DNA of 64,000 nucleotides from Halorussus caseinilyticus (lineage in GTDB: Archaea; Halobacteriota; Halobacteria; Halobacteriales; Haladaptataceae). Both the position numbers and the translations under genes were made by a program. Where the stretch lies: positions 62,001 to 126,000 of the forward strand of contig NZ_CP119810.1 in assembly GCF_029338395.1 (NCBI RefSeq), given 5' to 3'. The notes beneath the pieces are model-generated. The model made no database searches. It saw only the letters and a program-made list of their open reading frames with translations, and was not told the origin of the DNA. Shown piece after piece: positions 1 to 64,000 of this stretch (within the stretch, counting starts at the first letter, position 1; every line of letters begins with the position of its first letter).

Positions 1-154
1 CCTCCATCGTCTGTCGCATCTCCTCGTACTCGTCGTTGGTCGTGACGTGGAGCAACACGAGTTCGGCGTCTACCGCGGCGGCGAGTTCGCCCGCCTCGCG
101 GACGAGGGCTTTGGTAGACTCCTCGGCGTCCACGACTGCGAGTGCGCGTTCCAT
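1..154 (-). CDS. Universal stress protein (UspA family), N-terminal part only
   Basis: The gene begins at the ATG at 154 and runs off the left edge, so only about 51 residues are visible. They start MERALAVVDAEES and continue with a helix and a second strand (ELVLLHVTTNDEYEE). This beta-alpha-beta pattern, with Asp near the first strand, is typical of the nucleotide-binding N-terminus of Usp proteins, which respond to stress in the cytoplasm and may bind ATP. The ATP-binding glycine motif would lie in the missing C-terminal part. It diverges from the CHAT gene across a 176-bp gap. Confidence 0.75.
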   Translation of the reverse strand, partial: MERALAVVDAEESTKALVREAGELAAAVDAELVLLHVTTNDEYEEMRQTME

Positions 155-330
155 ATAAGGGGCATGAAGGGATGGGTAAATAAATAAATCGGTAAGATGG
201 TAATAATTAGCACGGGCGGGAAGAGCGCGTGGACTCCGAAATCCGAGATAGCGACGAAACGTGACGCGTGCCCGAGGATTTTTACCGGATGGCTGAGACT
301 TTCGGGTGGAGTTAGCGAGACCGTAGAGTC

Positions 331-2505
331 ATGGCTACGCAACCGAAGTTCACGGCGTCGTCCGACCCGACCGGCCTCGGCGTTATCGACCCCATCGAGA
401 CGCGTCACTTCACGGTCGGCACGGATTCGCCCGTGGACCCCTCGGAAGTCGAACCCGACCGGTTCGCGTTTCCGGTCGCCACGGCCTGCCGGATTCGAGC
501 GACCCGGATTTCGCTCTCCTACATGGTTCCGATAGACGTGCGGACGCCCGAAGGCGACCACCTCGCCTCCATCGACCTGCCGACGACCCGCGAGTTCTCG
601 GGCGGGGAGTACCTGCTGGAACTCCACTCGCCGATAAAGACGTACCTCCGGACGACCGGACCCTTGACCATCGACGCCACCGACGACGGCATCGAAATCG
701 CGTTCGACGGAGAGCGAGCGGTCGAAGTCGGCGCGCGGTCGTACCACAGTGCGCCAGCGGCCACAATCACGGTGCCCGACGACCCCGTGGCGACGATGGA
801 GGCGGTGACGGCGTTCGCCTCGGCGCTCAAGACCACCTCGCCCGAGCGGTCGTGGCCCACCCTGCGGGGTCATCCGCCGGAGGTCGAACGCGGCGACGAA
901 CTGGTGATTCCGGACGAACTCAACGCGCCCGACACCGGAATCACGATTGCGGTGCCGCCCGAGTACGGATACGTCTACACCGTCGCACCGCTTGCCTACT
1001 ACCTCGGCGCGGAGGTGGTGCCGGGCGAGACGGCGCACCTCGCGGCCGAGTCCGGCGTGGACCGACGCCTCGGCGACGACGTGGCGGCGGTCGGCGAGTC
1101 GGTCGAAGCGGTCCTCAAGCGCGTCTTCCTGCTCGACTGCGTGACCAGAACCGAGGGACTCTATCCCGACGACCTGCACGAACGCGACGTGTTGGAGACC
1201 GAGACCGACCTCGACTTCGAGTCGCTCTACGGGGCGTCTCCGGCCGACCGACTCGCGGCCTACCTCGCGGTGTCCGCGGAAGCTATCGCCGCCATCGACT
1301 CGCCGTGGCACCGCGTCACACACATCGAGGGCGACCCCGGTCCCGAGGCGGTCGAACTCCTGCCGTACGTGGTCAACGACCTGTCGCTGATCGCGGTGAA
1401 GGACGCGAGCGACGAGGAGTGGTCGCCGACCGAGACTCAACAGCAGACCGGCGATGCGCTGGAGGAGTTCGTCCGGTCGCCCGGACTCCGGCGTTCGCCC
1501 GGCCGGAATTCCGGACTGGAAGACACCGATTGCGAACGCGAAACCGCGGACGAACCGGCGCGACACGCCGCTCGCGGCGTGCCCGGCGTCGGCGGGTACA
1601 TGCCGCTTCCGGAGACCGACGCCCTCGAACAGGCGTGGATAGGCGACCGAACGCCGGTGCAGGGGACGAAGTTGCTCCGGGACGCGTTCGGACGCGACGC
1701 CGCGTCGTCCGACGACGGAATAGTCGAGATTCGGGTCGTCTGCAACGACGACGCGATGCGCGAGGAACTCGACGCGACCACCGAAATCTACCGTGACCGC
1801 GACGACCTGCGGGTGAACCTCTCGTGTGAGTTCGACGTGACGACCGACGAACTCCGGGCGTTACTCGCCGAGGAGAGCGCGATGTTCCACTTCATCGGCC
1901 ACATCGACGGTCCGGGGTTCGAGTGTTCCGACGGCGTCTTGGACGCCGAGACGCTCGACGAGGCGAACGCCAAAATCGTCCTCCTGAACGGCTGTCGCTC
2001 CCACGACCAAGGCGTCGAACTCGTGGAGACCGGCGCGCGAGCGGCGGTCGTCAGCCTCGGCGACCTGTGGAACGAAGGCGCGGTGGAAGTCGGCGAGACG
2101 CTGGCGCGACTCTTACATTACGGGTTCAGCGTCGGCCACGCGATGAGACTCGTGCGAGAACACACGTCGCTGGGGAGAGACTACGTGGTCGTCGGCGACC
2201 CCGGTATCGCGTTCGCCCAGTGTAAGAGCAACTTACCGACGTTGTTCTCGCTGTCCCAATCAAGCGCCGGAGGCTCGAACCGACTGTCGATTACGCCGAG
2301 TTCGTACGTGAAGCGGGACTTCGGTGTCGGTTCGACTATCCGTCCTCACTTGCCCTCTATCGAGAAACACTACGTCGCGCTCGGAGAGTCCGAGGGAGTC
2401 GAAATTAGCCGCGCTTCGCTCACCGAGACGTTCGAGAACGACTACGCTCCGTTCATCATGGACGGCGAACTCGTCTGGAGCGACGAGTGGACAGAGCGAC
2501 GGTGA
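331..2505 (+). CDS. CHAT-domain (caspase-like) protease, haloarchaeal type
   Basis: A 724-residue cytoplasmic protein. The first ~170 residues look beta-rich and residues ~170-430 mostly alpha-helical. The C-terminal ~290 residues carry a CHAT (clan CD, caspase/separase-like) peptidase domain. The expected catalytic pair is visible: His524 in FHFIGHIDG after a hydrophobic strand, and Cys555 in IVLLNGCRS after the next strand. The downstream GARAAVVSLGDLW and DYVVVGDPGIAF strands also fit CHAT. In other prokaryotes CHAT proteases act with sensors or partners in programmed responses such as defence; the partner here is unknown. The start is the first ATG of the coding frame, with no clear Shine-Dalgarno. 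The gene ends one base before the stop of the convergent 45-residue membrane peptide and lies upstream of a RecA-like protein gene. The domain assignment is firm; the biological role is inference. Confidence 0.82.
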   Translation: MATQPKFTASSDPTGLGVIDPIETRHFTVGTDSPVDPSEVEPDRFAFPVATACRIRATRISLSYMVPIDVRTPEGDHLASIDLPTTREFSGGEYLLELHSPIKTYLRTTGPLTIDATDDGIEIAFDGERAVEVGARSYHSAPAATITVPDDPVATMEAVTAFASALKTTSPERSWPTLRGHPPEVERGDELVIPDELNAPDTGITIAVPPEYGYVYTVAPLAYYLGAEVVPGETAHLAAESGVDRRLGDDVAAVGESVEAVLKRVFLLDCVTRTEGLYPDDLHERDVLETETDLDFESLYGASPADRLAAYLAVSAEAIAAIDSPWHRVTHIEGDPGPEAVELLPYVVNDLSLIAVKDASDEEWSPTETQQQTGDALEEFVRSPGLRRSPGRNSGLEDTDCERETADEPARHAARGVPGVGGYMPLPETDALEQAWIGDRTPVQGTKLLRDAFGRDAASSDDGIVEIRVVCNDDAMREELDATTEIYRDRDDLRVNLSCEFDVTTDELRALLAEESAMFHFIGHIDGPGFECSDGVLDAETLDEANAKIVLLNGCRSHDQGVELVETGARAAVVSLGDLWNEGAVEVGETLARLLHYGFSVGHAMRLVREHTSLGRDYVVVGDPGIAFAQCKSNLPTLFSLSQSSAGGSNRLSITPSSYVKRDFGVGSTIRPHLPSIEKHYVALGESEGVEISRASLTETFENDYAPFIMDGELVWSDEWTERR

Positions 2506-2506
2506 A

Positions 2507-2644
2507 CTACGGGCCTCCCTTACCGGTGGTGTGAGTTGCGACGACGGTGCCCGTCTCCGCGAGGAGGAGGAGCAACGTACACAGAGCGCCCATCAGTTTC
2601 GGATTCTCCGCGAGCCAATCTCTAACTTCTGACTTCTTTGCCAT
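2507..2644 (-). CDS. 45-residue single-span membrane peptide beside the CHAT gene
   Basis: A small gene with start ATG at 2644 and stop TAG at 2507-2509. The product begins MAKKSEVRDWLAENPKLMG, continues as a hydrophobic segment (residues ~17-37, with a run of five Leu) and ends with a short Gly/Lys/Pro tail. The pattern of charged N-terminus, LAENPKLMGAL and one transmembrane helix resembles a family of tiny haloarchaeal proteins that I believe is catalogued as DUF7503; the name is from memory. Its stop is one base from the stop of the convergent CHAT gene. It may be a membrane partner, sensor or toxin-like peptide of the protease, which is inference. An AT-rich block just upstream (2645-2710) fits a promoter. 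Confidence 0.6.
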   Translation of the reverse strand: MAKKSEVRDWLAENPKLMGALCTLLLLLAETGTVVATHTTGKGGP

Positions 2645-3122
2645 TGCAAATTAATCTATGCCTCCTGTTATTATCTATTTTTCTATATATTTCTAAGGGT
2701 AAAATAATGCAGAATGGTCGCACGCCGCCCGCGAACGCTTCCGAGACCCCGATTTCCGACGCCCGGAGCGCCGTCAGCGGGGACCGGTCGGTCCGCACTG
2801 GCGGACTAGCCCGGCGGGACGCTCGTCCCGACCGAGACGGAACGGTCTAGAAATATCTCAGTATACTACATCTGTCCTTTAGACTAGTATAGCTAGTCAA
2901 AGCAAAGAAGGAAAATTGCGCGGGGACGACTGTATCGGGGGAGGTTCGATGACTCCGGACGGCCCGTCGGGGGTTGCGTCCGCAAGCGGACGCGACCCGA
3001 CGAAAAGAGGTTCGTGGACCGACGGAAGAAATGCAAAATAACTATAAGTATCACTTAAATCGACGTATGTCGAGAGAGTAATTTTATAACGGAATAGATG
3101 GAAATACTGATATACCATACCA
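2645..3122. other. Intergenic region with AT-rich promoter blocks and small hairpins
   Basis: No convincing gene. AT-rich blocks at about 2645-2710 and 2850-2920 are likely promoters for the tiny membrane gene and its neighbours. Two perfect inverted repeats are present: 2815-2830 (CGGGACG/CGTCCCG, 2-nt loop) and 2882-2898 (GACTAG/CTAGTC, 5-nt loop). A TATA-like TTTTATAAC at about 3082-3090 lies upstream of the RecA-like gene at 3123. Confidence 0.5.
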
Positions 3123-3878
3123 ATGACGACGGGACAGAACACTCGGCAACCGGACGGCGGGCCGCCGCCAGACGACGACTTCAACGCGTTCCTCGGAATC
3201 TTGAACCAACTGAAGGCGACTGGGTGTGCGGTGCTGGTCGTCGGCGACGCCCCGCGAGAACTGTTCACCCGCGCGAGCGGACAGTTGCTGGGCGACCCCG
3301 AGACGGTTCGCCATCGGGTCCTCGCCGTCACCGACGCCACGTCCGAGAGTGTCGCCGAGAGACTTCCGGACCGGAACGTCGCGCCGCGTCCGCTGGCCGA
3401 GACGACCCGACTGGTCAACCACGCCCACGCGTCGCGGTCGATTACGGCCGCGTCCGAACCGACGACCCGGCCGAAACTCGACGGCATCCGAGAGGTTCGC
3501 GTCTCCGACCCCGAACTGGAGGAGTTTCGGACGGGCCTCGTGGACGCCATCGACGGGGCGGCGGAGTCGGCCACTGCGCTCTCCCCGGCCGACCTCCGGG
3601 TCGGTATCGACTCGCTCGTTCCGCTGTTGGAACGGTACCACGGCGAGGCGGTAGCGCGGTGTCTCGACGCCGTGGGTCGGCACGTCCGCAGCTACGACGG
3701 GATGGCCCACTTCGTTCTCCCGGACGCGTACGAGTCCGACCGCGTGCAGGCGCTACGCGCGCACGTGGAGGCGGTCATCGAACTTCGAGCGGTGGACCCG
3801 TCGGAGTACGGCCACGACACACAGCAACGCTGGCACGTCCCACAGCAAGACATCACGACCAAGTGGACGCCGCTGTAG
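3123..3878 (+). CDS. Degenerate RecA/KaiC-like fold protein (DUF7504-like)
   Basis: A 251-residue soluble protein. After a Pro/Gly-rich start it shows a hydrophobic strand (CAVLVVGDAPRELF) where RecA/KaiC ATPases carry Walker A, but no GxxxxGK[ST] is present. Later come a second segment (LRVGIDSLVPLLERYHGE) and a strand (MAHFVLPDAYESD) followed by a helix and VIELRA. The same order (D-S-L-x-x-L-L-E, strand plus Asp-Pro/Ala, helix, final strand) occurs in the gene at 56596-57195, so the two appear to be paralogues. I believe the family is catalogued as DUF7504 (from memory). Without a P-loop it probably does not hydrolyse ATP and may sense or scaffold. It lies next to the CHAT protease and tiny membrane peptide genes, suggesting joint function. 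Confidence 0.62.
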   Translation: MTTGQNTRQPDGGPPPDDDFNAFLGILNQLKATGCAVLVVGDAPRELFTRASGQLLGDPETVRHRVLAVTDATSESVAERLPDRNVAPRPLAETTRLVNHAHASRSITAASEPTTRPKLDGIREVRVSDPELEEFRTGLVDAIDGAAESATALSPADLRVGIDSLVPLLERYHGEAVARCLDAVGRHVRSYDGMAHFVLPDAYESDRVQALRAHVEAVIELRAVDPSEYGHDTQQRWHVPQQDITTKWTPL

Positions 3879-4000
3879 ACTGGTCGCGGCACGCCCCGTC
3901 GTCCCGGACTCTCCTTTCGTTTCGATTTTCGTTTGTGGTTGGTTCCTCTCGCACCGGGGAGTTTCCGTCGCGGCGTCGGGTCGGCGGGCGCTCCGGAGCG

Positions 4001-4813
4001 TCAGGTTTCGAAAGCGGTCCCGAGGCGGTCCGCGCCGTCGGCGAGTCGGTCGAAGAGCGTCTCGCCCCACGCGACCGCTTGGCAGGTGTCGTTGTGGACG
4101 AACCCGAGTATCGTCCCCTCGTCGTAGAGCATCACGCCCACCGAGCAGTCGGGTCGCTCGTGGCACGCGCCGCCGTACTCCGGTCCGTGTTCGGCGACGA
4201 GCAGGTTGAACGAGTAGTCGTCGTCCGTCTCCGAGAGGACGACGCCCTCGGTTTCGGCTATCGTCTTCACCACTTCTTCGTGGCGCGAGAGCAACCACTC
4301 CAGCACGTCCGTCGAGAAGATTACCTCGGCGGTCATCTCCTCGTCCACGATTTGCTCGTAGTACATATCGACGTACGCCGGGATGACCGTCGTCCCGAAG
4401 GCGCGAACGTGGTCGGCGTCGGCGAGGACCGGTTCGAGTGCTTCGACCGGTCGATGGGGCGAGTGCTGGGTCGGGAGCGACACGTCCGCGTCTTCGAACA
4501 GCGCCGCGTCGAGGGGCGCGTCGGTCGGCATCGCCGTTAGCGCGTCCTGCAGTTCGGCGAGTCCGTGAACGCGGTCGGTGTGCCGGTCGTACTCTTCGAG
4601 GGCGAGTTCGCCAGCGAGCGTCGTCCGGTAGCCCGAATCGTCGCGCGCTACGAACCCGACGCGTTCGAGTTCGCGGAGCGCCCGGTCGATAGTCGAACGG
4701 GACTCTTCGAGTTCGCGGGCCAACTCGCACTTCTGTCGGGGACTATGCAGACGACGCAAGAAGTGGCTTCGACTTCGAAGGCACTTCTGGAGGTCGGCAG
4801 GACCGGAGCGCAT
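4001..4813 (-). CDS. Winged-helix transcriptional regulator with FilR1-type C-terminal domain
   Basis: 270 residues. Residues ~5-75 form a winged-helix DNA-binding domain (KCELARELEESRSTIDRALRELERVGFVARDDSGYRTT). The C-terminal half (~100-265) resembles the FilR1/DUF1724 sensor domain common in archaeal regulators: VRAFGTTVIPAYVDMYYEQ, then AEVIFSTDVLEWLL and a final strand-rich part. Start at ATG 4813. An AT-rich promoter with TTTTATAATTTTATTTT lies about 65-80 bp upstream on the other side of the start. The target and ligand are unknown. It stands alone between the DUF7504-like gene (convergent) and the peptide-binding protein gene. Confidence 0.8.
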   Translation of the reverse strand: MRSGPADLQKCLRSRSHFLRRLHSPRQKCELARELEESRSTIDRALRELERVGFVARDDSGYRTTLAGELALEEYDRHTDRVHGLAELQDALTAMPTDAPLDAALFEDADVSLPTQHSPHRPVEALEPVLADADHVRAFGTTVIPAYVDMYYEQIVDEEMTAEVIFSTDVLEWLLSRHEEVVKTIAETEGVVLSETDDDYSFNLLVAEHGPEYGGACHERPDCSVGVMLYDEGTILGFVHNDTCQAVAWGETLFDRLADGADRLGTAFET

Positions 4814-4955
4814 ACCCCAACGTAATCACCACCCTCACAAGAAACTACGCGCACGCCGACACATAAACCTCCGATAGATTTTTATAATTTTATTTTCAGT
4901 CTGAGTGAATTCGTCAGTAGGTGAGATAAAGGGAATCGAGTGCGACACTCCGGAC

Positions 4956-4972
4956 GCTGGTCGAAGACCAGC
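4956..4972 (-). terminator. Small stem-loop downstream of the peptide-binding protein gene
   Basis: A perfect 7-bp inverted repeat, GCTGGTC-GAA-GACCAGC, lies about 120 bp past the stop of the minus-strand binding-protein gene. It could be a 3'-end or processing structure. There is no clear T-run next to it, so a terminator role is only tentative. Confidence 0.3.
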
Positions 4973-5091
4973 CGCTGTGTGCATCTGACACCGGCCATAC
5001 CATTGTCGTAACCGGGGAGAACCCCTCCCCTCACTGCCTCGACCTGAGTTGAAACCCCGCTACTGCCGAAAGAAAGGAACGTCGCGGCAGT

Positions 5092-6867
5092 TTATTCCAG
5101 CTCGGTCGTGTCGTACATCTGTCGGCTAGTGCCCGCTCCGCCGAACTTCTCGATGCTCACGTTGTCGTACCAGAACCGCTCGTCGGTCCGGTGGTAGACG
5201 GGCAGGAACACCACGTCCTGCCAGTTGGCTTCCTCGATTGTGACGTACGACTCGTTTCGCGCCGCCTCCGCCTCGTCGGTCGGCGCGGGGTTGTCCTGAA
5301 TCTGCTCGTAGGCGCTGGTCGCTTGCTGGGCCGCCTCGGTGCCCGACCAGTTGACGTACGAGATTGGCGCGTCTTGGGAGGTGTCGGTCTGGGGCGGGTT
5401 CAGCAGTTGCAGGAAGTTGTCCGGCGCGGGCCAGTCCATAATCCACCCCAACGAGTACGCCTGTAGGTTGCCTTCGCGTCCGCGTTGGAGCAGAGTCGAG
5501 AACGGCGCACTCTCGACGTTCATCTGGATGTGGGCGCTGGCCAACTGGTCGCGCAGGAGTTGGGCCGTCTGTTGCCACGTGTCCGACCCCGAGTAGATGG
5601 TGAAGGTGAACTGGTACTGGTTGTTCGGACCGTAGCCAGCCTCCTCCATCACCTGTCGGGCTTGGTCGATTTGAGTCGCGTTGTACCCGTAGGGGTAGTT
5701 CTGCTCGGCGTGCTGGTTGTAGGCGTCCGGGCCGCCGGGGTAGATGTTCGGCGGCGTGAAGTGGTAGGAGGCCTGTCCCCGCCCTTTGAAGATTTGTTCG
5801 ATGACCTGCTGTTGGTTCATCGCGTAGGCCGCGGCCTGCCGCGCGGGTTTCTCGACCTGATTCGTGTTGAACCCGATGTAGAACGAGTTGATGGTCGCCA
5901 CCGCGAGGTAGTTCAACGTCGCGCCGTTCCGAACCGGGCCGTAGGTCCCCGACCGTCGCCCGAGGTCGTCGGTGTTCTCGATGCTGACCTTGTTCGGGTC
6001 GTAGAACGGCGTCGGAATCGGGAACACGTCGGCGTTCCGGTTCATCGCGTAGGTGTACCGAGCGTTGTCGTCCTCGATGATGCGCCAGTTAACCGCGTCC
6101 ACCTGCGCGGTCTGCCCGTGGTAGTCGGCGAACCGCGACACCTCGGCGGCGTCGTTGGACTGCCAGCGCTCGAACTGGAACGGTCCGGCCCCGATAGGGT
6201 TCGAGGTCGAGAACTGCTGGTAGGGAATCTCGCCGTCGTACCCCTGAATGTCGCCGACGATGCCCTCCGGAAGCGCCGCGAACGACGTGTACGCCAGCAT
6301 CGGGAGCGTGGCGTGGAACGGTTCTTCCAGCGTCATCCGGAGCGTGTAGTCGTCTACCGCCTCGACCGCCAGCGTCCCCGGTTGATAGTTCCCCTCGTCG
6401 TCGGTCTCGTGTTGGATGCCGATGGAGTCGAGAACGAAGTACGCCCGTCGGGAGTTCTCGGAGGTCGCGAGACGTTCCCACGAGTACACGAAGTCCTGTG
6501 CCGTGACCTCGCCGAAGTCGCCGTGATACGGCGCGCCCTGTTTGAGGTTGAACGTGTAGGTCGTGAAGTCGTCGGAAGTCTCGAAGCTCTCGGCGAGGAG
6601 GTTCTGGACCTCGATTTCCCCGTCGGGATAGTTCATCAGCGCGTCGAATATCTGCTGGATGACCGTCCCCGACGCGGTGTCGGTCGCCTTCACGGGGTCC
6701 AGCGTACTCATCGTGGAGTTGATGAGGTTCAGCGTGCCGCCTCCGCCCCCGTCCTGTTGCGTCGTGCCGTCTTGACCGGCCGCAGTACCCGTAATTGCGA
6801 CAGCCGATGCCGCCCCACCGGTCGCCTTGAGGAACGACCGACGAGACATGTTGGATTTCTCGGACAT
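5092..6867 (-). CDS. Peptide/dipeptide ABC transporter substrate-binding protein (SBP family 5)
   Basis: 591 residues. A Tat signal (MSRRSFLKATGGAASAVAITGTAAG) precedes a Gly/Gln-rich linker. The mature part matches family-5 binding proteins (DppA/OppA): DPVKATDTASGTVIQQIFDALM, VTAQDFVYSWERLA, NPIGAGPFQFERW, ARQAAAYAMNQQQVIEQI and YSLGWIMDWPAPDNFL. Unlike most haloarchaeal binding proteins the signal lacks a lipobox Cys, ending in an AxA-like site, so it may be released or held another way. It would deliver peptides to a Dpp-type importer. No permease is adjacent; dppBCDF lie 15 kb away and could be its partner. Start 6867 is chosen over an internal ATG at 6849, which would also keep the RR motif. 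Confidence 0.9.
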   Translation of the reverse strand: MSEKSNMSRRSFLKATGGAASAVAITGTAAGQDGTTQQDGGGGGTLNLINSTMSTLDPVKATDTASGTVIQQIFDALMNYPDGEIEVQNLLAESFETSDDFTTYTFNLKQGAPYHGDFGEVTAQDFVYSWERLATSENSRRAYFVLDSIGIQHETDDEGNYQPGTLAVEAVDDYTLRMTLEEPFHATLPMLAYTSFAALPEGIVGDIQGYDGEIPYQQFSTSNPIGAGPFQFERWQSNDAAEVSRFADYHGQTAQVDAVNWRIIEDDNARYTYAMNRNADVFPIPTPFYDPNKVSIENTDDLGRRSGTYGPVRNGATLNYLAVATINSFYIGFNTNQVEKPARQAAAYAMNQQQVIEQIFKGRGQASYHFTPPNIYPGGPDAYNQHAEQNYPYGYNATQIDQARQVMEEAGYGPNNQYQFTFTIYSGSDTWQQTAQLLRDQLASAHIQMNVESAPFSTLLQRGREGNLQAYSLGWIMDWPAPDNFLQLLNPPQTDTSQDAPISYVNWSGTEAAQQATSAYEQIQDNPAPTDEAEAARNESYVTIEEANWQDVVFLPVYHRTDERFWYDNVSIEKFGGAGTSRQMYDTTELE

Positions 6868-7059
6868 GCAAATAGAAGGACCACGCTATGGCATATGTAG
6901 TTAATTATTTATAATGCTGTATAGTGCGTTTGGTAAAACGAGTGCCTCTCTCGCGTGTTTGGCGGACAATAGTTAAATAGAATATGGTATTTCGGTGGCA
7001 GAAAATCCGATGGAGTGAACCGGCGGGAAACATTTTAGAACGGCTACTGTAACACGACT

Positions 7060-7410
7060 ATGAGCCTCGGGGGTGCGACACACGGGAAGCACGAGACGGT
7101 GTACGACTGGGCCGCGGCACTGCTGGCAATCGTTCTCACCGGAATCCACCTCTATCTCGGTTTCACCGCCGACGAGCCGAGGTTTCTCGTCGTCGGCGGA
7201 CTGTTCGCCGTCGGCGTCCTGTTCTTCTTTACGGGATACTGGCGCACCGTCGTCTACTTGGTCGCGGCGGTGTACGTCGCTACGCTCGGAGTCCTCTGGT
7301 TCCTCAGCGGGATGGAGTATCGAGGGGTTGGTCTCCTGACTGGAGCGATAAGCATCGCGTTTATCATTCTCGTGGTCTATCTGTTCGTCCGCGAGTCGAG
7401 TGCCGGATGA
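7060..7410 (+). CDS. Small membrane protein with four predicted transmembrane helices
   Basis: 116 residues. After a His/Lys-containing N-terminus there are four hydrophobic segments at about residues 15-33, 40-57, 62-80 and 88-110. The first begins YDWAAALLAIVLTGIHLYLG. The GIHLYLGF motif and overall layout are seen in haloarchaeal membrane proteins of unknown function. No catalytic motif is visible. It is divergent from the binding-protein gene, with a 190-bp AT-rich gap for both promoters, and convergent with the small gene at 7422. Confidence 0.65.
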   Translation: MSLGGATHGKHETVYDWAAALLAIVLTGIHLYLGFTADEPRFLVVGGLFAVGVLFFFTGYWRTVVYLVAAVYVATLGVLWFLSGMEYRGVGLLTGAISIAFIILVVYLFVRESSAG

Positions 7411-7421
7411 GGACGGAACGA

Positions 7422-7565
7422 CTACTCCACGTACACCGAGTAGGTGATGACGGCGGTTCGGTTCACGCCCAGCACTTGGTCGGCGATGCCCGCCAGAAAC
7501 GCCCCGAGGGTGAGCGTGACGACCTTGAGCGCGACCACCAGCGAGGTGACGCTGGTCAGGTTCAC
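7422..7565 (-). CDS. 47-residue membrane peptide, probable internally deleted DUF7521-type protein
   Basis: GTG start at 7565 overlapping the stop of the upstream regulator (GTGA), stop TAG at 7422-7424. The product opens MNLTSVTSLVVALKVVTLTL, continues GAFLAGIADQVLGVNR and ends TAVITYSVYVE. In haloarchaea the partner of such a regulator is usually a ~90-residue three- or four-helix protein (DUF7521, from memory) with the same start, the same LLAGxxDQLLG middle and the same VITYSxYVE end. The segments between these blocks seem to be missing here in frame. It may therefore be a shortened, perhaps non-functional version. The tight translational coupling to the regulator is intact. Confidence 0.5.
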   Translation of the reverse strand: MNLTSVTSLVVALKVVTLTLGAFLAGIADQVLGVNRTAVITYSVYVE

Positions 7566-7939
7566 GTCTCCTTGCGCACCTCCGACCACATGTCCGCGAG
7601 TCGTTCCTCCGCGGTCCGGGAGGGCCGAGAGACCGTCACGTCGAGTTCTTGGTCCTCCGTCACCGAGAGCGACACCTCGTCGAAGTTGAGGTCGTAGCGG
7701 GTGGTGTGGTGGCCGTCGCTTCGCACCTCGGTCAACTCCGAGAGCAGGGACGCCTCGCTCAGCATGTCGAGTTTCCGATAGACCGTCGAGAGCGGGATGT
7801 CGGCCGCGTCCGAGATTTCGCTCGCCGTCATCGGTTCTTCCAGTTCCTTGACGATGGCCCGGCAGTCGGGGTCGTCCAAGGCGTCGAGGAGGGCCTGTAG
7901 GTCGGGGGCGTCCTCCACGCCCGCCGGGTCTCGAACCAT
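7562..7939 (-). CDS. Winged-helix (ArsR-like) transcriptional regulator
   Basis: 125 residues with a winged helix-turn-helix: LQALLDALDDPDCRAIVKELEEPMTASEISDAADIPLSTVYRKLDMLSEASLL, then a short wing and a C-terminal segment (DEVSLSVTEDQELDVTVSRP) as in haloarchaeal helix-turn-helix proteins paired with DUF7521 membrane proteins. The stop overlaps the GTG of the downstream peptide by four bases, so the two are co-translated. It probably controls its own operon; target and signal are unknown. Confidence 0.78.
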   Translation of the reverse strand: MVRDPAGVEDAPDLQALLDALDDPDCRAIVKELEEPMTASEISDAADIPLSTVYRKLDMLSEASLLSELTEVRSDGHHTTRYDLNFDEVSLSVTEDQELDVTVSRPSRTAEERLADMWSEVRKET

Positions 7940-8117
7940 CTAGTCGGAGTTTCTGAAAGACCGTACATAATTCGTTCGACTTCAGCGACCGGGAGTCCCG
8001 ACGCGACAGCGAGGGACGCGAACGCGACTCACACCGAACACGTTCGTCGGCCGTCTCACCCAGTGAGAATCACCGTCGGCGCTCTTTAAGTAGTCCTTCG
8101 AAGCTGGAAGTGTAACA

Positions 8118-9257
8118 ATGAGCCAGATTGGTGCCCCCGGAGACGGTCCGTCCCGACGCGACTTCCTGAAGGCGACTGGCGCTGGCGGTCTGGCCGCCGC
8201 CGCAGGATGCACGGCCCCAAGCGGCCGAGACGAGCGAGCGACCCAACAGCAAGCCATGAACACCCAGACTTCCCTTCCCTCGACGAGTCCCCCGGAAATC
8301 GTGAACGTCAACGAACAGGGCGGTAGCGTCACTCTCAAATCCACGCCCGCCACGCACGCGGTCCACCCCCTCGACACGATGGGCGGGCCGGTCGAACTCC
8401 CGCAGGTGTGGGCGTTCCAAGCCGACGACCGAGACCCGAGCGTCCCCGGTCCCATCCTCCGGACGACGGAGGGCGAGGACATGGAGGTGACGCTGGACAA
8501 CACCGACGGCAAGCGCCCCCACACCCTCCACTTCCACGGCGCGCGCAAGACGTGGGAGAACGACGGCGTGCCGACGACCACCGGCATCACGGTCGAACCC
8601 GGCGAGAAGCACACCTACACCATCCCGGCGAACGTCCCCGGTACCCACCTCTATCACTGCCACTACCAGACCCCGCGCCACATGGAGATGGGGATGTACG
8701 GCATCTTCCGGGTGGACCCGAAGGGCTACGAACCCGCCGACCGGGAGTACTTCATGACCCTGAAAGACTGGGACTCGACGCTCCCGAGGATGATGGCCGG
8801 TGAGGGCGGCAACTACAACCCGCGCCAGCGCAACCCCGACGTGTTCACCATCAACGGCAAGTCCGCGCCCCGCACGCTCCACCCCGAAGACGGGTCGCCC
8901 ATCATCGTCAAACAGGGCGAGACGATTCGGGTCCACATGGTCAACGCTGGCTACATGTCCCACCCGATGCACGTCCACAACCACCGCTTCCAGAAAGTCG
9001 AGAAGGACGGCGGTACCATCCCGAAAGCGGCCCGCCACGAGGAGGACGTGACTAACCTCGCGCCCGCCGAGCGCCACACCCTCGAATTCGAAGCCGACGC
9101 CGACCCCGGAATCTACCTGATGCACTGCCACAAGGTCAACCACGTCATGAACGGTCGGACGTACCCCGGCGGGATGCTGTCGGGCGTCGTCTACGAGTCG
9201 GCGATGGATACCGACATCTTCAAGCAACTCATGAAATATGCCGGATACGAAGGCTAA
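8118..9257 (+). CDS. Tat-exported multicopper oxidase (two-domain type)
   Basis: 379 residues. The Tat signal (PSRRDFLKATGAGGLAAAAG) runs into a lipobox-like AAAGC around Cys31, suggesting a lipid-anchored exoenzyme. Copper-site motifs are plain: HTLHFHG, the GTHLYHCHYQT segment, HPMHVHNHRF and YLMHCHKVNH, matching the four His clusters of cupredoxin-fold multicopper oxidases. Length fits two-domain enzymes rather than three-domain laccases. It would oxidise a reduced substrate (metal, phenol or small organic) using O2 outside the cell. Three bases separate its stop from the halocyanin-like gene, so the two form an operon, and the blue copper protein may be its redox partner. Confidence 0.87.
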   Translation: MSQIGAPGDGPSRRDFLKATGAGGLAAAAGCTAPSGRDERATQQQAMNTQTSLPSTSPPEIVNVNEQGGSVTLKSTPATHAVHPLDTMGGPVELPQVWAFQADDRDPSVPGPILRTTEGEDMEVTLDNTDGKRPHTLHFHGARKTWENDGVPTTTGITVEPGEKHTYTIPANVPGTHLYHCHYQTPRHMEMGMYGIFRVDPKGYEPADREYFMTLKDWDSTLPRMMAGEGGNYNPRQRNPDVFTINGKSAPRTLHPEDGSPIIVKQGETIRVHMVNAGYMSHPMHVHNHRFQKVEKDGGTIPKAARHEEDVTNLAPAERHTLEFEADADPGIYLMHCHKVNHVMNGRTYPGGMLSGVVYESAMDTDIFKQLMKYAGYEG

Positions 9258-9260
9258 ACT

Positions 9261-9866
9261 ATGACGCGACGATGCACGCGACGAGACGTAATGAAAGGTG
9301 CCGCCACGATGACGGCAGCAGCGTCCGGTCTCTCCGGTCCCGCCACCGCGAAGACTGACCTCGCGGCGTGGTTCGAGAACACCACGAACTACGACGGCGT
9401 GGTGGACGAAACCGGCAAGTCCGAAGTGACAATCGAGGTCGGTACGAAGGGTAACACCGGCAACTTCGCGTTCGGCCCGGCGGCGGTCCGGGTGGACCCC
9501 GGCACGAAGGTCGTCTGGGAGTGGACCGGCAAGGGGAGTACGCACAACGTCGTCGCCGAGAACGGCGACTTCGAGAGCGAGTTAGTCAGCGAGGAGGGTC
9601 ACACCTTCGAGTACACGCCCGAGGAAAGCGGCGTCGTCAAGTACGCCTGCACGCCCCACAAGGCGATGGGCATGAAGGGTGCGCTCGTGGTCGGCGACGC
9701 CGAAGTCGGTAGCGCGTCCGGCGGCGAATCCGGGCACGGCGAAGGGGAAATCAAGCTCTCGACAGACGAGTACGCCATCGGTGGCAGTATCCTGCTCGGC
9801 CTGCTCTCGCCGTTCGTGTTCGCGTGGATTCTGTTCAAGCGCGACCCGGACGAGCGCGGGCGATAA
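9261..9866 (+). CDS. Halocyanin-like blue copper protein with C-terminal membrane anchor
   Basis: 201 residues. Tat-type start (CTRRDVMKGAATMTAAASG), then a cupredoxin domain (~residues 45-150) with type-1 copper ligands: His in GSTHNVV, then Cys, His and Met in YACTPHKAMGMKGALVVG. A Gly/Ser/Glu/His linker leads to a transmembrane helix (GGSILLGLLSPFVFAWILF) and a short positive tail. It should be a peripheral electron carrier tethered to the membrane. It is transcribed with the multicopper oxidase 3 bp upstream, implying electron transfer between them (inference). Confidence 0.9.
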   Translation: MTRRCTRRDVMKGAATMTAAASGLSGPATAKTDLAAWFENTTNYDGVVDETGKSEVTIEVGTKGNTGNFAFGPAAVRVDPGTKVVWEWTGKGSTHNVVAENGDFESELVSEEGHTFEYTPEESGVVKYACTPHKAMGMKGALVVGDAEVGSASGGESGHGEGEIKLSTDEYAIGGSILLGLLSPFVFAWILFKRDPDERGR

Positions 9867-10116
9867 TTCGGTTCGGATATTCTGTCGGCGCTCTTCTCGG
9901 TGAAGTCGCCGGTGGAGTCCGCCCGGCGCGTTCGCCCCGGAGCGGAGAAAGAATTACGTTTGTTTCACGTGTCTAAATCACCCCTATAGACATTGTTATG
10001 ATTATGGAAAATGTCCGGGTCGACGACCCCGCACAGACTGGCCTCGTCCTCGAAGTGATACTGACCGGACGCCGCTTCAGGGTCGCCGTAGCGAGTAGCA
10101 CGTCCATGGCCGTCGG

Positions 10117-10440
10117 TCAGAGTTCCGTGAGGAACTCCGTAATCGCCTCTGCTTGGTCGTCCGACCGATACCGGACGTGACCCGACCGAGGGTCGTACTC
10201 CACGATGCCGTAGTCTTGCATCTTCGGGAGGTGGACGTGGTGGAGTTCGTTCTGGTACCCGTCCGTCGATTCCGCCTCCGTTCCGCCCGCCTCGACTCGT
10301 AACCGACCGAGATGCGCACTCAGTACCTCTACCGTCGCCGTATCGCTCTCGACGTGGTGGAAATACTCGATTATCCGCCGCCGCTCCTTGCTCGTAAGCA
10401 GTTGCAAAACGCGGTCGATTCGGTTCGGGTCGTCGTTCAT
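10117..10440 (-). CDS. DUF7344-type winged-helix protein
   Basis: 107 residues from ATG 10440 (a longer frame extends upstream but starts without conservation-like sequence). The layout is RIDRVLQLLTSKERRRIIEYFH, a variable loop, then the block ELHHVHLPKMQDYGIVEYDPRSGHVRY. The [L/N]xHxHLPKL...GIVxYD block is diagnostic of the haloarchaeal DUF7344 winged-helix proteins, which are thought to regulate transcription. A second member lies at 51416-51784. The target is unknown. It is convergent with the halocyanin gene. Confidence 0.75.
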   Translation of the reverse strand: MNDDPNRIDRVLQLLTSKERRRIIEYFHHVESDTATVEVLSAHLGRLRVEAGGTEAESTDGYQNELHHVHLPKMQDYGIVEYDPRSGHVRYRSDDQAEAITEFLTEL

Positions 10441-10918
10441 CGTGTCGTTCCTCGAATCATGTGATGTTCTGCCAATGAATTTGGGCGGGAGACGGATGAG
10501 TCCGCCGTTGTTCCGAAGTCTCACTTTCGGCGCGCCGAGTGAGACCGATTCGTTACATCGAGGAAAGACGGACTGAGCAGTAAGCGAGCGGAAGTCACCC
10601 AGTTATTCACAACGACAGAACCGGTTCTGCGCCGTCGAACCCTGCCACGGTGTGGCAGGGAAACTGGCACACAGTCGGCGAGTGGTTGGGACACTCCTGA
10701 ATGCGTGCCACCTTTAGTTTTGATACCCGGCGGTATGTACTTTGTGTGATTAAGTGAGTGAACTACGTTCTCCAACACGTTACCGCGGACCGTTCCGTCG
10801 GCCACCGGCGACCGACCGCGTTTCGACGCCGGGAGACCGTCGCGGTACGACAATGACTAAAGGAGAGGCCGACCAACTATCCGTATCTCCGGGTTCGCCC
10901 GGTGGTGGTTGGGACACC
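10441..10918. other. Intergenic region upstream of the TrmB-type regulator
   Basis: No gene seen. A perfect hairpin at 10641-10659 (CCTGCCAC-GGT-GTGGCAGG) lies about 260 bp upstream of the TrmB start. TATA-like TTTAGTTTTGATA lies near 10712. The coding frame of the TrmB gene is open back to about 10754, but composition before 10853 looks non-coding. Confidence 0.4.
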
Positions 10919-11719
10919 ATGGTCGATACCGACAATCAAGAACAGGCCGCTGGATTGCTCCAGCAACTCGGCCTGAAAGAGTACGAGGCGAGGTGTTTCG
11001 TCGCCCTGACGCGAAAAGCGACGGCGACTGCTAAAGAGATAAGTGAAATCGCGGACGTTCCTCGGACGCGCGTCTACGACGCGATTCGGGTGCTGGAAGC
11101 GCAGGGACTGGTCGAAATCCAGCACACGAACCCCCGCCAGTACCGGGCAGTTCCCCTCGACGAGGCCACCGAGACCCTCCGTCGGCAGTACGAATCCCGC
11201 GTGGACGAACTTCGAGAGACCTTAGACGACATCGAACCCGCGAACGGGACCGACAGCAAGGTGACACACGAGGTGTGGTCGTTGTCGGGAACCGAGGGCA
11301 TCACGAGTCGGACCCTCCAACTCGTCGAGGACGCCGAGAGCGAAATCGTCCTCGTCGTCAGTTCGGCCTCCGTCGTCACCGACGAGTTGGTCGAGAAACT
11401 CGAAAACGCCAGCGAGAGGGGCATCGACATCCTCATCGGGACGGCGATACCGGAGTTGTGCGACGAACTCCGGAGCACCGTCCCCGACGCGAAGGTGTTC
11501 GTCTCGGAACTCGATTGGCTTCACGCCACCGACGACGACGAGGTTGCCATCGGACGGATGCTGTTAGTGGACCAAAGTACGATTCTCCTGAGTTCGATGG
11601 ACGAGCAGTCCCAGACCGAACGGGCTATTTTCGGCCGCGGGTTCGAGAACGGACTCGTCGTCATCACGCGGCGACTGATGGCGACCGGACTACTCGGCCA
11701 ACAGGACCCGAACAACTAG
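10919..11719 (+). CDS. TrmB-family transcriptional regulator
   Basis: About 266 residues. The N-terminal winged helix is typical of TrmB (LLQQLGLKEYEARCFVALTRKATATAKEISEIADVPRTRVYDAIRVLEAQGLVEIQ), followed by a coiled-coil linker (ETLRRQYESRVDELRETLDDIE) and a C-terminal phospholipase-D-like sensor fold (EIVLVVSSASVVTDELVEKLENASERGIDILIGTA). TrmB proteins usually bind sugars or other small molecules and control transport and metabolic genes. ATG 10919 begins just before the conserved domain. ATG 10853 is an alternative that would add 22 residues. Ligand and targets cannot be read here. Confidence 0.85.
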   Translation: MVDTDNQEQAAGLLQQLGLKEYEARCFVALTRKATATAKEISEIADVPRTRVYDAIRVLEAQGLVEIQHTNPRQYRAVPLDEATETLRRQYESRVDELRETLDDIEPANGTDSKVTHEVWSLSGTEGITSRTLQLVEDAESEIVLVVSSASVVTDELVEKLENASERGIDILIGTAIPELCDELRSTVPDAKVFVSELDWLHATDDDEVAIGRMLLVDQSTILLSSMDEQSQTERAIFGRGFENGLVVITRRLMATGLLGQQDPNN

Positions 11720-11773
11720 CGCCTCGCGGGACGACCACCGGGTGACTTCCGAGGGACCAGCGAACGCTACTAG

Positions 11774-11880
11774 CTACCGATACCCCTCTCGACCTGCCGC
11801 CGCGATGTCCCGGAGTCTGGCGACTCGCTCGTCGGTCGGCGGGTGAGTATCGACTTCGACGGGCAGACCCGCCAGCGGTT
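11774..11880 (-). pseudogene. Relic: C-terminal end of an M48 (HtpX-like) peptidase
   Basis: The last ~35 codons before the stop at 11774 read LPVEVDTHPPTDERVARLRDIAA. The THPPTxxRVxRLR signature is the C-terminus of membrane M48 metallopeptidases (HtpX family). The catalytic HExxH domain and membrane segments are absent: farther upstream the frame turns into Arg/Ser/Pro-rich antisense-like sequence. It therefore looks like the stump of a deleted gene, abutting another stump on the opposite strand. The upstream limit is approximate. Confidence 0.45.
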
Positions 11881-12245
11881 TCGGGAGCCAGCCCGCTGGC
11901 GTCGGCGTCGGTCCCCGACTGCTCGACGACGCCGCGAGTCTGACCAGCGAGGTCGGCCGGAGCGCGTCCACCGTCCTCGCCGCCGCCGGGCGCGGAACCG
12001 CGAGCGCCCTCCGAATCAGCGCGCAGGGACTCGCCGCGACCGCCGCCGCGGTCCCGCGCGCACTCGCCGGTCTCGGTGCCGGAGCGGGCATCTTCTCCAG
12101 TGTCGGAAGCGTCGGCCTGCCGAGTTTCGGCCGCGGCGGGAGCGACGACGACCGACGGAATCGAACCCGAGCGTCCGAGTCCGACCCCGAGGACCCCGCC
12201 CCGCCCTCGGTCGAAGAGGCGTGGCAGGCCATTCGCGACCGGTAA
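11847..12245 (+). pseudogene. Relic: linker region of a DUF4129-type (transglutaminase-like) membrane protein
   Basis: This frame is open from 11847 to a TAA at 12243-12245 with no start codon. It encodes Ala/Gly/Leu-rich sequence (LLDDAASLTSEVGRSASTVL ... ALAGLGAGAGIFSSVGSVGL), an Asp/Arg stretch, then PPSVEEAWQAIRDR. The layout resembles the segment leading into the DUF4129 domain of haloarchaeal transglutaminase-like proteins, which begins with SVxEAW. Here translation stops at exactly that point. It looks truncated at both ends. The identification is from pattern memory and uncertain. Confidence 0.4.
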
Positions 12246-12489
12246 CGAGGTACGTTTCTTTTAGAAATGAAATTCGTCTTCAAGTAATTTTATATACGTC
12301 CAAAAGAAGGTTCGAGGTGGCCGACCGAGCCACCGGACGCGCTCGGCGAGACGGACCACCGGACGCTCAGCCACACGGACCACTGTGGATGGGGGCTTTC
12401 CGGGCGTTCCTCACGGTGGCTCCGACAGGTGTTGTCGTTGTCACGGTTCGTAGCGAGCAGACGGGGACGGTCGAAACCCCGAACCCGAT

Positions 12490-12885
12490 TCAGGGGCGGT
12501 CCGCGCCGAGGACCATCACCTTCACGCGGGCCACGGCGTCGAAGTCCCGCAGTCGGTACACCAACTGGCGGACCTCCTCGGCCGGACCCTCGCAGAAGGC
12601 CGTCTCCATGCACCACTCGCCGCGGTGGACGTGACTGGTCGCGGTGATGACCTCGCCGAACTCGTGTTGGACCGAATGGAGGTCGTGAATCACGTCGTCG
12701 TGTTCGTAGTCGAAGGCGAGGACGGCCATCACCTCGCCCTCCGCGGCTTCGAGTTCGGCGTGGGACTCGACGTACTCGCGCATGGCCTCGCGGATTGCTC
12801 GGGAACGCGAGTCGAGACCCTCGGCCTGCCACGTCTCGTCGAACGCGGCGAGTACCTCGTCGGGAACGTTGAGGCTGGTTCGCAT
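12490..12885 (-). CDS. nikR: NikR-type nickel-responsive regulator
   Basis: 131 residues. An N-terminal ribbon-helix-helix (MRTSLNVPDEVLAAFDETW ... SRSRAIREAMREYV) is followed by an ACT-like metal-binding domain. The canonical nickel ligands are in place: His in VQHEFGEV, the HVH pair in TSHVHRGEWC, and Cys in the same block. NikR represses nickel uptake genes when nickel is bound. No nickel transporter or Ni-enzyme is adjacent, so it must act elsewhere or the locus has been rearranged. The start ATG at 12885 gives the standard NikR length. Confidence 0.87.
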   Translation of the reverse strand: MRTSLNVPDEVLAAFDETWQAEGLDSRSRAIREAMREYVESHAELEAAEGEVMAVLAFDYEHDDVIHDLHSVQHEFGEVITATSHVHRGEWCMETAFCEGPAEEVRQLVYRLRDFDAVARVKVMVLGADRP

Positions 12886-12980
12886 GTTCGTGGGTGGTTC
12901 GCGCGAACGGTTGGGTATTTCGGGTTCGGGACGGCGGCCAGACGCGAACGAGAGAGCTAGTTACGGGGAGCGGAAGCTCG

Positions 12981-13252
12981 AACGACAGAGCTAGCGGCAG
13001 GCGTGAGCCAATCAGACCGCACCGCGCAGCACCGCAACCGCCACACACCCCAACCGACTGCGTTGCCTGCGGTCGCAAGTCAGCGAGACGCGACGCGTCT
13101 CGCAAGCCTCACTCGCTTCGCTCGTTGCGCTACCCGTCCACCGTCGGAAGCGAGTTCCGACGAGCCTGCACTCACGTCCGTCGCGTCGCTCCGGACGACC
13201 TCGCGCGGTGGGCGCGACCCGCTTGCGCGGTCGCGCCCGCACGCGCCGGAGA
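12981..13252 (+). repeat. Dispersed intergenic repeat, copy A
   Basis: This is one of four related copies in the window (others at 31391-31560, 50687-50850 and 61089-61320). Shared landmarks in order: GAGCCAATCAGACCGC, a C/A-rich stretch, CCCCAACCGACTGCG, TTGCCTGCGGTCGC, CACCGTCGGAAGCGAGTTCC and a GC hairpin. In this copy the hairpin is at 13210-13238 (GGGCGCGACC/GGTCGCGCCC). It lies entirely between genes and has no coding potential. It matches the reverse complement of copy D for most of its length. Confidence 0.75.
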
Positions 13253-13349
13253 GCGAACGCGCCCGGTACACGCCCGTACGCGACGAGGCACCGCGCCGGA
13301 GCGAGGGCAACGGAGTCCCCGACGCCGGACGGAAACCCGAAAGCGCGGG

Positions 13350-13490
13350 CTACAGACCGTCTCGTCCGCGAGTGCCGTCGCGCGCCGAGAGCCATCGAAT
13401 AGCGTGCCAGATACCGAACCCGACCACCGCACCGACGAGAATCGCGCCGGGGTCAAGGACGCCGCCGTCTGCGTGAAGTGGGAGGACCAT
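13350..13490 (-). CDS. 46-residue single-span membrane protein
   Basis: ATG at 13490, stop at 13350. The product is MVLPLHADGGVLDPGAILVG, then AVVGFGIWHAIRWL, then a basic tail SARDGTRGRDGL. One clear transmembrane helix is flanked by a short acidic N-terminus and positively charged C-terminus. No family recognised. It is divergent from the 61-residue membrane protein at 13593, with a 100-bp AT-containing gap fitting two promoters. Codon use and third-position GC resemble neighbouring genes. Confidence 0.5.
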   Translation of the reverse strand: MVLPLHADGGVLDPGAILVGAVVGFGIWHAIRWLSARDGTRGRDGL

Positions 13491-13592
13491 GCGGCCACGT
13501 TCGACCCGATTCGTAGTCAATATTTCTCTCCGGGTCGGCCGGGAGGACCACTTTTTTACTCCAGTCGTCGCAATCCGTCCGGCGGTGAAGGT

Positions 13593-13778
13593 ATGGACGA
13601 GGCGGCATTGATACCCACGATGCTGTACGTCCTGCTCACGACGCTGATGGTCGCGTGGGCCGTCCGCTCGTTCGACTGGTTCCACGTCACGGCGGCCAGC
13701 GCCGCCGCCGTCGCGCTCGCACTGCTCTTGGAGGGCGGACTGGCCTACGAGGGCGTCAAGCGAGCGATGGAGTACTGA
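13593..13778 (+). CDS. 61-residue membrane protein with two helices
   Basis: MDEAALIPTM leads into two hydrophobic helices (LYVLLTTLMVAWAVRSFDWF and VTAASAAAVALALLLEGGLA), then EGVKRAMEY. Start at ATG 13593, preceded by a purine-rich GGTGAAGGT. Small two-helix proteins of this kind are widespread in haloarchaea without assigned function. It may be transcribed with the Tat protein at 13952. Confidence 0.55.
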   Translation: MDEAALIPTMLYVLLTTLMVAWAVRSFDWFHVTAASAAAVALALLLEGGLAYEGVKRAMEY

Positions 13779-13951
13779 CCCGAGACCCCACCGACACGTT
13801 TTTTACCGAGAGTTCACGCGCCGACCGCCGAATCAGCAGGTGACGTGAAATACTCGTCCGGCGAACATCAATAATCGGTACCACACGACACGGATGTCGC
13901 GACTGGGCTTCGGGACGGCGCGGCGGGGAGCGTGGTATCGAAGGGGGAGAT

Positions 13952-14671
13952 ATGAGCGACCGAAAACACGGCACAAATCGGCGAAGCGTACTGAAACGAA
14001 TCGCGGGGGTCGGGCTACTGGGCGGCCTGAGCGGAACCGCCGCCGGAGCGCAGGGCCAGCACGTCATCACCCTGCACAGTCCGAAACAGCACCGACTCGC
14101 CTACCAGTTCTCCGTGACCGGGAGCGCGTGGAAGCGAAGTCGTCACTTCGGCGGGCCGAGCGTCGGCCACCATATGGTGACGAGCGACCCCGAGGACTAC
14201 GTAGACGGCGGTAGGGTCCAAGGCATCACGCAGGGCGGCTACGACAGTTACGGTTTCACCGGCCGGATTACCTCGTTCGACATCGCCGACCAAGGTCCGG
14301 GCGCAGGTGGGTGTGAACACGCCGAAGTCTGGATAGACGCCCAACCGTGGGACGCCTGCCGTCTCATCGGCGGCGGCGGTGGCGGTGGCGGTGGCGGCGG
14401 TGGCGGCGGTGGCGGCGGTGGCGGCGGACGACACACGATTCGGATAGTCAGCGAGGGCGGCGGGGTCGCGCGCTACCGAATCCGAGTCAGTGGCTCCATC
14501 TGGCAACGGGACAGCGGCGACGAAGCGGGCGGCGGGTCCGCTTCGGGACACGTCGGCCCGGTCCGTGGCGAGGACATCTTCGGGTTCACCGGGCGACTCC
14601 TCGACGTGAGTCTCACGGGTCCCGCGTCGGTGTATCTCGACGGGAGGTGGATAGACCCCAACGACTACTGA
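13952..14671 (+). CDS. Tat-exported protein with two similar domains joined by a 20-glycine linker
   Basis: 239 residues. Tat signal: TNRRSVLKRIAGVGLLGGLS, with likely cleavage after GTAAGA. The mature part has two ~90-residue beta-rich domains with matching landmarks. Domain 1 reads HVITLHSP..LAYQFSVTGSAW..GYDSYGFTGRITSFDI..AEVWIDAQPWD. Domain 2 reads HTIRIVSE..ARYRIRVSGSIW..GEDIFGFTGRLLDVSL..ASVYLDGRWID. Between them is a run of 20 Gly codons (14369-14428, GGC/GGT repeats). It should be a secreted protein with a flexible tether. Function unrecognised; no catalytic residues are evident. Convergent with copA. Confidence 0.8.
   Translation: MSDRKHGTNRRSVLKRIAGVGLLGGLSGTAAGAQGQHVITLHSPKQHRLAYQFSVTGSAWKRSRHFGGPSVGHHMVTSDPEDYVDGGRVQGITQGGYDSYGFTGRITSFDIADQGPGAGGCEHAEVWIDAQPWDACRLIGGGGGGGGGGGGGGGGGGGGRHTIRIVSEGGGVARYRIRVSGSIWQRDSGDEAGGGSASGHVGPVRGEDIFGFTGRLLDVSLTGPASVYLDGRWIDPNDY
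14369..14428 (+). repeat. Glycine-codon microsatellite inside the two-domain Tat protein
   Basis: Sixty bases made only of GGC/GGT codons with one final GGA, encoding 20 consecutive Gly (residues 140-159). Much of it is GGT-GGC-GGC triplet units, suggesting growth by slippage. Length is likely to vary between strains. Confidence 0.9.
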
Positions 14672-14700
14672 GCGTCAAAAGCGAGGGTCCGCCGGTCGCA

Positions 14701-17313
14701 CTACCGCAGGAACCCGAGCAGTTCGTAGTCGTGGTCGGGCGTGTACCGCCGGAACAGCAAACTGTTGGTGAGGACGCTCACGCTGGAGAACGCCATCGCC
14801 CCGGCCGCCAACACGGGTTGGAGCAGACCGAGGCTGGCCAGCGGAATCATCGCGGTGTTGTAGCCCAGCGCCCAGAAGAGGTTCTGCTTGATTTTCGCCA
14901 GCGTCCCCTCCGAGACCCGGATGGCCTTCAGCACGTCCGCCGGGTCGTCGCGCATCAGCGTCACGTCGGCCGCCTCGATAGCTACGTCGGTCCCCGACCC
15001 GATTGCCGCGCCGACGTAGGCCGCGGCCAGCGCGGGCGCGTCGTTCACGCCGTCGCCGACCATCATCGCCTCGCGGCCCTCGCTCTGGATGGACTCCACG
15101 GCGTCGGCCTTGTCCTCGGGCAGGACCTCGGCCCGAACGTTGTCGGGGTCGATGCCGACTTCCTCGGCGACTGCGCGGGCGGTGCGCTCGTTGTCGCCGG
15201 TAATCATCATGACCTCGCGGTCGGTCTGGTGAAGTCCGGAGACGGCCTCTTTCGCGCTCTGTTTCACGGTGTCGGCGTCGGCGACGACGCCCACGAGTTG
15301 ACCGTCCACAGCCACGAGCATCGCCGTCTTGCCCTCGCGTTCGAGGCGCTCCATCGGTTCCTCGGCGCGCGAGGCGTCCACGCCGTTGTCCTCCATCAGC
15401 TTTCGGTTGCCGACCAACACCTCGCCGTGGCTCGTCGTCGCTCGGACGCCGTGGCCGGGGACGTTCTCGAAGCTCTCGGGGTCTTCGACTTCGAGACCGC
15501 GCTCGCGCGCGCCCTCGACGATGGCCTGCGCGAGGGGGTGTTCGCTCCCCTTCTCGGCGCTCGCCGCGGCCGAGAGAACGAAGTTCTCGTCGGGGTCGGT
15601 CTCGGTCGGCGCTTCGACTGCCCCGCCGTCGGTGGCGGGTTCGGCGTCGCTTCCGCCGTCCGCTCGCGGGCCGAGCGCAACCACGTCGGTCAGGCGCATC
15701 TCGCCCTCGGTCAGGGTGCCGGTCTTGTCGAAGACCACGGTGTCAACGTCGCGGACTCGTTCCAGCACGTCGCCGCCCTTGAACAGGACGCCGTTCTGCG
15801 CGCCGATGGAGGTGCCGACCATCGTCGCCGCGGGCGTGGCGAGTCCGAGCGCGCAGGGGCAGGCGATGAGGACCGCGGAGGCGAACACGACGACCGCGAA
15901 CTCGAACACCGAGACGGTGCCGCCCGCGACGGCGGGGCCGCTAGCGACCAGTCCCCACAGCGGGAGCGACTGGACGAACCCGGCCAGCGCCTCGGGGAAG
16001 AGGAACCAGAGCGTCCCCCAAATCAGCGCGTTGGCGATGACCGCGGGCACGAAGTACGCCGAGATGCGGTCGGCGACCTGCTGAATCTCGGGTTGGCGGC
16101 TCTGGGCCTCCTTGACCATCTGGACGATTTGCTGGAGGGCGGTTTCGGACCCGACCTTGGTGGCTTCGACCTTGAGGACGCCGTTCTCGTTGACCGTCGC
16201 GCCAACTACCTCGTCGCCCGCCGACTTTTCGACTGGGACAGACTCGCCCGTGACCATCGACTCGTCCACGGCGCTCTCGCCGTCCCGAACCACGCCGTCG
16301 GTCGGAATCTTCTCGCCGGGGCGGACGACCATCAGGTCGCCGACTGCCACGTCCTCGACGGGAATCTCTTCCTCGTCGCCGTCCCTGACCACGGTGGCGG
16401 TGTCGGCCTCCATCTCCAGCAGTTTCCGGAGTGCTTCGCTGGCTTGGCCTTTCGACCGGGCTTCCAGATAGTTACCCAGCGTGATGAACACGAGGATGAG
16501 CGCGGCGGTGTCGAAGTAGAGACTCCCGGTGAACCCGAACAGGACCGCCACGCTGTAGAAGTACGCGGTCGAGGACCCCAGCGCGATTAGCACGTCCATG
16601 TTCGCGGTCCGGTTCTTGACGAGCGCCTTGTAGGAGTTCTCGTAGAACTCCTTGCCGAGGAAGTACTGGACGGGAGTCGCCAGTCCGAACATGACCCACC
16701 CGAGGGGTAGGCCCAAGAGGGTGTCACCGAGTAACTCGTCGAACAGGAGGTGTTCGAGCATGAAGAAGATGAGCGGGGTCGAGAGGACCGCGCCCAGAAT
16801 CGTCAGGTTACGCTGGCGGCGAATCTCGGCCTGTCGCGCGGCGTCTCGCCGGTCGGCGCTGGACTCGCCTGCGCTCGCGCCCTCGTCCCCCTCGTCTTCG
16901 CGGACGGGGGTGTAGCCCGCGCCCTCGATGGCCTCGTAGAGCGAACCGAGGTCCATGTCGTTGGGGTTGTAGCGCACCACGCCCTCGTCGGTGGCGTAGT
17001 TGACCTTCGCGGAGACGACGCCGGGCAGGGCTTCGAGGGCGTCCTCGTTGGTCTCCGCGCAGTTCGAGCAGGTCATGTCCGAGATGCCGATGGACACCTC
17101 TTCGGAGACGGGTTCGTAGCCCGCGTCCTCGATGGTCCCGTAAATCTCGGCCAGCGTTACCTCACCCGAGTCGTACTCGACGGACCCCTCGTCGGTGGCG
17201 AAGTTGACGTTCGCTTCGATTATTCCATCCAACTCACTCAGGGCGTCTTCGACGGTCCCCGAGCAGTTGGCGCAACTCATGCCTCGAATGTCGAGGTGCG
17301 TAGTTCGCGCCAT
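14701..17313 (-). CDS. copA: Copper-translocating P-type ATPase CopA
   Basis: 870 residues from ATG 17313, which has a strong Shine-Dalgarno (GGAGGAG) just upstream; a longer frame exists but adds unrelated residues. Two N-terminal heavy-metal-associated domains (GMSCANC and DMTCSNC) are followed by a linker and eight transmembrane helices. The transport motif CPC is at residues 485-487 ([12 protein letters not shown]). The phosphorylated Asp is Asp529 in DKTGTLTEG, then the HP motif (SEHPLAQAI) and [13 protein letters not shown]. These features define a P1B-1 Cu(I) exporter at the cell membrane. A CopT-like Lrp-TRASH regulator is encoded 10 kb away (27006-27596), and a copper oxidase/halocyanin pair 5 kb away. 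Confidence 0.95.
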
Positions 17314-17706
17314 ATTCTCCTCCTTACTGTATAGTACGGGACCCACACTGAAGCGGTTTGTCCCTTCAGAAGCAAGGTCTTAGAACGGAATAGAATTAAG
17401 AGATAAAAGAAAACGCGGTTTCGATTTTAGATAGTAGGTGTCGTCGTAGTCGTCGCCGAATACACAGCACGGACACTCGTTCCGCGTCGAACGCCCAACG
17501 CGACCTGTGACGACTACCGAACGCGCGTCCGTCCGGCGCTCAGAGACAACAAATACAGTCTTAAAGCAACTTTTTCAGTTCTTTAGTAATTGTAATTGTT
17601 TCTTGGCGGGTGCTCCCGCGCAACCGACCGCGTACGCTCGGGACTCCGAATCGGCACTGCCGATTCGGAGTCCCGAGCGCGGGAAGAAATCCGAGAGCGC
17701 GAACGG
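17314..17706. other. Intergenic region between copA and the secreted protease
   Basis: It holds the copA promoter and leader (AT-rich from about 17390 to 17430) and, at its right end, a very long hairpin described separately. No coding frame is convincing. Confidence 0.5.
17635..17679 (-). terminator. Perfect 22-bp hairpin after the protease gene
   Basis: The sequence from 17635 to 17656 is exactly repeated in inverse from 17658 to 17679, with a single C at the centre. It begins 28 bp past the stop of the minus-strand protease gene, and on that strand is followed by T-rich sequence (17560-17600). It may be a 3'-end structure or terminator. The near-zero loop would favour a cruciform in DNA. 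Confidence 0.5.
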
Positions 17707-18981
17707 TTAGCTGATGGCGTAGTTCGTGTTGTTGAACACGCGCCAGACCGGATAGCCGTACGCGGGGTTGCCCTTCTTGCCGCTGTGTCCGCATCCGCTG
17801 TAGGTGCCGTCGCCCACCTCGAAACCTGTGTGGACGGTAATCGCCCAGTTGCCGTCGGCGTTGGGCCACCAGTACGGGCCGCCGGAGTCGCCCTCGCGGG
17901 CGTAGTCGGGGAAGCCGAGTTTGACCGCGTTGCCGAGCATGCTCACGCAGTTGAAGTCGGCGAACGACGCGAAGTCGCCTTTGAGCGTGCCGGTCTGGTA
18001 GCCCGAGATGACTCCCTGCTGGCGGATGGCGTCGGTGACCCCCTGTAGCGAGTCGATGCCGTTCTCGGTCACCCACCCGTGGAGTTCGATTTCGTCTTCC
18101 TCGTACTGGACGGTGTTGCCGTACCCGCCGTCGGTTCGCTCCACGACGCACCAGTCGTGGTTCTTGTGCCCGTCGGCGACGTAACCGAGGTCGGTATCGT
18201 CGTCGGCGTAAGCGCGCGAATCGGCGACACAGCAGTCGCAGTCGTCCATCAGTACGTGGTTGGCGGTGTAGAGGTACTCGGCCGTGTCGTCGTAGACCAT
18301 GAACCCCGCGGTCCCCATCTGGTAGAATCCCGAAGTCGCGGTCTTAATCTTGAGTCCGCCGGGGAACGGCGAGTCCGTCACCTCGTCGTAGCAGTCCACG
18401 TCCGCGAGCGCGAACTCGCCGTTCATCCGCCTGACGGCGATGTCGGAGACGCGGAGTTCGTTCGGCACTTCCACTCCCGCGTTTGCGACCGATTCGGGGA
18501 GCGAAGCGACCTGCGCCGCCGTCGCGTCGGGGCGGACCGAAATCTCCGGTTGACAGTAGTAGACGCCGCCCTCCATCCGGTCGGTCGGGGCGTACGCCAC
18601 CGACCCGACGAAGGGAGCGTTCTCCCATGCCGCCCGGAGTCGGTCGGTCACGCGCCTGACCGCTCGCTGGTGTTCGAGCCACTTCCGCGGGACTTTCTTC
18701 GTGACTTCCGGCGCGGAGTCGAGTCCCGACCGAGTGGCGACGATTCGGGTCGGCGCGTCGAACGACGAGAAGCCGAGTTTCTCCGTGAGGGTTCCGAGCG
18801 CGAAGGCACCGACGCCGGACTTCTTGAGGACCGACCGGCGAGTCGAACCGCGGTTCGACTCGCCGCGGGCGTGTTGTGCAACCGTCGAGAAACCGGTGTC
18901 TCGGGTGGTTTCCGGGGAGTCCGCGACCGACTCCAACGCCTCGCTTCGGGTTACGTCGCCGTCAGCCTCGTTTTCTTTCAT
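17707..18981 (-). CDS. Tat-exported trypsin-like serine protease
   Basis: 424 residues from ATG 18981. An acidic N-terminal segment (~50 residues) precedes the Tat motif (STRRSVLKKSGVGAFALGTL), so the signal is internal and unusually far in. The protease domain shows the chymotrypsin-fold triad: His in LYTANHVLM, Asp in NHDWCVV and Ser in REGDSGGPYW. Several Cys (DDCDCC, SGCGH) could form disulfides outside the cell. A pro-region of ~130 residues lies before the catalytic part. Such proteases degrade extracellular protein. Promoter AT-rich at 18981-19015; a long hairpin follows the gene. Confidence 0.87.
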   Translation of the reverse strand: MKENEADGDVTRSEALESVADSPETTRDTGFSTVAQHARGESNRGSTRRSVLKKSGVGAFALGTLTEKLGFSSFDAPTRIVATRSGLDSAPEVTKKVPRKWLEHQRAVRRVTDRLRAAWENAPFVGSVAYAPTDRMEGGVYYCQPEISVRPDATAAQVASLPESVANAGVEVPNELRVSDIAVRRMNGEFALADVDCYDEVTDSPFPGGLKIKTATSGFYQMGTAGFMVYDDTAEYLYTANHVLMDDCDCCVADSRAYADDDTDLGYVADGHKNHDWCVVERTDGGYGNTVQYEEDEIELHGWVTENGIDSLQGVTDAIRQQGVISGYQTGTLKGDFASFADFNCVSMLGNAVKLGFPDYAREGDSGGPYWWPNADGNWAITVHTGFEVGDGTYSGCGHSGKKGNPAYGYPVWRVFNNTNYAIS

Positions 18982-19177
18982 ATATTTATGCTTAAATAAT
19001 AGCTGAAAATAAACGTTGGGGGTGAACGAGGAAACCTTCGGCGCACGAGGGTCGTCGGCGCGAAGAGCGAGTCGGTCGTCCGGGCGACGCGAAACAACCC
19101 GAACGCTAGGAAAGTTCGTTTGAATTAGTGCAAATCGAGTAGTTTTATCCGTCGGGACGCCGGAGGGAGAGACGAGC

Positions 19178-19672
19178 ATGCAACACCAGTCGGCACGCCG
19201 GACCGCGACGCTGGCGGAGTCACACACCGAGACGACCGAGATTCTGATGCCCGACGACACCAACAACCTCGGGCGCGCGCTCGGCGGGTCGGTCCTCCAC
19301 TGGATGGACATCTGCGGCGCAATCGCCGCGCGGCGGTTCTCCCGGCGGCAGGTCGTCACGGCGTCGATGGACCACGTTGACTTCCTCGCACCAATCGACC
19401 TCGGCGACGTGGTGGTCACGGAGGCCTACGTCTTCGAGACGGGCGAGACCAGCATGGAGGCGAAGGTGGACGTGTACGCCGAGCGACCGAGCGACGACGA
19501 GGCGCGCCGCGAGACCGCCACCTCGTTTTTCACGTTCGTCGCGCTGGACGACGACGAGGAGGCCGCGAGCGTGCCGGACCTGCGGTGCCCGACGGCGGAG
19601 CAGAAAGAGAAGCGCGAGCGGGCACTGGAAGAGCGTAAAGAGCGGCGGGCGGAGTTGGCCGAACAGGGTTAG
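19178..19672 (+). CDS. Acyl-CoA thioesterase (hotdog fold, YciA/BACH-like)
   Basis: 164 residues. The typical opening LAESHTETTEILMPDDTNNLGRALGGSVLHWMDICGAIAARRFSRR contains the catalytic Asn/Asp region and the central hotdog helix. It is followed by TASMDHVDFLAPIDLGDVV and VFETGETSMEAKVDVYAE, then a charged coiled tail. The enzyme hydrolyses acyl-CoA to fatty acid and CoA in the cytoplasm. Its stop overlaps that of the convergent Rieske gene by two bases. Confidence 0.88.
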   Translation: MQHQSARRTATLAESHTETTEILMPDDTNNLGRALGGSVLHWMDICGAIAARRFSRRQVVTASMDHVDFLAPIDLGDVVVTEAYVFETGETSMEAKVDVYAERPSDDEARRETATSFFTFVALDDDEEAASVPDLRCPTAEQKEKRERALEERKERRAELAEQG

Positions 19673-21441
19673 TCGGCCTCGTGGACCTTCTCGCCGCGAT
19701 GCAACCGCTCGGCAATCGTGAACGTCTGTTCGGCCGAGCGTCGCGTGGGTGAGTGCGCGGACACGTAGCGCGCGGTGGCGACCAGATGCGTGCGCGCCCG
19801 CTCGGGGTCGTCGGTCAGGTCGAACTGCGCGAACGCCGCCTCGACGTTCTGGAGCGTGTGGAAGTCGGCGTCCTCCCGGAGTAGCCCCTCGCCGAGGACG
19901 CGCTTGAGTTCGGCCGGGTCGCCGCCCTCGCGGAGATACGCCGCGACTAACTTCCCGGCCCTATCGACCTCGCCCTCCCCGTCGAAGACGCCGAGCAGTT
20001 CCTCGCGGAGGTCGTCGGGGGCCTCGACCTCGGTCCCGTCGGGAATCGGCGTCGGCGGCGTGTTGAGGAACCGGTCGAGGTAGACGCTGGTCGCGCCAGC
20101 GAATGCGCCGCGGTACGCGGCCATCGAGTCGGCGGTGGCCGCCGAGTCGGTCCGGCGGGCCGCCTGCTGGACCGCGTTGGCGTAGGTGTAGGTGTGGTGG
20201 ACCGTGTTCCAGTCGTCGAACTCGTTGGAGGTGCCGAAGTGCGCGACCCGGCGACCCGCGGCCTGCGCGACTTCGCCCGCGAGTTCTTCGGGAGTCGCGC
20301 CGTCCCGCACCGCGTCTTTCATCGTCGTGACGATTTCCTCGGGGTCGTCGCCGAGCAGGGTGTCGGTGAAGTCCTCGGGCGCGTCCCACGGCTCGCCCGC
20401 GCCCGCCTCGGCGAGGTCCGGCAGTTCGTCGTCGGCGTCGAAGGTGAGTCGGGCCACGTCGATGGGTTGTCGCCACGAGGAGCGTTCCTCCGAGCGCGTG
20501 GCGTCGGTGAGTCGGGGAATCACGCTCGGCAGAACCGCCTCGGCGTGGTCCCACCCCACGCGGTCCAGCGCCTCGCACGCCTTGTTCACGAAGTCGAAGG
20601 TGTGTCCCGCGTCCATGTAGAGGTGGTCGGTCGCCGCCAGATAGAGGATGTCCGCGACTTCCTCGGGTTCGAGCGTGGCGATGGCAGTCTGGAGGCACCG
20701 CTCGGCACCGTCTCGGTCCCGAACCTCGACGGTCTCGCGGAACCAGTCTTCGAGTCGGTCGCGCGAGAGGTCACGCACCGAGAACGAGGGTTGCTCGAAC
20801 CGCGGCGGTTCGCCCCGACAGTCCTCGGCGACCCGGTAGAGACCGGTGTAAAGCGCCCGGCGTTGGTCGTCGGGACGCAACTCGTCGTGGAGGTTCGCCA
20901 TCGCCGAGAGGATAGTCAGGCCCGAACTCCACCCGTCCTCGCGGTAGCGCGCGCCGAAGGTCAGGCCCTCCCGGAGCGGGTCGGTGTAGGCCACGCCCTC
21001 GTCGGCGAGTCCGACGACCGACTTGGCGAGGACGAGTCGAAGGCTCTCTTCCAACCCGGTCCGAAGCCGGTTCGTCCAGTGTTCGACCGGCGGCAGGTCG
21101 GGGTCCGGGGACGGGTTCACGAACACCTCGCCGTCCCGGACTTCGACCGGAAAGCTCTGCACGTCGTCGGCCCACGGGTCGAAAGTGTCGCCGCAGGAGA
21201 GTTCGAACCGGGCGTGGTGCCAGTGGCAGGTCAGGATGCCGTCGTCCACGGTGCCGTCCGCGAGCGGAAAGCCCATGTGCGGACACCGGTTGTCCACGGC
21301 CCGAAACTCCCCCTCGTGGTGGAACAGCGCGATTGCCCGGCCGCCCGCCCGCGCCACGGTTCGGCCCTCTTCGCGGAGTTCGTCGGCGTCACCGACGCCG
21401 ACGAACCCCGGTTTCTCGGACGCTGAGTCTTCCGTCGCCAT
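19669..21441 (-). CDS. Rieske [2Fe-2S] protein with a large helical C-terminal domain
   Basis: 590 residues from ATG 21441. Residues ~12-115 form a Rieske ferredoxin domain with both cluster motifs: Cys53-Pro-His55 and Cys72-His-Trp-His75. The remaining ~470 residues are alpha-helical, with repeated acidic stretches and several His (DHLYMDAGHTFDFVNK, HHTYTYANAVQQA). I do not recognise a named domain there. The Rieske part is soluble-type, with no membrane anchor, resembling those of oxygenase ferredoxin components. The C-terminal part could bind a metal or substrate through its conserved-looking His residues (inference). Function unknown; probably redox. Confidence 0.75.
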   Translation of the reverse strand: MATEDSASEKPGFVGVGDADELREEGRTVARAGGRAIALFHHEGEFRAVDNRCPHMGFPLADGTVDDGILTCHWHHARFELSCGDTFDPWADDVQSFPVEVRDGEVFVNPSPDPDLPPVEHWTNRLRTGLEESLRLVLAKSVVGLADEGVAYTDPLREGLTFGARYREDGWSSGLTILSAMANLHDELRPDDQRRALYTGLYRVAEDCRGEPPRFEQPSFSVRDLSRDRLEDWFRETVEVRDRDGAERCLQTAIATLEPEEVADILYLAATDHLYMDAGHTFDFVNKACEALDRVGWDHAEAVLPSVIPRLTDATRSEERSSWRQPIDVARLTFDADDELPDLAEAGAGEPWDAPEDFTDTLLGDDPEEIVTTMKDAVRDGATPEELAGEVAQAAGRRVAHFGTSNEFDDWNTVHHTYTYANAVQQAARRTDSAATADSMAAYRGAFAGATSVYLDRFLNTPPTPIPDGTEVEAPDDLREELLGVFDGEGEVDRAGKLVAAYLREGGDPAELKRVLGEGLLREDADFHTLQNVEAAFAQFDLTDDPERARTHLVATARYVSAHSPTRRSAEQTFTIAERLHRGEKVHEAD

Positions 21442-21552
21442 GAAGTGAGGTTCGGTAGCGTCCCTCAAAACGGTTCGCTGAACACAGTTTTTGTACCGAG
21501 AGCGATACGACCGGGGCGGCACACGCGACCTAAACGACCGGTGTCGCCGACG

Positions 21553-22839
21553 CTACTCCGCCTCGTCGTGGAGGTGACACGCCGCCGGGTGCCCGGTGGG
21601 GGTCTCGTGGAGTTCCGGCGGGTCGCGCTCGCAAATCGTCTCGAACTCGTCGGCAAGCAGAGCGCGCGCGCCCTCGGCGTCGTCGGCGACCAGCGAGTCG
21701 ATGGCCGACGATAGCACCGCCTCGGCCCCGGAGTCCCCGAGTTCGTCCGGGAGGTCGAATCGCTCGCGGACGACCCGCCGCAGGTCCGCGTCCGAGGCGT
21801 CGGCGTCGGTCGTGCGCGCCGACTCCCGGAGCGTCTCGGCGTCGAAGTCGTCGCCTGCGAGCGCGACCCGGAAGTCCATCACGGCCCGCCAGTCGGCCTG
21901 CTCGAAGTCGTAGCCCTCGGGCGGAACGACTTCGGGACAGCGCGTGTGGAACCGACACCCCGAAGGCGGGTCCGACGGCGAGGGCACGTCTCCGGAGAGG
22001 CGCGCACCCCCGCCTCGCTGGTCGGGGTCGGGCGCGGGCACCGACGACACCAGCGCCCGCGTGTAGGGATGTCGGGGGTCGGCCAGCACCTCGTCGGTGG
22101 GTCCGAGTTCCACGATTTCGCCCAGATACATGACAGCCACCCGGTCGCATATCTCGCGGACGACGGCCATGTCGTGGCTGATGAGCAGGATTCCGAGGTC
22201 GAACTCGCGCTGGAGGTCGGCCAGCAACGAGAGGATTCCGGCCTGCACCGACACGTCAAGCGCCGAGACGGGTTCGTCGGCGACCAGCAGGTCGGGATTC
22301 AAGACGAGGGAGCGCGCGAGGGCGGCGCGCTGTTTCTGGCCGCCGGAGAACTCGTGGGGGTAGCGGTCGGCGTCGTCGGCCGACAGGCCCACTCGCTCCA
22401 GCAGGTCGGCGACGATTTCGCGCCGCCGAGTTCTATCGTCGAGGCCGTGAATCGCGAGTGGTTCGGCCACCGACTCGCCGACGGTCATCCGCGGGTCGAA
22501 ACTCGACGTGGGGTCCTGAAACACCATCCCGACCCGTCGCCGGAAGTCCCGGCGGTCGGCGTCGTCGCGGCCCGCGACCGGGGTCCCGTCGAACGAGACC
22601 CGCCCGGCGGTCGGATTCTCCAGTCCCATCAGGGTCGTGGCGACGGTCGATTTGCCGCATCCGGACTCGCCGACCAGTCCGACCGTCTCGCCGCGCGCCA
22701 CGTCGAAGCTCACGCCGTCCACCGCCCGGATTCTGCCGGTTTCTCGGTTGAGCGGTCCCTCGGTGACGGGGTAGTGCTTCGTCAGGTCTCGGACCGACAG
22801 CAGAGAGTCTGTCAGCGGGTCTGTCGGCGAGTCAGTCAT
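21553..22839 (-). CDS. dppF: Peptide ABC transporter ATP-binding protein (DppF-like)
   Basis: 428 residues. Walker A in GLVGESGCGKST, Q-loop in GMVFQDPTSSFDPRMTVG, signature HEFSGGQKQRAALARSL, Walker B VADEPVSALD and H-switch SHDMAV. The oligopeptide-transporter C-terminal zinc/iron-like motif is present (GCRFHTRCPE), followed by an unusual ~110-residue C-terminal extension rich in Asp/Glu. It starts at ATG 22839, overlapping the upstream dppD-like gene by 8 bp. Together with dppD and the two permeases it powers peptide import. Last gene of the minus-strand operon. Confidence 0.93.
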   Translation of the reverse strand: MTDSPTDPLTDSLLSVRDLTKHYPVTEGPLNRETGRIRAVDGVSFDVARGETVGLVGESGCGKSTVATTLMGLENPTAGRVSFDGTPVAGRDDADRRDFRRRVGMVFQDPTSSFDPRMTVGESVAEPLAIHGLDDRTRRREIVADLLERVGLSADDADRYPHEFSGGQKQRAALARSLVLNPDLLVADEPVSALDVSVQAGILSLLADLQREFDLGILLISHDMAVVREICDRVAVMYLGEIVELGPTDEVLADPRHPYTRALVSSVPAPDPDQRGGGARLSGDVPSPSDPPSGCRFHTRCPEVVPPEGYDFEQADWRAVMDFRVALAGDDFDAETLRESARTTDADASDADLRRVVRERFDLPDELGDSGAEAVLSSAIDSLVADDAEGARALLADEFETICERDPPELHETPTGHPAACHLHDEAE

Positions 22840-23953
22840 CGTCGCCCTCCCTCGTGACCGCGGCGGCGGAGACCGACTCGGCGAGGTCGGCGGGGTCGGG
22901 GAGGTCCGCGGGGTCGCGGTCCGGGCCGTAGAACACGCACGAAGCGCAGTGGTCGGCGGCGTTCTCGGACTCCGGGTCAGTCCCGTACAGCGGAGGTTGG
23001 TCGCCGGACTCGCACGCGGCGACGGAGGCGGTGCATCGCGGGTGGAACCGACAGCCATCGGGCGGGTCGGTCGGGTCGATGGGGTCGCCCGGAATCGGGT
23101 CGAGCGCCGACCCCACGCCCGGCAGACAGCCCATCAGAGCGCGGGTGTAGGGGTGGCTCGGCGAGTCGAAGACTTCCGAGACGCCGCCGCGTTCCATCAC
23201 CTTCCCGCCGTACATGACGACGATTTGGTCCGCGACCTGCGCGGCGACCCCGAGGTCGTGGGTGACGAACAGGACGCCAACGTCGCGTTCCTCGCGGAGT
23301 TCGCCCAAGAGGTCGAGGATTTGGGCCTGAATCGTCACGTCGAGCGCCGTGGTGGGTTCGTCGCAGACGAGGAGTTCGGGGTCGCCCGAGAGCGCCATGG
23401 CGATGACGACGCGCTGTTTCATCCCGCCCGAGAACTCGTGAGGGTAGTCGTCGTACCGGGCCGCGGCCTCCGGGATGCCCACCCTGTCGAGCAGGTCGAT
23501 TGCCACCTCGCGGGGCGACTCGTCGGACAGGTCCGACGAGTCGCGGTTTCGCACGACGGCCTCCCGGAGTTGCGCGCCGACGGAGTACACCGGGTCGAGT
23601 GCGCCCTGCGGGTTCTGGAAGACGTGGGCGATTCGCTCGCCGCGAACGTCGCGGAGTTCCGACTCCGAGAGGTCGAGCAGGTTCCGGCCGTCGAACCGGA
23701 TTTCGCCGTCGAGGTCCGCGGGGACGAGGCGGGTGAGTGCTTCGCAGGTGACGGTCTTTCCCGACCCCGACTCGCCGACGAGACAGACCGTCTCGCCCGC
23801 GTGGAGGTCGAAGCTCACGCCGTCCACCGCGCGGACTTCGCCCGACCCGGCACCGCCCGACTCGTCCGCGCCCGAACCCCCATCGCTCTCCGCGCCCGGT
23901 TCGCCAGCGAACCGGGCGCGGAGATTCCGGACCGACAGCAGGGGGTCGCTCAT
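22832..23953 (-). CDS. dppD: Peptide ABC transporter ATP-binding protein (DppD-like)
   Basis: 373 residues. Walker A CLVGESGSGKTVT, Q-loop HVFQNPQGALDPV, signature HEFSGGMKQRVVIAMAL, Walker B VCDEPTTALD, H-switch THDLGV and the C-terminal GCRFHPRCTA Cys motif. An inserted Gly/Ser/Glu-rich loop follows strand 1 (residues ~17-38). It starts at ATG 23953, overlapping dppC by four bases (ATGA), so it is translationally coupled. It pairs with DppF as the heterodimeric motor. Confidence 0.93.
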   Translation of the reverse strand: MSDPLLSVRNLRARFAGEPGAESDGGSGADESGGAGSGEVRAVDGVSFDLHAGETVCLVGESGSGKTVTCEALTRLVPADLDGEIRFDGRNLLDLSESELRDVRGERIAHVFQNPQGALDPVYSVGAQLREAVVRNRDSSDLSDESPREVAIDLLDRVGIPEAAARYDDYPHEFSGGMKQRVVIAMALSGDPELLVCDEPTTALDVTIQAQILDLLGELREERDVGVLFVTHDLGVAAQVADQIVVMYGGKVMERGGVSEVFDSPSHPYTRALMGCLPGVGSALDPIPGDPIDPTDPPDGCRFHPRCTASVAACESGDQPPLYGTDPESENAADHCASCVFYGPDRDPADLPDPADLAESVSAAAVTREGDDD

Positions 23954-25173
23954 CGATGCCCCCCGTCGGAGTGGCCGTCGGTTCGCGGGTCCAGCACGTC
24001 CCGGAGCGCATCGCCGAGGAGGTTGAGCGAGACCACGGTAGCGACGAGAAAGCCGACCGGCGCGGCCACGCCCCACCACACCAGCGTCGGGAAGTTGTCG
24101 TCGTGGATGCTGGTCTCGACGAGGTAGCCCCACGACTGGCCCTGCATCGGGCCGAGACCGAGGTACGACAGCGTGGTCTCCACGATGAGGAGCATCGGAA
24201 TCTGGAGCGTGATGGCCGTCACCACCGCGTTCGAGACGTTGGGCATCAGGTGGCGGCGGACGACCGCGAGGCGACTACTCCCGGCGGCGCGGGCGGCCCT
24301 CACGTACCCGGTTTCGCGCTTCTTGAGCGCCTCGCTCCGGACGAGTCGGGCGACCCCGCCCCAGTTGAGCAGGCCGAAGACGACGACCATCAGCAGGAGG
24401 CTTCCGCCGTAGACGACCTGCGCGACGAGGTAGACGAAGAAGGCGGGGATGACCTGCTGGAGGTCCACGTAGCGCATCAACAGCGAATCGACCCGACCGC
24501 CGAACTGGGCCGCGACGGTGCCGACGACGGTGGCGACGGGGACGAGAATCATCCCGGAGACGAACGCGAGTTTCAACTCGACGCGCGCGCCGCGGGCCAC
24601 GAACGCCAGCACGTCCTTGCCGGTGTTGGTCGTCCCGAGAGGGTGGAGCAGGGTCCCCCAGCACTTCCCGTTCGAGACCGGACCGTGGCAGGTCGTGACC
24701 GCGAACTCCGAGACGCTGGTGCCGACCGGTGGCTGGTAGATGGGGATGCCGTACCGGGACTCGGCCGCGCCCATCCCCATCGGCGCGGTCTCGGGGTCGC
24801 CCAGAATCACCGGCCCGACCAGCGCGAAGAGGACGAAAAAGACCAACCATCCGAGGCTGGCGACGGCGAGTCGGTCTTGCCGGAGTTGCCGCCAGTAGCG
24901 CCGCGTCAGTTGCCGGTTGCGCGCCAGCGGAACCACGACGTAGCACGCGAACGCCGCGACCCCGACCAGCGAAAGCCAGTCGAGCGGCGTCGGCGACCAC
25001 CCGGCCGCCAGCGGTCCGTCGGCGACGAGGTAGTCGTAGGCGAACGCCGCGAGGAGGAGACCGACCGCCGCCAGAAACGCGAGGGTCCGCGCCGCCGGAA
25101 GTCGCCGCCCGCGGTCCACCGCCGACCAATCGACCGACTCGAACGTCGCCCGGTCGCCGGAGTCGGTCGCCAC
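23950..25173 (-). CDS. dppC: Peptide ABC transporter permease (DppC-like)
   Basis: 407 residues with a GTG start at 25173. Six transmembrane helices; the N-terminal extension carries two helices with RRLPAARTLAFLAAVG, and later helices include FVSGMILVPVATVVGTVAAQ. The EAA motif is recognisable (RAARAAGSSRLAVVRRHLMPN). Longer than usual DppC (~300), with an extra N-terminal membrane segment. It is first in the dppC-D-F operon on the minus strand. A 16-codon ORF ends 3 bp before its start. Its partner DppB is encoded on the other strand, across a CRISPR array. Confidence 0.9.
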   Translation of the reverse strand: MATDSGDRATFESVDWSAVDRGRRLPAARTLAFLAAVGLLLAAFAYDYLVADGPLAAGWSPTPLDWLSLVGVAAFACYVVVPLARNRQLTRRYWRQLRQDRLAVASLGWLVFFVLFALVGPVILGDPETAPMGMGAAESRYGIPIYQPPVGTSVSEFAVTTCHGPVSNGKCWGTLLHPLGTTNTGKDVLAFVARGARVELKLAFVSGMILVPVATVVGTVAAQFGGRVDSLLMRYVDLQQVIPAFFVYLVAQVVYGGSLLLMVVVFGLLNWGGVARLVRSEALKKRETGYVRAARAAGSSRLAVVRRHLMPNVSNAVVTAITLQIPMLLIVETTLSYLGLGPMQGQSWGYLVETSIHDDNFPTLVWWGVAAPVGFLVATVVSLNLLGDALRDVLDPRTDGHSDGGHR

Positions 25174-25176
25174 GGG

Positions 25177-25227
25177 CTACCGCACCTCCCGCGAGACGGT
25201 CGCCCGCCGAAGTACGTACGCTGACAT
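25177..25227 (-). CDS. 16-codon ORF before dppC: leader peptide or scar of a deleted dppB
   Basis: ATG at 25227 to TAG at 25177, giving MSAYVLRRATVSREVR, three bases before the dppC GTG. Its start resembles DppB N-termini (M-S-x-Y-V-L-R-R), and DppB C-termini often end in short charged tails after DPR. The normal gene order is dppB-dppC, so the ORF sits exactly where dppB would be. It could be what is left after nearly all of dppB was deleted, or a coupling leader. Both readings are inference. Confidence 0.3.
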   Translation of the reverse strand: MSAYVLRRATVSREVR

Positions 25228-25332
25228 TTGATTTGCGAAGTCATAGCAAGATTACTAAAGGGTTTGGATTGGCGGCGGAGCGAGGGGTTCCGGGACAGCC
25301 GACGACGTAGACGAGTACGACCTCGGGAACCA

Positions 25333-25591
25333 GTTTCAATCCCGTGGTGGGTTTTCTGGGTCCTGCAACATCCGACAGTCGATATTGGTCCCGGCAGTAT
25401 CTTTCGACCGGTTTCAATCCCGTGGTGGGTTTTCTGGGTCCTGCAACCTGACTGGGGTTGTCGCGCTGGATGACCCACCAGTCGAGGTTTCAATCCCGTG
25501 GTGGGTTTTCTGGGTCCTGCAACGACCGAAGACAGCGTACCAGCCTTCGCGGATGTTTCAATCCCGTGGTGGGTTTTCTGGGTCCTGCAAC
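25333..25591 (-). CRISPR. Short CRISPR array, four identical 37-nt repeats and three spacers, no cas genes
   Basis: Repeats at 25333-25369, 25411-25447, 25487-25523 and 25555-25591 are identical over 37 nt, starting GTTTCAATCCCGTGG and ending GGGTCCTGCAAC. Spacers are 41, 39 and 31 nt (25370-25410, 25448-25486, 25524-25554) and unrelated to one another. Read on the minus strand the repeat ends in GGGATTGAAAC, matching the usual archaeal crRNA 5' handle. Transcription therefore probably runs on minus, with the leader at the right (25592 onward). No cas gene lies in the window. I saw no match of a spacer elsewhere in the window. Confidence 0.93.
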
Positions 25592-26005
25592 GGGGGGTGA
25601 TATTTCGCCCATAGCCGAAATAAAGCTTTCTCACGCGCTCGAATCGACTCCGCGCTTCGTGGACCCCCGCTGTACACGGACCTTAAAAAGGTCCACGAAG
25701 ACCGGCAGGCCGCGCCGACGGCGATTCGCCGTCGGCGCGGACAGACTTCGCTGGCCGACAGCGACCGCTGACGGGCGACTCCCACCGACCATCGCGACGA
25801 ATCCGGTCCATCGCGCCTCGGCGTCGTCGTCTGTAGGCGACGACGCCGAGGCGGCAGGGACAGGCAAACAATTCCTTAAACAATGTATAGAATTGTTAAA
25901 GACATGTTTTTATCCCTTTACTACGGAGTCCGTTCGCCGACCCCCGCGAGTCGTATCAGGACGGTAAACTTTAACAATCCGGTGTGAGATTCACAGCCAA
26001 GACCC
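25592..26005. other. Hairpin-rich non-coding region between CRISPR array and dppB
   Basis: This 414-bp stretch has no gene but holds strong inverted repeats. 25678-25694: GGACCTT-AAA-AAGGTCC, which competes with a longer pairing of 25655-25665 with 25690-25700. 25710-25740: 14-bp perfect stem, ATT loop. 25748-25764: TCGCTG/CAGCGA. 25815-25852: 15-bp perfect stem, 8-nt loop. AT-rich sequence follows (25866-25920), likely the dppB promoter. By orientation it is also where a CRISPR leader should lie. Confidence 0.6.
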
Positions 26006-26995
26006 GTGAACGACACCCACTGGTTCCTCCTCAAGCGAGTCGCGTGGACGGCGTTTGCCGCCTACCTGATACTCTCGGGGGCGTTCTTCGTCTTCGCGTA
26101 CACGCCCGACCCGAACGAGGCCCTCGTCTCGTTCGCGGCCGCGGACCCGAGCGACCCCGCGAACATGTCCGAGGACTCCAAGCAGGCCGTCGCCGCCTAC
26201 GAACAGGCCCGGAACTACGACGAACCCGTCTTCCAGCGGTACGCCGACTGGATGGTGGGGTACGCTACCCTCGACTGGGGCCGGTCGGTGACGACTGGCG
26301 GACCCGTCACCGACGCGCTGGCCGACCGCATCCCGGTGACGCTGGCGTATCTCGTGCCCGCCGTCGTCGTCTCGACGCTACTGGGCGTCGGCGTGGGGCT
26401 GGTCTCGGCGATGCGACCGAACGGCGTCGTTGACCGGGTGAGCGCGGCGCTGAGTTACGTCGGACTCGGCGTGCCGGGGTTCGTCCTCGGCGAACTCCTG
26501 TTGGTCGCGTCCATCCTTCACTTCTCGTGGTATCGGGCGTACTACGACCCGCGGTACGGTCTCTGGACCGCAGAGAATCTGGTCTCGCTGGCGCTCCCGG
26601 CGTTCGTGGTCGCGCTGAACCTGTTGGCGGCCCAAGCGCGCTACGCCCGCGCGGAGTCCCGCGAGTACCTGCTCGCCGAGTTCGTCAAGACTCTGCGGGC
26701 CAGCGGTGCCGACGCTCGGACCATCGGCCGCCACGTCCTACGAAACGCCGCGCTACCGCTGTTGACGGTGTTCTTCGCCGAACTGCTCACCGTGCTGTTT
26801 CTGACCGTCTACGTCGTGGAAGTCGTGTTCCGGGTTCCGGGCGTCGGCCAGTTGGCGTATCAGGCCATCGAGCAGCGGGACATCGGTCTGATTCTGGCGA
26901 CGACGCTCCTCCCGGCGTTCGTCGCGCTACTGGGGAACCTGTTTCAGGACTTCGCGTACACCCTGCTGGACCCGCGGGTCGGCGACGAGACGTAG
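26006..26995 (+). CDS. dppB: Peptide ABC transporter permease (DppB-like)
   Basis: 329 residues with a GTG start at 26006. First helix near the N-terminus (VAWTAFAAYLILSGAFFVFA), an external loop, then five helices including VTLAYLVPAVVVSTLLGVGV. The EAA loop reads LRASGADARTIGRHVLRNAALPLL. The C-terminus ends in LLDPRVGDET. It forms the membrane channel with DppC. It is divergent from dppC, D and F, separated by the CRISPR array, which is unlike the usual dppBCDF order. Confidence 0.9.
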   Translation: MNDTHWFLLKRVAWTAFAAYLILSGAFFVFAYTPDPNEALVSFAAADPSDPANMSEDSKQAVAAYEQARNYDEPVFQRYADWMVGYATLDWGRSVTTGGPVTDALADRIPVTLAYLVPAVVVSTLLGVGVGLVSAMRPNGVVDRVSAALSYVGLGVPGFVLGELLLVASILHFSWYRAYYDPRYGLWTAENLVSLALPAFVVALNLLAAQARYARAESREYLLAEFVKTLRASGADARTIGRHVLRNAALPLLTVFFAELLTVLFLTVYVVEVVFRVPGVGQLAYQAIEQRDIGLILATTLLPAFVALLGNLFQDFAYTLLDPRVGDET

Positions 26996-27005
26996 AGCAG
27001 AGCGT

Positions 27006-27596
27006 TCAGGCCGCTTCCTTCAGGTCCTCGTAGCGTTCTTCGAACTGCGACTGGCACGACGAACAGCAGAACTGGTAGAGTTCACCGTCGATGTGCGAGG
27101 ATTCGCCCTCGCTGGTGACGGAGTTGCCACACTCGTCGCACTCCAGCGCGAACTCGACGCCGCGCGGTTCGGGGTGCCACGCCGAGTCTTCGAGCAGTTT
27201 CACGTCGTACTCGCGCACCGCGTCGATGTCGATGGCGTCCGTGAGTAGCGGTTCGACCGCCCCGTCTCGGAGGCGAGCGTGGAAGATGACGTTGCCGTCG
27301 GCAGTCACGAAGAGGTGTTCGACGCCGTCGATGCCTTCGACGCCGTTCCGGACCTCCGAGACGCGGCCGGGTTCGACGTGGAGGTCCACGAGGACTGCAA
27401 CTCCGTCCGAGAGGAGCGACCGGTCTAAGTCCACCGTGAACCGCTTGACGACGCCGAGGTCCCGGAGTCGGTCGATGCGGTCCGAGACGGTCGGTGGCGA
27501 GAGGTTCACCGCGTCCGCGATTTCGTTGTACGGTCGGCGGGCGTCCGCAACCAGCAGTTGCAGAATTTCGAGGTCGGTTTCGTCGAGTTCTCGCAT
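27006..27596 (-). CDS. Lrp/AsnC regulator with C-terminal TRASH metal-binding domain (CopT-like)
   Basis: 196 residues. N-terminal AsnC helix-turn-helix (DETDLEILQLLVADARRPYNEIADAVNLSPPTVSDRIDRLRDLGVV), middle regulatory strands, and a C-terminal TRASH domain with Cys pairs (LECDECGNSV, QFCCSSCQSQFEERY). This fusion is known in archaea as a copper (heavy metal) responsive regulator of Cu-ATPase genes. ATG 27596 is preferred to the TTG six bases upstream. copA is 10 kb away, not adjacent. Likely target: copA and other copper genes (inference). It is convergent with dppB, 10 bp apart. Confidence 0.88.
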   Translation of the reverse strand: MRELDETDLEILQLLVADARRPYNEIADAVNLSPPTVSDRIDRLRDLGVVKRFTVDLDRSLLSDGVAVLVDLHVEPGRVSEVRNGVEGIDGVEHLFVTADGNVIFHARLRDGAVEPLLTDAIDIDAVREYDVKLLEDSAWHPEPRGVEFALECDECGNSVTSEGESSHIDGELYQFCCSSCQSQFEERYEDLKEAA

Positions 27597-28045
27597 TATC
27601 AAAGGGATTATCCCCCCATCATAGAAACACCTTTCGTCATATCACGGAAGTAGTGTGAGAAATCAAGAAGGAGTCGCCGTACGGGTCAATTCCGTAGTTT
27701 AGGCGTGCGAGCGTACGGTACGGTCTCTCTCACTCTGCTTGCACCGGATTGCGCTCCGCACGGGCCTGCTCGATTCGCTCCCGGAGGGCGGCGTTGAGGT
27801 GGCGGCGCGGCCCGAGACGGCGGCGCGGCCGGAGGCGATACCGCGGCCGGGAGTCGGGCCGCGATTTCGGGTGCCGACCGGTCGGCGACTTCGAAGTCGT
27901 AGCGCGCGACTCGGACCCCAGCGACCGTCTCGCGCGCGCGCACGTCCACCCCGGCGGCGCGTGAGAACCGACACGTCGCGGTCCGGGGTGTCTCGCTCTC
28001 GGAGACGGCGACTCGACCGGCGACGGTGGACGTGGAGTCCGTCCT

Positions 28046-28210
28046 CTACGAGAACCGGTGGGTCGCTGGGTCGCCCTCGGCGTAGCCGTTCGCTTGGACC
28101 GCAGTCGTCAGGACCATCGCCGTCTCGAACACCGACGAGAGAACGTGCGAATCGACCAGCCATCGGGCGGTCTGGTCCACGTCGCGGTCCAACCAGAAGG
28201 CGTTGACCAT
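28046..28210 (-). pseudogene. Truncated MVNAFW-type haloarchaeal protein
   Basis: From ATG 28210 the frame reads MVNAFWLDRDVDQTARWLVD, then SHVLSSVFETAMVLTTAVQA, then NGYAEGDPATHRFS and a stop at 28046. The start resembles a longer haloarchaeal protein of unknown function that continues for well over 100 residues after the ATHxxHPLTxW region. Here it ends exactly there. The frame downstream of the stop (to 27686) stays open with an Ala/Pro/Arg-rich end but does not look like the missing part. Probably a remnant; a short functional protein is less likely. Confidence 0.45.
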
Positions 28211-28609
28211 GACGCCTCTTGGAGTTGAAGGGAGTTACCGACGTTGGCGAGGAGCGAGGCGAAGTGAACGGAGTCACGACGAAGAACGTTTCAAAAGCCC
28301 CCGTCCGCTCACGGTCGCTCAGCAGGATATTTCGCACGCGCAGTTCTGCGGTGCGAAATAGTGGCCGTGCTGAGACGACCACGTAAACGCGAGCGGGCGG
28401 CCCCTTTCGAGTCCACCCGAACGAGGGAATTGCCCGTCAGTTTATAGTTTTGACCAGTCGAGTAGGGCGCGTGAGGTGGACCCCCGGTCGAGCGGTGAAC
28501 TCGAAGAGGACTCGGATGGCCATCTGCTCCGGGCGTCTCTCTTCCTCTCGGTGGCCGGGTGCGAACACTCTCGAAGTAATTATATACGTAGGGACATGAC
28601 TGCGCTATC
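28211..28609. other. Intergenic region with an extended stem-loop
   Basis: No gene seen. A structured element spans 28318-28374. The outer stem is CTCAGCA/TGCTGAG; an inner hairpin at 28330-28358 pairs TTTCGCAC with GTGCGAAA and CGCAG with CTGCG, with one bulged G. It resembles a folded RNA or the end of a lost mobile element. No family identified. Confidence 0.4.
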
Positions 28610-28990
28610 ATGGCACATGGACGCGGACTCGACTGTTTGCAATGTGGTACCAAACTGTCACAGCGACAGGAACATGGCGTGACGATAGATTATTGTGAAA
28701 ACTGTGGCGGCGTGTGGCTCGACCCCGGCGAGTTGAACGCGCTGACCGGCGGCAAGAAACACCACAAAAAGCACCACAAACACCACGACATCGACGTAGA
28801 CGACGCTTTCGAGGAGGATGAGGAGTACGAGGAAGAAGCGTACGAGGAGGAGGAAGAAGGGGGTGGAATCCTCGGAACTATCGCGGACGCGCTCGGTGGC
28901 GGCGAAGAAGAAGACGGCTGGGGCGAAGAAGAGGGATTCGAAGAGGAAGAAGACTGGGGCGGAGAAGCGGAGTTCGAAGAGGACTTCTGA
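28610..28990 (+). CDS. zf-TFIIB-type zinc-ribbon protein with His-rich and acidic tail
   Basis: 126 residues. N-terminal zinc ribbon: CLQCGTKL followed by YCENCGGVWLDPGELNAL, the zf-TFIIB (YjdI/DUF-type) signature. Next a His/Lys cluster (GGKKHHKKHHKHHD), then about 70 residues dominated by Glu/Asp/Gly with one short hydrophobic segment (GGGILGTIADALGG). The His cluster could bind metal, and the acidic tail fits a salt-in cytoplasm. Cellular role unknown. Start 28610 gives the ribbon nine residues from the N-terminus. Confidence 0.75.
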   Translation: MAHGRGLDCLQCGTKLSQRQEHGVTIDYCENCGGVWLDPGELNALTGGKKHHKKHHKHHDIDVDDAFEEDEEYEEEAYEEEEEGGGILGTIADALGGGEEEDGWGEEEGFEEEEDWGGEAEFEEDF

Positions 28991-29362
28991 GCGCGAGAAC
29001 TCCGGGAGATTTCAGGTACACGCGTGAGCCCGGTCCCGTCCTCATCGGAGTCGGCAGTAGCTATCTCCGCCGCTCACAGAAATACAATTATTTCTCTATA
29101 AATAAATAAAATTTTTAACCATATATTTAGGAATGATAAGAAACGAATCTCAAATATTTCTCCCGGCGGGGGCGGCAACGAGACGGACGGCGAGGGCGGT
29201 AACTGACCGCAATCGCCGAACGCGAACGCTTTTTTCCGGGCCGGTACGCGAAACGACTGCTATCGACGCCCACGACGCCCGGCAGTCCGAGCGACGGCGG
29301 CGCGCCCGACGAGTCGGCGAACAGCGTTTTACCCGTCGGACCCGTGACTCTGTAGGAGAACA
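28991..29362. other. Intergenic region before the SDR gene
   Basis: Strongly AT-rich from 29080 to 29160, a likely promoter. A short segment around 29050-29075 (GTCGGCAGTAGCTAT) matches the edge of repeat copy C (50831-50845), so it may be a leftover of the dispersed repeat. No gene seen. Confidence 0.4.
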
Positions 29363-30175
29363 ATGGCGGAGTACGATTTCGACGGCCGGGTCGCGTTCGT
29401 GACGGGTGGCGCGCGCGGGCAGGGTCGCTCGCACGCCCTGCGGTACGCCGAGAACGGCGCGGACGTGGCGTGTGCCGACATCTGCGAGACGACCGACGAA
29501 TCGGCCTACGAACTCGGCGACGAGACCGAACTGGACGAGACGGTCCGGAAGGTCGAAGACCGCGGCCAGTCGGCGCTCGGCGTCCAGATGGACGTGGCAG
29601 ACGAGAGGGAAGTCGAGGCGGGCGTCGAACGTGCCGTCTCGGAGTTCGGCCGCATCGACTTCCTCGCCAACAACGCCGGGGTCGCGCCCGTCTCGGGCCT
29701 GATGGAGTTAGACGAACAGACGTGGGACCACGCGCTCGACGTGAATTTGAAGGGGAGGTGGCTCTGCGCGAAACACGTCGGCCAGCACATGATAGACCGC
29801 GGCGAGGGCGGGCGCATCGTCAACACCCCTTCGACCGCCGGGATGGTCGCCTCGCCGGGTCTGGGCCACTACACCGCCGCGAAGCACGGCGTCCTCGGTC
29901 TGACCAAGACGCTGGCGATGGAGTTGGCTCCGCACGACGTGACGGTCAACGCGGTGTGTCCGACCGCCGTGGACACGCCGACGACCGGCGGCATCGTCGA
30001 ATCCATCGGCGAGGAGATGGCCGAAGTCGCCGAGCAGTCCGGCCCGGACAACGTGTTGGGCGAAATCGTCCAACCCGAGGACGTGAGCGCGGCGTTCGTG
30101 TGGCTGTCGAGCGACGACGCCCGCTTCGTCACCGGCATCGCGCTCCCGGTGGCCGCGGGCGCGACGGCAATCTGA
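29363..30175 (+). CDS. Short-chain dehydrogenase of the mycofactocin-coupled type
   Basis: 270 residues. Rossmann start AFVTGGARGQGRSHALRYAE, with ADICETTDES after strand 2. Catalytic residues: NNAG, Ser in NTPSTAGMVASP and YTAAKHG (YxxxK). The GARGQGRSHA motif and the inserted loop after strand 2 (YELGDETELDETVRKVEDRGQ) are hallmarks of SDRs that hold NAD tightly and pass electrons to mycofactocin in actinobacteria. No mycofactocin biosynthesis gene is in the window. Substrate probably an alcohol or ketone. GGAG precedes the start. The AI-2E gene follows 6 bp downstream. Confidence 0.88.
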   Translation: MAEYDFDGRVAFVTGGARGQGRSHALRYAENGADVACADICETTDESAYELGDETELDETVRKVEDRGQSALGVQMDVADEREVEAGVERAVSEFGRIDFLANNAGVAPVSGLMELDEQTWDHALDVNLKGRWLCAKHVGQHMIDRGEGGRIVNTPSTAGMVASPGLGHYTAAKHGVLGLTKTLAMELAPHDVTVNAVCPTAVDTPTTGGIVESIGEEMAEVAEQSGPDNVLGEIVQPEDVSAAFVWLSSDDARFVTGIALPVAAGATAI

Positions 30176-30181
30176 CCCACC

Positions 30182-31357
30182 GTGAACTGGAACGACTTCA
30201 TCGACCGCGACCGGAACCGCATCGCGTGGTGGCTCTACCTGCTCGCGCTCGCCCTCGGCGTGGTCTACGTCGGCTACTCCTTCGTCGGGATGTTCGTACT
30301 CGGCGTGTTCCTCTACTACGCCTCGCGGCCAATCTGCGAGCGCGTCGGCGCACACGTCGATAGGGACGGCGTGGCGGCGGCGCTGACGCTGTTAGGTATC
30401 GTGACTCCCATCCTCGTCGTCGTCGGCTACGTCCTCGTGGCGGGCCTCCGAGACGCCGCCTCGCTGTCGGGGACGCCGGGGAGTATCCTCGCGCCGCTGT
30501 TGAACGTCGAGAGTCTGAGTACGAACCAGCAGGACCTCGTGAACACGCTGTTGAACAACCCCCAGCAGGTCCAGTCGGTCGATACCGGCCGGATTCGCCA
30601 GTTGGCGAACGCCGTCCTGTCGGCGCTCGGGGCGGTGGTGGGGCTTGCCGTCCTGCTATCGCTGTCGTTCGGGTTCGCGTTCTTCCTCCTGCGGGACGAC
30701 GACCGAATCGCGGCGTGGTTCCGCGACGAGATAGCGCCGAAGGGGACGACGGGCCACGCCTACGCCCACGCCGTGGACGACGAACTAGAGACGGTGTTCT
30801 ACGGCAACGTCCTGTTCGTGTTCACGATGGCGATTCTGTCGGCGGTCGTCTACTACGGGTTCAACTTCGTCGCGCCGCCCGCGCTGACCATCCCGTTCGC
30901 CGTCCTGCTGGCGCTGTTGACCGGGGTCGCCAGTCTCGTCCCCCTCGTGGTCGGGAAAATCGTCTACGTCCCGCTGGTCGGGTACCTCGCGTGGGTCGCC
31001 GCGGGACAGGGCGGCCCGGCGATGATTTACCCTATCGGCCTGCTGGTGGTTTCGTTTCTCGTACTCGACATCCTTCCACAGACGTTCCTCCAGCCCTACA
31101 TCTCGGGCAACCAGATTCACATGGGCGTCATGATGTTCGCGTACATCCTCGGCCCGATGCTGTTCGGGTGGTACGGCTTCTTCCTGCTCCCGCTGTTTTT
31201 CGTGCTGGTGATTCAGGCGGTCCGCATCGTCGTGACCGACCTGATTCACGGCGAGGAACTCACGCCCGACGTGGACGCCGCCCCGTCGCTCGGCAAGCGC
31301 GACTTGGGTCAGAGCGGCGAGGACGACGGCGACGAGTCGGCGTCAACGTCGTCGTGA
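30182..31357 (+). CDS. AI-2E family membrane transporter
   Basis: 391 residues, GTG start at 30182, 6 bp after the SDR stop. Around eight transmembrane helices, including WWLYLLALALGVVYVGYSFV and TIPFAVLLALLTGVASLVPL. The P-rich PLVVGKIVYVPLVGYLAW and DILPQTFLQPYISG segments near the C-terminus are typical of the AI-2E/YdiK/PerM family. Such proteins act as permeases, some as Na+/H+ antiporters; the substrate is unknown. The C-terminal tail is acidic and cytoplasmic. Confidence 0.87.
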   Translation: MNWNDFIDRDRNRIAWWLYLLALALGVVYVGYSFVGMFVLGVFLYYASRPICERVGAHVDRDGVAAALTLLGIVTPILVVVGYVLVAGLRDAASLSGTPGSILAPLLNVESLSTNQQDLVNTLLNNPQQVQSVDTGRIRQLANAVLSALGAVVGLAVLLSLSFGFAFFLLRDDDRIAAWFRDEIAPKGTTGHAYAHAVDDELETVFYGNVLFVFTMAILSAVVYYGFNFVAPPALTIPFAVLLALLTGVASLVPLVVGKIVYVPLVGYLAWVAAGQGGPAMIYPIGLLVVSFLVLDILPQTFLQPYISGNQIHMGVMMFAYILGPMLFGWYGFFLLPLFFVLVIQAVRIVVTDLIHGEELTPDVDAAPSLGKRDLGQSGEDDGDESASTSS

Positions 31358-31390
31358 GCGTCTAGTAAGGAGAGGAGAGGAGAAGACAAA

Positions 31391-31560
31391 GAAGCTAGCG
31401 ACAGGCTTGAGCCAATCAGACCGCAACCGCACCGCACGGCACCGCCACCGCGGGCCACACCCTCCCCAACCGACTCCCTCACTCGTACCCGTCGGGTACT
31501 CGTTCGCTCGTCCCTCGCGCGGGTCGGCGCGACCACGAGGGTCGCGCCAGCGCGCGCCGG
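31391..31560 (+). repeat. Dispersed intergenic repeat, copy B (shortened)
   Basis: Same orientation as copy A: GCTTGAGCCAATCAGACCGC, C/A-rich stretch, CCCCAACCGACTCCC, then the hairpin at 31526-31548 (GGCGCGACC/GGTCGCGCC, loop ACGAG). The middle block found in copies A and D is missing. It lies between the AI-2E gene and the convergent PH-like membrane gene. Confidence 0.75.
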
Positions 31561-31603
31561 TGGTTTTTGGGTCGTCTCGGTTCTGCAGGTCGTCGCTCGG
31601 TCC

Positions 31604-32047
31604 TCACGCGGTCTCTTCCTCCGAGGAATCGTCGCCCGCGTCCTCGGCCAGCAGGGGTTCGAGCGCGTCGTAGAACGCCGCGGGGTCGGCCGGGAACACC
31701 GAAATCGGCTTGGGTCGCCCGGCGACCTTGATTCGGGCCTTCCCGCGCTTGCGGTAGGTCCAGTAGAGACTGACCGCGCCGAACGCCGCGAACCCGAGAC
31801 CGAGCGCCGCGTTTCGCCGGGTGGAGTACAACCCCCATCCGACGAGGACCGCGCTCAGGACGGCGAGGAAGTAGTCGAAGTCCTCTACCGTCACCTCCGC
31901 CACGTCGTCCAGCGAGACGCTGGTGAGTTCGTCGTCGGCGGCGACGAGCAGGCGGTCGTCGGTCAGCGCGACCGACCCGCCGGTCCGCAGGGCCAGTCGC
32001 TCGCGCACGGTCTCGTCGTCGGCGAGCGCGTCGGACGGAGCAGACAT
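31604..32047 (-). CDS. Membrane protein with two helices in a PH-like fold
   Basis: 147 residues. N-terminal beta-strand segment (LALRTGGSVALTDDRLLVAADDELTSVSLDDVAEVTVEDFDYF) reads like a bacterial PH/GRAM-type sheet. Two adjacent helices follow (LAVLSAVLVGWGLYS and LGLGFAAFGAVSLYW), then a second sheet part (RIKVAGRPKPISVFPADPAAFYDAL). The ...ADPAAFYDAL ending is common in proteins with PH-like membrane-associated folds. Function unknown. Start ATG 32047. Confidence 0.6.
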   Translation of the reverse strand: MSAPSDALADDETVRERLALRTGGSVALTDDRLLVAADDELTSVSLDDVAEVTVEDFDYFLAVLSAVLVGWGLYSTRRNAALGLGFAAFGAVSLYWTYRKRGKARIKVAGRPKPISVFPADPAAFYDALEPLLAEDAGDDSSEEETA

Positions 32048-32121
32048 CGGGCGGGAGTTGTCGGCGCAGGGTCGAAAAAGGGTCGGTTCGGGGGCCGGGA
32101 GAGTAGCGAGGCGCGCAGTCG

Positions 32122-32457
32122 TCAGTCGAGCAAATCGCGGTAGGCCGGGTGGACCCACGCGTACTCGACGGCGGTCAGGCCCTCGCGCACGTCCTCGTTT
32201 CGCGCCAGCGTCTCGGCCTCGTGCTGTCGCACGCCGTCCTCGTCGAACGGCATGACCGACGCGAAGACGCCCTCGTAGTGGTAGACAGCGCGCTCGCCGC
32301 CTTCTTCCAGTCCGACGAGCGAGTACGCGCCGTTGTTCCGGCGAATCAGGTGTGCGGCCTTCAGGTACACGTCGGCACCGCCCTGCTCGCGGGCGATGGC
32401 CGCACAGAGCCTGTCGAAGATTTCGGTGTTCGCGGCGGGCGGGACTGAACTGGCCAT
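32122..32457 (-). CDS. Conserved-looking haloarchaeal protein, function unknown
   Basis: 111 residues from ATG 32457. Contains IFDRLCAAIAREQGGADVYLKAAHLIRRNNGAYSLVGLEEGG, HYEGVFASVMPFDE and TAVEYAWVHPAYRDLLD. The mixed alpha/beta pattern and codon use suggest a real soluble protein. I do not recognise the family and see no catalytic motif. It may share an operon with the membrane protein 75 bp downstream on the same strand. Confidence 0.6.
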   Translation of the reverse strand: MASSVPPAANTEIFDRLCAAIAREQGGADVYLKAAHLIRRNNGAYSLVGLEEGGERAVYHYEGVFASVMPFDEDGVRQHEAETLARNEDVREGLTAVEYAWVHPAYRDLLD

Positions 32458-32786
32458 GTGCGTGTACTCGACCGGAGAACTAAAGCGGTGAGCCAAGCGT
32501 AGTGAAACTGAAAGTAGTCGCTCGCGGGCGTCCGCGTCGCTCCGACGGGCGTCGAAACTGGTCAGTATCGTACGAACACGTAGATTGATAACTGCCCGGA
32601 CCGAGTTACGAACGCAGACCTGACTGGTAGTCAGTGTCTGGCGTCCTGGGCCCGTATCCCATCATCACTACACCCAAACTGGCTTTCGACGGTTCGTGTA
32701 CCCCGAACCGTCTTCGGACGCCGCGGTCGGTGTCGGATTCCGTCGCGGGCCGAAGCACACATCCCTCCAGCGGACGTACCGGATGC
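32458..32786. other. Intergenic region upstream of the acetyltransferase
   Basis: Divergent promoter region. A frame continuous with the acetyltransferase is open from 32634, but its codons before 32787 do not look coding. Nothing else seen. Confidence 0.4.
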
Positions 32787-33398
32787 GTGTTCCCCGAGGA
32801 AATCGAGACCGAGCGCCTGCGGTTCGTCCGTCTCTGCCGGGAGAACGTGCCGACGGCGGAACTCTACCGATACATGCGCGCCGGGGCACCCCACATGGCC
32901 GAGGTCAGCGAGTACGTCATGTGGGACCCCCACGAGACGCCGAAAGACACCCACGACTACCTCGCCGACGTGGAAGAGCAGTGGGACGACCGGGGACAGG
33001 CCACCTACGCTATCTTTCCGCGCGACGACGCGGACCCGTCCGGCGACGACGCCGAACTCGCGGGCACGACCAACCTCCACTTCGATTGGGAACGTCGCTC
33101 GGCCGAGTTGGGAATCTGGCTCCGCAGGCCGTTCTGGGGCCGTGGATACTCCGGCGAACGCGCGGCGGCGATGCTGGAACTCGCGTTTGACCGCCTCGAC
33201 CTCGAACTCGTCGGCGCGTCCCATCAGGACGGCAACGAGCGGTCCCGACGCGCCATCGAGAAGTACGTCGGACGGTTCGGCGGCCAACACGACGGCGTTC
33301 TCCGGAACTTCGTGCCGTCCGACGACGAGGTTCGGGACCTCCACCGTTACACCGTCTCGAAGGAGCAATACAGGGAAGCGGTAGAAAAAGATAAATAA
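32787..33398 (+). CDS. GNAT acetyltransferase (RimJ/RimL type)
   Basis: 203 residues from the GTG at 32787, chosen because the family begins with a strand of the form FPEEIETERLRFVRL. Further GNAT features are HFDWERRSAELGIWLRRPFWGRGYSGERAAAMLELAFDRLDLELVGA (acetyl-CoA loop R/Q-x-x-G-x-G/A region) and NERSRRAIEKYVGRFGG. It transfers acetyl to a protein N-terminus or small amine; the substrate is unknown. C-terminus lysine-rich. Confidence 0.85.
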   Translation: MFPEEIETERLRFVRLCRENVPTAELYRYMRAGAPHMAEVSEYVMWDPHETPKDTHDYLADVEEQWDDRGQATYAIFPRDDADPSGDDAELAGTTNLHFDWERRSAELGIWLRRPFWGRGYSGERAAAMLELAFDRLDLELVGASHQDGNERSRRAIEKYVGRFGGQHDGVLRNFVPSDDEVRDLHRYTVSKEQYREAVEKDK

Positions 33399-33482
33399 TT
33401 TCTATACAACGATTTAGATATTCTTCAGCAATATTTTTAATTCTGAAAGTTCGTCGGCGGTGGTGGCGGCCACGTTCGACGG

Positions 33483-34118
33483 TCAGTCGCCCGGTTCGCC
33501 CCGCGGCGTCGGGTCGGTTCCGTCCCGGAACCGCTCGGGGAGGCGGGTGTGGACCGCGGCGGGAGCGAGCGGAACCAGTCGCTCGACCAGCGCCGCGAGG
33601 TGCTTGCGCGCCAGCGCGTACCCCGTCGAGACCAGCAGGACCGCGCCGACGAAGGTGCGGACCGGGCCGTCGTAGGCCACCAGCGCCGGGGCACCGAACG
33701 CCACCGCGACGAGCAAGTCCTCGGGCGCACCGTCGTAGCGGACCCACCGACGCGGCGGGACCCACCGACCGTTGAAGTGGTCGTACACCGCGCGTTCGGA
33801 CCGGGCCTGCCACGGCTTGAGTTCCAGACCGCCGCCGAGAACGTCCATCAGCGAGTGGGCCGCGGCACCCGCGAGGAACACCGCGAACGCGACGGTGGCC
33901 GCGCCGGGGAGCGCGACGGCGAGGGCGACCGCCGGGACCGCGGCGACGGCGTAGTACACCGGATAGTGGAGCGTCCGGCGGTGGCCCGCGTAGAGGTCTA
34001 GGTCGGGGAAGACGCTCCCGACGACGCCAGCGACGAGGGCGACGGGCGCGAACTCGGGCGCGACGCCCACCGCGGCGCTGGCGAGGACGACACCGAACAG
34101 GGCGTGGGTGGTCGCCAT
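33483..34118 (-). CDS. Membrane-bound metal-dependent hydrolase (YdjM/DUF457-type)
   Basis: 211 residues, ATG 34118 chosen over an ATG one codon upstream. Starts MATTHALFGVVL with the conserved TH, then GSVFPDLD and HRRTLHYPVYYAV, and HSLMDVLGGG. These His/Asp motifs at the ends of transmembrane helices are the signature of YdjM-like inner membrane hydrolases. Four or five helices. The C-terminal part carries a hydrophobic segment and a Pro-rich tail. Substrate unknown. Confidence 0.82.
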   Translation of the reverse strand: MATTHALFGVVLASAAVGVAPEFAPVALVAGVVGSVFPDLDLYAGHRRTLHYPVYYAVAAVPAVALAVALPGAATVAFAVFLAGAAAHSLMDVLGGGLELKPWQARSERAVYDHFNGRWVPPRRWVRYDGAPEDLLVAVAFGAPALVAYDGPVRTFVGAVLLVSTGYALARKHLAALVERLVPLAPAAVHTRLPERFRDGTDPTPRGEPGD

Positions 34119-34251
34119 CATGTATCCGAGGGGTAGGATACAGGAAGTATAAAGGCGTGCCGTGTCAGGCGGTACCTACCCGCTCGGTCTCGCCTTCCCG
34201 CGGCAGACCGAAAACCCAACACCGTTTGCCGCCGGGCGACAACACAACGGC

Positions 34252-34896
34252 GTGCCTACCTGCGACCTCACCCACCCGCTGGACGAGACGACCACCGTCT
34301 ACCCCGGCGACCCCGCCGTCGAGCGCACGCCGTCGGCGACTCACGACGCCGACGGCTATCGCGTGACGGAACTCCGCCTCGGCACTCACACGGGGACTCA
34401 CCTCGACGCGCCGAGTCACACCGAACCCGACGGGAAGAGTCTGGACGCCTTCGACCCGGGGACGTTCGCGTTCGACGCGCGCGTCGTGGACTGCTCGGAG
34501 TCGGAAGCGCGCGAGACCATCGGCCCGGAGGCGGTCCCGGACGACGCGGACATCGAGATGCTGGTCTTCCGGACCGGGTGGGACGACCATTGGGGGACCG
34601 ACCGCTACTACGACCACCCGTACCTCGCCTCGGAGACTGCGGCGGCGTGCGCCGAGCGAGGCTATCACGTCGGCATCGACGCGCTGAGTCCGGACCCGTC
34701 GCCGAGCGCGACCGGTTCGGAGGCGGGAGAAGAACCCGGCGGCGTGCCCGCCCACCGGGAACTGCTCGGGAGCGACCTGCTCGTTCTCGAAAACCTGACG
34801 GCTCTGGGCGACCCGCCAGCGCGATTCGAACTCAGGGCGTACCCGCTCGCGCTGGCGGCGGACGGGTCGCCCGTCAGGGCCGTCGCGGTGTGGTAG
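34252..34896 (+). CDS. Cyclase family protein (kynurenine formamidase-like hydrolase)
   Basis: 214 residues from GTG 34252; the family normally begins with DLTHPL. Metal-binding signature HTGTHLDAPSH, followed by DFD..VVDCSESEA-type strands, VFRTGWDDHWGTDRYYDHPYL, GIDALSPDPSP and AHRELLGSDLLVLENLTAL, a typical cyclase-family order. The enzyme hydrolyses an amide or ester such as N-formylkynurenine; the exact substrate is uncertain without neighbouring pathway genes. Confidence 0.87.
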   Translation: MPTCDLTHPLDETTTVYPGDPAVERTPSATHDADGYRVTELRLGTHTGTHLDAPSHTEPDGKSLDAFDPGTFAFDARVVDCSESEARETIGPEAVPDDADIEMLVFRTGWDDHWGTDRYYDHPYLASETAAACAERGYHVGIDALSPDPSPSATGSEAGEEPGGVPAHRELLGSDLLVLENLTALGDPPARFELRAYPLALAADGSPVRAVAVW

Positions 34897-34909
34897 ACCG
34901 CGGGCCGAC

Positions 34910-35140
34910 TCAGTGTGTCGATGGAAGCACGTCTTTCACCGGATAGAGGTCCTCGTGGATGCCCTCCGCGTCGCAGTCGTCGGCCGGACATCGGTAGTAC
35001 CAACCGTCGTCGGTCGCTTCGGAGGCCTGAAATCGCTCGCCGCATCGACCGCAGAACAGTAGCGAGTCGAAGTCGTCGGCCACGGTGGAAAGGTCTACGT
35101 CGTCAGTGCTAGTCTCTCGACTCTCGAGCAGTTGTTCCAT
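34910..35140 (-). CDS. Small zinc-ribbon protein
   Basis: 76 residues. After an acidic start comes LLFCGRCGERF, then YYRCPADDCDAEGIHEDLYPV: four Cys in CxxC/CxxxxC pairs that could bind zinc. No DNA-binding or enzymatic motif. Convergent with the cyclase gene. Function unknown. Confidence 0.65.
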   Translation of the reverse strand: MEQLLESRETSTDDVDLSTVADDFDSLLFCGRCGERFQASEATDDGWYYRCPADDCDAEGIHEDLYPVKDVLPSTH

Positions 35141-35241
35141 ACTGCTATTTATTGCGGCATCGTATTAAAGACCCACCGTTTTTCCACACGTCCGAGAGAC
35201 GTTCCGGAAAATTTAGCTCCGAAATTCCGGAACCAAAATTC

Positions 35242-35258
35242 TCGGGGGAGACCCCCGA
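35242..35258 (-). terminator. Hairpin after the membrane-anchored regulator gene
   Basis: TCGGGGG-AGA-CCCCCGA, a 7-bp perfect stem, lies 55 bp past the stop of the minus-strand regulator gene. Read on that strand it is followed by GAATTTTGG, a short T run. Plausible terminator. Confidence 0.5.
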
Positions 35259-35312
35259 CAGGGGCCACTCGTCGCTCGCGCAGTCGGCGGTTGCGGCGTC
35301 ACTCTCGCGGCG

Positions 35313-36149
35313 TCACCGCTCGCGCAGATACCGCGCGACTCCAAGCGCGAGCAGAACGACCACACCGCCCGCGAAGAAGACCAGTCCCGGCGGGAGACTG
35401 CTCGCCGCGGCACCGCCCGACTCGGCGACGGTCGTGGTGGACCGCGCGGCCTCCTCGGTGACGAGTCGGGTGGTCTCGGCCGCCGATTGGGTCGTCTCCG
35501 CGACGGTCCGGGTTGCTTGCGCCGCGGTCTCCGTCGCTCTCTCGACTGGTTCGGGCGCTTCGGTCCCGGACGTGTCGCCGTTCGGTCCGTCGCTCGCGCC
35601 GGGGGCGCTCGCGTCCTCCACCGTGGTCGTGTCTTCGGCCGCCGTCGTCCCGGCCGCGGCGTCGTCGCCCTGCCACGACAGGTCGGTATCGAGTACCCCG
35701 CCCGCGCCCGGACTGCCGAAGAGTCGCTGGACGAGCAGACTCGACAGGCCCAGAACTCCGAGCGCACCGAGCAGTCTGGAGAGCGCCGATTCGACGCCCG
35801 GCGCGTCGTCGTCGCTCCCGGCGACGACGACCAGTGGTTTCGCGACGGGCGCGTACACTTTCATCTCGCGGCCCTTCTCGGAGTAGACCGTATCCGCGAC
35901 TTCCACGAGGTCGGCGTCGGTCAACTTGTCGAGGTGATACCGGGCGTTCTGGATGGAGGTGTCGGCTTCGTCGGCGAGGGTGGAGGGGGTCGCGGGGTCG
36001 TCGTACAGCACCCCGAGAATTTCGCGGGCGGTCTCCGACTGGAGGGCGGCGAGCAAGTCGTCGGCGTCGTCGCTGTCTACGCCGACGACCCGTGGCTCAC
36101 CCCCGTCTCCGGCCGAAGAGTCGGGACTGGAGGGCAGCAGGTCGGCCAT
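35313..36149 (-). CDS. Winged-helix regulator with C-terminal transmembrane anchor
   Basis: 278 residues. An ArsR-like winged helix lies near the N-terminus (LLAALQSETAREILGVLYDDPATPSTLADEADTSIQNARYHLDKLTDADLV). A middle hydrophobic segment (LLGALGVLGLSSLLVQRLFG), a long Thr/Ala/Glu-rich linker (~residues 155-240) and a final helix (GGAAASSLPPGLVFFAGGVVVLLALGVARYL) follow. A membrane-bound transcription factor that could sense an envelope signal; target unknown. It is divergent from the iron transporter operon. Confidence 0.75.
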   Translation of the reverse strand: MADLLPSSPDSSAGDGGEPRVVGVDSDDADDLLAALQSETAREILGVLYDDPATPSTLADEADTSIQNARYHLDKLTDADLVEVADTVYSEKGREMKVYAPVAKPLVVVAGSDDDAPGVESALSRLLGALGVLGLSSLLVQRLFGSPGAGGVLDTDLSWQGDDAAAGTTAAEDTTTVEDASAPGASDGPNGDTSGTEAPEPVERATETAAQATRTVAETTQSAAETTRLVTEEAARSTTTVAESGGAAASSLPPGLVFFAGGVVVLLALGVARYLRER

Positions 36150-36255
36150 ATCGACTCGTTGTGGTCGGCCGTGATATAATTTTGTCCGTGTCGAACCGGC
36201 AGGATTGGGTATCGAGAGGTCGGTCCGAAACAGTATCGAAACCGCTTTCCGTTGG

Positions 36256-36271
36256 TTTAGGGTACCCTAAA
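36256..36271 (+). promoter_or_regulatory. Perfect palindromic operator TTTAGGGTACCCTAAA (DtxR/IdeR-type)
   Basis: A 16-bp perfect palindrome with arms TTTAGG and CCTAAA and core GTAC, ending 7 bp before the ATG of the iron-type permease. The arm sequence fits the metal-dependent DtxR/IdeR/MntR operator style. Two further copies occur at 38222-38235 and 38254-38271 in front of the binding-protein gene. Confidence 0.78.
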
Positions 36272-36278
36272 ACAGAGA

Positions 36279-37391
36279 ATGGCGAGTGACACCGGTAGGA
36301 AGAGGCGGACACCGGCCGAATCCGGCCGGTTCGGGTGGATAGACGGGTCGCTCGCCACGGTCGTCCTCGGAAGCGTGGCCGTGGTCGTCGTGGCGGGACT
36401 CGCACAGGTGAGTTACGGGACCTATTCGATGACGCTGGTCGGGGCGTGGCACGCGGTGTTCGACCCGGCCGTCGTCTTCGACCTCCGAGTGTGGCGGGCG
36501 TTCCTGCTCGGCGGCGAACTGCCCGAGATGAGCCAGCGGAGCCTCGTCGTCTGGAACATCCGCTTCCCGCGGGTCGTCGTCGCGACGCTGGTCGGTACGA
36601 ATCTGGCAATCTCGGGGGCCATCTTTCAGGCCGTGACCCGGAACGAACTCGCCAGTCCCTACGTCCTCGGGGTGAGTTCCGGGGCGGGTCTCGCAGTCTT
36701 GCTCACGCTGGTCGTGTTCTCGGGACTCGCGCCCTTCCTCCCGATTCTGGCCTCGCTCGGCGGCGCGACGGCCTTCCTGCTCGTCTACGCCATCGCGTGG
36801 AAGGGCGGGACGAGTCCGGTCCGACTCGTCCTCGCGGGCGTCATCGTCAGCACCGTCTTCTGGTCGCTCCAGCGCGGCCTGTTCTATCTGGCCGACGACC
36901 TCGGAGTCGTCCAGTCGGCCATCGCGTGGACCACCGGGTCGCTCACGGGCGTCGATTGGGAACAGGTCCGCATCGCGCTCCCGTGGACCGCGCTCTCGGT
37001 CGTCCTCGCGTTCGCGGGCGCGAGGCAGTTGAACGTTCTCCTGCTCGGCGAACGCACCGCGAGGTCGCTCGGCATGTCGGTCGAGAAGGTCCGGTTCGCG
37101 CTCGCTGGCGTGGCGGTCCTCGCGGCCAGCGCCGCCATCTCGGTCGCTGGCGTCGTGAGTTTCGTCGGACTCGTCGTCCCCCACATGGTCCGGACGCTGG
37201 TCGGGAGCGACTACAAGCGCCTGATGGTCGGGTGCATCTTCGCGGGTCCGGCGCTCGTGGTCCTCGCCGACGTGGGCGCGCGACTCGCGCTTGCTCCGAC
37301 CCAGATTCCGGTCGGCGTCGTGACCGGACTCGTCGGCGGGCCGTACTTCCTCTATCTGATGCGCCGACAGCAGGAGATGGGTGAACTATGA
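36279..37391 (+). CDS. Iron-chelate ABC transporter permease (FecCD/BtuC family)
   Basis: 370 residues, about ten transmembrane helices. Family markers: WNIRFPRVVVATLVGTNLAISGAIFQAVTRNELASPYVLGVSSGAG near the N-terminus and VSFVGLVVPHMVRTLVGSDYKRLM near the C-terminus, the loop that contacts the ATPase. It imports an iron-siderophore or cobalamin-type ligand. Controlled by the palindrome just upstream, so iron seems the likeliest signal. Its stop overlaps the ATPase start by four bases. Confidence 0.92.
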   Translation: MASDTGRKRRTPAESGRFGWIDGSLATVVLGSVAVVVVAGLAQVSYGTYSMTLVGAWHAVFDPAVVFDLRVWRAFLLGGELPEMSQRSLVVWNIRFPRVVVATLVGTNLAISGAIFQAVTRNELASPYVLGVSSGAGLAVLLTLVVFSGLAPFLPILASLGGATAFLLVYAIAWKGGTSPVRLVLAGVIVSTVFWSLQRGLFYLADDLGVVQSAIAWTTGSLTGVDWEQVRIALPWTALSVVLAFAGARQLNVLLLGERTARSLGMSVEKVRFALAGVAVLAASAAISVAGVVSFVGLVVPHMVRTLVGSDYKRLMVGCIFAGPALVVLADVGARLALAPTQIPVGVVTGLVGGPYFLYLMRRQQEMGEL

Positions 37392-38191
37392 GCCACGACG
37401 CCGAGAGCGCGCTGTTCGCGGAGGACCTCGCGGTCGGCTATCCGACCACCGAGGAACCGGTCGTGGAGTGTTCGCGCCTCGACGTTCCCGAGGGCGAAAT
37501 CACCGCGCTGGTCGGCCCGAACGGGAGCGGCAAGAGTACCATGCTCAAGGCCCTCTCGAACCACCTCGACCCGGAGCAGGGCGTCGTCGCGCTCAACGGC
37601 CGGGAAATAGACGAGTACGGCGGTAAGGAACTCGCCCGCGAACTCGGTCACCTCTCCCAAGAGAACGACTCGCCCGAGAGCATCACTGTCGAGGAACTGG
37701 TCTATCACGGCCGGTACCCCCACCGAGGATTCTTCGACTCGGTGTCCGACGAGGACCACGAGGCCGTCGAGCGGGCAATCGACCTCGCGGGCGTGGCCGA
37801 CCTCAGAGACCGGGAGGTCGCCGCGCTGAGCGGCGGCCAGAAGCAGTTGGTGTGGATAGCGATGGTGCTGGCCCAAGAGACCGACGTGCTGTTGCTCGAC
37901 GAACCGACGACGTTCCTCGACCTCCACCACCAACTCCGGGTGCTGGAGACGGTCAGACGCCTCAACGACGAGGAGGGCGTCACCGTCGCGGTGGTCCTCC
38001 ACGACCTCTCGCAGGCGGTCCGGTTTGCCGACTACCTCGTTGCCATGGACGACGGCGAAATCTACGACTGGGGACCGCCCGGAGAAGTCGTGACCGAGCA
38101 ACTGCTCGCGGACGTGTTCGGCGTCGAAGCCACGGTCACGCAGTCGTCCGACCTCCGAATCCACCCCAAGCGGGCGCTCTCGGACGAGTAG
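37388..38191 (+). CDS. Iron-chelate ABC transporter ATP-binding protein (FepC-like)
   Basis: 267 residues. Walker A ALVGPNGSGKSTML, Q-loop HLSQENDSPESI, signature AALSGGQKQLVWIAMVL, Walker B LLDEPTTFLDL, H-switch LHDLSQ. Starts at ATG 37388 inside the end of the permease gene (ATGA overlap), so expression is coupled. Provides energy for the uptake system with the binding protein at 38275. Confidence 0.93.
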   Translation: MSHDAESALFAEDLAVGYPTTEEPVVECSRLDVPEGEITALVGPNGSGKSTMLKALSNHLDPEQGVVALNGREIDEYGGKELARELGHLSQENDSPESITVEELVYHGRYPHRGFFDSVSDEDHEAVERAIDLAGVADLRDREVAALSGGQKQLVWIAMVLAQETDVLLLDEPTTFLDLHHQLRVLETVRRLNDEEGVTVAVVLHDLSQAVRFADYLVAMDDGEIYDWGPPGEVVTEQLLADVFGVEATVTQSSDLRIHPKRALSDE

Positions 38192-38221
38192 TTCGGAGCG
38201 AAATCGACAGAGGACCGGGAG

Positions 38222-38271
38222 TTAGGCCGACCTAAATCGAAGTGCCTTTGTATTTTTAGGGCGGCCTAAAA
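38222..38271 (+). promoter_or_regulatory. Two tandem TTAGG-N4-CCTAA operators before the iron-binding protein gene
   Basis: 38222-38235 reads TTAGG-CCGA-CCTAA and 38254-38271 reads TTTTAGG-GCGG-CCTAAAA. They share the arms of the site at 36256-36271 and have the same 4-bp core length. They are spaced ~32 bp (about three helical turns) apart, with the second ending 3 bp before the ATG. This fits repression of iron uptake when metal is plentiful. Confidence 0.78.
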
Positions 38272-38274
38272 GAT

Positions 38275-39480
38275 ATGGCAGAAGGAACTGACGAGACGCG
38301 GCGCAGATTTATCAAGGGCAGTCTGGGCGTAGCGACCGGCCTCGCGCTCGCTGGTTGTACCGGCGATTCGGGCGGCGAAAGCACCGAAACGACCACCGAG
38401 ACGACTTCGGCCGAGACGACGGCCGACGGGACGACGACCGACGAAACCACGACCGAAGACGCGAGCGGCGAGTCCTACACCGTCTCGATGGTCCCCGTCG
38501 GCGACGTGACCTTCGAGTCGGTGCCCGAGAAGTGGGAAACCTACTTCCCCGGCTACGCCGACATGGGGGTCGCGCTCGGCCAAGCAGACGGTCTCTCGGC
38601 GGTCGGGTCGAAGTCCCGGTTCTACACCTCCTACTACGACGAGTTGGACGGCGTGTCGCTGGACAAAGGGAGCGTGGTCGAACTCGTCGGCGACAACGGC
38701 ATCGACAAGGAAGTCTACTACGAACTCGACAACGACGTTCACCTCACCGACCCCAAGTGGTTGGTCAGCAACTCCTTCTTCGGACTCCAGCAGAAGGACG
38801 TGGACCAAATCGTAGAGCAGGTCGGTCCCTTCGTCGGCAACACCATCTTCCGCCGGACCGACAAGTGGCACGACTACCGCTACTACACGATGTACGAGGC
38901 CTTCGAGAAGGTCGCGGAAGTCTTCCAGAAGAAAGACCAGTACGAGGCGTTCAAGTCGTTCCACGACTCGTACCTCGCCGACGTGAAGGGGAACCTTCCG
39001 GCCGCGAAACAGCGACCGAACGGCCTGCTCTGTTTCGCCGCCAGCGACGAACCCGAGAAGTTCTCGCCGTATCGCATCGACGGGAAGGGCGCGAACAAGA
39101 AGCACTTCCACGACCTCGGGGTCTCCGACGCCCTCGAAGGCACCGACGTACAGGGCCTGAGCGAATCCAACCGCGGGAAGATAGACTACGAGACCCTGCT
39201 CCAAGTCGACCCCGACGCCCTGTTCGTTCGGGGCCACGAGACCAAGACCCGCGAGGAGTTCCAAAACACCGTGGTCTCGTTCATGAAGGACCACAACGTC
39301 GCCAGCCAACTCACCGCCGTCGAGAACGACGACGTGTACCGCGGCGGTCCCATCTATCAGGGACCGATTCAGAACCTCTTCCTGACCGAGCGATTCGCCA
39401 CGCTCCTCTACCCCGACACCTTCTCGGGCGAACTGTTCGACCGCGGCAAACTCTCGAACATCGTCGCCGGGGAGTTCTGA
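38275..39480 (+). CDS. Iron-chelate ABC transporter substrate-binding lipoprotein
   Basis: 401 residues. RRRFIKGSLGVATGLALAGC is a Tat signal with a lipobox (LAGC), so the mature protein is lipid-anchored outside the membrane. A Thr/Glu-rich linker precedes a two-lobed binding domain (YTVSMVPVGDVTFESVPEKWETY, KADGLSAVGS-like strands, VDQIVEQVGPFVGNTIFRR, FQNTVVSFMKDHNVASQLTAVENDDVYRGG). It is the ligand receptor for the permease/ATPase pair; ligand inferred as iron chelate from family and operators. It has its own operator-controlled promoter. Confidence 0.9.
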   Translation: MAEGTDETRRRFIKGSLGVATGLALAGCTGDSGGESTETTTETTSAETTADGTTTDETTTEDASGESYTVSMVPVGDVTFESVPEKWETYFPGYADMGVALGQADGLSAVGSKSRFYTSYYDELDGVSLDKGSVVELVGDNGIDKEVYYELDNDVHLTDPKWLVSNSFFGLQQKDVDQIVEQVGPFVGNTIFRRTDKWHDYRYYTMYEAFEKVAEVFQKKDQYEAFKSFHDSYLADVKGNLPAAKQRPNGLLCFAASDEPEKFSPYRIDGKGANKKHFHDLGVSDALEGTDVQGLSESNRGKIDYETLLQVDPDALFVRGHETKTREEFQNTVVSFMKDHNVASQLTAVENDDVYRGGPIYQGPIQNLFLTERFATLLYPDTFSGELFDRGKLSNIVAGEF

Positions 39481-39596
39481 GCGGTCCCGGTCCTCCGACT
39501 TCGGCCCTCCGCTTCGTTCGCTCGTTCTCCGGCCTCTCGCCCGCCTTTTCCTCTTCGCCCTCTTCCTTTTTGCCGTTCGGCGTCGAATCGCCGACG

Positions 39597-39974
39597 ATGT
39601 ACGAGAAGACCAGTCTCGCGGACGTAGACCCACGCGACGTGGAGGGTATCGAACCGGATTTGAAGGCCGTGGGCTACCAACTCCGTCCGGCGAAGATGCG
39701 CCCGAGCGTCTGGGAGTTCGAGGCGGGCGAGACCAACAACTGGCACCGCCAAGACGAGCAAGAAGAGTTGTACTACGTGCTGGACGGGTCGTTTCTCGTG
39801 ACCGTCGAAAGCGAGGACGGCGAGCGCGAAACCTTCGAACTCGGTGCAGACGACGTGACCGTGATTCCGCCCGAGACGTGGCGGCAGTTCGAGGCCCAAG
39901 CAGACGGCCGGATGCTCGTCGTCGGCGCGCCGAACGCGAAGGACGACGCGATTACCGAGGAGGAGTCGTCGTAG
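39597..39974 (+). CDS. Cupin-domain protein
   Basis: 125 residues from ATG 39597, single cupin barrel (~residues 28-110): FEAGETNNWHRQDEQEELYYVLDGSFLVTV and FELGADDVTVIPPETWRQF. The first metal site keeps His50 and the EExxxVLDG block, while the usual second His of the GxxHxH motif is only partly preserved. Such small cupins bind or modify small molecules; role unknown. Convergent with the M24 gene. Confidence 0.8.
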   Translation: MYEKTSLADVDPRDVEGIEPDLKAVGYQLRPAKMRPSVWEFEAGETNNWHRQDEQEELYYVLDGSFLVTVESEDGERETFELGADDVTVIPPETWRQFEAQADGRMLVVGAPNAKDDAITEEESS

Positions 39975-39987
39975 GACCGCGGTCCGC

Positions 39988-41262
39988 TCAGTGGTCGATA
40001 GTCGTAATCTCCTCGACGGGCCACTGGCTCAGAATCTCGACGCCGTTCTCGCGGACGACCACCATCTCCTCGACGCGGACGCCCTGATTCTCGGCGGGTT
40101 GCATCGTCTCGACGGCCATCGTCATCCCCTCCTCGATTTCGATGGGATGGTCGGGGGAGATGCCCCGCCAAATCATCGGAACCTCGTAGAGTTGGAGACC
40201 CAGACCGTGCGCCCAGTGGTTGGTGGTCATCTCCCAGTACTCGTCGGCGTCGTACCAGTCCATGTGTTCGCCCTCCCTGTCGGGGAAGCCCTTGCAGATT
40301 TCATCCGTGGTCGCGCCGGGTTCGATGCGCTCTAGCACGTCGTAGAGGTCGTCTCGGGCCTTCTCGTAGGCGTCCTGCTGGGCCTGCGTGGGTTCGCCCA
40401 TGCTGAAGGTCCGGTAGTAACAGGAGCGATAGCCCATGAAGCCGATGTTGTAGAAGTCAGCGTACACGAGGTCTCCCGGCCGAATCACGCGGTCGGTGGT
40501 GTTGGCCTGATGTTTGGGCCACGTGTTCGGTCCGGAGGTGCAGTAGCCCCCCTGAACCATCGCGCCGAGTCGCCAGAGTTCCTTGGTCGCCTCGCCCCAC
40601 ACCTCCGACTCGCGCATACCGGGCTTTGCGGTCTCCTTGATGCGCTGGAATCCGGCCTCACAGATTGCCGCGACCTGCCGCAGGCACTCGATTTCGTCGC
40701 GGGTCTTGACCTTCCGGGCGTCCTCCATCACCTGCGCGCACTCGCCGGGGCGGACATCGACGCCGCGCTCCTCGAACTTTCCGACGAGGGCTTGATTGCC
40801 CACGTCGATTCCCATCGGTTCCTTCTTGACGCCGTACTCGTCCATCGCCGAGACCACGAGGTCGGCCATCTTGCCCTTCAGCCAATCGCGGGCGGAGTTC
40901 CGGCCGGACGCCCGCGGGACGTTACCGAGTCCGGGCGCGGCGTACCGAATGTCGTCCAACCACGGGCAGTTGAACCGCTGGTTGCTCGCGTGGTCGGCGG
41001 TGTCCCAGTGAACCACGTCGCCATCCTCGGTGAGCAGGGTGTAGTGGTCGGCACCGCTCCCGCCGGTCATGGCGAGTCCGGTGACGTACCGGACGTTGGG
41101 GTCGTCGATGAGGAGCATGCTCCCGAGTTCGGTCTCCTGCAAGCGTTCGAGCGCGCGCTCCTTGCGCTCGCGGCGCATGCGCTGGAAGTCGATTCGCTCC
41201 TCCCAATCGACGCCCATCGTGCCGCGCGTGCCTTCCATGAAATCGCGCTGATACAGACCCAT
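39988..41262 (-). CDS. M24-family (Xaa-Pro peptidase/creatinase-like) hydrolase with an altered metal site
   Basis: 424 residues. N-terminal creatinase-like domain (GSMLLIDDPNVRYVTGLAMT) and C-terminal pita-bread domain. Metal ligands: Asp269 in VYADFYNIG; the position of the second Asp is Cys281 (GYRSCYYRTF in place of SDxTRT); His352 in HWAHGLGLQ; Glu385 and Glu398. So one of the five metal ligands is replaced by Cys, which may mean a different metal, a mononuclear site or a non-peptidase reaction. Some relatives in this superfamily (creatinase, DddP DMSP lyase) do not cleave peptides. Start 41262; an internal ATG at 41238 is possible. Confidence 0.83.
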   Translation of the reverse strand: MGLYQRDFMEGTRGTMGVDWEERIDFQRMRRERKERALERLQETELGSMLLIDDPNVRYVTGLAMTGGSGADHYTLLTEDGDVVHWDTADHASNQRFNCPWLDDIRYAAPGLGNVPRASGRNSARDWLKGKMADLVVSAMDEYGVKKEPMGIDVGNQALVGKFEERGVDVRPGECAQVMEDARKVKTRDEIECLRQVAAICEAGFQRIKETAKPGMRESEVWGEATKELWRLGAMVQGGYCTSGPNTWPKHQANTTDRVIRPGDLVYADFYNIGFMGYRSCYYRTFSMGEPTQAQQDAYEKARDDLYDVLERIEPGATTDEICKGFPDREGEHMDWYDADEYWEMTTNHWAHGLGLQLYEVPMIWRGISPDHPIEIEEGMTMAVETMQPAENQGVRVEEMVVVRENGVEILSQWPVEEITTIDH

Positions 41263-41382
41263 GTCTTCGGGATTGTCCGGGTTTCACCATTAAACTGACC
41301 ATCGAGTAGAGTCGGGAGAAACGACGACCCACAGCGTCAAACATATTATTACTTATTAATCTAGTATAAAAACTTAAGAAAG

Positions 41383-41390
41383 TTATAAAA
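41383..41390 (+). promoter_or_regulatory. TATA box of the SDR gene at 41414
   Basis: TTATAAAA, centred ~27 bp before the ATG at 41414, the spacing expected for a leaderless archaeal transcript starting at the A of the ATG. Confidence 0.6.
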
Positions 41391-41413
41391 ATTGTATTGA
41401 TAATCTTGGACTT

Positions 41414-42184
41414 ATGGACTTCGAAGACAAAGTGGTTCTCGTCACAGGTGGCGCGAGCGGTATCGGTGCGGCGACCTCCAAACGCTTCGCCGAGGAGGGT
41501 GCAACCGTCATCGTGAGCGACATCGCCGACGAACGAGGCGACGAGGTCGTGAGCGAAATCGAAGCGATGGATGGAGACGCCGCGTTCGCCGAACTAGATG
41601 TCACCGACGCCAAGGCGTTTCAGAGTGTCGTGGACGCCACGGTCGAAGAACACGGACGCCTCGACGTGCTTTGCAACAACGCAGGAGTCCCCGGTCCGAG
41701 AAAAGACATCGGCGAGATAAGTGACGAAGAAGTTAACCACGTCTTCGACGTTAACATCAAGGGCGTCTGGAACGGTTGCCGGGCGGCCGTCCCCCTCATG
41801 AAAGAGCAGGGGAGCGGCACCATCGTCAACACGGCGTCGGTCGGCGGATTGCGGGGCTACTCGCCGCTCGTTCCGTACGCGACTTCCAAGGCCGCGGTCG
41901 TGAACCTTACTCGGTCGCTAGCCGGACGATTGGGTCCGGAAGGCATCCGAGTCAACGCGGTGTGTCCCGCCCACGTTCATACCCCCATGTTCGAGGATTT
42001 CCTCCAAGACTTCGAGAATCCCGAAGCGATGAGAGAGCAAGGGGAACGTGCCCACGTCCTGAATCGACTCGGGCAACCGGAGGAGGTCGCAAGTTGCATC
42101 GCCTTCCTGGCAAGCGACGAGGCGTCCTTCGTCACCGGGACGGCGTTCAACGTCGACGGTGGGTACGAGACCGTCATGGAGTAG
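41414..42184 (+). CDS. Short-chain dehydrogenase/reductase
   Basis: 256 residues, classical SDR. Cofactor motif TGGASGIGAA, Asp after strand 2 (VSDIADERGD), which favours NAD(H), NNAG, catalytic Ser in NTASVGGLRGYSPL and YATSK. The C-terminus ends GTAFNVDGGYETVME, as in 3-oxoacyl-ACP reductase and glucose-dehydrogenase-like members. Substrate not predictable. Slightly lower GC and different codon use (AGA, GAA-rich) than neighbours, hinting at later arrival. Leaderless promoter. Confidence 0.87.
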   Translation: MDFEDKVVLVTGGASGIGAATSKRFAEEGATVIVSDIADERGDEVVSEIEAMDGDAAFAELDVTDAKAFQSVVDATVEEHGRLDVLCNNAGVPGPRKDIGEISDEEVNHVFDVNIKGVWNGCRAAVPLMKEQGSGTIVNTASVGGLRGYSPLVPYATSKAAVVNLTRSLAGRLGPEGIRVNAVCPAHVHTPMFEDFLQDFENPEAMREQGERAHVLNRLGQPEEVASCIAFLASDEASFVTGTAFNVDGGYETVME

Positions 42185-42283
42185 ACCTCCGGTCCGCCAG
42201 CGAGCGACCGGTGAAGCGGCACTCGATTTTCAGCAGTCCGAAACGGAAGACGTAGACCCGCGGGTCGGCTACCGGTGACCGAC

Positions 42284-42607
42284 ATGTCGTGGTACCTCCT
42301 CGTCGTCGCAGGCCTGTTCGAAATCGCGTGGGCGGTCGGTCTCGAATACTCCGACGGTCTCTCGAAACCGGTGCCGACCGCAGGGACCGTCGTCGCTCTC
42401 GTGGTCAGCATGGTGTTGCTGGCGAAGGCCGTCGAGGACCTCCCAGTCGGGACCGCATACGCCGTCTGGACGGGCATCGGCGCGGTCGGAACCGCGACGT
42501 TGGGCATCTTCCTGTTCGAGGAACCCGCCGACCTCACGCGAATCGCGTTCATCTGCGTCATCGTCGTGGGTATCGTGGGCCTGCACCTCGCTTCGGGCGG
42601 GCACTGA
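42284..42607 (+). CDS. SMR-family exporter, SugE/Gdx-like (guanidinium exporter type)
   Basis: 107 residues from ATG 42284. Four helices with the SugE/Gdx signature: WYLLVVAGLFEIAWAVGLEYSDG (essential Glu in helix 1) and LPVGTAYAVWTGIGAVGTATLGI. Gdx members export guanidinium ion in exchange for protons; others export quaternary amines. A second subunit is not needed because these work as antiparallel homodimers. GTG 42275 is an alternative start. Confidence 0.88.
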   Translation: MSWYLLVVAGLFEIAWAVGLEYSDGLSKPVPTAGTVVALVVSMVLLAKAVEDLPVGTAYAVWTGIGAVGTATLGIFLFEEPADLTRIAFICVIVVGIVGLHLASGGH

Positions 42608-42709
42608 GTCCACCGTTCGGGCGGACACCGAGCCGAACCGTCTCGTTTCTCGACGCCCGTCGGACCCTCTCCGTGTGGTTTTATCACCGTCGCACCTGTT
42701 GCTCGGAAT

Positions 42710-43426
42710 ATGTACAAGCACGTGGCCCTGCTGGTCCGACAGGAGGGGATGACTCACGACGAGTTCGTGGACTACTGGCAGAACGAACACACCCCTATCG
42801 CCCGCGAAATCGAGGGCGTCACGCGCTACCAGACCGTCCTCCCCACCGACGCCGAGAACGCCGAGTTCGACGGACTGGCCGAACTCTACTTCGAGGACTT
42901 GGACGACCTGCACAACGCGTTAGGAAGCGAGGGAAGCCGCGACTACGACCCCGACAAGGGCAAGGCCAAGGAAGCGCGCGAGGACGTGGACAACTTCCTC
43001 GACATCGACCGCCGACCCCGATTCATCGGCGAGGAGATTATCCAGAAAGACGAGGTGGACGGCGACACGGACGGACTCTACAAGCACTCGGCGTTCCTCG
43101 TCCGACAGGAGGGGATGACTCACGAGGAGTTCGTGGACCACTGGCAGAACGAACACACCCCCATCGCCCGCGAAATCGACGGCGTAGTCCGGTACGCCAC
43201 CGTCCTGCCCACGGACCCCGAGAACGCCGAGTTCGACGGCATCGCGGAACTCTACTTCGAGGACTTGGACAAACTCTACGACGCCCTCGGGAGCGAGGGA
43301 AGCCGCGACTACGACCCCGACAAGGGGAAGGCCAAGGAAGCGCGCGAGGACGTGAACAACTTCCTCGCCGTCGAGAAGCGTCCCCGGTTCATCGGCCAAG
43401 AGACGGTCCAGAAAGACGAGACGTAG
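42710..43426 (+). CDS. Tandem-duplicated EthD-domain protein
   Basis: 238 residues made of two ~115-residue copies joined by QKDEVDGDTDG. Each copy starts MYKH/LYKH and shares LVRQEGMTHDEFVDYWQNEHTPIAREI and GSEGSRDYDPDKGKAKEARED nearly verbatim. The repeats are almost identical at DNA level too, so the duplication is recent or kept uniform by gene conversion. EthD domains fold as ferredoxin-like dimers and often act in degradation of ethers or small organics; the exact role is unknown. A fused dimer would arise from this layout. Confidence 0.85.
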   Translation: MYKHVALLVRQEGMTHDEFVDYWQNEHTPIAREIEGVTRYQTVLPTDAENAEFDGLAELYFEDLDDLHNALGSEGSRDYDPDKGKAKEAREDVDNFLDIDRRPRFIGEEIIQKDEVDGDTDGLYKHSAFLVRQEGMTHEEFVDHWQNEHTPIAREIDGVVRYATVLPTDPENAEFDGIAELYFEDLDKLYDALGSEGSRDYDPDKGKAKEAREDVNNFLAVEKRPRFIGQETVQKDET

Positions 43427-43521
43427 GGCGGTGAGCGAAAACTATCGTTGTTTCGGCATGGCAGATAATTAGTAAAGCAATAATTTTGTTTCTTTATCGA
43501 TTGTAGACGTTGCTCGGTCGG

Positions 43522-43650
43522 CTACCACCCGCGGCGCTCGTCTAACCACTCGCCGATTCGGAGTTTGAGGTCCGCGAGGAACTTCGGTCCGGTGTAGACG
43601 TACACTGGTTGCACGATGCTCGGTTCGTCGTCTTCTCCCACATTAGTCAT
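43522..43650 (-). CDS. 42-residue protein, function unknown
   Basis: MTNVGEDDEPSIVQPVYVYT then GPKFLADLKLRIGEWLDERRGW. ATG 43650, stop 43522. Acidic start and an amphipathic helix at the end, no membrane span. GC and codon use match genes around it, but nothing else proves translation. No family recognised. Confidence 0.4.
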   Translation of the reverse strand: MTNVGEDDEPSIVQPVYVYTGPKFLADLKLRIGEWLDERRGW

Positions 43651-43695
43651 AGCTATGTCAGTGTTGTCCGGGAGTCGCTAATAAACGTTCGTCTG

Positions 43696-44250
43696 TTAGC
43701 TTCGTATCGAGGCTTGGAGAGGAACTGGGAAGTGAGATGCTAAACCGAGCGCCACGAGTACGACTGCGGAAGCGAGGAAGAGACGCGAGATGCTGAGGAT
43801 AAATCCGTTCGAGTACAGGATTCGCTGGTTTCTCAGCGTTCCGGCCTCGTATCGACTCAGCAACTCGACGTAGGTCTCTTCGGACACGGGTCGCTCGGTG
43901 TAGTCGATAGACAACTCGTCCGGACGAGAACCGATAAAGAGCTTCGTCGTCCCGTAGACGAACAGGCCAGCGACGAGCGACCCGACCAGTGACCACATCC
44001 CGAGTACGCCGAACAGTCCGAGGTCCGGAAACGACGAGAGATGACTGCCCCCGGTGAGAAGGCCTAAGAGGACGAACGTCAGTCGAACGGTCCGGACCGC
44101 GGCGACCTCGTTTTTGTTAATCTGCGCGAGTTGCTGGTCGGTGGTCGTCCGGGCCTCCTCCAACAACACCTGACGGCCCGCGCTCGCTTCGCCCTGATTG
44201 CGTTCCGGCCGACGTTCGCTCCGGGCCGACGACTCCGAGTCCGTCGCCAT
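43696..44250 (-). CDS. Membrane protein with coiled-coil N-terminus
   Basis: 184 residues. Charged N-terminal ~50 residues with a helical stretch (VLLEEARTTTDQQLAQINKNEVAAVRTVRL). Three hydrophobic segments follow (FVLLGLLTGGSHLS, GVLGMWSLVGSLVAGLFVYG, and FLASAVVLVALGLA). Between the last two is a soluble loop with SRPDELSIDYTERPVSEETYVELLSRYEAG. I know of similar haloarchaeal proteins but no function. ATG 44250. Confidence 0.65.
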   Translation of the reverse strand: MATDSESSARSERRPERNQGEASAGRQVLLEEARTTTDQQLAQINKNEVAAVRTVRLTFVLLGLLTGGSHLSSFPDLGLFGVLGMWSLVGSLVAGLFVYGTTKLFIGSRPDELSIDYTERPVSEETYVELLSRYEAGTLRNQRILYSNGFILSISRLFLASAVVLVALGLASHFPVPLQASIRS

Positions 44251-44339
44251 GGTCTACGGCCACTTCGTCCCGTCTTCGGTCAAAAAGGCTCGCGCGAACG
44301 TTTATCAGCGATGCGCGACTCCCCGAATCGGACGCTTCG

Positions 44340-44501
44340 CTACCCGAACAGGACCAGAAGTGCGAAGAATATCGCCAGCAGGGTCGCAAGCACCAGAATG
44401 CCCTTCATCGACCCGCCACCGCCGCCGATGCCCTCGTTGGAGTTCTGGGAGACGCTGGGTCTGCTCGCTCCGCCCCCGCCGCCGCTGAGTCCGATGACCA
44501 T
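44340..44501 (-). CDS. 53-residue Gly-rich tail-anchored membrane protein
   Basis: MVIGLSGGGGGASRPSVSQN then SNEGIGGGGGSMKGILVLAT then LLAIFFALLVLFG. Two Gly runs precede a single C-terminal transmembrane helix ending at the stop, so it should be tail-anchored. ATG 44501, stop 44340. Glycine runs and hydrophobic end suggest a small membrane factor. No family recognised. Confidence 0.5.
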   Translation of the reverse strand: MVIGLSGGGGGASRPSVSQNSNEGIGGGGGSMKGILVLATLLAIFFALLVLFG

Positions 44502-44590
44502 GTGGGAAAACCTTGCCCTCCCTACATAAGTTTCGTGGGTGCGAAACCTCCCTTATAAAACATTAAGTCGGCCCCGGCCCACTTCCCGGT

Positions 44591-45625
44591 ATGGAAATCG
44601 GCACGGGGCTGTTCACCTGCCAGCGACGGCCAGACGACGACCGGTCGATGAGCGAAATCTACGACGAGATGCTGACGCTCGGGCGGGCCATCGACGACTC
44701 GGGCCTCGCCAGCGCGTGGGTCTCCGAACACCACTTCGCCGAGGACGGCTACCTCTCGGCGACGATGCCGACTCTCGGTGCGCTTGCGGCCGAGACCGAG
44801 AACGTCGAACTCGGGACGTGCATCGCTCTCGCACCGCTCTACGACGGGGTTCGCCTCGCCGAGGACGCCGCGACGGTGGACTTGCTCGCGGACGGCCGAC
44901 TCACCCTCGGTCTCGCCATCGGGTCGAACCCGACCGAGTTCGAGGAGTTCGGCGTACCCCGCGAACAGCGAGTAGAGCGCATGGCCGACACCACCGACCT
45001 GCTCCGGGCGGCGTGGTCCGAGGGTCCCCTCGACTACGACGCCGAGTTCCACGACGTGTCGCCCGACGTGAGCGTGACACCCAAACCAGACTCCGACGTG
45101 CCAATCATGTACGGCGGGTCGGCCAAGCCCGCGGTCCGCCGGGCCGCGCGGGTCGCCGACGCGTGGTGTGCGCCCTCCGCGCTCTCGGTCGGAGGCGTCC
45201 GCAAGCGCGTCGAGGACATCCGGAACGTCCGCGAGGAGGAGGGACTGCGCGAAGACGCTAGCGAGGACGGTGACGAAGACGACGACTTCCAAATCTACGT
45301 CCTCCAGCACGGCTTCGTCGGCGACTCGAAAGAAGAGGCGTGGGAGCAGATGAGGGACGGCTACTTCTACATCCAGCGGCGCTACGCCGAAATTTTCTCG
45401 GGCGAGGAAGTCGAGGAGTTGGACGACGAACGCAAGCGGGAGTTGAAAGACCAAGCTATCTTCGGCACGCCCGAACAGGTAATCGACCAGTTGGAGACCT
45501 ACCGCGATGCGCTGGGCAACGACGTTCACTTCGTCTTCCGGACCTACCACCCCGGAATCGGCACCGACCGGATGGTCGAGTGCGTCGAGCGACTGGGCGA
45601 AGAAGTGGTTCCGCACTTCGAGTGA
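44591..45625 (+). CDS. Luciferase-like (LLM) flavin-dependent monooxygenase
   Basis: 344 residues. TIM-barrel start MEIGTGLFTCQ, then SAWVSEHHFAEDGYLSATMPTLGALAAETENVELGTCIALAPLYDGVRLAEDAATVDLLADGRLTLGLAIGSNPTEFEEFG, the classical LLM signature with substrate-pocket His pair. PIMYGGSAKPAVRRAARVADAW forms the FMN-phosphate site. It uses FMN or F420; haloarchaea make F420, and the choice cannot be read here. Likely oxidises an aldehyde, alkanesulfonate-like or terpenoid substrate. It stands upstream of the liv-type transporter with a repeat and hairpin between. Confidence 0.87.
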   Translation: MEIGTGLFTCQRRPDDDRSMSEIYDEMLTLGRAIDDSGLASAWVSEHHFAEDGYLSATMPTLGALAAETENVELGTCIALAPLYDGVRLAEDAATVDLLADGRLTLGLAIGSNPTEFEEFGVPREQRVERMADTTDLLRAAWSEGPLDYDAEFHDVSPDVSVTPKPDSDVPIMYGGSAKPAVRRAARVADAWCAPSALSVGGVRKRVEDIRNVREEEGLREDASEDGDEDDDFQIYVLQHGFVGDSKEEAWEQMRDGYFYIQRRYAEIFSGEEVEELDDERKRELKDQAIFGTPEQVIDQLETYRDALGNDVHFVFRTYHPGIGTDRMVECVERLGEEVVPHFE

Positions 45626-45643
45626 CGGCGGACCGAATCGACC

Positions 45644-45715
45644 ATCGACTCGCCAATCGACTCGCCAATCGACTCGCCAATCGACTCGCCAATCGACTCG
45701 CCAATCGACTCGTCG
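45644..45715 (+). repeat. 12-bp tandem repeat (ATCGACTCGCCA)
   Basis: Five perfect 12-bp units at 45644-45703 followed by a sixth, partial unit, just after the LLM gene. Pure repeat with no variants, so it likely grows and shrinks by slippage. Because 12 is a multiple of 3 and the units lack stops, the frame stays open in all three plus frames, but no start fits. Confidence 0.9.
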
Positions 45716-45743
45716 GTCGGAGCGCCGCGGCGCTCCGACCGAC
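45712..45743. terminator. Perfect 15-bp hairpin following the tandem repeat
   Basis: GTCGGTCGGAGCGCC pairs with GGCGCTCCGACCGAC across a GC centre. It lies ~90 bp after the LLM gene stop and ~80 bp before the liv operon. Likely a 3'-end structure; symmetric, so either strand. Confidence 0.55.
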
Positions 45744-45790
45744 TCGCTCTAGTTATTTCGGCCGCGAGCGTGTGCCAACCCCACACAAAG

Positions 45791-45800
45791 ATATTTATCA
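45791..45800 (+). promoter_or_regulatory. TATA box of the liv-type operon
   Basis: ATATTTATCA, centred about 27 bp before the ATG at 45822, consistent with a leaderless archaeal promoter. Confidence 0.6.
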
Positions 45801-45821
45801 TTATAGATTCCGAATACGGGT

Positions 45822-47099
45822 ATGGGCCACGCAAACAACCCTCAAGGTAGCGAGGACTCGGAACTGCGGACCGGCGGGCGCTCTTCGCGGCGGACCGTCC
45901 TCCGACTCGCGGGCGTCGCGGGCACGGGCGCGCTCGCGGGCTGTATCGGCGGCTCGGGACTCGGCGGGAGTCAGAGCATCGACACCGTGACGTACGGCGT
46001 TCTCAGCCCGATGACCGGACCCTACGGCGGACTCGCCGAGGGCCAGCGAAACGGCGCGAAACTCGCGGTCCAGCACGTCAACGAGAGCGACGAGTTCGGC
46101 TTCGAGATGGAGGCGGTCTACGAGGACACGCAGGCCAAACCCGCGACCGGACGCCAGAAGGCTCAGAAGGTCGTGGACCAAGACGGCGCGCAGTATCTGA
46201 TGGGCGCGATTTCGAGTTCGACCGCGCTGGCGCTCAACTCGTTCGTGGAGAGCGAGGAGATTATCTACAACCCCGGCGCGGCCGCCCTCCCTATCACGGG
46301 CGAGGAGTGCAACGAGTACGTCTTCCGGGCCGAGACCAACACCGCCCAAATCGCCGAGGCGGTCGCGCCGTGGACGGTCAACAACCTCGGGACGAACGTC
46401 TGGTTCCACGTCGCCAACTACGCCTACGGCAACTCCGTCGTCCGCGAGTGGCGCTCCCGGATGAAGGAAGCCAACGGCGAGTTCACCGAAGTCGGCGTCT
46501 CGAAGTCCCAACTCGGTGCGAGCAACTACGGGTCGTACATCAGCCAAATCAGCAACTCCGACGCCGATGTCGCGGTACTTGGCATGACCGGCGGCGACCT
46601 CATCAACTTCACCAAACAGGCCGCGAATCAGGGTCTGAAAGGGTCGGTCGCGCTCGTGGGTCCGACGATGACGTTTCAGGTCGTCCGGAACGCCCTCGGT
46701 CCGGCGGCCTACGGCACCTACGGCGGCGTCCGGTACGTCCCGAAGATAGAGACCGGCGACAACCAGAGTTTCGTGTCGGCGTATCAGGACGCCTACGACG
46801 AGACGCCGGACAACTTCGCGCGGGTCGCCTATGACTCCATCCGGATGACCGCCCAAGGTATCGTGGAGGCCGGGACGAGCGACCCCGAGGAAGTCAAAGA
46901 CGCGCTGGCGGGCCTACAGGTCCGGAGTCTCTTCGGGCCGAACCAGTTCCGGGAGTGTGACCATCAGGCCACGAACCCCGTCTGGGTCGGCGAGAACGTC
47001 GAACCCGACTCGGGGACCGCCGCGAGCGTGACGCTCCGCCAGAAAGTCGAGGGACAGGACGCCATCCCGCCCTGCGATAGCGTCAACTGCGACCTCTAA
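45822..47099 (+). CDS. Branched-chain-amino-acid-type ABC substrate-binding lipoprotein (LivK-like)
   Basis: 425 residues. Tat signal with lipobox (SSRRTVLRLAGVAGTGALAG then C). Mature domain of the type-I periplasmic-binding fold: DTVTYGVLSPMTGPYGGLAEGQRNGAKLAVQ, YLMGAISSSTALALNSF and VAVLGMTGGDLINFTKQAA. Family ligands include branched amino acids, amides and urea; the ligand here is unknown. Followed by a fused permease one base later and two ATPases, a complete import operon. Confidence 0.92.
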   Translation: MGHANNPQGSEDSELRTGGRSSRRTVLRLAGVAGTGALAGCIGGSGLGGSQSIDTVTYGVLSPMTGPYGGLAEGQRNGAKLAVQHVNESDEFGFEMEAVYEDTQAKPATGRQKAQKVVDQDGAQYLMGAISSSTALALNSFVESEEIIYNPGAAALPITGEECNEYVFRAETNTAQIAEAVAPWTVNNLGTNVWFHVANYAYGNSVVREWRSRMKEANGEFTEVGVSKSQLGASNYGSYISQISNSDADVAVLGMTGGDLINFTKQAANQGLKGSVALVGPTMTFQVVRNALGPAAYGTYGGVRYVPKIETGDNQSFVSAYQDAYDETPDNFARVAYDSIRMTAQGIVEAGTSDPEEVKDALAGLQVRSLFGPNQFRECDHQATNPVWVGENVEPDSGTAASVTLRQKVEGQDAIPPCDSVNCDL

Positions 47100-47100
47100 C

Positions 47101-49071
47101 ATGGTCGGTCTCACGGGGTTCGCCGAGCAACTGCTGAACGGCCTGACCATCGGGATGGTGTACGTCCTGATAGCCGCGGGTCTGTCGGTCATCTTCGGCG
47201 TGATGGACGTTATCAACTTCGCGCACGGCGAACTGTTCGCGCTCGGGGCGTACTTCGCGTTCGCCGTGGTCGCGCCCTTCGGCGGGATGGGGTTCTGGCT
47301 GGCGCTGGTGGTCGCACCACTGCTCGTCGGCGTCGTCGGCGCGGTCATCGAGCGACTGACTCTTCGACCGCTCTACGACCGCAACCCCCTCTACCACATC
47401 CTGCTGACGTTCGGACTCGTGTTGATGGTCAACGACGCCATCACCTTCTTCTGGGGCAAGCAGGCCAAGGCGTTCAGTCCGCCGCCGATTCTGGACGGCC
47501 CGGTGACGATTCTCGGCGTCAACAACTCGCTGTACAGTTACTTCATCATCGCGTTCGGCGCGCTCCTCTCGCTCGGGACATGGTGGGCGCTCAACAACAC
47601 CAGATTCGGACTGGTCGTGCGCGCCGGGTCCCAAGACCGCGAGATGGTCCGGAACCTCGGCATCGACATCGACCGATACTACACGCTGGTCTTCGGCGCG
47701 GGCGCGGCGCTGGCCGCGGTCGCGGGCGTGGTTCTCGGCGCGTACCAGAACGTGAGTCCCGGCATGGGCAACGCGGTCATCATCCCGGCGTTCGTCATCG
47801 TCGTCCTCGGGGGTCTCGGAAGCTTCCGCGGGGCGGTCGTCGGCGGACTCGGGGTCGGCGTCGTCCAGACGCTCGCCCGGACCTACGTCCCCGCGCTGGA
47901 GGGTCTCATCGTCTTCGTGCTGATGATAGGCGTCCTGCTGGTCAAACCCGAAGGGCTGTTCGGCAACCCCGAGTGGCAGACGACCTCGGAGTCCGAAGGA
48001 GAGTTGCTCGCGGGTCGGGGCGGCGGCGTGTTGACCGACCGCCAGCGGTTCGGCTTGGGCGCGGTCGCGGTGGCTCTGCTGGCCGTCGTCCCCCTCGGCG
48101 TGGACGTTCTGTACACCGAGTACGTCCTGACGCTCCTGACCGACGTACTCATCTGGGCACTGTTCGCGCTCAGCCTCGACTTCGTGATGGGCTACGCCGG
48201 ACTGGTCTCGCTCGGTCACGCCCTGTTCTACGGGACGGGTGCCTATGCCGCGGTGTTGGTCCTGTTGCACCTCACGCCGTCGGCGTTCGTCGCGCTGGCG
48301 GCCGCAGTCGCCGTCTGCGGCGTCATCGCGTGGGCAATCGGCCACCTCTCGATTCGGGTCTCGGGCGTCTACTTCTCGATGATTACGCTGGCGTTCGCCC
48401 AACTGTTCTACCGGGCCGTGTTCAAGTTCGACTGGACCGGCGGGAGCGACGGCCTGTTCGGTGCCGACGTGGTGTACGGCGTCGCCGGGTTCGCGATGGA
48501 GTTGGACGAAATCGCCGAGACGGTACCGCTGGTCGGCGAAGACGGCCTGTTCTACTACTTCCTGCTGGCGACCGTCGTCGGGTCCTACCTCGTCGCGCGC
48601 CGGATGATGCGGGCACCGTTCGGGAGCGTCCTCCAGTCCATCCGGGAGAGCGAGCGCCGGACCGAGTTCGTCGGCTACGACGTGACCGCCTACAAGCGCC
48701 GGGCGTTCGTCGTGTCGGGCGCGATGGCGGGACTCGCGGGCGGCCTGTTCGCGGTCCAGAACGGGTTCGTCGCGCCTTCCCTGCTGTTCTGGCTCAACTC
48801 GGGTGAGGTGGTCGTGATGACCGTCCTCGGTGGGATGGGGACCCTCTACGGCCCGATGGTCGGCGCGGGCGTCTACATCGGGTTCGAGGACCTGCTGTCG
48901 TCGTACACCGACCACTGGCAGTTCTGGCTCGGACTCGTGTTCGTGCTGTTCGTCATCCTGCTCCCGCGAGGGTTGGTCTCGCTCCCCGAGAAACTGGCGG
49001 CGATGGGCGGACGCGCCGGGAGTCGCGGCGAGGACGCCGAACCGCTGGCCGACCGGGAGGTGAACGAGTGA
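47101..49071 (+). CDS. Fused LivH-LivM permease
   Basis: 656 residues. Residues 1-~305 are LivH-like (LLNGLTIGMVYVLIAAGLSVIFGVMDVINFAHGELFALGAY; GMGNAVIIPAFVIVVLGGLGSFRGAVVGG). Residues ~320-640 are LivM-like (DFVMGYAGLVSLGHALFYGTGAYAAV; FEYDVTAYKRRAF-type loop; GMGTLYGPMVGAGVYIGFEDLL). The two subunits, usually separate genes, are joined by a ~25-residue linker (TSESEGELLAGRGGGVLTDR). Start ATG 47101, one base after the binding-protein stop; the end overlaps the LivG start by one base. Confidence 0.92.
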   Translation: MVGLTGFAEQLLNGLTIGMVYVLIAAGLSVIFGVMDVINFAHGELFALGAYFAFAVVAPFGGMGFWLALVVAPLLVGVVGAVIERLTLRPLYDRNPLYHILLTFGLVLMVNDAITFFWGKQAKAFSPPPILDGPVTILGVNNSLYSYFIIAFGALLSLGTWWALNNTRFGLVVRAGSQDREMVRNLGIDIDRYYTLVFGAGAALAAVAGVVLGAYQNVSPGMGNAVIIPAFVIVVLGGLGSFRGAVVGGLGVGVVQTLARTYVPALEGLIVFVLMIGVLLVKPEGLFGNPEWQTTSESEGELLAGRGGGVLTDRQRFGLGAVAVALLAVVPLGVDVLYTEYVLTLLTDVLIWALFALSLDFVMGYAGLVSLGHALFYGTGAYAAVLVLLHLTPSAFVALAAAVAVCGVIAWAIGHLSIRVSGVYFSMITLAFAQLFYRAVFKFDWTGGSDGLFGADVVYGVAGFAMELDEIAETVPLVGEDGLFYYFLLATVVGSYLVARRMMRAPFGSVLQSIRESERRTEFVGYDVTAYKRRAFVVSGAMAGLAGGLFAVQNGFVAPSLLFWLNSGEVVVMTVLGGMGTLYGPMVGAGVYIGFEDLLSSYTDHWQFWLGLVFVLFVILLPRGLVSLPEKLAAMGGRAGSRGEDAEPLADREVNE

Positions 49072-49871
49072 TGGCCGTCACGGACGACGCCGGGGCGCTC
49101 GACACCGAGACCGTCCTCCACACCGAGGGCCTGACCAAGCAGTTCGGCGACTTCGTGGCGGTCGATTCGGTGGACCTCGAAGTCCGAGACGGCGAGTTCC
49201 GGAGCGTCATCGGACCGAACGGCGCGGGCAAGACCACGCTGTTCAACTGTCTCACGGGCGCGCTCCGGCCCACCTCGGGGACGGTCCGGTTCCGCGGCGA
49301 GGACGTGACCCGGATGGCTCCCCACGAGCGCGTCCGGCGCGGGATGGGTCGGTCGTTCCAGATTTCGACGGTGTTCGGCGGTCTCTCGGTCAGAGAGAAC
49401 GTCAGGCTCTCGGCCCAGTCGGTCGCCGAGAGCGAGGGCGAAATCGGACTCCGCCGCCAGTTGTTCACTCCGACCGACCGCTTCGAGTCGGTCGAGTCGC
49501 GGACCGACGAGGTGCTGGCCGAAATCGGGTTAGAAGACCGGGGCGACGACTACGCCCGTAATCTGGCCCACGGCGACCGGCGGCGTCTCGAACTCGGACT
49601 GGTGCTGGCGACCGACCCCGAACTCGTGCTGTTGGACGAACCCACCGCGGGGATGGGGAGCGAGGAGACCCGCCGGACGATACGCCTCGTCGAGGAGGTG
49701 CTCGCCGACCGGACGATGTTGCTCATCGAACACGACATCGACCTCGTGATGAACGTCTCCGACAGGGTGACGGTGCTGAACCGCGGGCAGGTGCTGGCGA
49801 CCGGCACGCCCGAGCGCATCGCCGAGGACGACGACGTTCAGCGGGCCTACCTCGGAGGTGTCCGGGAATGA
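49071..49871 (+). CDS. Branched-chain-type ABC ATP-binding protein (LivG-like)
   Basis: 266 residues from ATG 49071 (GTG 49068 also possible). Walker A VIGPNGAGKTTLFNCLTG, Q-loop GRSFQISTVFGG, signature ARNLAHGDRRRLELGLVL (the LSHGxQ-type signature of the family), Walker B LLDEPTAGMGS, H-switch EHDIDLV. Works with the fused permease and LivF-like ATPase. Confidence 0.92.
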   Translation: MAVTDDAGALDTETVLHTEGLTKQFGDFVAVDSVDLEVRDGEFRSVIGPNGAGKTTLFNCLTGALRPTSGTVRFRGEDVTRMAPHERVRRGMGRSFQISTVFGGLSVRENVRLSAQSVAESEGEIGLRRQLFTPTDRFESVESRTDEVLAEIGLEDRGDDYARNLAHGDRRRLELGLVLATDPELVLLDEPTAGMGSEETRRTIRLVEEVLADRTMLLIEHDIDLVMNVSDRVTVLNRGQVLATGTPERIAEDDDVQRAYLGGVRE

Positions 49872-50623
49872 GTCGGAACACAGACCGCCTCGACGCCGGG
49901 GCGTGTGCGGACCCACTGCTCGACGTATCGGGCGTCGTCGCGGGGTACGGCGCGACCGAGGTGCTTCACGGCGTCTCGCTCTGCGTCGAGGAGGGCGAAG
50001 TCGTCTCGCTGGTCGGGCGCAACGGCGCTGGCAAGACGACGACTCTGCGCTCGGTCGTCGGCAACGTCGTCCCCACGGCGGGGACCGTCACCTTCCGCGG
50101 CGAGGACGTGACGGGGCTGTCGCCCGAGGAGACGGTCCGGCGGAACGTCGCGTTCGTGCCCGAAGAGCGCCGCATCTTCCCCGGTCTGACGGTCGCGGAG
50201 AACCTGCGCGTCGGGCAGTTGGGCGGCGGCGACACCGCGGACCCGCGGGACCCCGAGGAGGTGCTGGCGGAGTTCGAGAACCTGCGGGACCACCCCGACC
50301 GGAAGGGCGCGGCGCTCTCGGGCGGCGAACAGCAGATGCTCGCCATCGGGCGGGCGCTGGTCGCAGGGGCCGATTTGCTCCTGCTCGACGAACCCACCGA
50401 AGGTCTCGCGCCGTTCGTCGTCCGACAGGTCGAGGACCTCGTGGAGAGTCTGAACGACGAGGGAATCTCGGTCCTGCTGGTCGAGCAGAACGTGGGAGTG
50501 GCGCTGGAACTCGCGGACCGTCACTACGTGCTGGACCGCGGGGAAATCGTCTACCACGGCACGAGCGAGCAGTTGCGCGAGAACAGCGAGGTGATGGACC
50601 GACACCTCGGCGTGACGCTGTGA
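49868..50623 (+). CDS. Branched-chain-type ABC ATP-binding protein (LivF-like)
   Basis: 251 residues. Walker A SLVGRNGAGKTTTLRSV, Q-loop region VAFVPEERRIFPGLTVAENL typical for LivF, signature AALSGGEQQMLAIGRAL, Walker B LLDEPTEGLAP, H-switch VEQNVGVALE. ATGA overlap with the LivG-like gene. Last gene of the operon; repeat copy C follows. Confidence 0.92.
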   Translation: MSRNTDRLDAGACADPLLDVSGVVAGYGATEVLHGVSLCVEEGEVVSLVGRNGAGKTTTLRSVVGNVVPTAGTVTFRGEDVTGLSPEETVRRNVAFVPEERRIFPGLTVAENLRVGQLGGGDTADPRDPEEVLAEFENLRDHPDRKGAALSGGEQQMLAIGRALVAGADLLLLDEPTEGLAPFVVRQVEDLVESLNDEGISVLLVEQNVGVALELADRHYVLDRGEIVYHGTSEQLRENSEVMDRHLGVTL

Positions 50624-50686
50624 GCGACGTTTCCCCCGTATTTCGGGATCTCGGGTGTCGTTCGGCGATACCCTCGCCTCTCGACT

Positions 50687-50850
50687 CCGGCGCGCGCTGG
50701 CGCGACCGCGTGAGCGTGTCGCGCCATCGTCGCGCGAGGGATGAGCATCACAGCGACCGGAGGGAGCGAGACGCGCAATCGGTTGGGGAGGCGTGTGGTT
50801 CGCGGTCGCGGTGCTGTGCGGTCTGAGAGGTGTCGGCAGTAGCTAGCTCT
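50687..50850 (-). repeat. Dispersed intergenic repeat, copy C (inverted)
   Basis: Inverse orientation to copies A and B. Hairpin at 50698-50726 (TGGCGCGAC/GTCGCGCCA with a nested CGC-GTGA-GCG), then AGGGATGAGCATCACAGCGACC, CAATCGGTTGGGGAGG, GGTTCGCGGTCGCGGTGCTG, GTGCGGTCTGAGAGG and GTCGGCAGTAGCTAGCTC. Further short pieces of the same sequence (CGGTGCTGTGCAGTCGC) follow near 50920. Lies between LivF and the small membrane gene at 51009. The rest of this 385-bp gap is AT-rich with no gene. Confidence 0.75.
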
Positions 50851-51008
50851 CTCGATTTTCTCGTTCGCGGTGCGGTTGTGGTCGCTGTACTCCGGACTCC
50901 TCCGTTCGCGGTGCTGTGCAGTCGCTACAAAACAAATACTAAGCCGACTCTAACAAACAAAATTATTGCTCTAACACAACAAAACAATTCCGCTCGTCTC
51001 CGACCGAC

Positions 51009-51203
51009 CTACCGTTCCCACGCGGGCGGCGCGCGGCCGAGTCGTCGTAGGGCCGCAGGGTAGCCGAACGCGACCGCCAGCGCGACGATGATTCGCGGGA
51101 CGAACCCGTCGATTCCGACCGCTTCGAGCGCGATGACGGCGACGAAGTACAGCAGGAGCATTGCGAAAAATTGGGGAAGCAACTGTCGCCAAGTCGAAGC
51201 CAT
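51009..51203 (-). CDS. 64-residue membrane protein
   Basis: MASTWRQLLPQFFAMLLLYF then VAVIALEAVGIDG then FVPRIIVALAVAFGYPAALR and RLGRAPPAWER. Two hydrophobic helices and a positive C-terminus, stable codon bias. ATG 51203. Small haloarchaeal membrane protein of unknown function. Confidence 0.6.
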   Translation of the reverse strand: MASTWRQLLPQFFAMLLLYFVAVIALEAVGIDGFVPRIIVALAVAFGYPAALRRLGRAPPAWER

Positions 51204-51415
51204 ACGGAAGGTGACGGCTCACGGGGAGTTAAGTGTAGGTGGCTTCGTTCTCCGGGGGGTTCGAGGGTCTACGGAGTTAGCGAAAAACGAGTGACGGGAG
51301 TCGAAGCACCGACGACCGCCCGCGACGGCAGACTGCACCGTACTGCCAACGCGCCGGAGTGGAATGGTAAAAGTAGCGCGCGAGAGGTCGGGAGCCACCG
51401 ACCCACCCCCGTCGC

Positions 51416-51784
51416 CTACCCCTCGTGTCGCCGAATCTTGTCGAGAAAGCCCGTGAGCGGTGCCTCGACGGTGATTTCGGTCACTTCCCCCTCGTCCTCG
51501 TCGTAGACGATGATTCCGGACTCCTCCAGTTTCGGCAGGTGACTGTGGTGAAGTGCCGTGGCGATTTGGGTCCGAGTTATCATCGACACATTGTCAGGCG
51601 GTTGTTGGAACTCCCGCCCGGCCACCTTGTCCGTCAGGTCTTCGAGCGCGACGGGCGCGGGCAGACCGTCGAGACACGCGAGGGCGTGTCGCCGGTACCG
51701 GTCGCTCAGCAGGGTCAGAACCTCGTTGACGCCGAGTGACCCGCCGCTGTCTTCGCCGTCGCCAGCGGCGGAGTCGCCGGTCAT
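51416..51784 (-). CDS. DUF7344-type winged-helix protein
   Basis: 122 residues from ATG 51784. LGVNEVLTLLSDRYRRHALACLDGLPAPVALEDLTDKVAG is followed by the family block IATALHHSHLPKLEESGIIVYDEDEGEV. Same family as 10117-10440. Likely a DNA-binding regulator; target unknown. It is divergent from nothing nearby: both flanking genes are on minus. Confidence 0.78.
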   Translation of the reverse strand: MTGDSAAGDGEDSGGSLGVNEVLTLLSDRYRRHALACLDGLPAPVALEDLTDKVAGREFQQPPDNVSMITRTQIATALHHSHLPKLEESGIIVYDEDEGEVTEITVEAPLTGFLDKIRRHEG

Positions 51785-51888
51785 ACCCGACAATTTTCCT
51801 TCATCCTTAAACGGCTATCGCATTCGGACGGTCACCGGGTGCGAACCGGATGCGCAACGAGAGCTTCGAGAAAAACGTTCTCCGGGAG

Positions 51889-53313
51889 TTATCCGAGACT
51901 GCCTTCCATCTCCAACTCGATGAGCCGATTCAACTCGACGGCGTACTCGATGGGCAACTCCTCCGTAATCGGCTCGATGAACCCCGAGACAATCATCTGC
52001 TTGGCGTCGTCGTCGTCCAACCCCCGGGATTGGAGGTAGAACACGTCTTCGTCGCCGATTTTCCCGACGGTCGCCTCGTGAGCCACGTCCACCTTCGACT
52101 CGTCGATTTCCATGTACGGCATCGTGTCCGACGTACTCTCGTTGTCGAACATCAGCGCGTCACACTCCACCGACGTGGAGGAGTGTTCGGCACCCTCCGA
52201 GATGTGGACCAGACCCCGGTAGTTGGTGCGGCCGCCGTCCTTCGAGATGGATTTGGACTCGATGGTGGACTTGGTGTGAGGCGCGTTGTGGTAGACCTTC
52301 GCGCCCGTGTCGATGTTCTGGCCCTCGCCCGCGAACGCGATGGTGATGTTGTTCGCCGACGCCCCCCGGCCCTTCAGAATCGTGCAGGGGTACAGCATCG
52401 TCGCCTTCGACCCCATCGACCCCGACACCCACTCCATCCGGCCGCCCTTCTCCACGATGGAGCGCTTGGTGTTGAGGTTGAACGTGTTCTTCGACCAGTT
52501 CTGCACCGTCGAGTACTGGACGTGCGCGTCTTCCTTGACGAACACTTCCACACCTCCGCTGTGGAGGTTGTGCGTGCCGTATTTCGGCGCACTGCACCCT
52601 TCGATGTAGTGAACTTCACTGCCGGGTTCGGCGATGATGAGCGTGTGCTCGAACTGGCCCATCCCCTCCGAGTTCATCCGGAAGTACGCCTGTACCGGCA
52701 TCTCGACCGTCACGTCCTCGGGCACGTAGACGAAGCTTCCGCCCGACCACACGGCACCGTGGAGCGCGGCGAACTTGTTGTCGCTCGGCGGGACACAGGA
52801 GGTCATGAAGTACTCCTTCACGAGGTCCTCGTGTTCTTGGACGGCTTCGTCCATGTTGCAGAACACGACGCCTTTCTCCTCCCACTGCTCTTGCATGTTC
52901 TGGTAGACGACCTCCGACTCGTACTGAGCGCCGACGCCCGACAGCGCCTTGCGCTCGGCTTCCGGAATGCCCAGCTTCTCGAAGGTGTCTTGGATGTCTT
53001 CGGGCAGGTCGTCCCAGCTATCCGCGCCCTCGCGCTTGTCCACGTCCGGCCGGATGTACGGCACGATTTCCTCTACGTCAAGTTCCGACAGGTCGGGTTG
53101 GCCCGGCCAGTCGGTCGGCATCGGCATCTTCTTCCAGTGTTCCAACGCCCGGAGTCGCCGCTCCAGCATCCACTCCGGTTCGTCCTTGTCCTCGCTGATG
53201 AGGCGTACGACCTCTTCGGTCAGCCCCTTCTCGGATTTCACCGCCGCGCTCTCGTCTTTCTTGAACGAAAAGCGCTCTTCCGTGTTTGTCTCTCGAAGCT
53301 CGTCACTACTCAT
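51889..53313 (-). CDS. sufB: Fe-S cluster assembly protein SufB
   Basis: 474 residues, full length. SufB landmarks: GVVFCNMDEAVQEHEDLVKEYFM, PPSDNKFAALHGAVWSGGSFVYVP, HYIEGCSAPKY (with the conserved Cys), KGGRMEWVSGSMGSKATMLYPC and SISKDGGRTNYRGLVHI, then DTMPYMEIDESKVDVAHEATVG and IVSGFIEPITEELPIEYAVELNRLIELEMEGS at the end. It forms the SufBC2D scaffold in the cytoplasm. The usual neighbours sufC and sufD are absent on both sides, so either a second copy is elsewhere or the operon has been split. ATG 53313. Confidence 0.95.
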   Translation of the reverse strand: MSSDELRETNTEERFSFKKDESAAVKSEKGLTEEVVRLISEDKDEPEWMLERRLRALEHWKKMPMPTDWPGQPDLSELDVEEIVPYIRPDVDKREGADSWDDLPEDIQDTFEKLGIPEAERKALSGVGAQYESEVVYQNMQEQWEEKGVVFCNMDEAVQEHEDLVKEYFMTSCVPPSDNKFAALHGAVWSGGSFVYVPEDVTVEMPVQAYFRMNSEGMGQFEHTLIIAEPGSEVHYIEGCSAPKYGTHNLHSGGVEVFVKEDAHVQYSTVQNWSKNTFNLNTKRSIVEKGGRMEWVSGSMGSKATMLYPCTILKGRGASANNITIAFAGEGQNIDTGAKVYHNAPHTKSTIESKSISKDGGRTNYRGLVHISEGAEHSSTSVECDALMFDNESTSDTMPYMEIDESKVDVAHEATVGKIGDEDVFYLQSRGLDDDDAKQMIVSGFIEPITEELPIEYAVELNRLIELEMEGSLG

Positions 53314-53415
53314 GTATCGGAAGATTGGTACCGAAGCCCCTTAACCTCGGGGTCGATACCAGTCGGTGTGAAACCGATTTCGGTTACGAAACCCGCAGAA
53401 AGTAGACCGCCAGCG

Positions 53416-53679
53416 TTACACTTCGGACGTGTCGGTATCGACGTTCGAGTCGGTCTCGCTACCAACGTCGGGGTCCGGGTCCGTGTCGGGGTCGGCCGCT
53501 TCCTGCAGTTCGTCTTCTATCTCTTGTCGGCCTTTCTTGAACTCGCCCATCGCCTCGCCGGTCGAACGGGCGAGTTTCGGAATCTTGTTCGCGCCGAACA
53601 GCAGGACGGCGATGAGGAGGATGACCATCATCTCCATCCCGCCCGGAATCGGCCCGAATAGTGGAATCATCTGTTCCAT
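53416..53679 (-). CDS. tatA: Twin-arginine translocase subunit TatA
   Basis: 87 residues from ATG 53679. N-terminal hydrophobic helix (GGMEMMVILLIAVLLFGANKIP), then the amphipathic helix LARSTGEAMGEFKKGRQEIEDEL and an Asp/Thr-rich tail. The FG(A)NKIPKLARSxGxAxxEFKKG signature is TatA/TatE. TatA oligomers form the pore for folded proteins with RR signals, of which several are encoded here. Haloarchaea often have two Tat systems; this copy is not beside tatC. Confidence 0.9.
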   Translation of the reverse strand: MEQMIPLFGPIPGGMEMMVILLIAVLLFGANKIPKLARSTGEAMGEFKKGRQEIEDELQEAADPDTDPDPDVGSETDSNVDTDTSEV

Positions 53680-53761
53680 CTCTACCACCACGGTTTGGCC
53701 CCTCACTTGTAGGCTTTTCCCCCGAGGTTTATACTTCGGCGGCCGAACCCGACACGTACCC

Positions 53762-54202
53762 GTGACCGACCCCGCAGACGCCGCCCGCGAGTACGTCCTC
53801 GAAACCCACGCAGAGACCGTCGAACTCGTCTTGCGGCGGGCCGACGCGGTGGCCGAGACGTGGGACGGCGACACGACGGCCGACCGGAGTGCCGTCGCCG
53901 ACTCGTTGCGCGCGCGACTGCGCGCCGCGGGTGCGTGGACGCGCTTGCCCGACGTACTCGCGGGCGCGGCGCGAGCGGTCGGTCACTCGCTATCCGCGCC
54001 GCCGGTCGCCGACCCGCCGTACGTGGCCGCTACGAGTCGGGGGCCGATGCTCCGCGCGACTTTCCCGGACGGCCGACTCGTGATTCTCGTGCAAGTCTTC
54101 GAAGTCGAACGCGCGGGCGACTCGCGGCGGTACCGCGGTGGCCCGCGGTACCGCCGCGGCCCGACGACTCCAGACGACGCGGTGCGAGCGACTTTCAAGT
54201 GA
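53762..54202 (+). CDS. Haloarchaeal protein of unknown function
   Basis: 146 residues from GTG 53762; the frame is open upstream but codons there look antisense to tatA. DAAREYVLETHAETVELVLRRADAVAETW begins a helical region, then LPDVLAGAARAVGHSLSAPPVADPPYVAATSRGPMLRATFPDGRLVILVQVFEVERAGD forms an alpha/beta domain, with an Arg/Tyr-rich C-terminus. No known motif. Confidence 0.55.
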   Translation: MTDPADAAREYVLETHAETVELVLRRADAVAETWDGDTTADRSAVADSLRARLRAAGAWTRLPDVLAGAARAVGHSLSAPPVADPPYVAATSRGPMLRATFPDGRLVILVQVFEVERAGDSRRYRGGPRYRRGPTTPDDAVRATFK

Positions 54203-54224
54203 GTCCGGAACGTACCCCGAGAGG

Positions 54225-54980
54225 ATGGAACGAGTACGCATCGACGGGCCGCCCCCATCTGCCGCGCCGGGACGAACCCTACTCGCGGCGGCGGCGCTCG
54301 GTCTCGGCGGGTACGCCTTCGCGGTGGTCGTCGTCGGCGTGGCCGCGGTCGCACTGCTCGCGGCGGGCGTCCCACTGATGGAGCGCCCGGCGCTGTTGCT
54401 CGCGGTCTCGGTCGTGATGGGACAGGGTGTCGCGTTCGGAACGTTCGCGGTCGGCTATCTGCGGTACACCGACCGAGGACTGGACTTCATCGAGGCGCGA
54501 ATCCCGACGCTTCGGGACGCGGCGTGGGCGGTCGGTGGCGTCGTAGCGCTGTTCGCCGGTCTCGTCGCGCTCTCGGCGCTGTTCTCGGCGTTCGGCGTCC
54601 AGTCGGCCTCGAACGCGGTCGAAGAGTTCGGCGAGCAGGACCCCAGAATCTTCCTCCTGCTGGTTCCGCTGTCGTTCCTGTTCATCGGTCCGGGCGAGGA
54701 ACTGCTCTACCGCGGGGTCGTACAGGGCCGACTCCGCGAGGCGTTCGGGCCGTGGGTCGCCATCGGCGTGGCGAGTTTCGTCTTCGCCGTCGTCCACGTC
54801 TTCTCGCTACAGGGGTCGGGAAAGCTCGCGTACCTCGCAATTCTGCTCGTCCTCTCGCCAGTTCTCGGCGTCGCCTACGAGTGGACCGACAACCTCGTCG
54901 TCCCGGCGTTCGTCCACGGCGCGTTCAACGCGGTCCAGTTCTACGTGGCCTACCTCGGTGCGACCGGCGGGGTGCCGTGA
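54225..54980 (+). CDS. CPBP-family intramembrane metalloprotease
   Basis: 251 residues, ~7 membrane helices. The CPBP/CAAX active-site motif is intact: PGEELLYRGVVQGRL (EExxxR) and FVHGAFNAVQF (HxxxN), with FAVVHVFSLQG as the first His motif. Such proteases cleave within the membrane; bacterial relatives protect against bacteriocins. Substrate unknown. ATG 54225, 22 bp after the previous gene's stop. Confidence 0.87.
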   Translation: MERVRIDGPPPSAAPGRTLLAAAALGLGGYAFAVVVVGVAAVALLAAGVPLMERPALLLAVSVVMGQGVAFGTFAVGYLRYTDRGLDFIEARIPTLRDAAWAVGGVVALFAGLVALSALFSAFGVQSASNAVEEFGEQDPRIFLLLVPLSFLFIGPGEELLYRGVVQGRLREAFGPWVAIGVASFVFAVVHVFSLQGSGKLAYLAILLVLSPVLGVAYEWTDNLVVPAFVHGAFNAVQFYVAYLGATGGVP

Positions 54981-54990
54981 CTCCGCGCCG

Positions 54991-55284
54991 TCACTCCCGG
55001 CCGCCCGCCCACCGCACGACCCGGAAGCGGTCGTAGCCGCCGTAGGCGAGTTCAAGCGCACCCATCCACCAGTTCCACCGCTCGGCGAGTTCGAGGTCGT
55101 CGGGCGCGTCCCGAAGGTTCTCGACGACGACCGAGACCGTCAGCTTCCGGTCGGTGTCCGTCTCGAACTGTCCCGAGTCTGCGAGGTCACGGGCCTGTCG
55201 CGCGACGACGCGCCGCGTCCCGTCGTCCCCGCCGAACTCCTCGCCGAGTCGTCGCTCGAATCGCTGTCCGATTTCCATTTCCAT
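54991..55284 (-). CDS. 97-residue haloarchaeal protein, function unknown
   Basis: From ATG 55284: MEMEIGQRFERRLGEEFGGD, then DLADSGQFETDTDRKLTVSVVVENLRDAPDDLELAERWNWWMGALELAYGGYDRFRVVRWAGG. Acidic helical start and two predicted strands; WNWWMGALELAYGGYDRFRV looks like a conserved block. No known domain. Convergent with the CPBP gene. Confidence 0.6.
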   Translation of the reverse strand: MEMEIGQRFERRLGEEFGGDDGTRRVVARQARDLADSGQFETDTDRKLTVSVVVENLRDAPDDLELAERWNWWMGALELAYGGYDRFRVVRWAGGRE

Positions 55285-55330
55285 TGTCGTCTCCGCCGCA
55301 CAGTTTGGTGCCACTCGGGGGTACGGTCTC

Positions 55331-56290
55331 TCAGTTGTAAAGTCCGATGGCCTTGATTTGCTCCTGATACCGATTTCGAATCGTAACCTCGGTGACTTGA
55401 GCTACGTCCGCGACTTCGCGCTGGGTCTTCTTCTCGTTGCAGAGCAGGGAGGCCGCGTAGATGGCGGCGGCGGCGTATCCGGTCGGCGACTTGCCCGACA
55501 GCAGACCCTTCTCGGCGGTCACGTCGATAATCTCGTTGGCCTTGCTCTCGACTTCCTCGCTCAGGTCGAGTTCCGAGCAGAACCGCGGGACGTACTTCTT
55601 GGGGTCTACCGGTTCCATCCCGAGTTCGAGTTCTTGGGAGACGTAGCGGTAGGTCCGGCCGATTTCCTTGCGGTCCACGCGGGCCACTTCCGAGACTTCC
55701 TCCAGCGAGCGCGGGATGCCCTCCTTCCGGCAGGCGGCGTAGAGCGCGGCGGTGGCGACTCCCTCGATGGAGCGCCCGCGAATCAGGTCCTCCTTGAGCG
55801 CGCGCCGGTAGATGACCGAGGCGACTTCCTGAATCGACCGGGGGACCCCGAGCGCCGACGACATCCGGTTGAGTTCGCTGAGCGCGAACTGGAGGTTGCG
55901 CTCGCCCGCGTCCTTCGTCCGGATGCGCTCTTGCCACTTGCGAAGGCGGTGCATCTGGCTTCGCTTCTCCGAGGAGAGCGACCGGCCGTAGGCGTCCTTG
56001 TTCTTCCAGTCGATGGTGGTCGTTAGCCCTTTGTCGTGCATCGTGTTGGTGGTCGGCGCGCCGACGCGACTCTTCGACTGGCGCTCTTGGTGGTTGAACG
56101 CCCGCCACTCGGGGCCGCGGTCCACGTTGCGTTCCTCGACGACCAGTCCGCAGTCCTGACACACTAGCTCGCTCCCGCCAGCGTCCGTGACTAAGGTTCC
56201 TTCCTCGCACTCAGGACACGTCTGGGATTCCTCGGACTCCTCCTGTTCGGTCTCTTGCTCGCGCTCGCGCTGGCGGATTGGCCCCGTCAT
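55331..56290 (-). CDS. tfb: Transcription initiation factor IIB (TFB)
   Basis: 319 residues. N-terminal zinc ribbon (TCPECEEGTLVTDAGGSELVCQDCGLVVEERNVDRGPEW), B-finger/linker (FNHQERQSKSRVGAPTTNTMHDKGLTTTIDWKNKDAYGR) and two cyclin repeats, with KEDLIRGRSIEGVATAALYAACRKEGIPRSLEEV in the first and LSGKSPTGYAAAAIYAASLL in the second. It recruits RNA polymerase to TATA/BRE promoters; haloarchaea keep several TFBs with different targets. ATG 56290. Confidence 0.96.
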   Translation of the reverse strand: MTGPIRQREREQETEQEESEESQTCPECEEGTLVTDAGGSELVCQDCGLVVEERNVDRGPEWRAFNHQERQSKSRVGAPTTNTMHDKGLTTTIDWKNKDAYGRSLSSEKRSQMHRLRKWQERIRTKDAGERNLQFALSELNRMSSALGVPRSIQEVASVIYRRALKEDLIRGRSIEGVATAALYAACRKEGIPRSLEEVSEVARVDRKEIGRTYRYVSQELELGMEPVDPKKYVPRFCSELDLSEEVESKANEIIDVTAEKGLLSGKSPTGYAAAAIYAASLLCNEKKTQREVADVAQVTEVTIRNRYQEQIKAIGLYN

Positions 56291-56595
56291 GAGTCTGTTG
56301 GTAAGGTGGTCCGATAGATAAACCCTGCGTGGCTATTCCGTGTCACGATTCCGAGACGCGGCGCGTCGTGCGTTCGACTCCGGAAATTCCGCCCGTTCGC
56401 CACGGCGGTGCGGTCCCCGCGAGCGACCGGTAGGACCGGCGACGGTTCCGCCGAGGCACGCCGAAATCGTCGGACTCGCGGACGCGCGGCCGAGCATCCG
56501 CTCGGCCGCGCGTCCGCCGGGAAAACAGAGCGCGACGTTGAGCAAATAAATATATTTCTATAAGAAAATTAAATACGTCCGAGAGAAATCTATAG
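56291..56595. other. Intergenic region with an 18-bp perfect hairpin
   Basis: 56478-56517 is GCGGACGCGCGGCCGAGC paired with GCTCGGCCGCGCGTCCGC across ATCC. It is followed by an AT-rich block (56543-56580). It lies after the minus-strand RecA-like gene (read left) and upstream of tfb. Possible terminator or structured leader; no gene seen. Confidence 0.5.
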
Positions 56596-57195
56596 TTAGT
56601 TTTCGGAGGTTGCGTCGAGGTCCACCACCGCGTCCGCGAGTTCGCGGACTGCCGAGAGCGACCGGTGGTCGTGGGCCGTGGGGTCTAGCAGGTAGTACCC
56701 CCGGCCGTCCACGCTCTCGACGCGGCCAGCGAGGACGTGGAAGAACTCGAAGGCCCGGTCGAAAGCGACCGACTCCAGCAGGGCCGTCAGCGAGTCGAGG
56801 TAGACCACCGTCTGGCGAGCGTTGTCCTCCCACGTTTCGAGGTACTCGCTCGCGGTGACGCCGACCCGCGCGAGGTCGGTCGGGTCCGAGACGGCCTTCA
56901 CGACCGACGGTCCGTCGTCGGACGACGACGGACCGCCGGTCGTCCGCGTCGCGCCCGAGACCGCGCCCGAACGCGTCGCGTTTCCGACGTGGACGAATCC
57001 GACCTCGGACGGCAAGTCGCCGCCGAATCCCCGCCAGTCTCGAAGCCACGCGTCGGGGGTATCGCGGTAGGAGACGACGAGCAGATTCGTCTCGGCGGGC
57101 CGCGCCAACGCGTCGAACACCTCCTCGGTCGCGCTCTCGGGTACCGTAGACGCCTCCAACAGGGTGTTGGAGGGCGAAGATTGTGAACGGGACAC
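56596..57195 (-). CDS. Degenerate RecA/KaiC-like fold protein (DUF7504-like), second copy
   Basis: 199 residues, GTG start 57195. ETNLLVVSYRDTPDAWLRDW, then VGFVHVGNATRSGAVSG, then TVVYLDSLTALLESVAFDRAFEFFHVLAGRVESVDGRGYYLLDPTAHDHRSLSAVRELADAVVDL. This RecA-like order is close to other DUF7504-type proteins: the D-S-L-T-A-L-L-E block replaces Walker B, and LDP-x-x-HD follows the next strand. No Walker A is seen. It matches the gene at 3123-3878 in its C-terminal half. The divergent zinc-ribbon membrane protein is a neighbour. Role unknown. Confidence 0.65.
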   Translation of the reverse strand: MSRSQSSPSNTLLEASTVPESATEEVFDALARPAETNLLVVSYRDTPDAWLRDWRGFGGDLPSEVGFVHVGNATRSGAVSGATRTTGGPSSSDDGPSVVKAVSDPTDLARVGVTASEYLETWEDNARQTVVYLDSLTALLESVAFDRAFEFFHVLAGRVESVDGRGYYLLDPTAHDHRSLSAVRELADAVVDLDATSEN

Positions 57196-57330
57196 AGCCG
57201 GAAGTGTTGTCCGAACAACTTAAAATTTAGTGGCCGCCGCGGTCCGGGGGTCGCCGACGAGGGGACCCTCGGCGGTCCGATAGGTCGCAAAACCTAACAC
57301 CCATGCGTGCATCGAGTCGGTCAACGTCAC

Positions 57331-57543
57331 ATGGGTTTCGGTCCAAAGCAGTGGAAGTGCAAAGACTGCGGGCGAAAACACCGCAACGACCGCAAGCAGT
57401 GCGTCCAGTGCGGGTACAGCGTGTTGAAGCCGGTAGACAACGAGAAACGACTCGACCGGGTATCGACAGCGGTGTTGGCGCTTCTCCCGGCGCTTTTGGC
57501 TATCCTCACGATGGGACTCATCGCGTGGGTGCTGTTCTTCTGA
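57331..57543 (+). CDS. 70-residue zinc-ribbon membrane protein
   Basis: MGFGPKQWKCKDCGRKHRND then RKQCVQCGYSVLKPVDNEKR then a hydrophobic helix VLALLPALLAILTMGLIAWVLFF. Two CxxC pairs form a zinc ribbon on a single C-terminal membrane anchor. ATG 57331 is chosen at the start of the ribbon; 8 extra residues upstream are possible. Small tail-anchored regulators of this type are common in haloarchaea; role unknown. Confidence 0.7.
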   Translation: MGFGPKQWKCKDCGRKHRNDRKQCVQCGYSVLKPVDNEKRLDRVSTAVLALLPALLAILTMGLIAWVLFF

Positions 57544-57555
57544 CGGGACGGCGAG

Positions 57556-58662
57556 TCACTTGTCCATGTCCTCGGCGATAGCCAGCGTCTTCGACACCTC
57601 GTCGCAGGACTCGGCGGCGTCCCGCGCGTCCCGTTCGGCGCGGCGGGCGGCGTCTGTGTTCTCGTTCTCTCGGGACTCGGCGGCTTCCTCCATGTGTTCG
57701 GCCGCTTCCACGACTGCTTCGATGAGACAGGTGAGTTTCTCGACGGTGGACGAAAGCGCGTCCACCAACTCGGCGTCCGAAATCTCGTCGTTCAGGTCTT
57801 CGAGGTCGTTACCGGCCCGGTAGAACCACGAGGCGGCGTCTCCGTAGGCCCCGTTGCCGTACTTCCTGTTCCCGTCCGCGAACTTCTCGAATCCGCCGAC
57901 GAGTTTCTCCGCGAACGACTCCAGTTTCTTCACGTCGCCGACGCCGTTCTGGAGTCGCTTGACCGTCCCGTCGTACTCCTCGCGGGTGAGAAGGTCGGTC
58001 GCGTCGGTACTCGCCACATCCGTCTCCTTGTCCACCGTCCAGCGACGGTCGGCCGCCTTCTTCCGGTCCTCGGTCATCCTCTCGAAGGTGGACTTGGCCT
58101 TCGCGTAGTCCCCGGCGTAGGTCCACTTGAGGACCTTCCCGTAGTGGTAGTACGCCCGAACGAGGTTTCGCTCGATGTAAGACGCGTGTTCGAAGAACAG
58201 CGCCACATCGCGCAGACGCTCGATGGTCTTCTTCTCGTCGTCCGTCGCGGACTGGGCGGCGTCGTCGAGTGCGTCTCGGGCGTCTTCGAGTCTACTGACG
58301 AGTTTGCTCCGCGAGAACGCGCCGGAGGTGAACGTCACGTCAAGTATCGAGACTTCGCCGTCGGACGAACTGGCGACCGACGTGTAGACCTCGAACGCCT
58401 CTTCGAGTCGTTTCCGGGCCGCCACGATGTCCTCGTTGGGTTTCTCCGTCGTGGTGGTCTGTTCGGTCTCGGTCTCGGTCGTCGTCTCTTCGGTCGTGGT
58501 CGTCTCCGTCGTCGTTTCGGTCGCTGTCGTCGTCCGCGTCGGCGTTGCAGTCGTCGCCGTCGTGGTGGTCTGTTCGGTCTCCGTCTCGTCGGTCCCTGAC
58601 TCTCCGCTGGAACATCCCGCCAAGAGCGTCGCTCCGACGACCAGCAGTTGTCGTCTCTTCAT
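57556..58662 (-). CDS. Thr-rich-linker lipoprotein with helical domain
   Basis: 368 residues. Lipoprotein signal MKRRQLLVVGATLLAGCSSG with lipobox LAGC; RR also fits Tat. A ~55-residue Thr/Glu-rich linker follows, probably glycosylated. The remaining ~290 residues are mainly alpha-helical with heptad-like patterns (AARKRLEEAFEVYTSVASSSD, VEKLTCLIEAVVEAAEHMEEAAESRE). No enzyme motif. Could be a surface coiled-coil or ligand-binding protein. Confidence 0.7.
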   Translation of the reverse strand: MKRRQLLVVGATLLAGCSSGESGTDETETEQTTTTATTATPTRTTTATETTTETTTTEETTTETETEQTTTTEKPNEDIVAARKRLEEAFEVYTSVASSSDGEVSILDVTFTSGAFSRSKLVSRLEDARDALDDAAQSATDDEKKTIERLRDVALFFEHASYIERNLVRAYYHYGKVLKWTYAGDYAKAKSTFERMTEDRKKAADRRWTVDKETDVASTDATDLLTREEYDGTVKRLQNGVGDVKKLESFAEKLVGGFEKFADGNRKYGNGAYGDAASWFYRAGNDLEDLNDEISDAELVDALSSTVEKLTCLIEAVVEAAEHMEEAAESRENENTDAARRAERDARDAAESCDEVSKTLAIAEDMDK

Positions 58663-58718
58663 ACTGAAGCGGAAATATCAGATATTAATAAAACGTAGGG
58701 AAGTCCGCCCGAGAGGTG

Positions 58719-59157
58719 TTACTTTCCGTTCATGACGGCCGCGACGAACATCAGCCCGAAGTTCGCCACGAACGCGCCCGCGACGAACATGCGTCGGGCC
58801 GGACCGCGCTCCAACAGATAGAGCAGTGGGACACGGCCGGAAAGACCAGATAGACGGCGTACAGCAACAGCGAGGGGAATCCGACGACGATAGCGGCCAT
58901 CGTGACGAAGACGGCGACCAGTCGCTCGACAGACGCGGGAGGACCGCGACCCGGAGGTACGTCAGGTGGGTCTCGACGCCGAGGGCCGCCGCGACGTAGT
59001 AGACTTGGAGGTCCATGCCGACCCGATTCGGGTGGCGCGCGGCGGTGGCGACCAGACCGACGACCCCGAGCAGGACGCCCGCGGCGAGGACGAGGCGGGC
59101 GTCGGTGGGACTGGACGGCGCGTGAGTGTCGGTGGAGTCGTAGGGCGAGTCGGCCAC
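58719..59157 (-). pseudogene. Frameshifted small membrane protein gene
   Basis: Starts MADSPYDSTDTHAPSSPTDA, with a helix RLVLAAGVLLGVVGLVATAA and LQVYYVAAALG. It then needs a shift to continue as PPASVERLVAVFVTMAAIVV and GFPSLLLYAVYLVFP, and a second shift to end as PLLYLLERGPARRMFVAGAF and VANFGLMFVAAVMNGK before a stop at 58719. The three pieces fit one four-helix membrane protein, so two indels have broken it (or two sequencing errors remain). Three bases separate it from the MutS-like stop. Confidence 0.6.
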
Positions 59158-59160
59158 GGG

Positions 59161-60942
59161 TCAGTCGTCGGCGTCGGCTTCCGGCGACCAGTCGCCCAAG
59201 GTGCGCTGGACCGCCTCCTCGCCGACCGCTCGGGCCAGCGTCTCGAAGCCAGCGCGCTCGGCGCGCTCGTCCGCGCCCGCGAGCAGGCGCGAGACGATGA
59301 ACTCCGGCGTGGACTTGCCGACCGTGCCGAACCGGGGCTGGTAGTCCACTTCGAGTTCGAGGTCCTCGTCCAACCCCTCCGCGAAGATGCCGTCCTTTCG
59401 AGCCTTCTCGGGCAAAGGTTTGAGGTCGTCGGCGAGGTGGGTGACGAACACCCCGAGCGCCCCGCGGTCCACGGTGAGTCGGACGAGTCCGTGGAGCAGG
59501 TCGGCGGCGCTTCCGGGTTCGGTGATGGCCTCGAACTCGTCCACCAGCATCAGGGTGTTCGCGCCGTCGGTTAGCGGCGGGACGATGCTCCGGAGCGTCG
59601 ATTCCAGCACGCCAGCGTTGAAACTCGCGTGTCTGCGGTGGAACACGATGTCCTCGGAGATGGAGACTTCCGCGCGCTCGGCGGGCACGGGCAGGCCCAT
59701 CTGGGCGAGCAGGGCAACCTGACACATGGTTTCGAGCAGGGTCGTCTTCCCCCCGGAGTTCGCGCCGGTCAGGACCGACACCCGGTCGCCGTCGGGCGGT
59801 GCGGGGTCGGCCGACCCCGCACCGCCCGCGCCGGACACGCCGTGGTCGCCGACGGCGTAGGTGACGGGTTGGACCGACTCGTCGCTGGCTTCGATGGAGA
59901 CGTTCCGGGCGTTCCGGACCGCGAAGCCGTCGTCGGTGAACGTCGGGCGGGTGAGGTCGAAGTCGTGAGCGAACCGGGCCAGCGAGAGGTGGAAGGCGAG
60001 GTCCGAGACGGCCGACTTCGCGGCGTCGATGGCCTCGCGGTTCTCGGCGATGCGGCCCCGGAGTCGCCGGGCGACCGACCGCTCGCGCTCTTCGACTTCC
60101 TCCCGGAGGTCGGCGGTCAGTTCGCGGAGCGTGGCCGTCACGAAGTCGGTGGCGTCCACGGCGTCGTCGGGCGTGGCGTCACGGACCCGCTGGAATCCGG
60201 CGTCGGTCTCGCTCGCCACGTAGTCCACGACGACTTCGCCGAACTCCGCCCCGGCGCGGGCCTCCTCGCGTATCTCCTCCATCGCGTCGAGCGAGTCCGC
60301 CGAGAGGCTCTCGACGCTCGCTACGGAGTCGCGCAGGTCGTCGAGTTCGTCGTCAACGCCGCGGGCCACGTCGCCGCCGTCGAGGTCCGAGAGCGCCGAC
60401 GCCGCGGCGTCGAGGGCGTTCCGGTCGATGTCGGCCACGCGAGAGAACGCGCCCTCGGAGAGTCCGGCCTCGCGCAGGGCGAGGACGGTCCGGACCGCCG
60501 CCTCTTCGTCGCCGATGCGGTCGTCCTCGGCGAACTCGGCGAACGCCGACAGGACTTCCTCGCGGGTCTCGCCGTCCAGTCCGGCCCACGACTCGGCGGC
60601 GTCCATCACCGAGTCAAGGCGCTTCTCGGCGGCCTCGCGCTCCATCAGCGGCGTCAGCACCCGCATTCGGTCGGCGGCGTCCTCGGTCACGGCGTAGTCG
60701 CTGGCCACGTCGAGCAGTTCCTTGTAGACGGCGCGGGTGTCGCGCGTCGAGAGGACCGACATGCCCTCGCCGCCGTTGGCCCGCCGGAGGATTCGGGTCG
60801 CGCGCCCGCGAGACAACCCCGCCGAGACGAGCGCCCGGACCTCGCCGGACTCGATGGCTTCCACCGCGCGCTCGGTGCCCAACTCGGCGTCGAGACGCTC
60901 GCGCGTCTTGGGTCCGACCCCCCAGTACTCCTCCAGTCGCAT
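59161..60942 (-). CDS. MutS-related ATPase with N-terminal HhH-like region
   Basis: 593 residues from ATG 60942. MRLEEYWGVGPKTRERLDAELG begins with a helix-hairpin-helix-like motif. A long helical core (lever/clamp-like) follows. The MutS C-terminal ATPase has Walker A VLTGANSGGKTTLLETM, Walker B TLMLVDEFEAITEP and FVTHLADDLKPLPEKA. The mismatch-reading domain I of MutS1 is absent, so it is closer to archaeal MutS-like/MutS2-type proteins. Likely acts on DNA junctions or recombination intermediates rather than mismatches. Confidence 0.87.
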   Translation of the reverse strand: MRLEEYWGVGPKTRERLDAELGTERAVEAIESGEVRALVSAGLSRGRATRILRRANGGEGMSVLSTRDTRAVYKELLDVASDYAVTEDAADRMRVLTPLMEREAAEKRLDSVMDAAESWAGLDGETREEVLSAFAEFAEDDRIGDEEAAVRTVLALREAGLSEGAFSRVADIDRNALDAAASALSDLDGGDVARGVDDELDDLRDSVASVESLSADSLDAMEEIREEARAGAEFGEVVVDYVASETDAGFQRVRDATPDDAVDATDFVTATLRELTADLREEVEERERSVARRLRGRIAENREAIDAAKSAVSDLAFHLSLARFAHDFDLTRPTFTDDGFAVRNARNVSIEASDESVQPVTYAVGDHGVSGAGGAGSADPAPPDGDRVSVLTGANSGGKTTLLETMCQVALLAQMGLPVPAERAEVSISEDIVFHRRHASFNAGVLESTLRSIVPPLTDGANTLMLVDEFEAITEPGSAADLLHGLVRLTVDRGALGVFVTHLADDLKPLPEKARKDGIFAEGLDEDLELEVDYQPRFGTVGKSTPEFIVSRLLAGADERAERAGFETLARAVGEEAVQRTLGDWSPEADADD

Positions 60943-61088
60943 GTCCGAGACGTGAGGGCCGCGGGTCTTAATGGTTGCACAACGCGCTGGCGGACGCCTC
61001 GCGCGGCGAGGTCCGAGTGCGTGGAGCAATGTTTTCGTTTCTAAAGAACGGGGAAGAATTTGCTAGAGACATGTTTTTATTTCTCTAC

Positions 61089-61320
61089 TGGCGCGTGCGG
61101 GCGCGGCGCTCGTGCGCCGCGCCCATCCGCGCGAGGTCGTCGGGAGCGAAGCGACCGACTGCTCGTCGGAACTCGCTTCCGACGGTGGATGAGTAGCACA
61201 GCGACCGCAGGGAGCGAGGCTTGCGAGACGCGAAGCGTCCCGCTGACCTGCGACCGCAGGCAACGCAATCGGTTGGGGAGGATGTGGCTGTCGCGGTTGC
61301 GGGATGATTGGCTCAAGCCT
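61089..61320 (-). repeat. Dispersed intergenic repeat, copy D (inverted) and flanking fragments
   Basis: The reverse complement of copy A over most of its length: hairpin 61099-61124 (GGGCGCGGCGC/GCGCCGCGCCC), then CGCGCGAGGTCGTCGGGAGC, TCGGAACTCGCTTCCGACGG, TTGCGAGACGCGAAGCGTCC, GCGACCGCAGGCAACGCAAT, CGGTTGGGGAGG and GATTGGCTCAAGCCT. A partial copy follows at about 61451-61493 (GCGGTGCCGTGCGGG, GATTGGTTCAAGCC). The whole 765-bp gap 60943-61707 contains no convincing gene. AGACATGTTTTTAT at 61068-61081 also appears near 25900. Confidence 0.75.
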
Positions 61321-61707
61321 GAACCGAGCGCCTTCGAAATCGCCGTCGCTGTCGCAGGCACGTCTAGCCGCCGTTACTCGCTCTCCGAAACAACTGCCGC
61401 CGCCGGTCCCGAAACGACAGTCGCCACAGTCTCCGGTAGCGATACAGCGCAGTCGCGGTGCCGTGCGGGTTCGGTCTCGATTGGTTCAAGCCCCCGCTCC
61501 GTCGAACTGCTCTCGTCGTTTGCCGTTCTCTCCCGATGGCCGTTCACAATCGGCCCGCCGCCGCTTGCCACTTCCGTTTCAGAGCGCCGTCGAATCGGAG
61601 AAACTAAGCGTCACGGAGCGTTTACGCCGGGTTCGTTACAGCAAACTCGCTTTGAACCCTTCCAGAGGCGAAACGCTAACAACTACGGAGTGTCTGTCGT
61701 GATAACG

Positions 61708-64000
61708 ATGCTACGGCCTGAGGGGGAACAGAGCCGGACGCGAGGTGACGCGCGACAGATAGTGTACGTCGGCGACGAGACGCGGGCGGCGGCCATCGCC
61801 TCCGAGCTGTCGAACGCCAAAATCCGGTGCAAACACCGGGGGTCGGCGGCGCTCGACCACGTTGAGACCGACGCCGCGGACTGCGTGGTCGCCGAGGCCG
61901 ACCTCCCCGACGTGGACGGGGCGGAACTGCTCGATGCCGTCGCGGAACTCTACCCCGACACCGCGCGGGTCCTGCTCGGCGAGTCGGCCGACGACGCACC
62001 GTCGGACGCCGCGTTCGTCCCGACTCGACCGCAGGACGGACTCGCCGAGCGGACGGCCCGGCGCGTCGAGCGCGCGACCGAGTTCCGGAGTCTGCGCCGC
62101 GAACGCGACCGAATCGGCGACCGGTTCGAGACGCTAGTCGAGGAGTCGCCCGACCCCATCGTGACGCTGGACGAGGACTGCGAAGTCGTGTTCGCCAACG
62201 CCGCCGTCGAGCGCGTCTTCGGCTACGACCCCGAAGCAGTCGTCGGCGGGCCGGTCCAGCGACTCCTCGACGAGTCGGTCCACGACCAAGTGACCGAGAC
62301 CGTCGAGTCGCTCTCCGCGGACGAGGGACACATCCAGCGCGACTACGTGGAACTGCCGGGCAAGCACCGCGAAGGCCACGACGTGCCGCTGGCGGTGTCG
62401 TTCCGGGAGACCGAACGCGACGGCAGACACTACTTCTCGGCGGTCGTCCGGGACGTGAGCGAGCGCAAGCGACTCGAAGACCGCCTCGAAGCCGAGAAGC
62501 GCAAGACCCGAGAACTCCACGAGGTCGCGGTCATACTCGAAGAGTGCGAGAGTGTCGAGGAGGTCTGCCGACTCGCCATCGAGACCGCAGAGCAGTTGCT
62601 AGAGTTCGACCTTTGCGTGGTAGACACAGTTAACGACGACGAGCTCGTTCCGCAGGCCGTCTCGAAGGGCGTCCCGACCGACGGCTACTACACGACCACG
62701 CCGCTGTCGGCCGAGGACAATCTCGCGGCCCGCGCCTACAGGGAAGGCCGGTCGCTCCGAACCAGTGACCTCCACGACGAGGGCGTGGACCCTGCCGCGA
62801 GCGGCTATCGAGCGGCGCTGACCGTCCCAATCGCCGACTTGGGAGTGTTTCAGGCCGTCTCGAAGGAAGCCGACGCCTTCGGCGACAGCGACCGGGAACT
62901 CGCGGAACTGCTCGCCTCCCACGTCGCCCAGTCGCTCCGGCGAATGCGGTCGGAGGCGGCCCTCGAAGCCGAACGCGACCGGTTCGCCGCGCTGTTCGAG
63001 AACATCCCCGAACCGACCATCGACTACGGCGTGCGCGACGGCCAATCGGTCGTCCACTCGGTCAACGAGGCCTTCGAAGAAGTGTTCGGCTACGACGCGA
63101 GCGAGGCCGTCGGCCGGAGGATAGACGAACTCATCGTCCCCGAAGACGAGCAATCCGAGTACGAGGTCCACCTCGACCAGTTGCGCGAGCAGGAACACCT
63201 CAACACCGAAGTCCGCCGCGTCGGGGCCGACGGGATGCGCGACTTCCTGCTCCGGACTGCGAAGGTGTCCGACGAGGGGAAGGGCGGGTACGCAATCTAC
63301 ACCGACATCACCGACCGCAAGCAGTTGGAGCGAGACCTGACCCGCGAGAAGCAGAAGATAGAGGAGCTACACCACGTCGCCGTCAAACTCGAAGGCTGTG
63401 ACACGCCCGAGGAAGTGTATCGCCGGACGGTCAACGCCGCCGAGGAGATTCTGAAGTTCGACATCTGTGGTATCGACGTTGAGGAGAACGGGTATCTCGT
63501 CCCGAAAGCCGCGTCCTCGGAGTTGGACGAAGCGGACTACGACGTGCTTCGCGCCGACGAGGGTCTCGCTGGCGAGACCTACCAGACCGGCGAGTCGTTC
63601 GTCGTGGACGACGTGTACGACGTTTCGAACGTGGAAATCGTGAGCGACAGGTATCGGTCGCTACTCAGCGTCCCGTTCGGCGACGAGGGTGTCCTGCAAG
63701 CGGGGTCACACACTCCCGACGAGTTCGACGCCGAGGACCTCCGACTGGCCGAACTGCTCGTCTCCCACGCGGCGGAGGCGCTGGTCCGGGTCCAGTCCGA
63801 GAGAGCGCTCCGCGAGGAGCGCGACCGGTTCGCCGCGCTGTTCGAGAACGTCCCCGAACCGACCGCGCGCTACGAACTGCACGACGGCGAACCTCGCATC
63901 CAGTCGGTCAACGAAGCGTTCGAGGAGACGTTCGGCTACGACGCGGAGGCGGCCCTCGGCGAGTCGTTAGACGACTTGCTCGTCCCGGACGACGCCACCG
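61708..64000 (+). CDS. Multi-domain PAS/GAF sensor protein, C-terminus outside the window
   Basis: At least 764 residues from ATG 61708, no stop before the edge. The N-terminal ~120 residues are receiver-like (QIVYVGDETRAAAIASELSN ... CVVAEADLPDVDGAELLDAV), with Glu where the phosphorylated Asp is expected. PAS 1 follows (LVEESPDPIVTLDEDCEVVFANAAVERVFGYD), then GAF 1 (HEVAVILEECESVEEVCRLAIETAEQLLEFDLCVV), PAS 2 (FAALFENIPEPTIDYGVRDG), GAF 2 (HHVAVKLEGCDTPEEVYRRTVNAAEEILKFDICGI) and PAS 3. PAS-GAF pairs are repeated and similar, suggesting tandem duplication. A histidine kinase or HTH output probably follows; it cannot be seen. Confidence 0.85.
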   Translation, partial: MLRPEGEQSRTRGDARQIVYVGDETRAAAIASELSNAKIRCKHRGSAALDHVETDAADCVVAEADLPDVDGAELLDAVAELYPDTARVLLGESADDAPSDAAFVPTRPQDGLAERTARRVERATEFRSLRRERDRIGDRFETLVEESPDPIVTLDEDCEVVFANAAVERVFGYDPEAVVGGPVQRLLDESVHDQVTETVESLSADEGHIQRDYVELPGKHREGHDVPLAVSFRETERDGRHYFSAVVRDVSERKRLEDRLEAEKRKTRELHEVAVILEECESVEEVCRLAIETAEQLLEFDLCVVDTVNDDELVPQAVSKGVPTDGYYTTTPLSAEDNLAARAYREGRSLRTSDLHDEGVDPAASGYRAALTVPIADLGVFQAVSKEADAFGDSDRELAELLASHVAQSLRRMRSEAALEAERDRFAALFENIPEPTIDYGVRDGQSVVHSVNEAFEEVFGYDASEAVGRRIDELIVPEDEQSEYEVHLDQLREQEHLNTEVRRVGADGMRDFLLRTAKVSDEGKGGYAIYTDITDRKQLERDLTREKQKIEELHHVAVKLEGCDTPEEVYRRTVNAAEEILKFDICGIDVEENGYLVPKAASSELDEADYDVLRADEGLAGETYQTGESFVVDDVYDVSNVEIVSDRYRSLLSVPFGDEGVLQAGSHTPDEFDAEDLRLAELLVSHAAEALVRVQSERALREERDRFAALFENVPEPTARYELHDGEPRIQSVNEAFEETFGYDAEAALGESLDDLLVPDDAT

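Follow-up and report, generated by a model that had tools for sequence, protein, structure and literature searches.

A putative caspase-clan protease gene in Halorussus caseinilyticus ends one base from the end of a very small gene on the opposite strand (stop codons at 2503–2505 and 2507–2509, the genes lying tail-to-tail), and a gene for a RecA-like protein follows, which raises the question of whether these genes belong together and, if they do, what the small peptide does. The window analysed here is the whole stretch of 64,000 nt that occupies positions 62,001–126,000 of the forward strand of NZ_CP119810.1 (GCF_029338395.1), and its features are given in Table 1. The sequence-only reading of this DNA had singled out a 724-residue CHAT protein, a 45-residue peptide one base away, and a RecA-like protein, an observation that is confirmed by the open reading frames, the Pfam matches, and the predicted folds.

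Table 1. Features of the protease–peptide locus, numbered from the first base of the window.
Feature	Position	Strand	Basis
CHAT (caspase-clan) protease, predicted, 724 aa	331..2505	+	ORF, fold, His/Cys in 145/145 aligned relatives
DUF7503 propeptide gene, 45 aa	2507..2644	-	PF24335 E 6.6e-13, family codon selection, position rule
Predicted mature nonapeptide tail THTTGKGGP, following Val-Val-Ala	2510..2536	-	Family pattern (-3,-1 rule at this position in 71/95 peptides); equivalent nonapeptide in Haloplanus array units
AT-rich, promoter-like stretch upstream of the peptide gene	2645..2725	-	Average of family members
DUF7504 protein, KaiC/RecA fold without Walker A, 251 aa	3123..3878	+	Pfam E 3.7e-41, fold, arrangement counts

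The match of the window protein to the Pfam CHAT model (PF12770) is below the cut-off of 24 bits (11.5 bits, E 0.2), so that its identity as a CHAT protease rests on fold and residues; the same model is matched by 4 of 18 members of the CHAT family at E <= 0.1. A structure was predicted with AlphaFold2 (pLDDT 90.3), and a fold search with it finds gingipain RgpB (Z 19.6, 248 residues, 3.2 Å), SAVED-CHAT (Z 19.4, 169 residues, 2.3 Å), separase (Z about 16), Craspase (about 14), and caspases (Z about 12–13), with residues 1 to about 324 barely covered. The catalytic domain, at about residues 459–630, contains His524 and Cys555, the pair that the sequence-only reading had proposed, and both are kept in all 145 aligned relatives, the other 3 of 148 being fragments that are gapped there. 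The model thus points to a caspase-like fold with an intact catalytic His/Cys, and the protein is a predicted protease. Inspection by eye reveals neither a signal peptide nor a membrane span, and comparison with Pfam gives no SAVED match and, at E <= 1, no TPR or HTH match.

Relatives of this CHAT are present in all 28 genomes of the host's taxonomic family and in 179 of 194 genomes of the class, being nearly universal in haloarchaea and heavily duplicated, with many paralogues on plasmids as well as on chromosomes; the family is also present in Haloferax species. Among the matches listed, which include 15 plasmid records, the plasmid-borne relatives are mostly annotated 'hypothetical protein'. 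Carriage by phages or other viruses was considered and dropped, there being no match to the window CHAT in the phage records and viral contigs scanned, and none of CHAT, peptide, and DUF7504 has a match in PADLOC at E <= 1. In a sample of the phylum, four genomes with a CHAT match come from another family, outside the haloarchaea, and a DUF7503-like peptide sought beside CHAT in these four is absent. At one non-haloarchaeal locus, L183, an ORF ending in Gly-Pro overlaps the end of CHAT by 35 nt, which is taken as chance.

The window peptide belongs to Pfam family DUF7503 (48.5 bits against a cut-off of 27) and consists of an N-region with NPK, a hydrophobic core at residues 17–36, and a C-terminal tail ending in Gly-Pro; the usual form of the peptide has one hydrophobic span, and an NP[RK] motif is common in it. 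In 94 of 95 family peptides the first charged residue ahead of the core is K or R, an anatomy that resembles that of a signal peptide, and the -3,-1 cleavage rule is obeyed at the position of the predicted tail boundary in 71 of the 95 but not in the other 24. In the family the ORF is coding and under purifying selection, pN/pS over 26 orthologue pairs being 0.19 in the core and 0.39 in the tail, a value at which positive selection on the tail is not found. The rows for this comparison were chosen for their Gly-Pro ending, so that zero changes at these two residues are by construction. Across the wider set of peptides all four Gly codons and all four Pro codons are used, and the ending is a different one in several peptides of Haladaptatus (...GTIS, ...GTIR). 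The tails of peptide paralogues are diverse, yet they track the divergence of CHAT (Mantel r 0.55, 0 of 2000 permutations; 0.31 among pairs with a CHAT distance over 0.5), a correlation that is not specific to joint function because linked inheritance alone would also give it. Upstream of the start, the mean of 96 family members reaches 83% AT at -40 to -31 and TATA-like words peak at -50 to -31, so that the peptide gene has a promoter-like region of its own.

Co-occurrence of the families was counted in eight genomes, with expectations that assume uniform gene placement and rounded genome sizes. Of 44 DUF7503 genes, 41 have a CHAT gene no more than 1 kb away against 0.39 expected (40 within 100 nt, 42 within 5 kb), and of 133 DUF7504 genes 51 have one within 1.6 kb against 1.5 expected, so that the recurrent haloarchaeal module of three families suggested earlier is borne out. 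Pfam DUF7503 matches 44 peptides among 79 CHAT entries and is too narrow a boundary for the peptide family, as it misses many more that are recognised by position and Gly-Pro end. A tail-to-tail ORF ending in Gly-Pro is found at 164 of 212 CHAT genes and 16 of 858 control ORFs, where the 212 include 30 loci picked by likeness to a Haloplanus CHAT and 30 picked by likeness to a single-copy CHAT orthologue; in an earlier set without those 60 loci, a convergent ORF that is both hydrophobic and ends in Gly-Pro is present at 96 of 148 CHAT genes and 1 of 669 controls. A convergent hydrophobic ORF of any ending occurs at 113 of the 148, but also at 56 of the 669 controls, and was dropped as a specific mark of CHAT. 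The remaining 48 of the 212 have no Gly-Pro ORF in the region scanned, 17 of them having another convergent hydrophobic ORF. The orientation and spacing of the pair are fixed across genera, and in most pairs the stop codons overlap or are a few bases apart, with gaps of 67–123 nt in some. The genome of the window also has two such peptides without a nearby CHAT. A third conserved gene in the cassette was looked for and not seen: at the 139 loci compared, broad recurrence is confined to the clusters of CHAT and of DUF7504 (the latter at 60 loci), and the next neighbour clusters, at 18 loci or fewer, look genus-specific or spurious by eye.

The membrane span is not the constant part of the peptide. 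One family has a hydrophilic peptide (for example ...KRVSTYGGP), and the Gly-Pro tail is kept without a span at orthologous loci. In the genus Haloplanus, arrays of 2–14 tandem units replace the peptide in 9 of 12 genomes, the single-copy form being found in the other 3. The arrays sit behind the same promoter and start as the single-copy form, with which they have upstream sequence and first codons in common, and each unit contains GN(S/G)(G/S)(G/A)(I/V)SGP. The array nonapeptides that follow AD (GNSGGISGP, GNGGGISGP) are nearly the same as those that follow AA in single-copy genes (GNSGAISGP in L254, SNGGGISGP in L302). Pairwise codon comparison of 13 units of the L248 array gives 393 synonymous differences and no nonsynonymous one. 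Since units equal in protein differ in DNA, and the tail is kept or amplified without a span, it is the tail on which selection acts in this propeptide, with CHAT as the genetic partner. The earlier suggestion of a membrane-tethered sensor or effector therefore fails as a general rule, as orthologous loci keep the tail without the span and in one genus it is the tail that is amplified. No export signal can be seen in either the arrays or the hydrophilic form. An array of this kind looks like the precursor of a short signal or regulator.

The RecA-like protein matches DUF7504 (PF24336) with 142 bits against a cut-off of 27, and this number, like DUF7503, had been given correctly in the sequence-only reading. 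All 54 CHAT-linked members aligned match the Pfam model. The predicted structure (pLDDT 89.5) has a RecA-like fold, with KaiC at Z 16.1 over 184 residues (3.4 Å). The Walker A pattern is found in 0 of the 54, in agreement with the absence of a P-loop noted before, while two relatives away from CHAT (L206, L208) retain GPPMTGKRT. In the window's clade the DUF7504 gene is downstream of the peptide; elsewhere it is more often directly upstream of CHAT. HalOD1, a domain associated with signal transduction according to extracts of PMC10869688, is carried by 8 of the 54, which gives some support to the signalling part of the earlier suggestion.

The reading that we favour, at somewhat less than even confidence, is a two-gene protease–propeptide cassette, in which CHAT is paired with a convergent small precursor whose functional Gly-Pro tail acts on its own CHAT. 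The protease would probably be cytoplasmic, and the convergent gene, its stop codon abutting or overlapping that of CHAT, would make a precursor whose functional unit is the C-terminal Gly-Pro tail of about nine residues. Signal peptidase would free the tail in the common form and another protease in the soluble and multi-copy forms. The freed tail may then serve the cassette's own CHAT as a specific ligand or substrate and so set when the protease is active, while DUF7504, as a pseudo-ATPase sometimes fused to the output domain of signalling proteins, would probably couple the cassette to signal transduction. We infer release of the tail, its export, its binding to CHAT, the control of proteolysis, and a biological role in signalling, death, or defence.

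An appreciably less probable alternative is that the peptide stays inside the cell throughout as a regulator, its Gly-Pro tail docking in the cognate CHAT to hold it inactive or to scaffold it, with membrane forms serving as tethers and arrays as multivalent binders. The absence of a visible export signal by eye in the hydrophilic and array forms, and in CHAT, would be consistent with this, as would the joint divergence of tail and CHAT, but the charges of the common form, K/R being first in 94 of 95, predict an N-in/C-out topology, which would place the tail outside and therefore away from CHAT. It has also to be asked whether active CHAT cuts the one-span peptide as a dedicated substrate or membrane effector, permeabilising the membrane or freeing a fragment as in protease–gasdermin and Craspase–Csx30 pairs. 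The caspase-clan fold with intact catalytic residues and the single span with its common NP[RK] motif would suit such a role, which we nevertheless think improbable, as the span is missing at orthologous loci where the tail stays, and it is the tail that is amplified.

With the stop codons of most pairs overlapping or close together, the two transcripts probably overlap at their 3' ends and could be mutual antisense regulators with the peptide incidental; the conservation at the protein level with free synonymous change, and the 67–123 nt gaps, make this very unlikely. That CHAT, peptide, and DUF7504 are merely adjacent without joint function, as might result if the many chromosomal and plasmid paralogues were duplicated together, is close to refuted by the counts, by the fixed orientation and spacing across genera, and by the 26 of 30 single-copy-orthologue loci that have a convergent Gly-Pro ORF.

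In the literature searched, no paper mentions DUF7503 or DUF7504, none combines 'CHAT domain' with 'Haloferax', and no description of a comparable system came up. Should the tail prove to be a ligand that is set free, a peptide signal and a caspase-type protease would be linked in one archaeal system, and the cassette would provide candidate genes for haloarchaeal caspase-like activity (PMC3615174) and for archaeal signals generally, extracts of PMC12240190 giving cases in which the molecule is not identified. It is a bolder and rather doubtful proposal that this would be the first family of genetically encoded peptide signals in the Archaea, made up of secreted or released Gly-Pro nonapeptides, each matched to its own CHAT, through which density, kin, or stress would gate proteolysis, with a caspase-type protease as peptide receptor and a dose raised by tandem amplification in one genus. 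As the array sequences have an exact predicted mass, the idea is directly testable.

The haloarchaeal CHAT has the catalytic fold and the conserved His and Cys of gingipains, separase, and caspases (clan CD), from which it differs in being a haloarchaeal family and in an N-terminal part, more than 300 residues long, to which the fold search barely extends. It shares the protease fold of SAVED-CHAT and of Craspase (TPR-CHAT/Csx29 with Csx30), and a Craspase-type CHAT protease has a dedicated partner, as the haloarchaeal CHAT does. It differs from both in the absence of SAVED, TPR, and PADLOC matches and in its partner, which is mostly a convergently encoded precursor of 40–55 aa. Among the 16 largest neighbour clusters neither a cas-like gene nor a gasdermin partner was recognised by eye, and the window peptide is small. 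The precursor of yeast alpha-factor contains the same short peptide several times over, as do the Haloplanus arrays, for which a processing enzyme and a receptor are proposed.

Haloferax volcanii has caspase-like activity on Asp-P1 substrates with no known gene, according to extracts of PMC3615174, and the CHAT family occurs in Haloferax, but the activity may stem from another enzyme. Its quorum signal is described in extracts of PMC12240190 as a small molecule, which is secreted and for which a 3 kDa filter was used; proteinase K has no effect on it, and therefore a Gly-Pro peptide is not favoured as this disk-forming signal. The peptide anatomy and the arrays fit the RRNPP-type pattern of a small precursor with a short C-terminal peptide beside its partner gene, the TPR receptor being the feature that is lacking. 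In layout the cassette resembles the peptide-pheromone pairs of the streptococcal Rgg/SHP group III, in which, as far as extracts of PMC13361665 and PMC3679016 describe it, the gene for a small hydrophobic precursor is convergent with the receptor gene and overlaps its end. In that group a TPR regulator serves as receptor, whereas the partner here is a caspase-clan protease without a TPR or HTH match in Pfam, and the haloarchaeal cassette, known from its genes, is archaeal, with a Gly-Pro end and multi-copy precursors. Both have a mature peptide of 8–9 C-terminal residues, predicted in the haloarchaeal case, and several diverging copies per genome.

All three genes that a sequence-only reading had placed at 331–3878, for a CHAT-type protein, a tiny peptide and a RecA-like protein, are present as described, and its naming of the two small families as DUF7503 (PF24335) and DUF7504 (PF24336) agrees with Pfam. 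The window is part of a 427 kb contig in a genome of 4.39 Mb, and the named relatives most similar to its CHAT protein come from Halorussus. Next to the module is a regulator gene whose protein has weak PADLOC matches to CARF-linked models, confined to its HTH part. The gene for a solute-binding protein 1.2 kb from DUF7504 is probably there by coincidence, because no such gene was recognised among the recurrent neighbour clusters. A second DUF7504 protein (E 4.1e-28) adjoins a putative transcription factor gene and has no CHAT match near it.

Features of the module and its surroundings in the window
Feature	Position	Strand	Basis
CHAT-type protein, 724 aa	331-2505	+	ORF
DUF7503 peptide, 45 aa	2507-2644	-	ORF; Pfam; stop codon 1 base from CHAT stop
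DUF7504 protein, 251 aa	3123-3878	+	ORF; Pfam
FilR1_middle / HVO_A0261_N type regulator	4001-4813	-	
Family 5 extracellular solute-binding protein	5092-6867	-	PF00496; TAT signal
Putative transcription initiation factor B	55331-56290	-	by eye
Second DUF7504 protein	56596-57195	-	

The window CHAT protein is below threshold against Pfam CHAT (E 0.2); its AlphaFold2 model (71 sequences, pLDDT 90.3) matches gingipain RgpB (Z 19.6) and activated SAVED-CHAT (Z 19.4, 169 residues, 2.3 Å), with further matches to separase (Z ~16), Craspase/Csx29 (Z ~14) and caspases (Z ~12–13), all covering the C-terminal half of the model. By its predicted fold the protein is a caspase-clan protease. The proposed catalytic residues, His524 and Cys555, are found in all 145 aligned relatives that cover the region, while 3 of the 148 relatives are fragments gapped at these positions. 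Broken CHAT copies occur as stop-containing frames or fragments, but every intact copy among the aligned relatives retains the pair, an argument that the enzyme works.

Relatives of the protein are present in 179 of 194 genomes of the class (E <= 1e-20), and in 32 of 196 in a sample of the phylum, where four of the matching genomes come from another family. None of those four has a DUF7503-like peptide; in one an ORF overlapping CHAT ends in Gly-Pro, which was taken as chance. The family is carried on 22 plasmid records, all from haloarchaeal genera, with no match in the phage records or viral contigs searched.

The count of co-occurrence that had been proposed was made in eight genomes, which have 44 DUF7503 genes, 133 DUF7504 genes and, counting fragments, 79 CHAT entries. 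CHAT lies within 1 kb of 41 of the 44 DUF7503 genes, against 0.39 expected, and within 1.6 kb of 51 of the 133 DUF7504 genes, against 1.5 expected, so that the association is not due to chance. Where DUF7503 is within 100 nt of CHAT it is in all 40 cases downstream and on the opposite strand. For DUF7504 the usual place is upstream of CHAT on the same strand (38 pairs within 1.6 kb); 13 pairs have the window arrangement, downstream on the same strand, and two are in opposite orientation. Two cassettes, each a CHAT gene with its tail-to-tail peptide gene, are present at each of loci L031, L076 and L086, and at L034 two CHAT fragments that retain their own peptides adjoin two complete cassettes. 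The window's genome also has two orphan Gly-Pro peptides (L216:3906-4049 and L217:3692-3835, both on the minus strand), with no CHAT within the 8 kb examined; that of L217 is tail-to-tail with an unrelated gene, by eye a putative tRNA methylthiotransferase.

DUF7503 does not take in the whole peptide family. Many CHAT 3' ends without a Pfam match bear peptides that share a final Gly-Pro, a hydrophobic stretch and a short N-region but otherwise have little similarity to each other. Of 212 unique CHAT genes, 164 have a convergent ORF ending in Gly-Pro between −60 and +250 nt relative to their stop, as do 16 of 858 controls; between −12 and +60 nt the numbers are 142 and 5. Among the 212 are 30 loci picked with a Haloplanus CHAT as the similarity criterion and 30 with the single-copy orthologue. 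In the earlier set, which lacks those 60 loci, a hydrophobic Gly-Pro ORF accompanies 96 of 148 CHAT genes and 1 of 669 controls; regardless of ending, hydrophobic convergent ORFs accompany 113 and 56, respectively. Identical CHAT ends were counted once and the locus sets share species. Controls were the longest non-overlapping other ORFs of the same loci, so some may not be genes. Of the 96 pairs, 23 have stop codons overlapping by four bases, 26 have abutting ones and 15 have them one base apart. The remaining 48 of the 212 have no Gly-Pro ORF, 17 of these having another convergent hydrophobic ORF; several Haladaptatus peptides end in GTIS, GTIR or similar.

At the Gly-Pro end of the 96 genes all codons are in use (GGT/GGA/GGC/GGG 30/28/23/15; CCG/CCT/CCC/CCA 49/21/19/7), which places the constraint at the protein level. 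Across 26 independent pairs of orthologues, pN/pS values are 0.42 (N-region), 0.19 (core), 0.14 (−11 to −9 from the C-terminal end) and 0.39 (−8 to −3). The peptide gene is a real coding gene. It probably has its own promoter, since mean AT content upstream of the start rises to 83% at −40 to −31 and TATA-like words are commonest at −50 to −31. In eight genomes (L248–L255) a block of ~45 bp, TTAATTGATTATATT...ATCAGATATTCTCGAAAAATTATA, is almost unchanged ~25–75 bp before the start; it exceeds a TATA box in length and is possibly a regulator site.

In its common form the peptide resembles a signal peptide with a cargo of nine residues. From the Pro of an NP[RK] motif to the peptide end there are 31 residues in 58 of 95 peptides and 29–32 in 87. 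Ahead of the hydrophobic core, 94 of the 95 have K or R as their first charged residue. The −3,−1 cleavage rule after position −10 is satisfied by 71 of the 95, with AxA/VxA in 49, and other positions from −20 to −3 score lower (next best 0.58, at −9); some groups have no visible AxA-like site. The tail predicted for the window peptide is THTTGKGGP.

With the single-copy orthologue as query a convergent Gly-Pro ORF was found at 26 of 30 loci; a count with a hydrophobicity filter gave 7. At 19 loci, all in one family of genomes (f4), the peptides are hydrophilic and end in (R/G)(V/I)S(T/S)Y(G/S)GP, mostly preceded by AK, and those of five loci in another genus combine a signal-like stretch with a longer tail, which ends in STSTGP or similar. 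The one-span membrane peptide of the sequence-only reading is the common form, but not that of the 19 loci; the span can be dispensed with, the tail cannot.

Tandem amplification gives the strongest clue. A 39-bp repeat of Haloplanus ruber (L140), in 13 copies, starts at the CHAT stop and encodes 13 units of TADGNSGGISGP with Y, F or S between, which follow a short leader. Arrays are present in 9 of 12 genomes of this genus (the name inferred from G106, with a CHAT 100% identical to that of L140), and copy number differs between species: 13, 7, 4, 5, 10, 7, 14, at least 9 (with a stretch of N inside) and 2 units. The other three, G571 among them, have a single copy with a hydrophobic core, with tails VAA-GNSGAISGP (L254), VVA-SNGAATSGP (L255) and VAA-SNGGGISGP (L302), the array units being AD-GNSGGISGP and the like. 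The first codons and upstream sequence are common to both forms in the eight genomes compared, so they are forms of one gene. Over the last 11 codons, comparisons between the units within an array yield 393 synonymous differences in L248 (13 units), 164 in L252 (10), 40 in L249 (7) and 12 in L250 (4), with no nonsynonymous difference in any; where the first unit starts with AAGN, not ADGN, there are a few (L253 46 synonymous and 6 nonsynonymous, L284 276 and 13). L251 was left out, its count having taken in a segment upstream of the start. Selection thus holds the nonapeptide nearly identical as the DNA changes.

All evidence on the cassette is comparative, and it points to the tail as the selected unit of a propeptide whose usual genetic partner is CHAT. 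On the preferred reading, given a little under an even chance, the cassette pairs a protease with a propeptide whose tail would act on the CHAT of its own cassette, as ligand or substrate. The main rival, in which the tail is an intracellular ligand that is not released, is rather unlikely. Tails are strongly variable among paralogues, but divergence tracks that of CHAT both for the tail (Mantel r 0.55) and for the rest of the peptide (0.52; 0 of 2000 permutations), falling to 0.31 and 0.43 at CHAT distances above 0.5; linked inheritance alone could also give the correlation of CHAT and tail.

The DUF7504 model (pLDDT 89.5) matches KaiC (Z 16.1), a predicted KaiC/RecA fold. The lack of a Walker A motif noticed in the window protein extends to all 54 CHAT-linked members, none of which has a P-loop, and 8 of the 54 carry HalOD1, a halobacterial output domain tied to signal transduction in passages of PMC10869688. 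A P-loop-like GPPMTGKRT is kept in two relatives away from CHAT (L206, L208), so the loss perhaps occurred within the family.

No paper mentioning DUF7503 or DUF7504, or combining "CHAT domain" with "Haloferax", was found in the library searched, and other searches gave nothing of this kind among the matches listed. H. volcanii shows caspase-like activity, with archaeal genomes described as without clear homologues (passages of PMC3615174), and the CHAT family is a candidate for this activity. The secreted small molecule of PMC12240190, on which proteinase K is stated there to have no effect, belongs to what a passage of PMC13286277 names the first characterised archaeal quorum-sensing system, and is not equated with the Gly-Pro peptides. 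PMC12893001 deals with a different system, that of an extracellular serine protease with its precursor protein. The closest working analogy is group III Rgg/SHP. There, according to PMC13361665 and PMC3679016, the gene for the pheromone runs convergently to the receptor gene and overlaps its end, and the precursor's C-terminal 8–9 residues make up the pheromone. The partner there is a TPR-bearing receptor, whereas that of the cassette is a protease, and the cassette is for this reason not a member of Rgg/SHP.

Follow-up and report, generated by a model that had tools for sequence, protein, structure and literature searches.

An orphan type I-D-like CRISPR array between divergent dppC and dppB genes of Halorussus caseinilyticus, probably left behind when its cas genes were recently lost

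A short run of CRISPR repeats lies between two permease genes of a dpp transporter in Halorussus caseinilyticus, raising the questions of how it came to be there and whether any Cas proteins still serve it. The DNA analysed (the window) is a 64,000-nucleotide stretch of contig C2 from a 4.39-Mb haloarchaeal genome, designated G000 in our comparison set. We consider it probable (about 0.85) that these repeats (array A) form an orphan type I-D array whose cognate cas genes were recently lost; an orphan array remaining after cas loss is an already known kind of thing.

Array A is a complete small leader-array unit

The features of the array and its leader, and two adjacent hairpins, are as follows.

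25333..25591, minus strand: type I-D-like CRISPR array A, with three spacers between four identical 37-bp repeats (sequence)
25592..25603, minus strand: conserved end of the leader (ATATCACCCCCC in RNA sense), directly adjoining the first repeat (leader alignment)
25618..25632, minus strand: predicted core promoter of array A (GAGAAAGCTTTATTT: BRE and TATA-like; conserved block in the 16-leader alignment)
25655..25700, minus strand: leader inverted repeat CTTCGTGGACC-N24-GGTCCACGAAG around TTTTTAA (motif search, leader alignment)
25710..25740, no strand: perfect 15-bp hairpin (sequence)
25814..25853, no strand: perfect 16-bp hairpin (sequence)

An earlier note, made from the sequence of the window, had reported a four-repeat CRISPR array between dppC and dppB, and this was confirmed: the four copies of the repeat (GTTGCAGGACCCAGAAAACCCACCACGGGATTGAAAC in RNA sense; starts at 25333, 25411, 25487 and 25555) are identical, and the three spacers, which measure 31, 39 and 41 nt from the leader end, are each unique. 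The exact repeat occurs in only two arrays of this genome (A and a second array, B) and a reversed-pattern control gave 0 matches; the repeats far exceed chance expectation.

The leader (25592-25700, minus strand) contains three conserved blocks common to 15 other leaders. TCA-CCCCC at the leader end is conserved in 16/16 aligned leaders and probably serves as the integration anchor. The BRE/TATA-like block, located ~30 nt before the first repeat, is a probable core promoter which, judged by its position, would start a transcript just ahead of the first repeat. The inverted repeat has seven copies in the genome (five once contig-end duplicates are removed), is also present in the leaders of relatives with type I-D systems, and may bind Csa3, whose gene adjoins a leader in relatives. 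Array and leader together (25333-25700) make up a small but complete leader-array unit of type I-D CRISPR-Cas.

The perfect hairpins that had been noted beside the array are real, and have no special tie to it. Twelve perfect hairpins with stems of at least 13 bp occur across the window, versus 0 in Markov shuffles, and they therefore characterise the window DNA in general rather than the array; the hairpins at 25710-25740 and 25814-25853 were rejected as CRISPR parts and are probably unrelated to CRISPR. The window also contains long perfect hairpins with stems of 18-22 bp (17635-17679, 23887-23924, 56478-56517 and 59793-59828) and a short tandem repeat of 12-bp units (ATCGACTCGCCA; 45644-45711). 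An Rfam scan of the window returned no match.

The repeat and leader are linked to type I-D operons in related genomes

In G118, arrays of this repeat flank on both sides an operon matching PADLOC I-D models (Cas10d, Cas7d, Cas5d, Cas3d, Cas4d, Cas1d and Cas2d), and an additional remote array bears the same leader. Csc2 scored above the cut-off in 4 of 18 genomes of the genus (G066, G082, G118 and G156), all of which have 28-74 copies of the repeat family in addition to the leader. Among the 14 genomes of the genus without Csc2, the repeat was found only in G000 (35 copies, contig-end duplicates included) and G124 (two relics, both lone repeats). The repeat, a leader and a Cas10d are also present in G031, which belongs to another genus. 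By its repeat and leader, array A thus belongs with the arrays that accompany Cas10d/Csc2 operons. It shares with the haloarchaeal type I-D arrays of these five genomes (G118, G156, G066, G082 and G031) the 37-bp repeat family ending ATTGAAAC, the spacer lengths, a leader with inverted repeat and TATA-like block, and dispersal over several sites, but differs in that no I-D cas genes were detected in G000 and that array A has only four repeats.

Several arrays with one common leader type are dispersed over the genome

The repeat family is represented in G000 by four intact arrays (A, B, C and D) and a two-repeat relic (F), all with one common leader type. Arrays A and B are on C2, C is on C1, D is on plasmid C3 and relic F is on plasmid C4; C, D and F were located by searching for the leader inverted repeat, the further copies of which are all followed by arrays of related repeats, and the copy in relic F has more mismatches than those of C and D. 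Array B (C2:199257-199571; L009 9258-9572) lies between hemG and hemE and consists of four repeats and a truncated one, array C has nine repeats, and array D has seven and is seen twice owing to duplicated contig ends. The ends of C3 and C4 overlap head to tail by 43 and 34.5 kb at 99.9% identity (L058/L059, L067/L068 and L099-L106), so these contigs are probably circular plasmids of ~142 and ~116 kb assembled with redundant ends, and duplicate copies on them are not separate arrays; a candidate further array, E, was on this ground rejected as distinct from D.

The I-D cas genes are not detected, and a csa3 stump marks a probable deletion scar

The earlier note saw no cas genes in the window, and no clear one emerged from tblastn of I-D and I-B Cas proteins (a single weak Cas5 match, E 0.008, 37% identity over 70 aa). 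Followed up with models of Csc2, Cas6 and Cas1, its suggestion to look elsewhere in the genome for cas genes with the same repeat likewise led to none. The best match of the Csc2 model to G000 had an E value of only 0.35, the PF10040 Cas6 model had no match, and the Cas1 model had a single match, belonging to a type I-B locus; a complete type I-D system was thus not found, with I-D Csc2, Cas6 and Cas1 all undetected. Cas10d, Csc1 and Cas3d were sought within the retrieved stretches of G000, where Cas10d gave no match. The sole cas system found is the type I-B system on plasmid C4, which shares the genome with array A and, like the missing one, belongs to class 1 and includes Cas4 and Cas1, but its 30-bp repeats are of a different sequence and it shows no sign of serving array A. 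Near the I-B locus a further array (L013 1429-1836) with a repeat starting GTTACAGACGAACCCGAGTA was observed besides the GTTCCAGATGTACCC arrays.

Plasmid C4 also carries, at C4:17357-17981 (L067 9357-9982), the C-terminal piece of a csa3 gene, followed by an I-D leader and the two degenerate repeats of relic F. The csa3 piece is 78% identical over 58 aa to Csa3 of G066, with the match starting at residue 145 and joined to unrelated sequence, and a 44-nt motif of the relic F leader is identical to the cas-linked leader of G066. The csa3 stump and relic F, which share the plasmid with the I-B cas genes, probably represent the scar left when an I-D cas locus was deleted.

These results bear on the leading alternative, that array A still works as an immune array with machinery supplied in trans, coming either from an I-D locus missed in the assembly or from the Cas6/Cascade of the plasmid I-B system. 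In favour of this, leader and repeats have stayed whole and free of decay, the genome has an I-B cas set, and the I-D cas loci of relatives can be on smaller contigs (C7 in G118, C4 in G066); as the assembly is nearly but not fully complete (99.74% completeness, 3.77% contamination, five contigs), a plasmid with I-D cas genes could be missing from it. However, the I-B arrays have a different repeat, three I-D components went undetected in an assembly of this completeness, and the csa3 stump points to a real deletion, making service in trans unlikely. The earlier note had left array A as either dependent on a Cas system elsewhere or dead, which is broadly apt; the array stands as an orphan of another system, and the evidence favours a recently orphaned array.

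No target was found for the spacers

Comparison of the three spacers with virus and plasmid sequences, as the earlier note had proposed, yielded no target: the array spacers had a single plasmid match at chance level (E 0.2) among phages and plasmids, and exact or back-translated spacer patterns had no match among viral contigs (IMG/VR). Within their own genome, self-matches aside, the A and B spacers had a best match of 20 nt (E 0.14, chance level), and self-targeting was rejected on this basis. Matches of spacers to the DNA upstream of the dpp genes did not exceed 8 nt.

Anti-cas orphan I-F arrays of E. coli are described in PMC8616872, citing Almendros et al. 2016, and this speaks for the idea that array A has been kept for regulation, through spacer-guided silencing of host genes, blocking of incoming I-D cas genes, or a read-through promoter for dppCDF. 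Array A shares its strand with dppCDF, and the DNA between them lacks any run of at least four T, so that read-through from array A into dppCDF would be possible in terms of sequence. Against regulation stand the chance-level genome matches, the short matches upstream of the dpp genes, and the 22 orphan spacers, which at the I-D loci of five relatives (two or three spacers scoring slightly above) were close to shuffled controls; with no convincing excess over shuffles, anti-cas spacers were rejected, and we regard a regulatory role as very improbable. It is a long shot that the orphan I-D arrays continue to be transcribed and put to use, whether via I-B cross-processing or as an added dppCDF promoter; if true, it would mean that leader-array units outlive cas genes because they keep a job.

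The divergent dppC/dppB layout is ancestral

The transporter genes and their conserved upstream regions are as follows.

21553..23058, minus strand: dppF/oppF-type ABC ATPase, start codon uncertain (Pfam, oligo_HPY)
22832..24133, minus strand: dppD/oppD-type ABC ATPase, start codon uncertain (Pfam, oligo_HPY)
23950..25173, minus strand: dppC/oppC-type permease (Pfam OppC_N and BPD_transp_1)
25174..25280, minus strand: conserved dppC upstream region (TGACATTTGATTTGCGAAGTCATAGCA...TTACTAAA; alignment; kept in three array-less relatives)
25953..26005, plus strand: conserved dppB upstream region (CGTATCAGGACGGTAAACTTTAACAATCCGGTGTGAGATTCACAGCCA; intergenic alignment with relatives)
26006..26995, plus strand: dppB/oppB-type permease (Pfam BPD_transp_1)

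dppC and dppB are divergent and 832 bp apart, and both ABC ATPases, each with an oligo_HPY domain, are downstream of dppC. The dppB orthologs of three relatives of the same genus (G114, G176 and G124) are 85-86% identical, dppC is divergent from dppB in all three, and CRISPR repeats are absent from their dppC/dppB intergenic regions (~237 bp in G114 and G176, ~600 bp in G124); several more distant dpp homologs are divergent as well. The layout is therefore ancestral, and the split dpp transporter is an old, ordinary arrangement. The reading in the earlier note, that a dppBCDF operon had been broken by an inversion or transposition, with a CRISPR fragment staying behind at the breakpoint, can draw on homologous permease pairs of the genus that are co-directional (e.g. 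loci L035 and L037), but is scarcely tenable given the divergent, array-free orthologs with conserved upstream regions that the comparison with related species brought to light, the kind of finding that the note itself had named as refuting its reading. For the window itself, the supposed operon break is thus removed as a false lead.

In the intergenic alignment of the four genomes, the dppC-side and dppB-side blocks are kept in 4/4, while the middle consists of array A and flanking DNA in G000, unrelated DNA in G124 and nearly nothing in G114 and G176. As only the middle differs, it evidently tolerates insertions. On this alignment array A reads as an addition between two conserved upstream regions, for which an inversion is unneeded. 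An AsnC-type regulator with a C-terminal TRASH domain (27006-27602, minus strand) adjoins dppB and may regulate the dpp transporter.

Loss of the I-D cas genes appears recent

The non-terminal repeats of arrays A-D show zero differences within each array (~740 nt), while the four-fold sites of dppB are 29-32% different from those of G114, G176 and G124; loss of the I-D cas genes therefore looks recent, unless gene conversion kept the repeats uniform. The uniformity of the repeats might also stem from gene conversion, or from maintenance that some unseen system still provides. The hemG/hemE site of array B is also the site of a 27-repeat array in G156 (L107), and in G124 a lone repeat occupies the position of array C; some of the remote arrays therefore probably predate these species.

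In the orphan-array reading that we favour, array A, set within the intergenic region of an ancestrally divergent gene pair, would be one of several I-D arrays dispersed over the genome that a single I-D cas locus (Csa3, Cas6, Cas10d, Csc2, Csc1, Cas3, Cas4, Cas1 and Cas2) formerly served in trans, as is probably still the case for similar dispersed arrays in G118 and G156. Recent deletion of that locus would have left the csa3 stump and two degenerate repeats on plasmid C4, and the arrays would therefore be orphans. Array A would be transcribed on the minus strand from the BRE/TATA-like block, but crRNA processing is not expected because no I-D Cas6 was found, and the array is presumably now inactive. 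The E. coli I-F CRISPR4 orphan array (Almendros et al. 2016, as described in PMC8616872) is alike in that a small array persists where the cognate cas genes are lost, whereas the present case is archaeal and type I-D, several arrays with full leaders remain, and no anti-cas spacers were found.

G000 would accordingly preserve, in one genome, the remnants just after CRISPR-Cas loss, namely intact leader-array units at separate sites and a csa3 deletion scar, with relatives representing other stages (an intact system, lone repeats, or nothing). Remote arrays can keep one chromosomal site across species, as at hemG/hemE. At C7:46208 of G124 (L070 1501), a deletion relic lies next to a photolyase-like gene: half of the leader inverted repeat (TTCGTGGACC) joined without a gap to a single I-D repeat.
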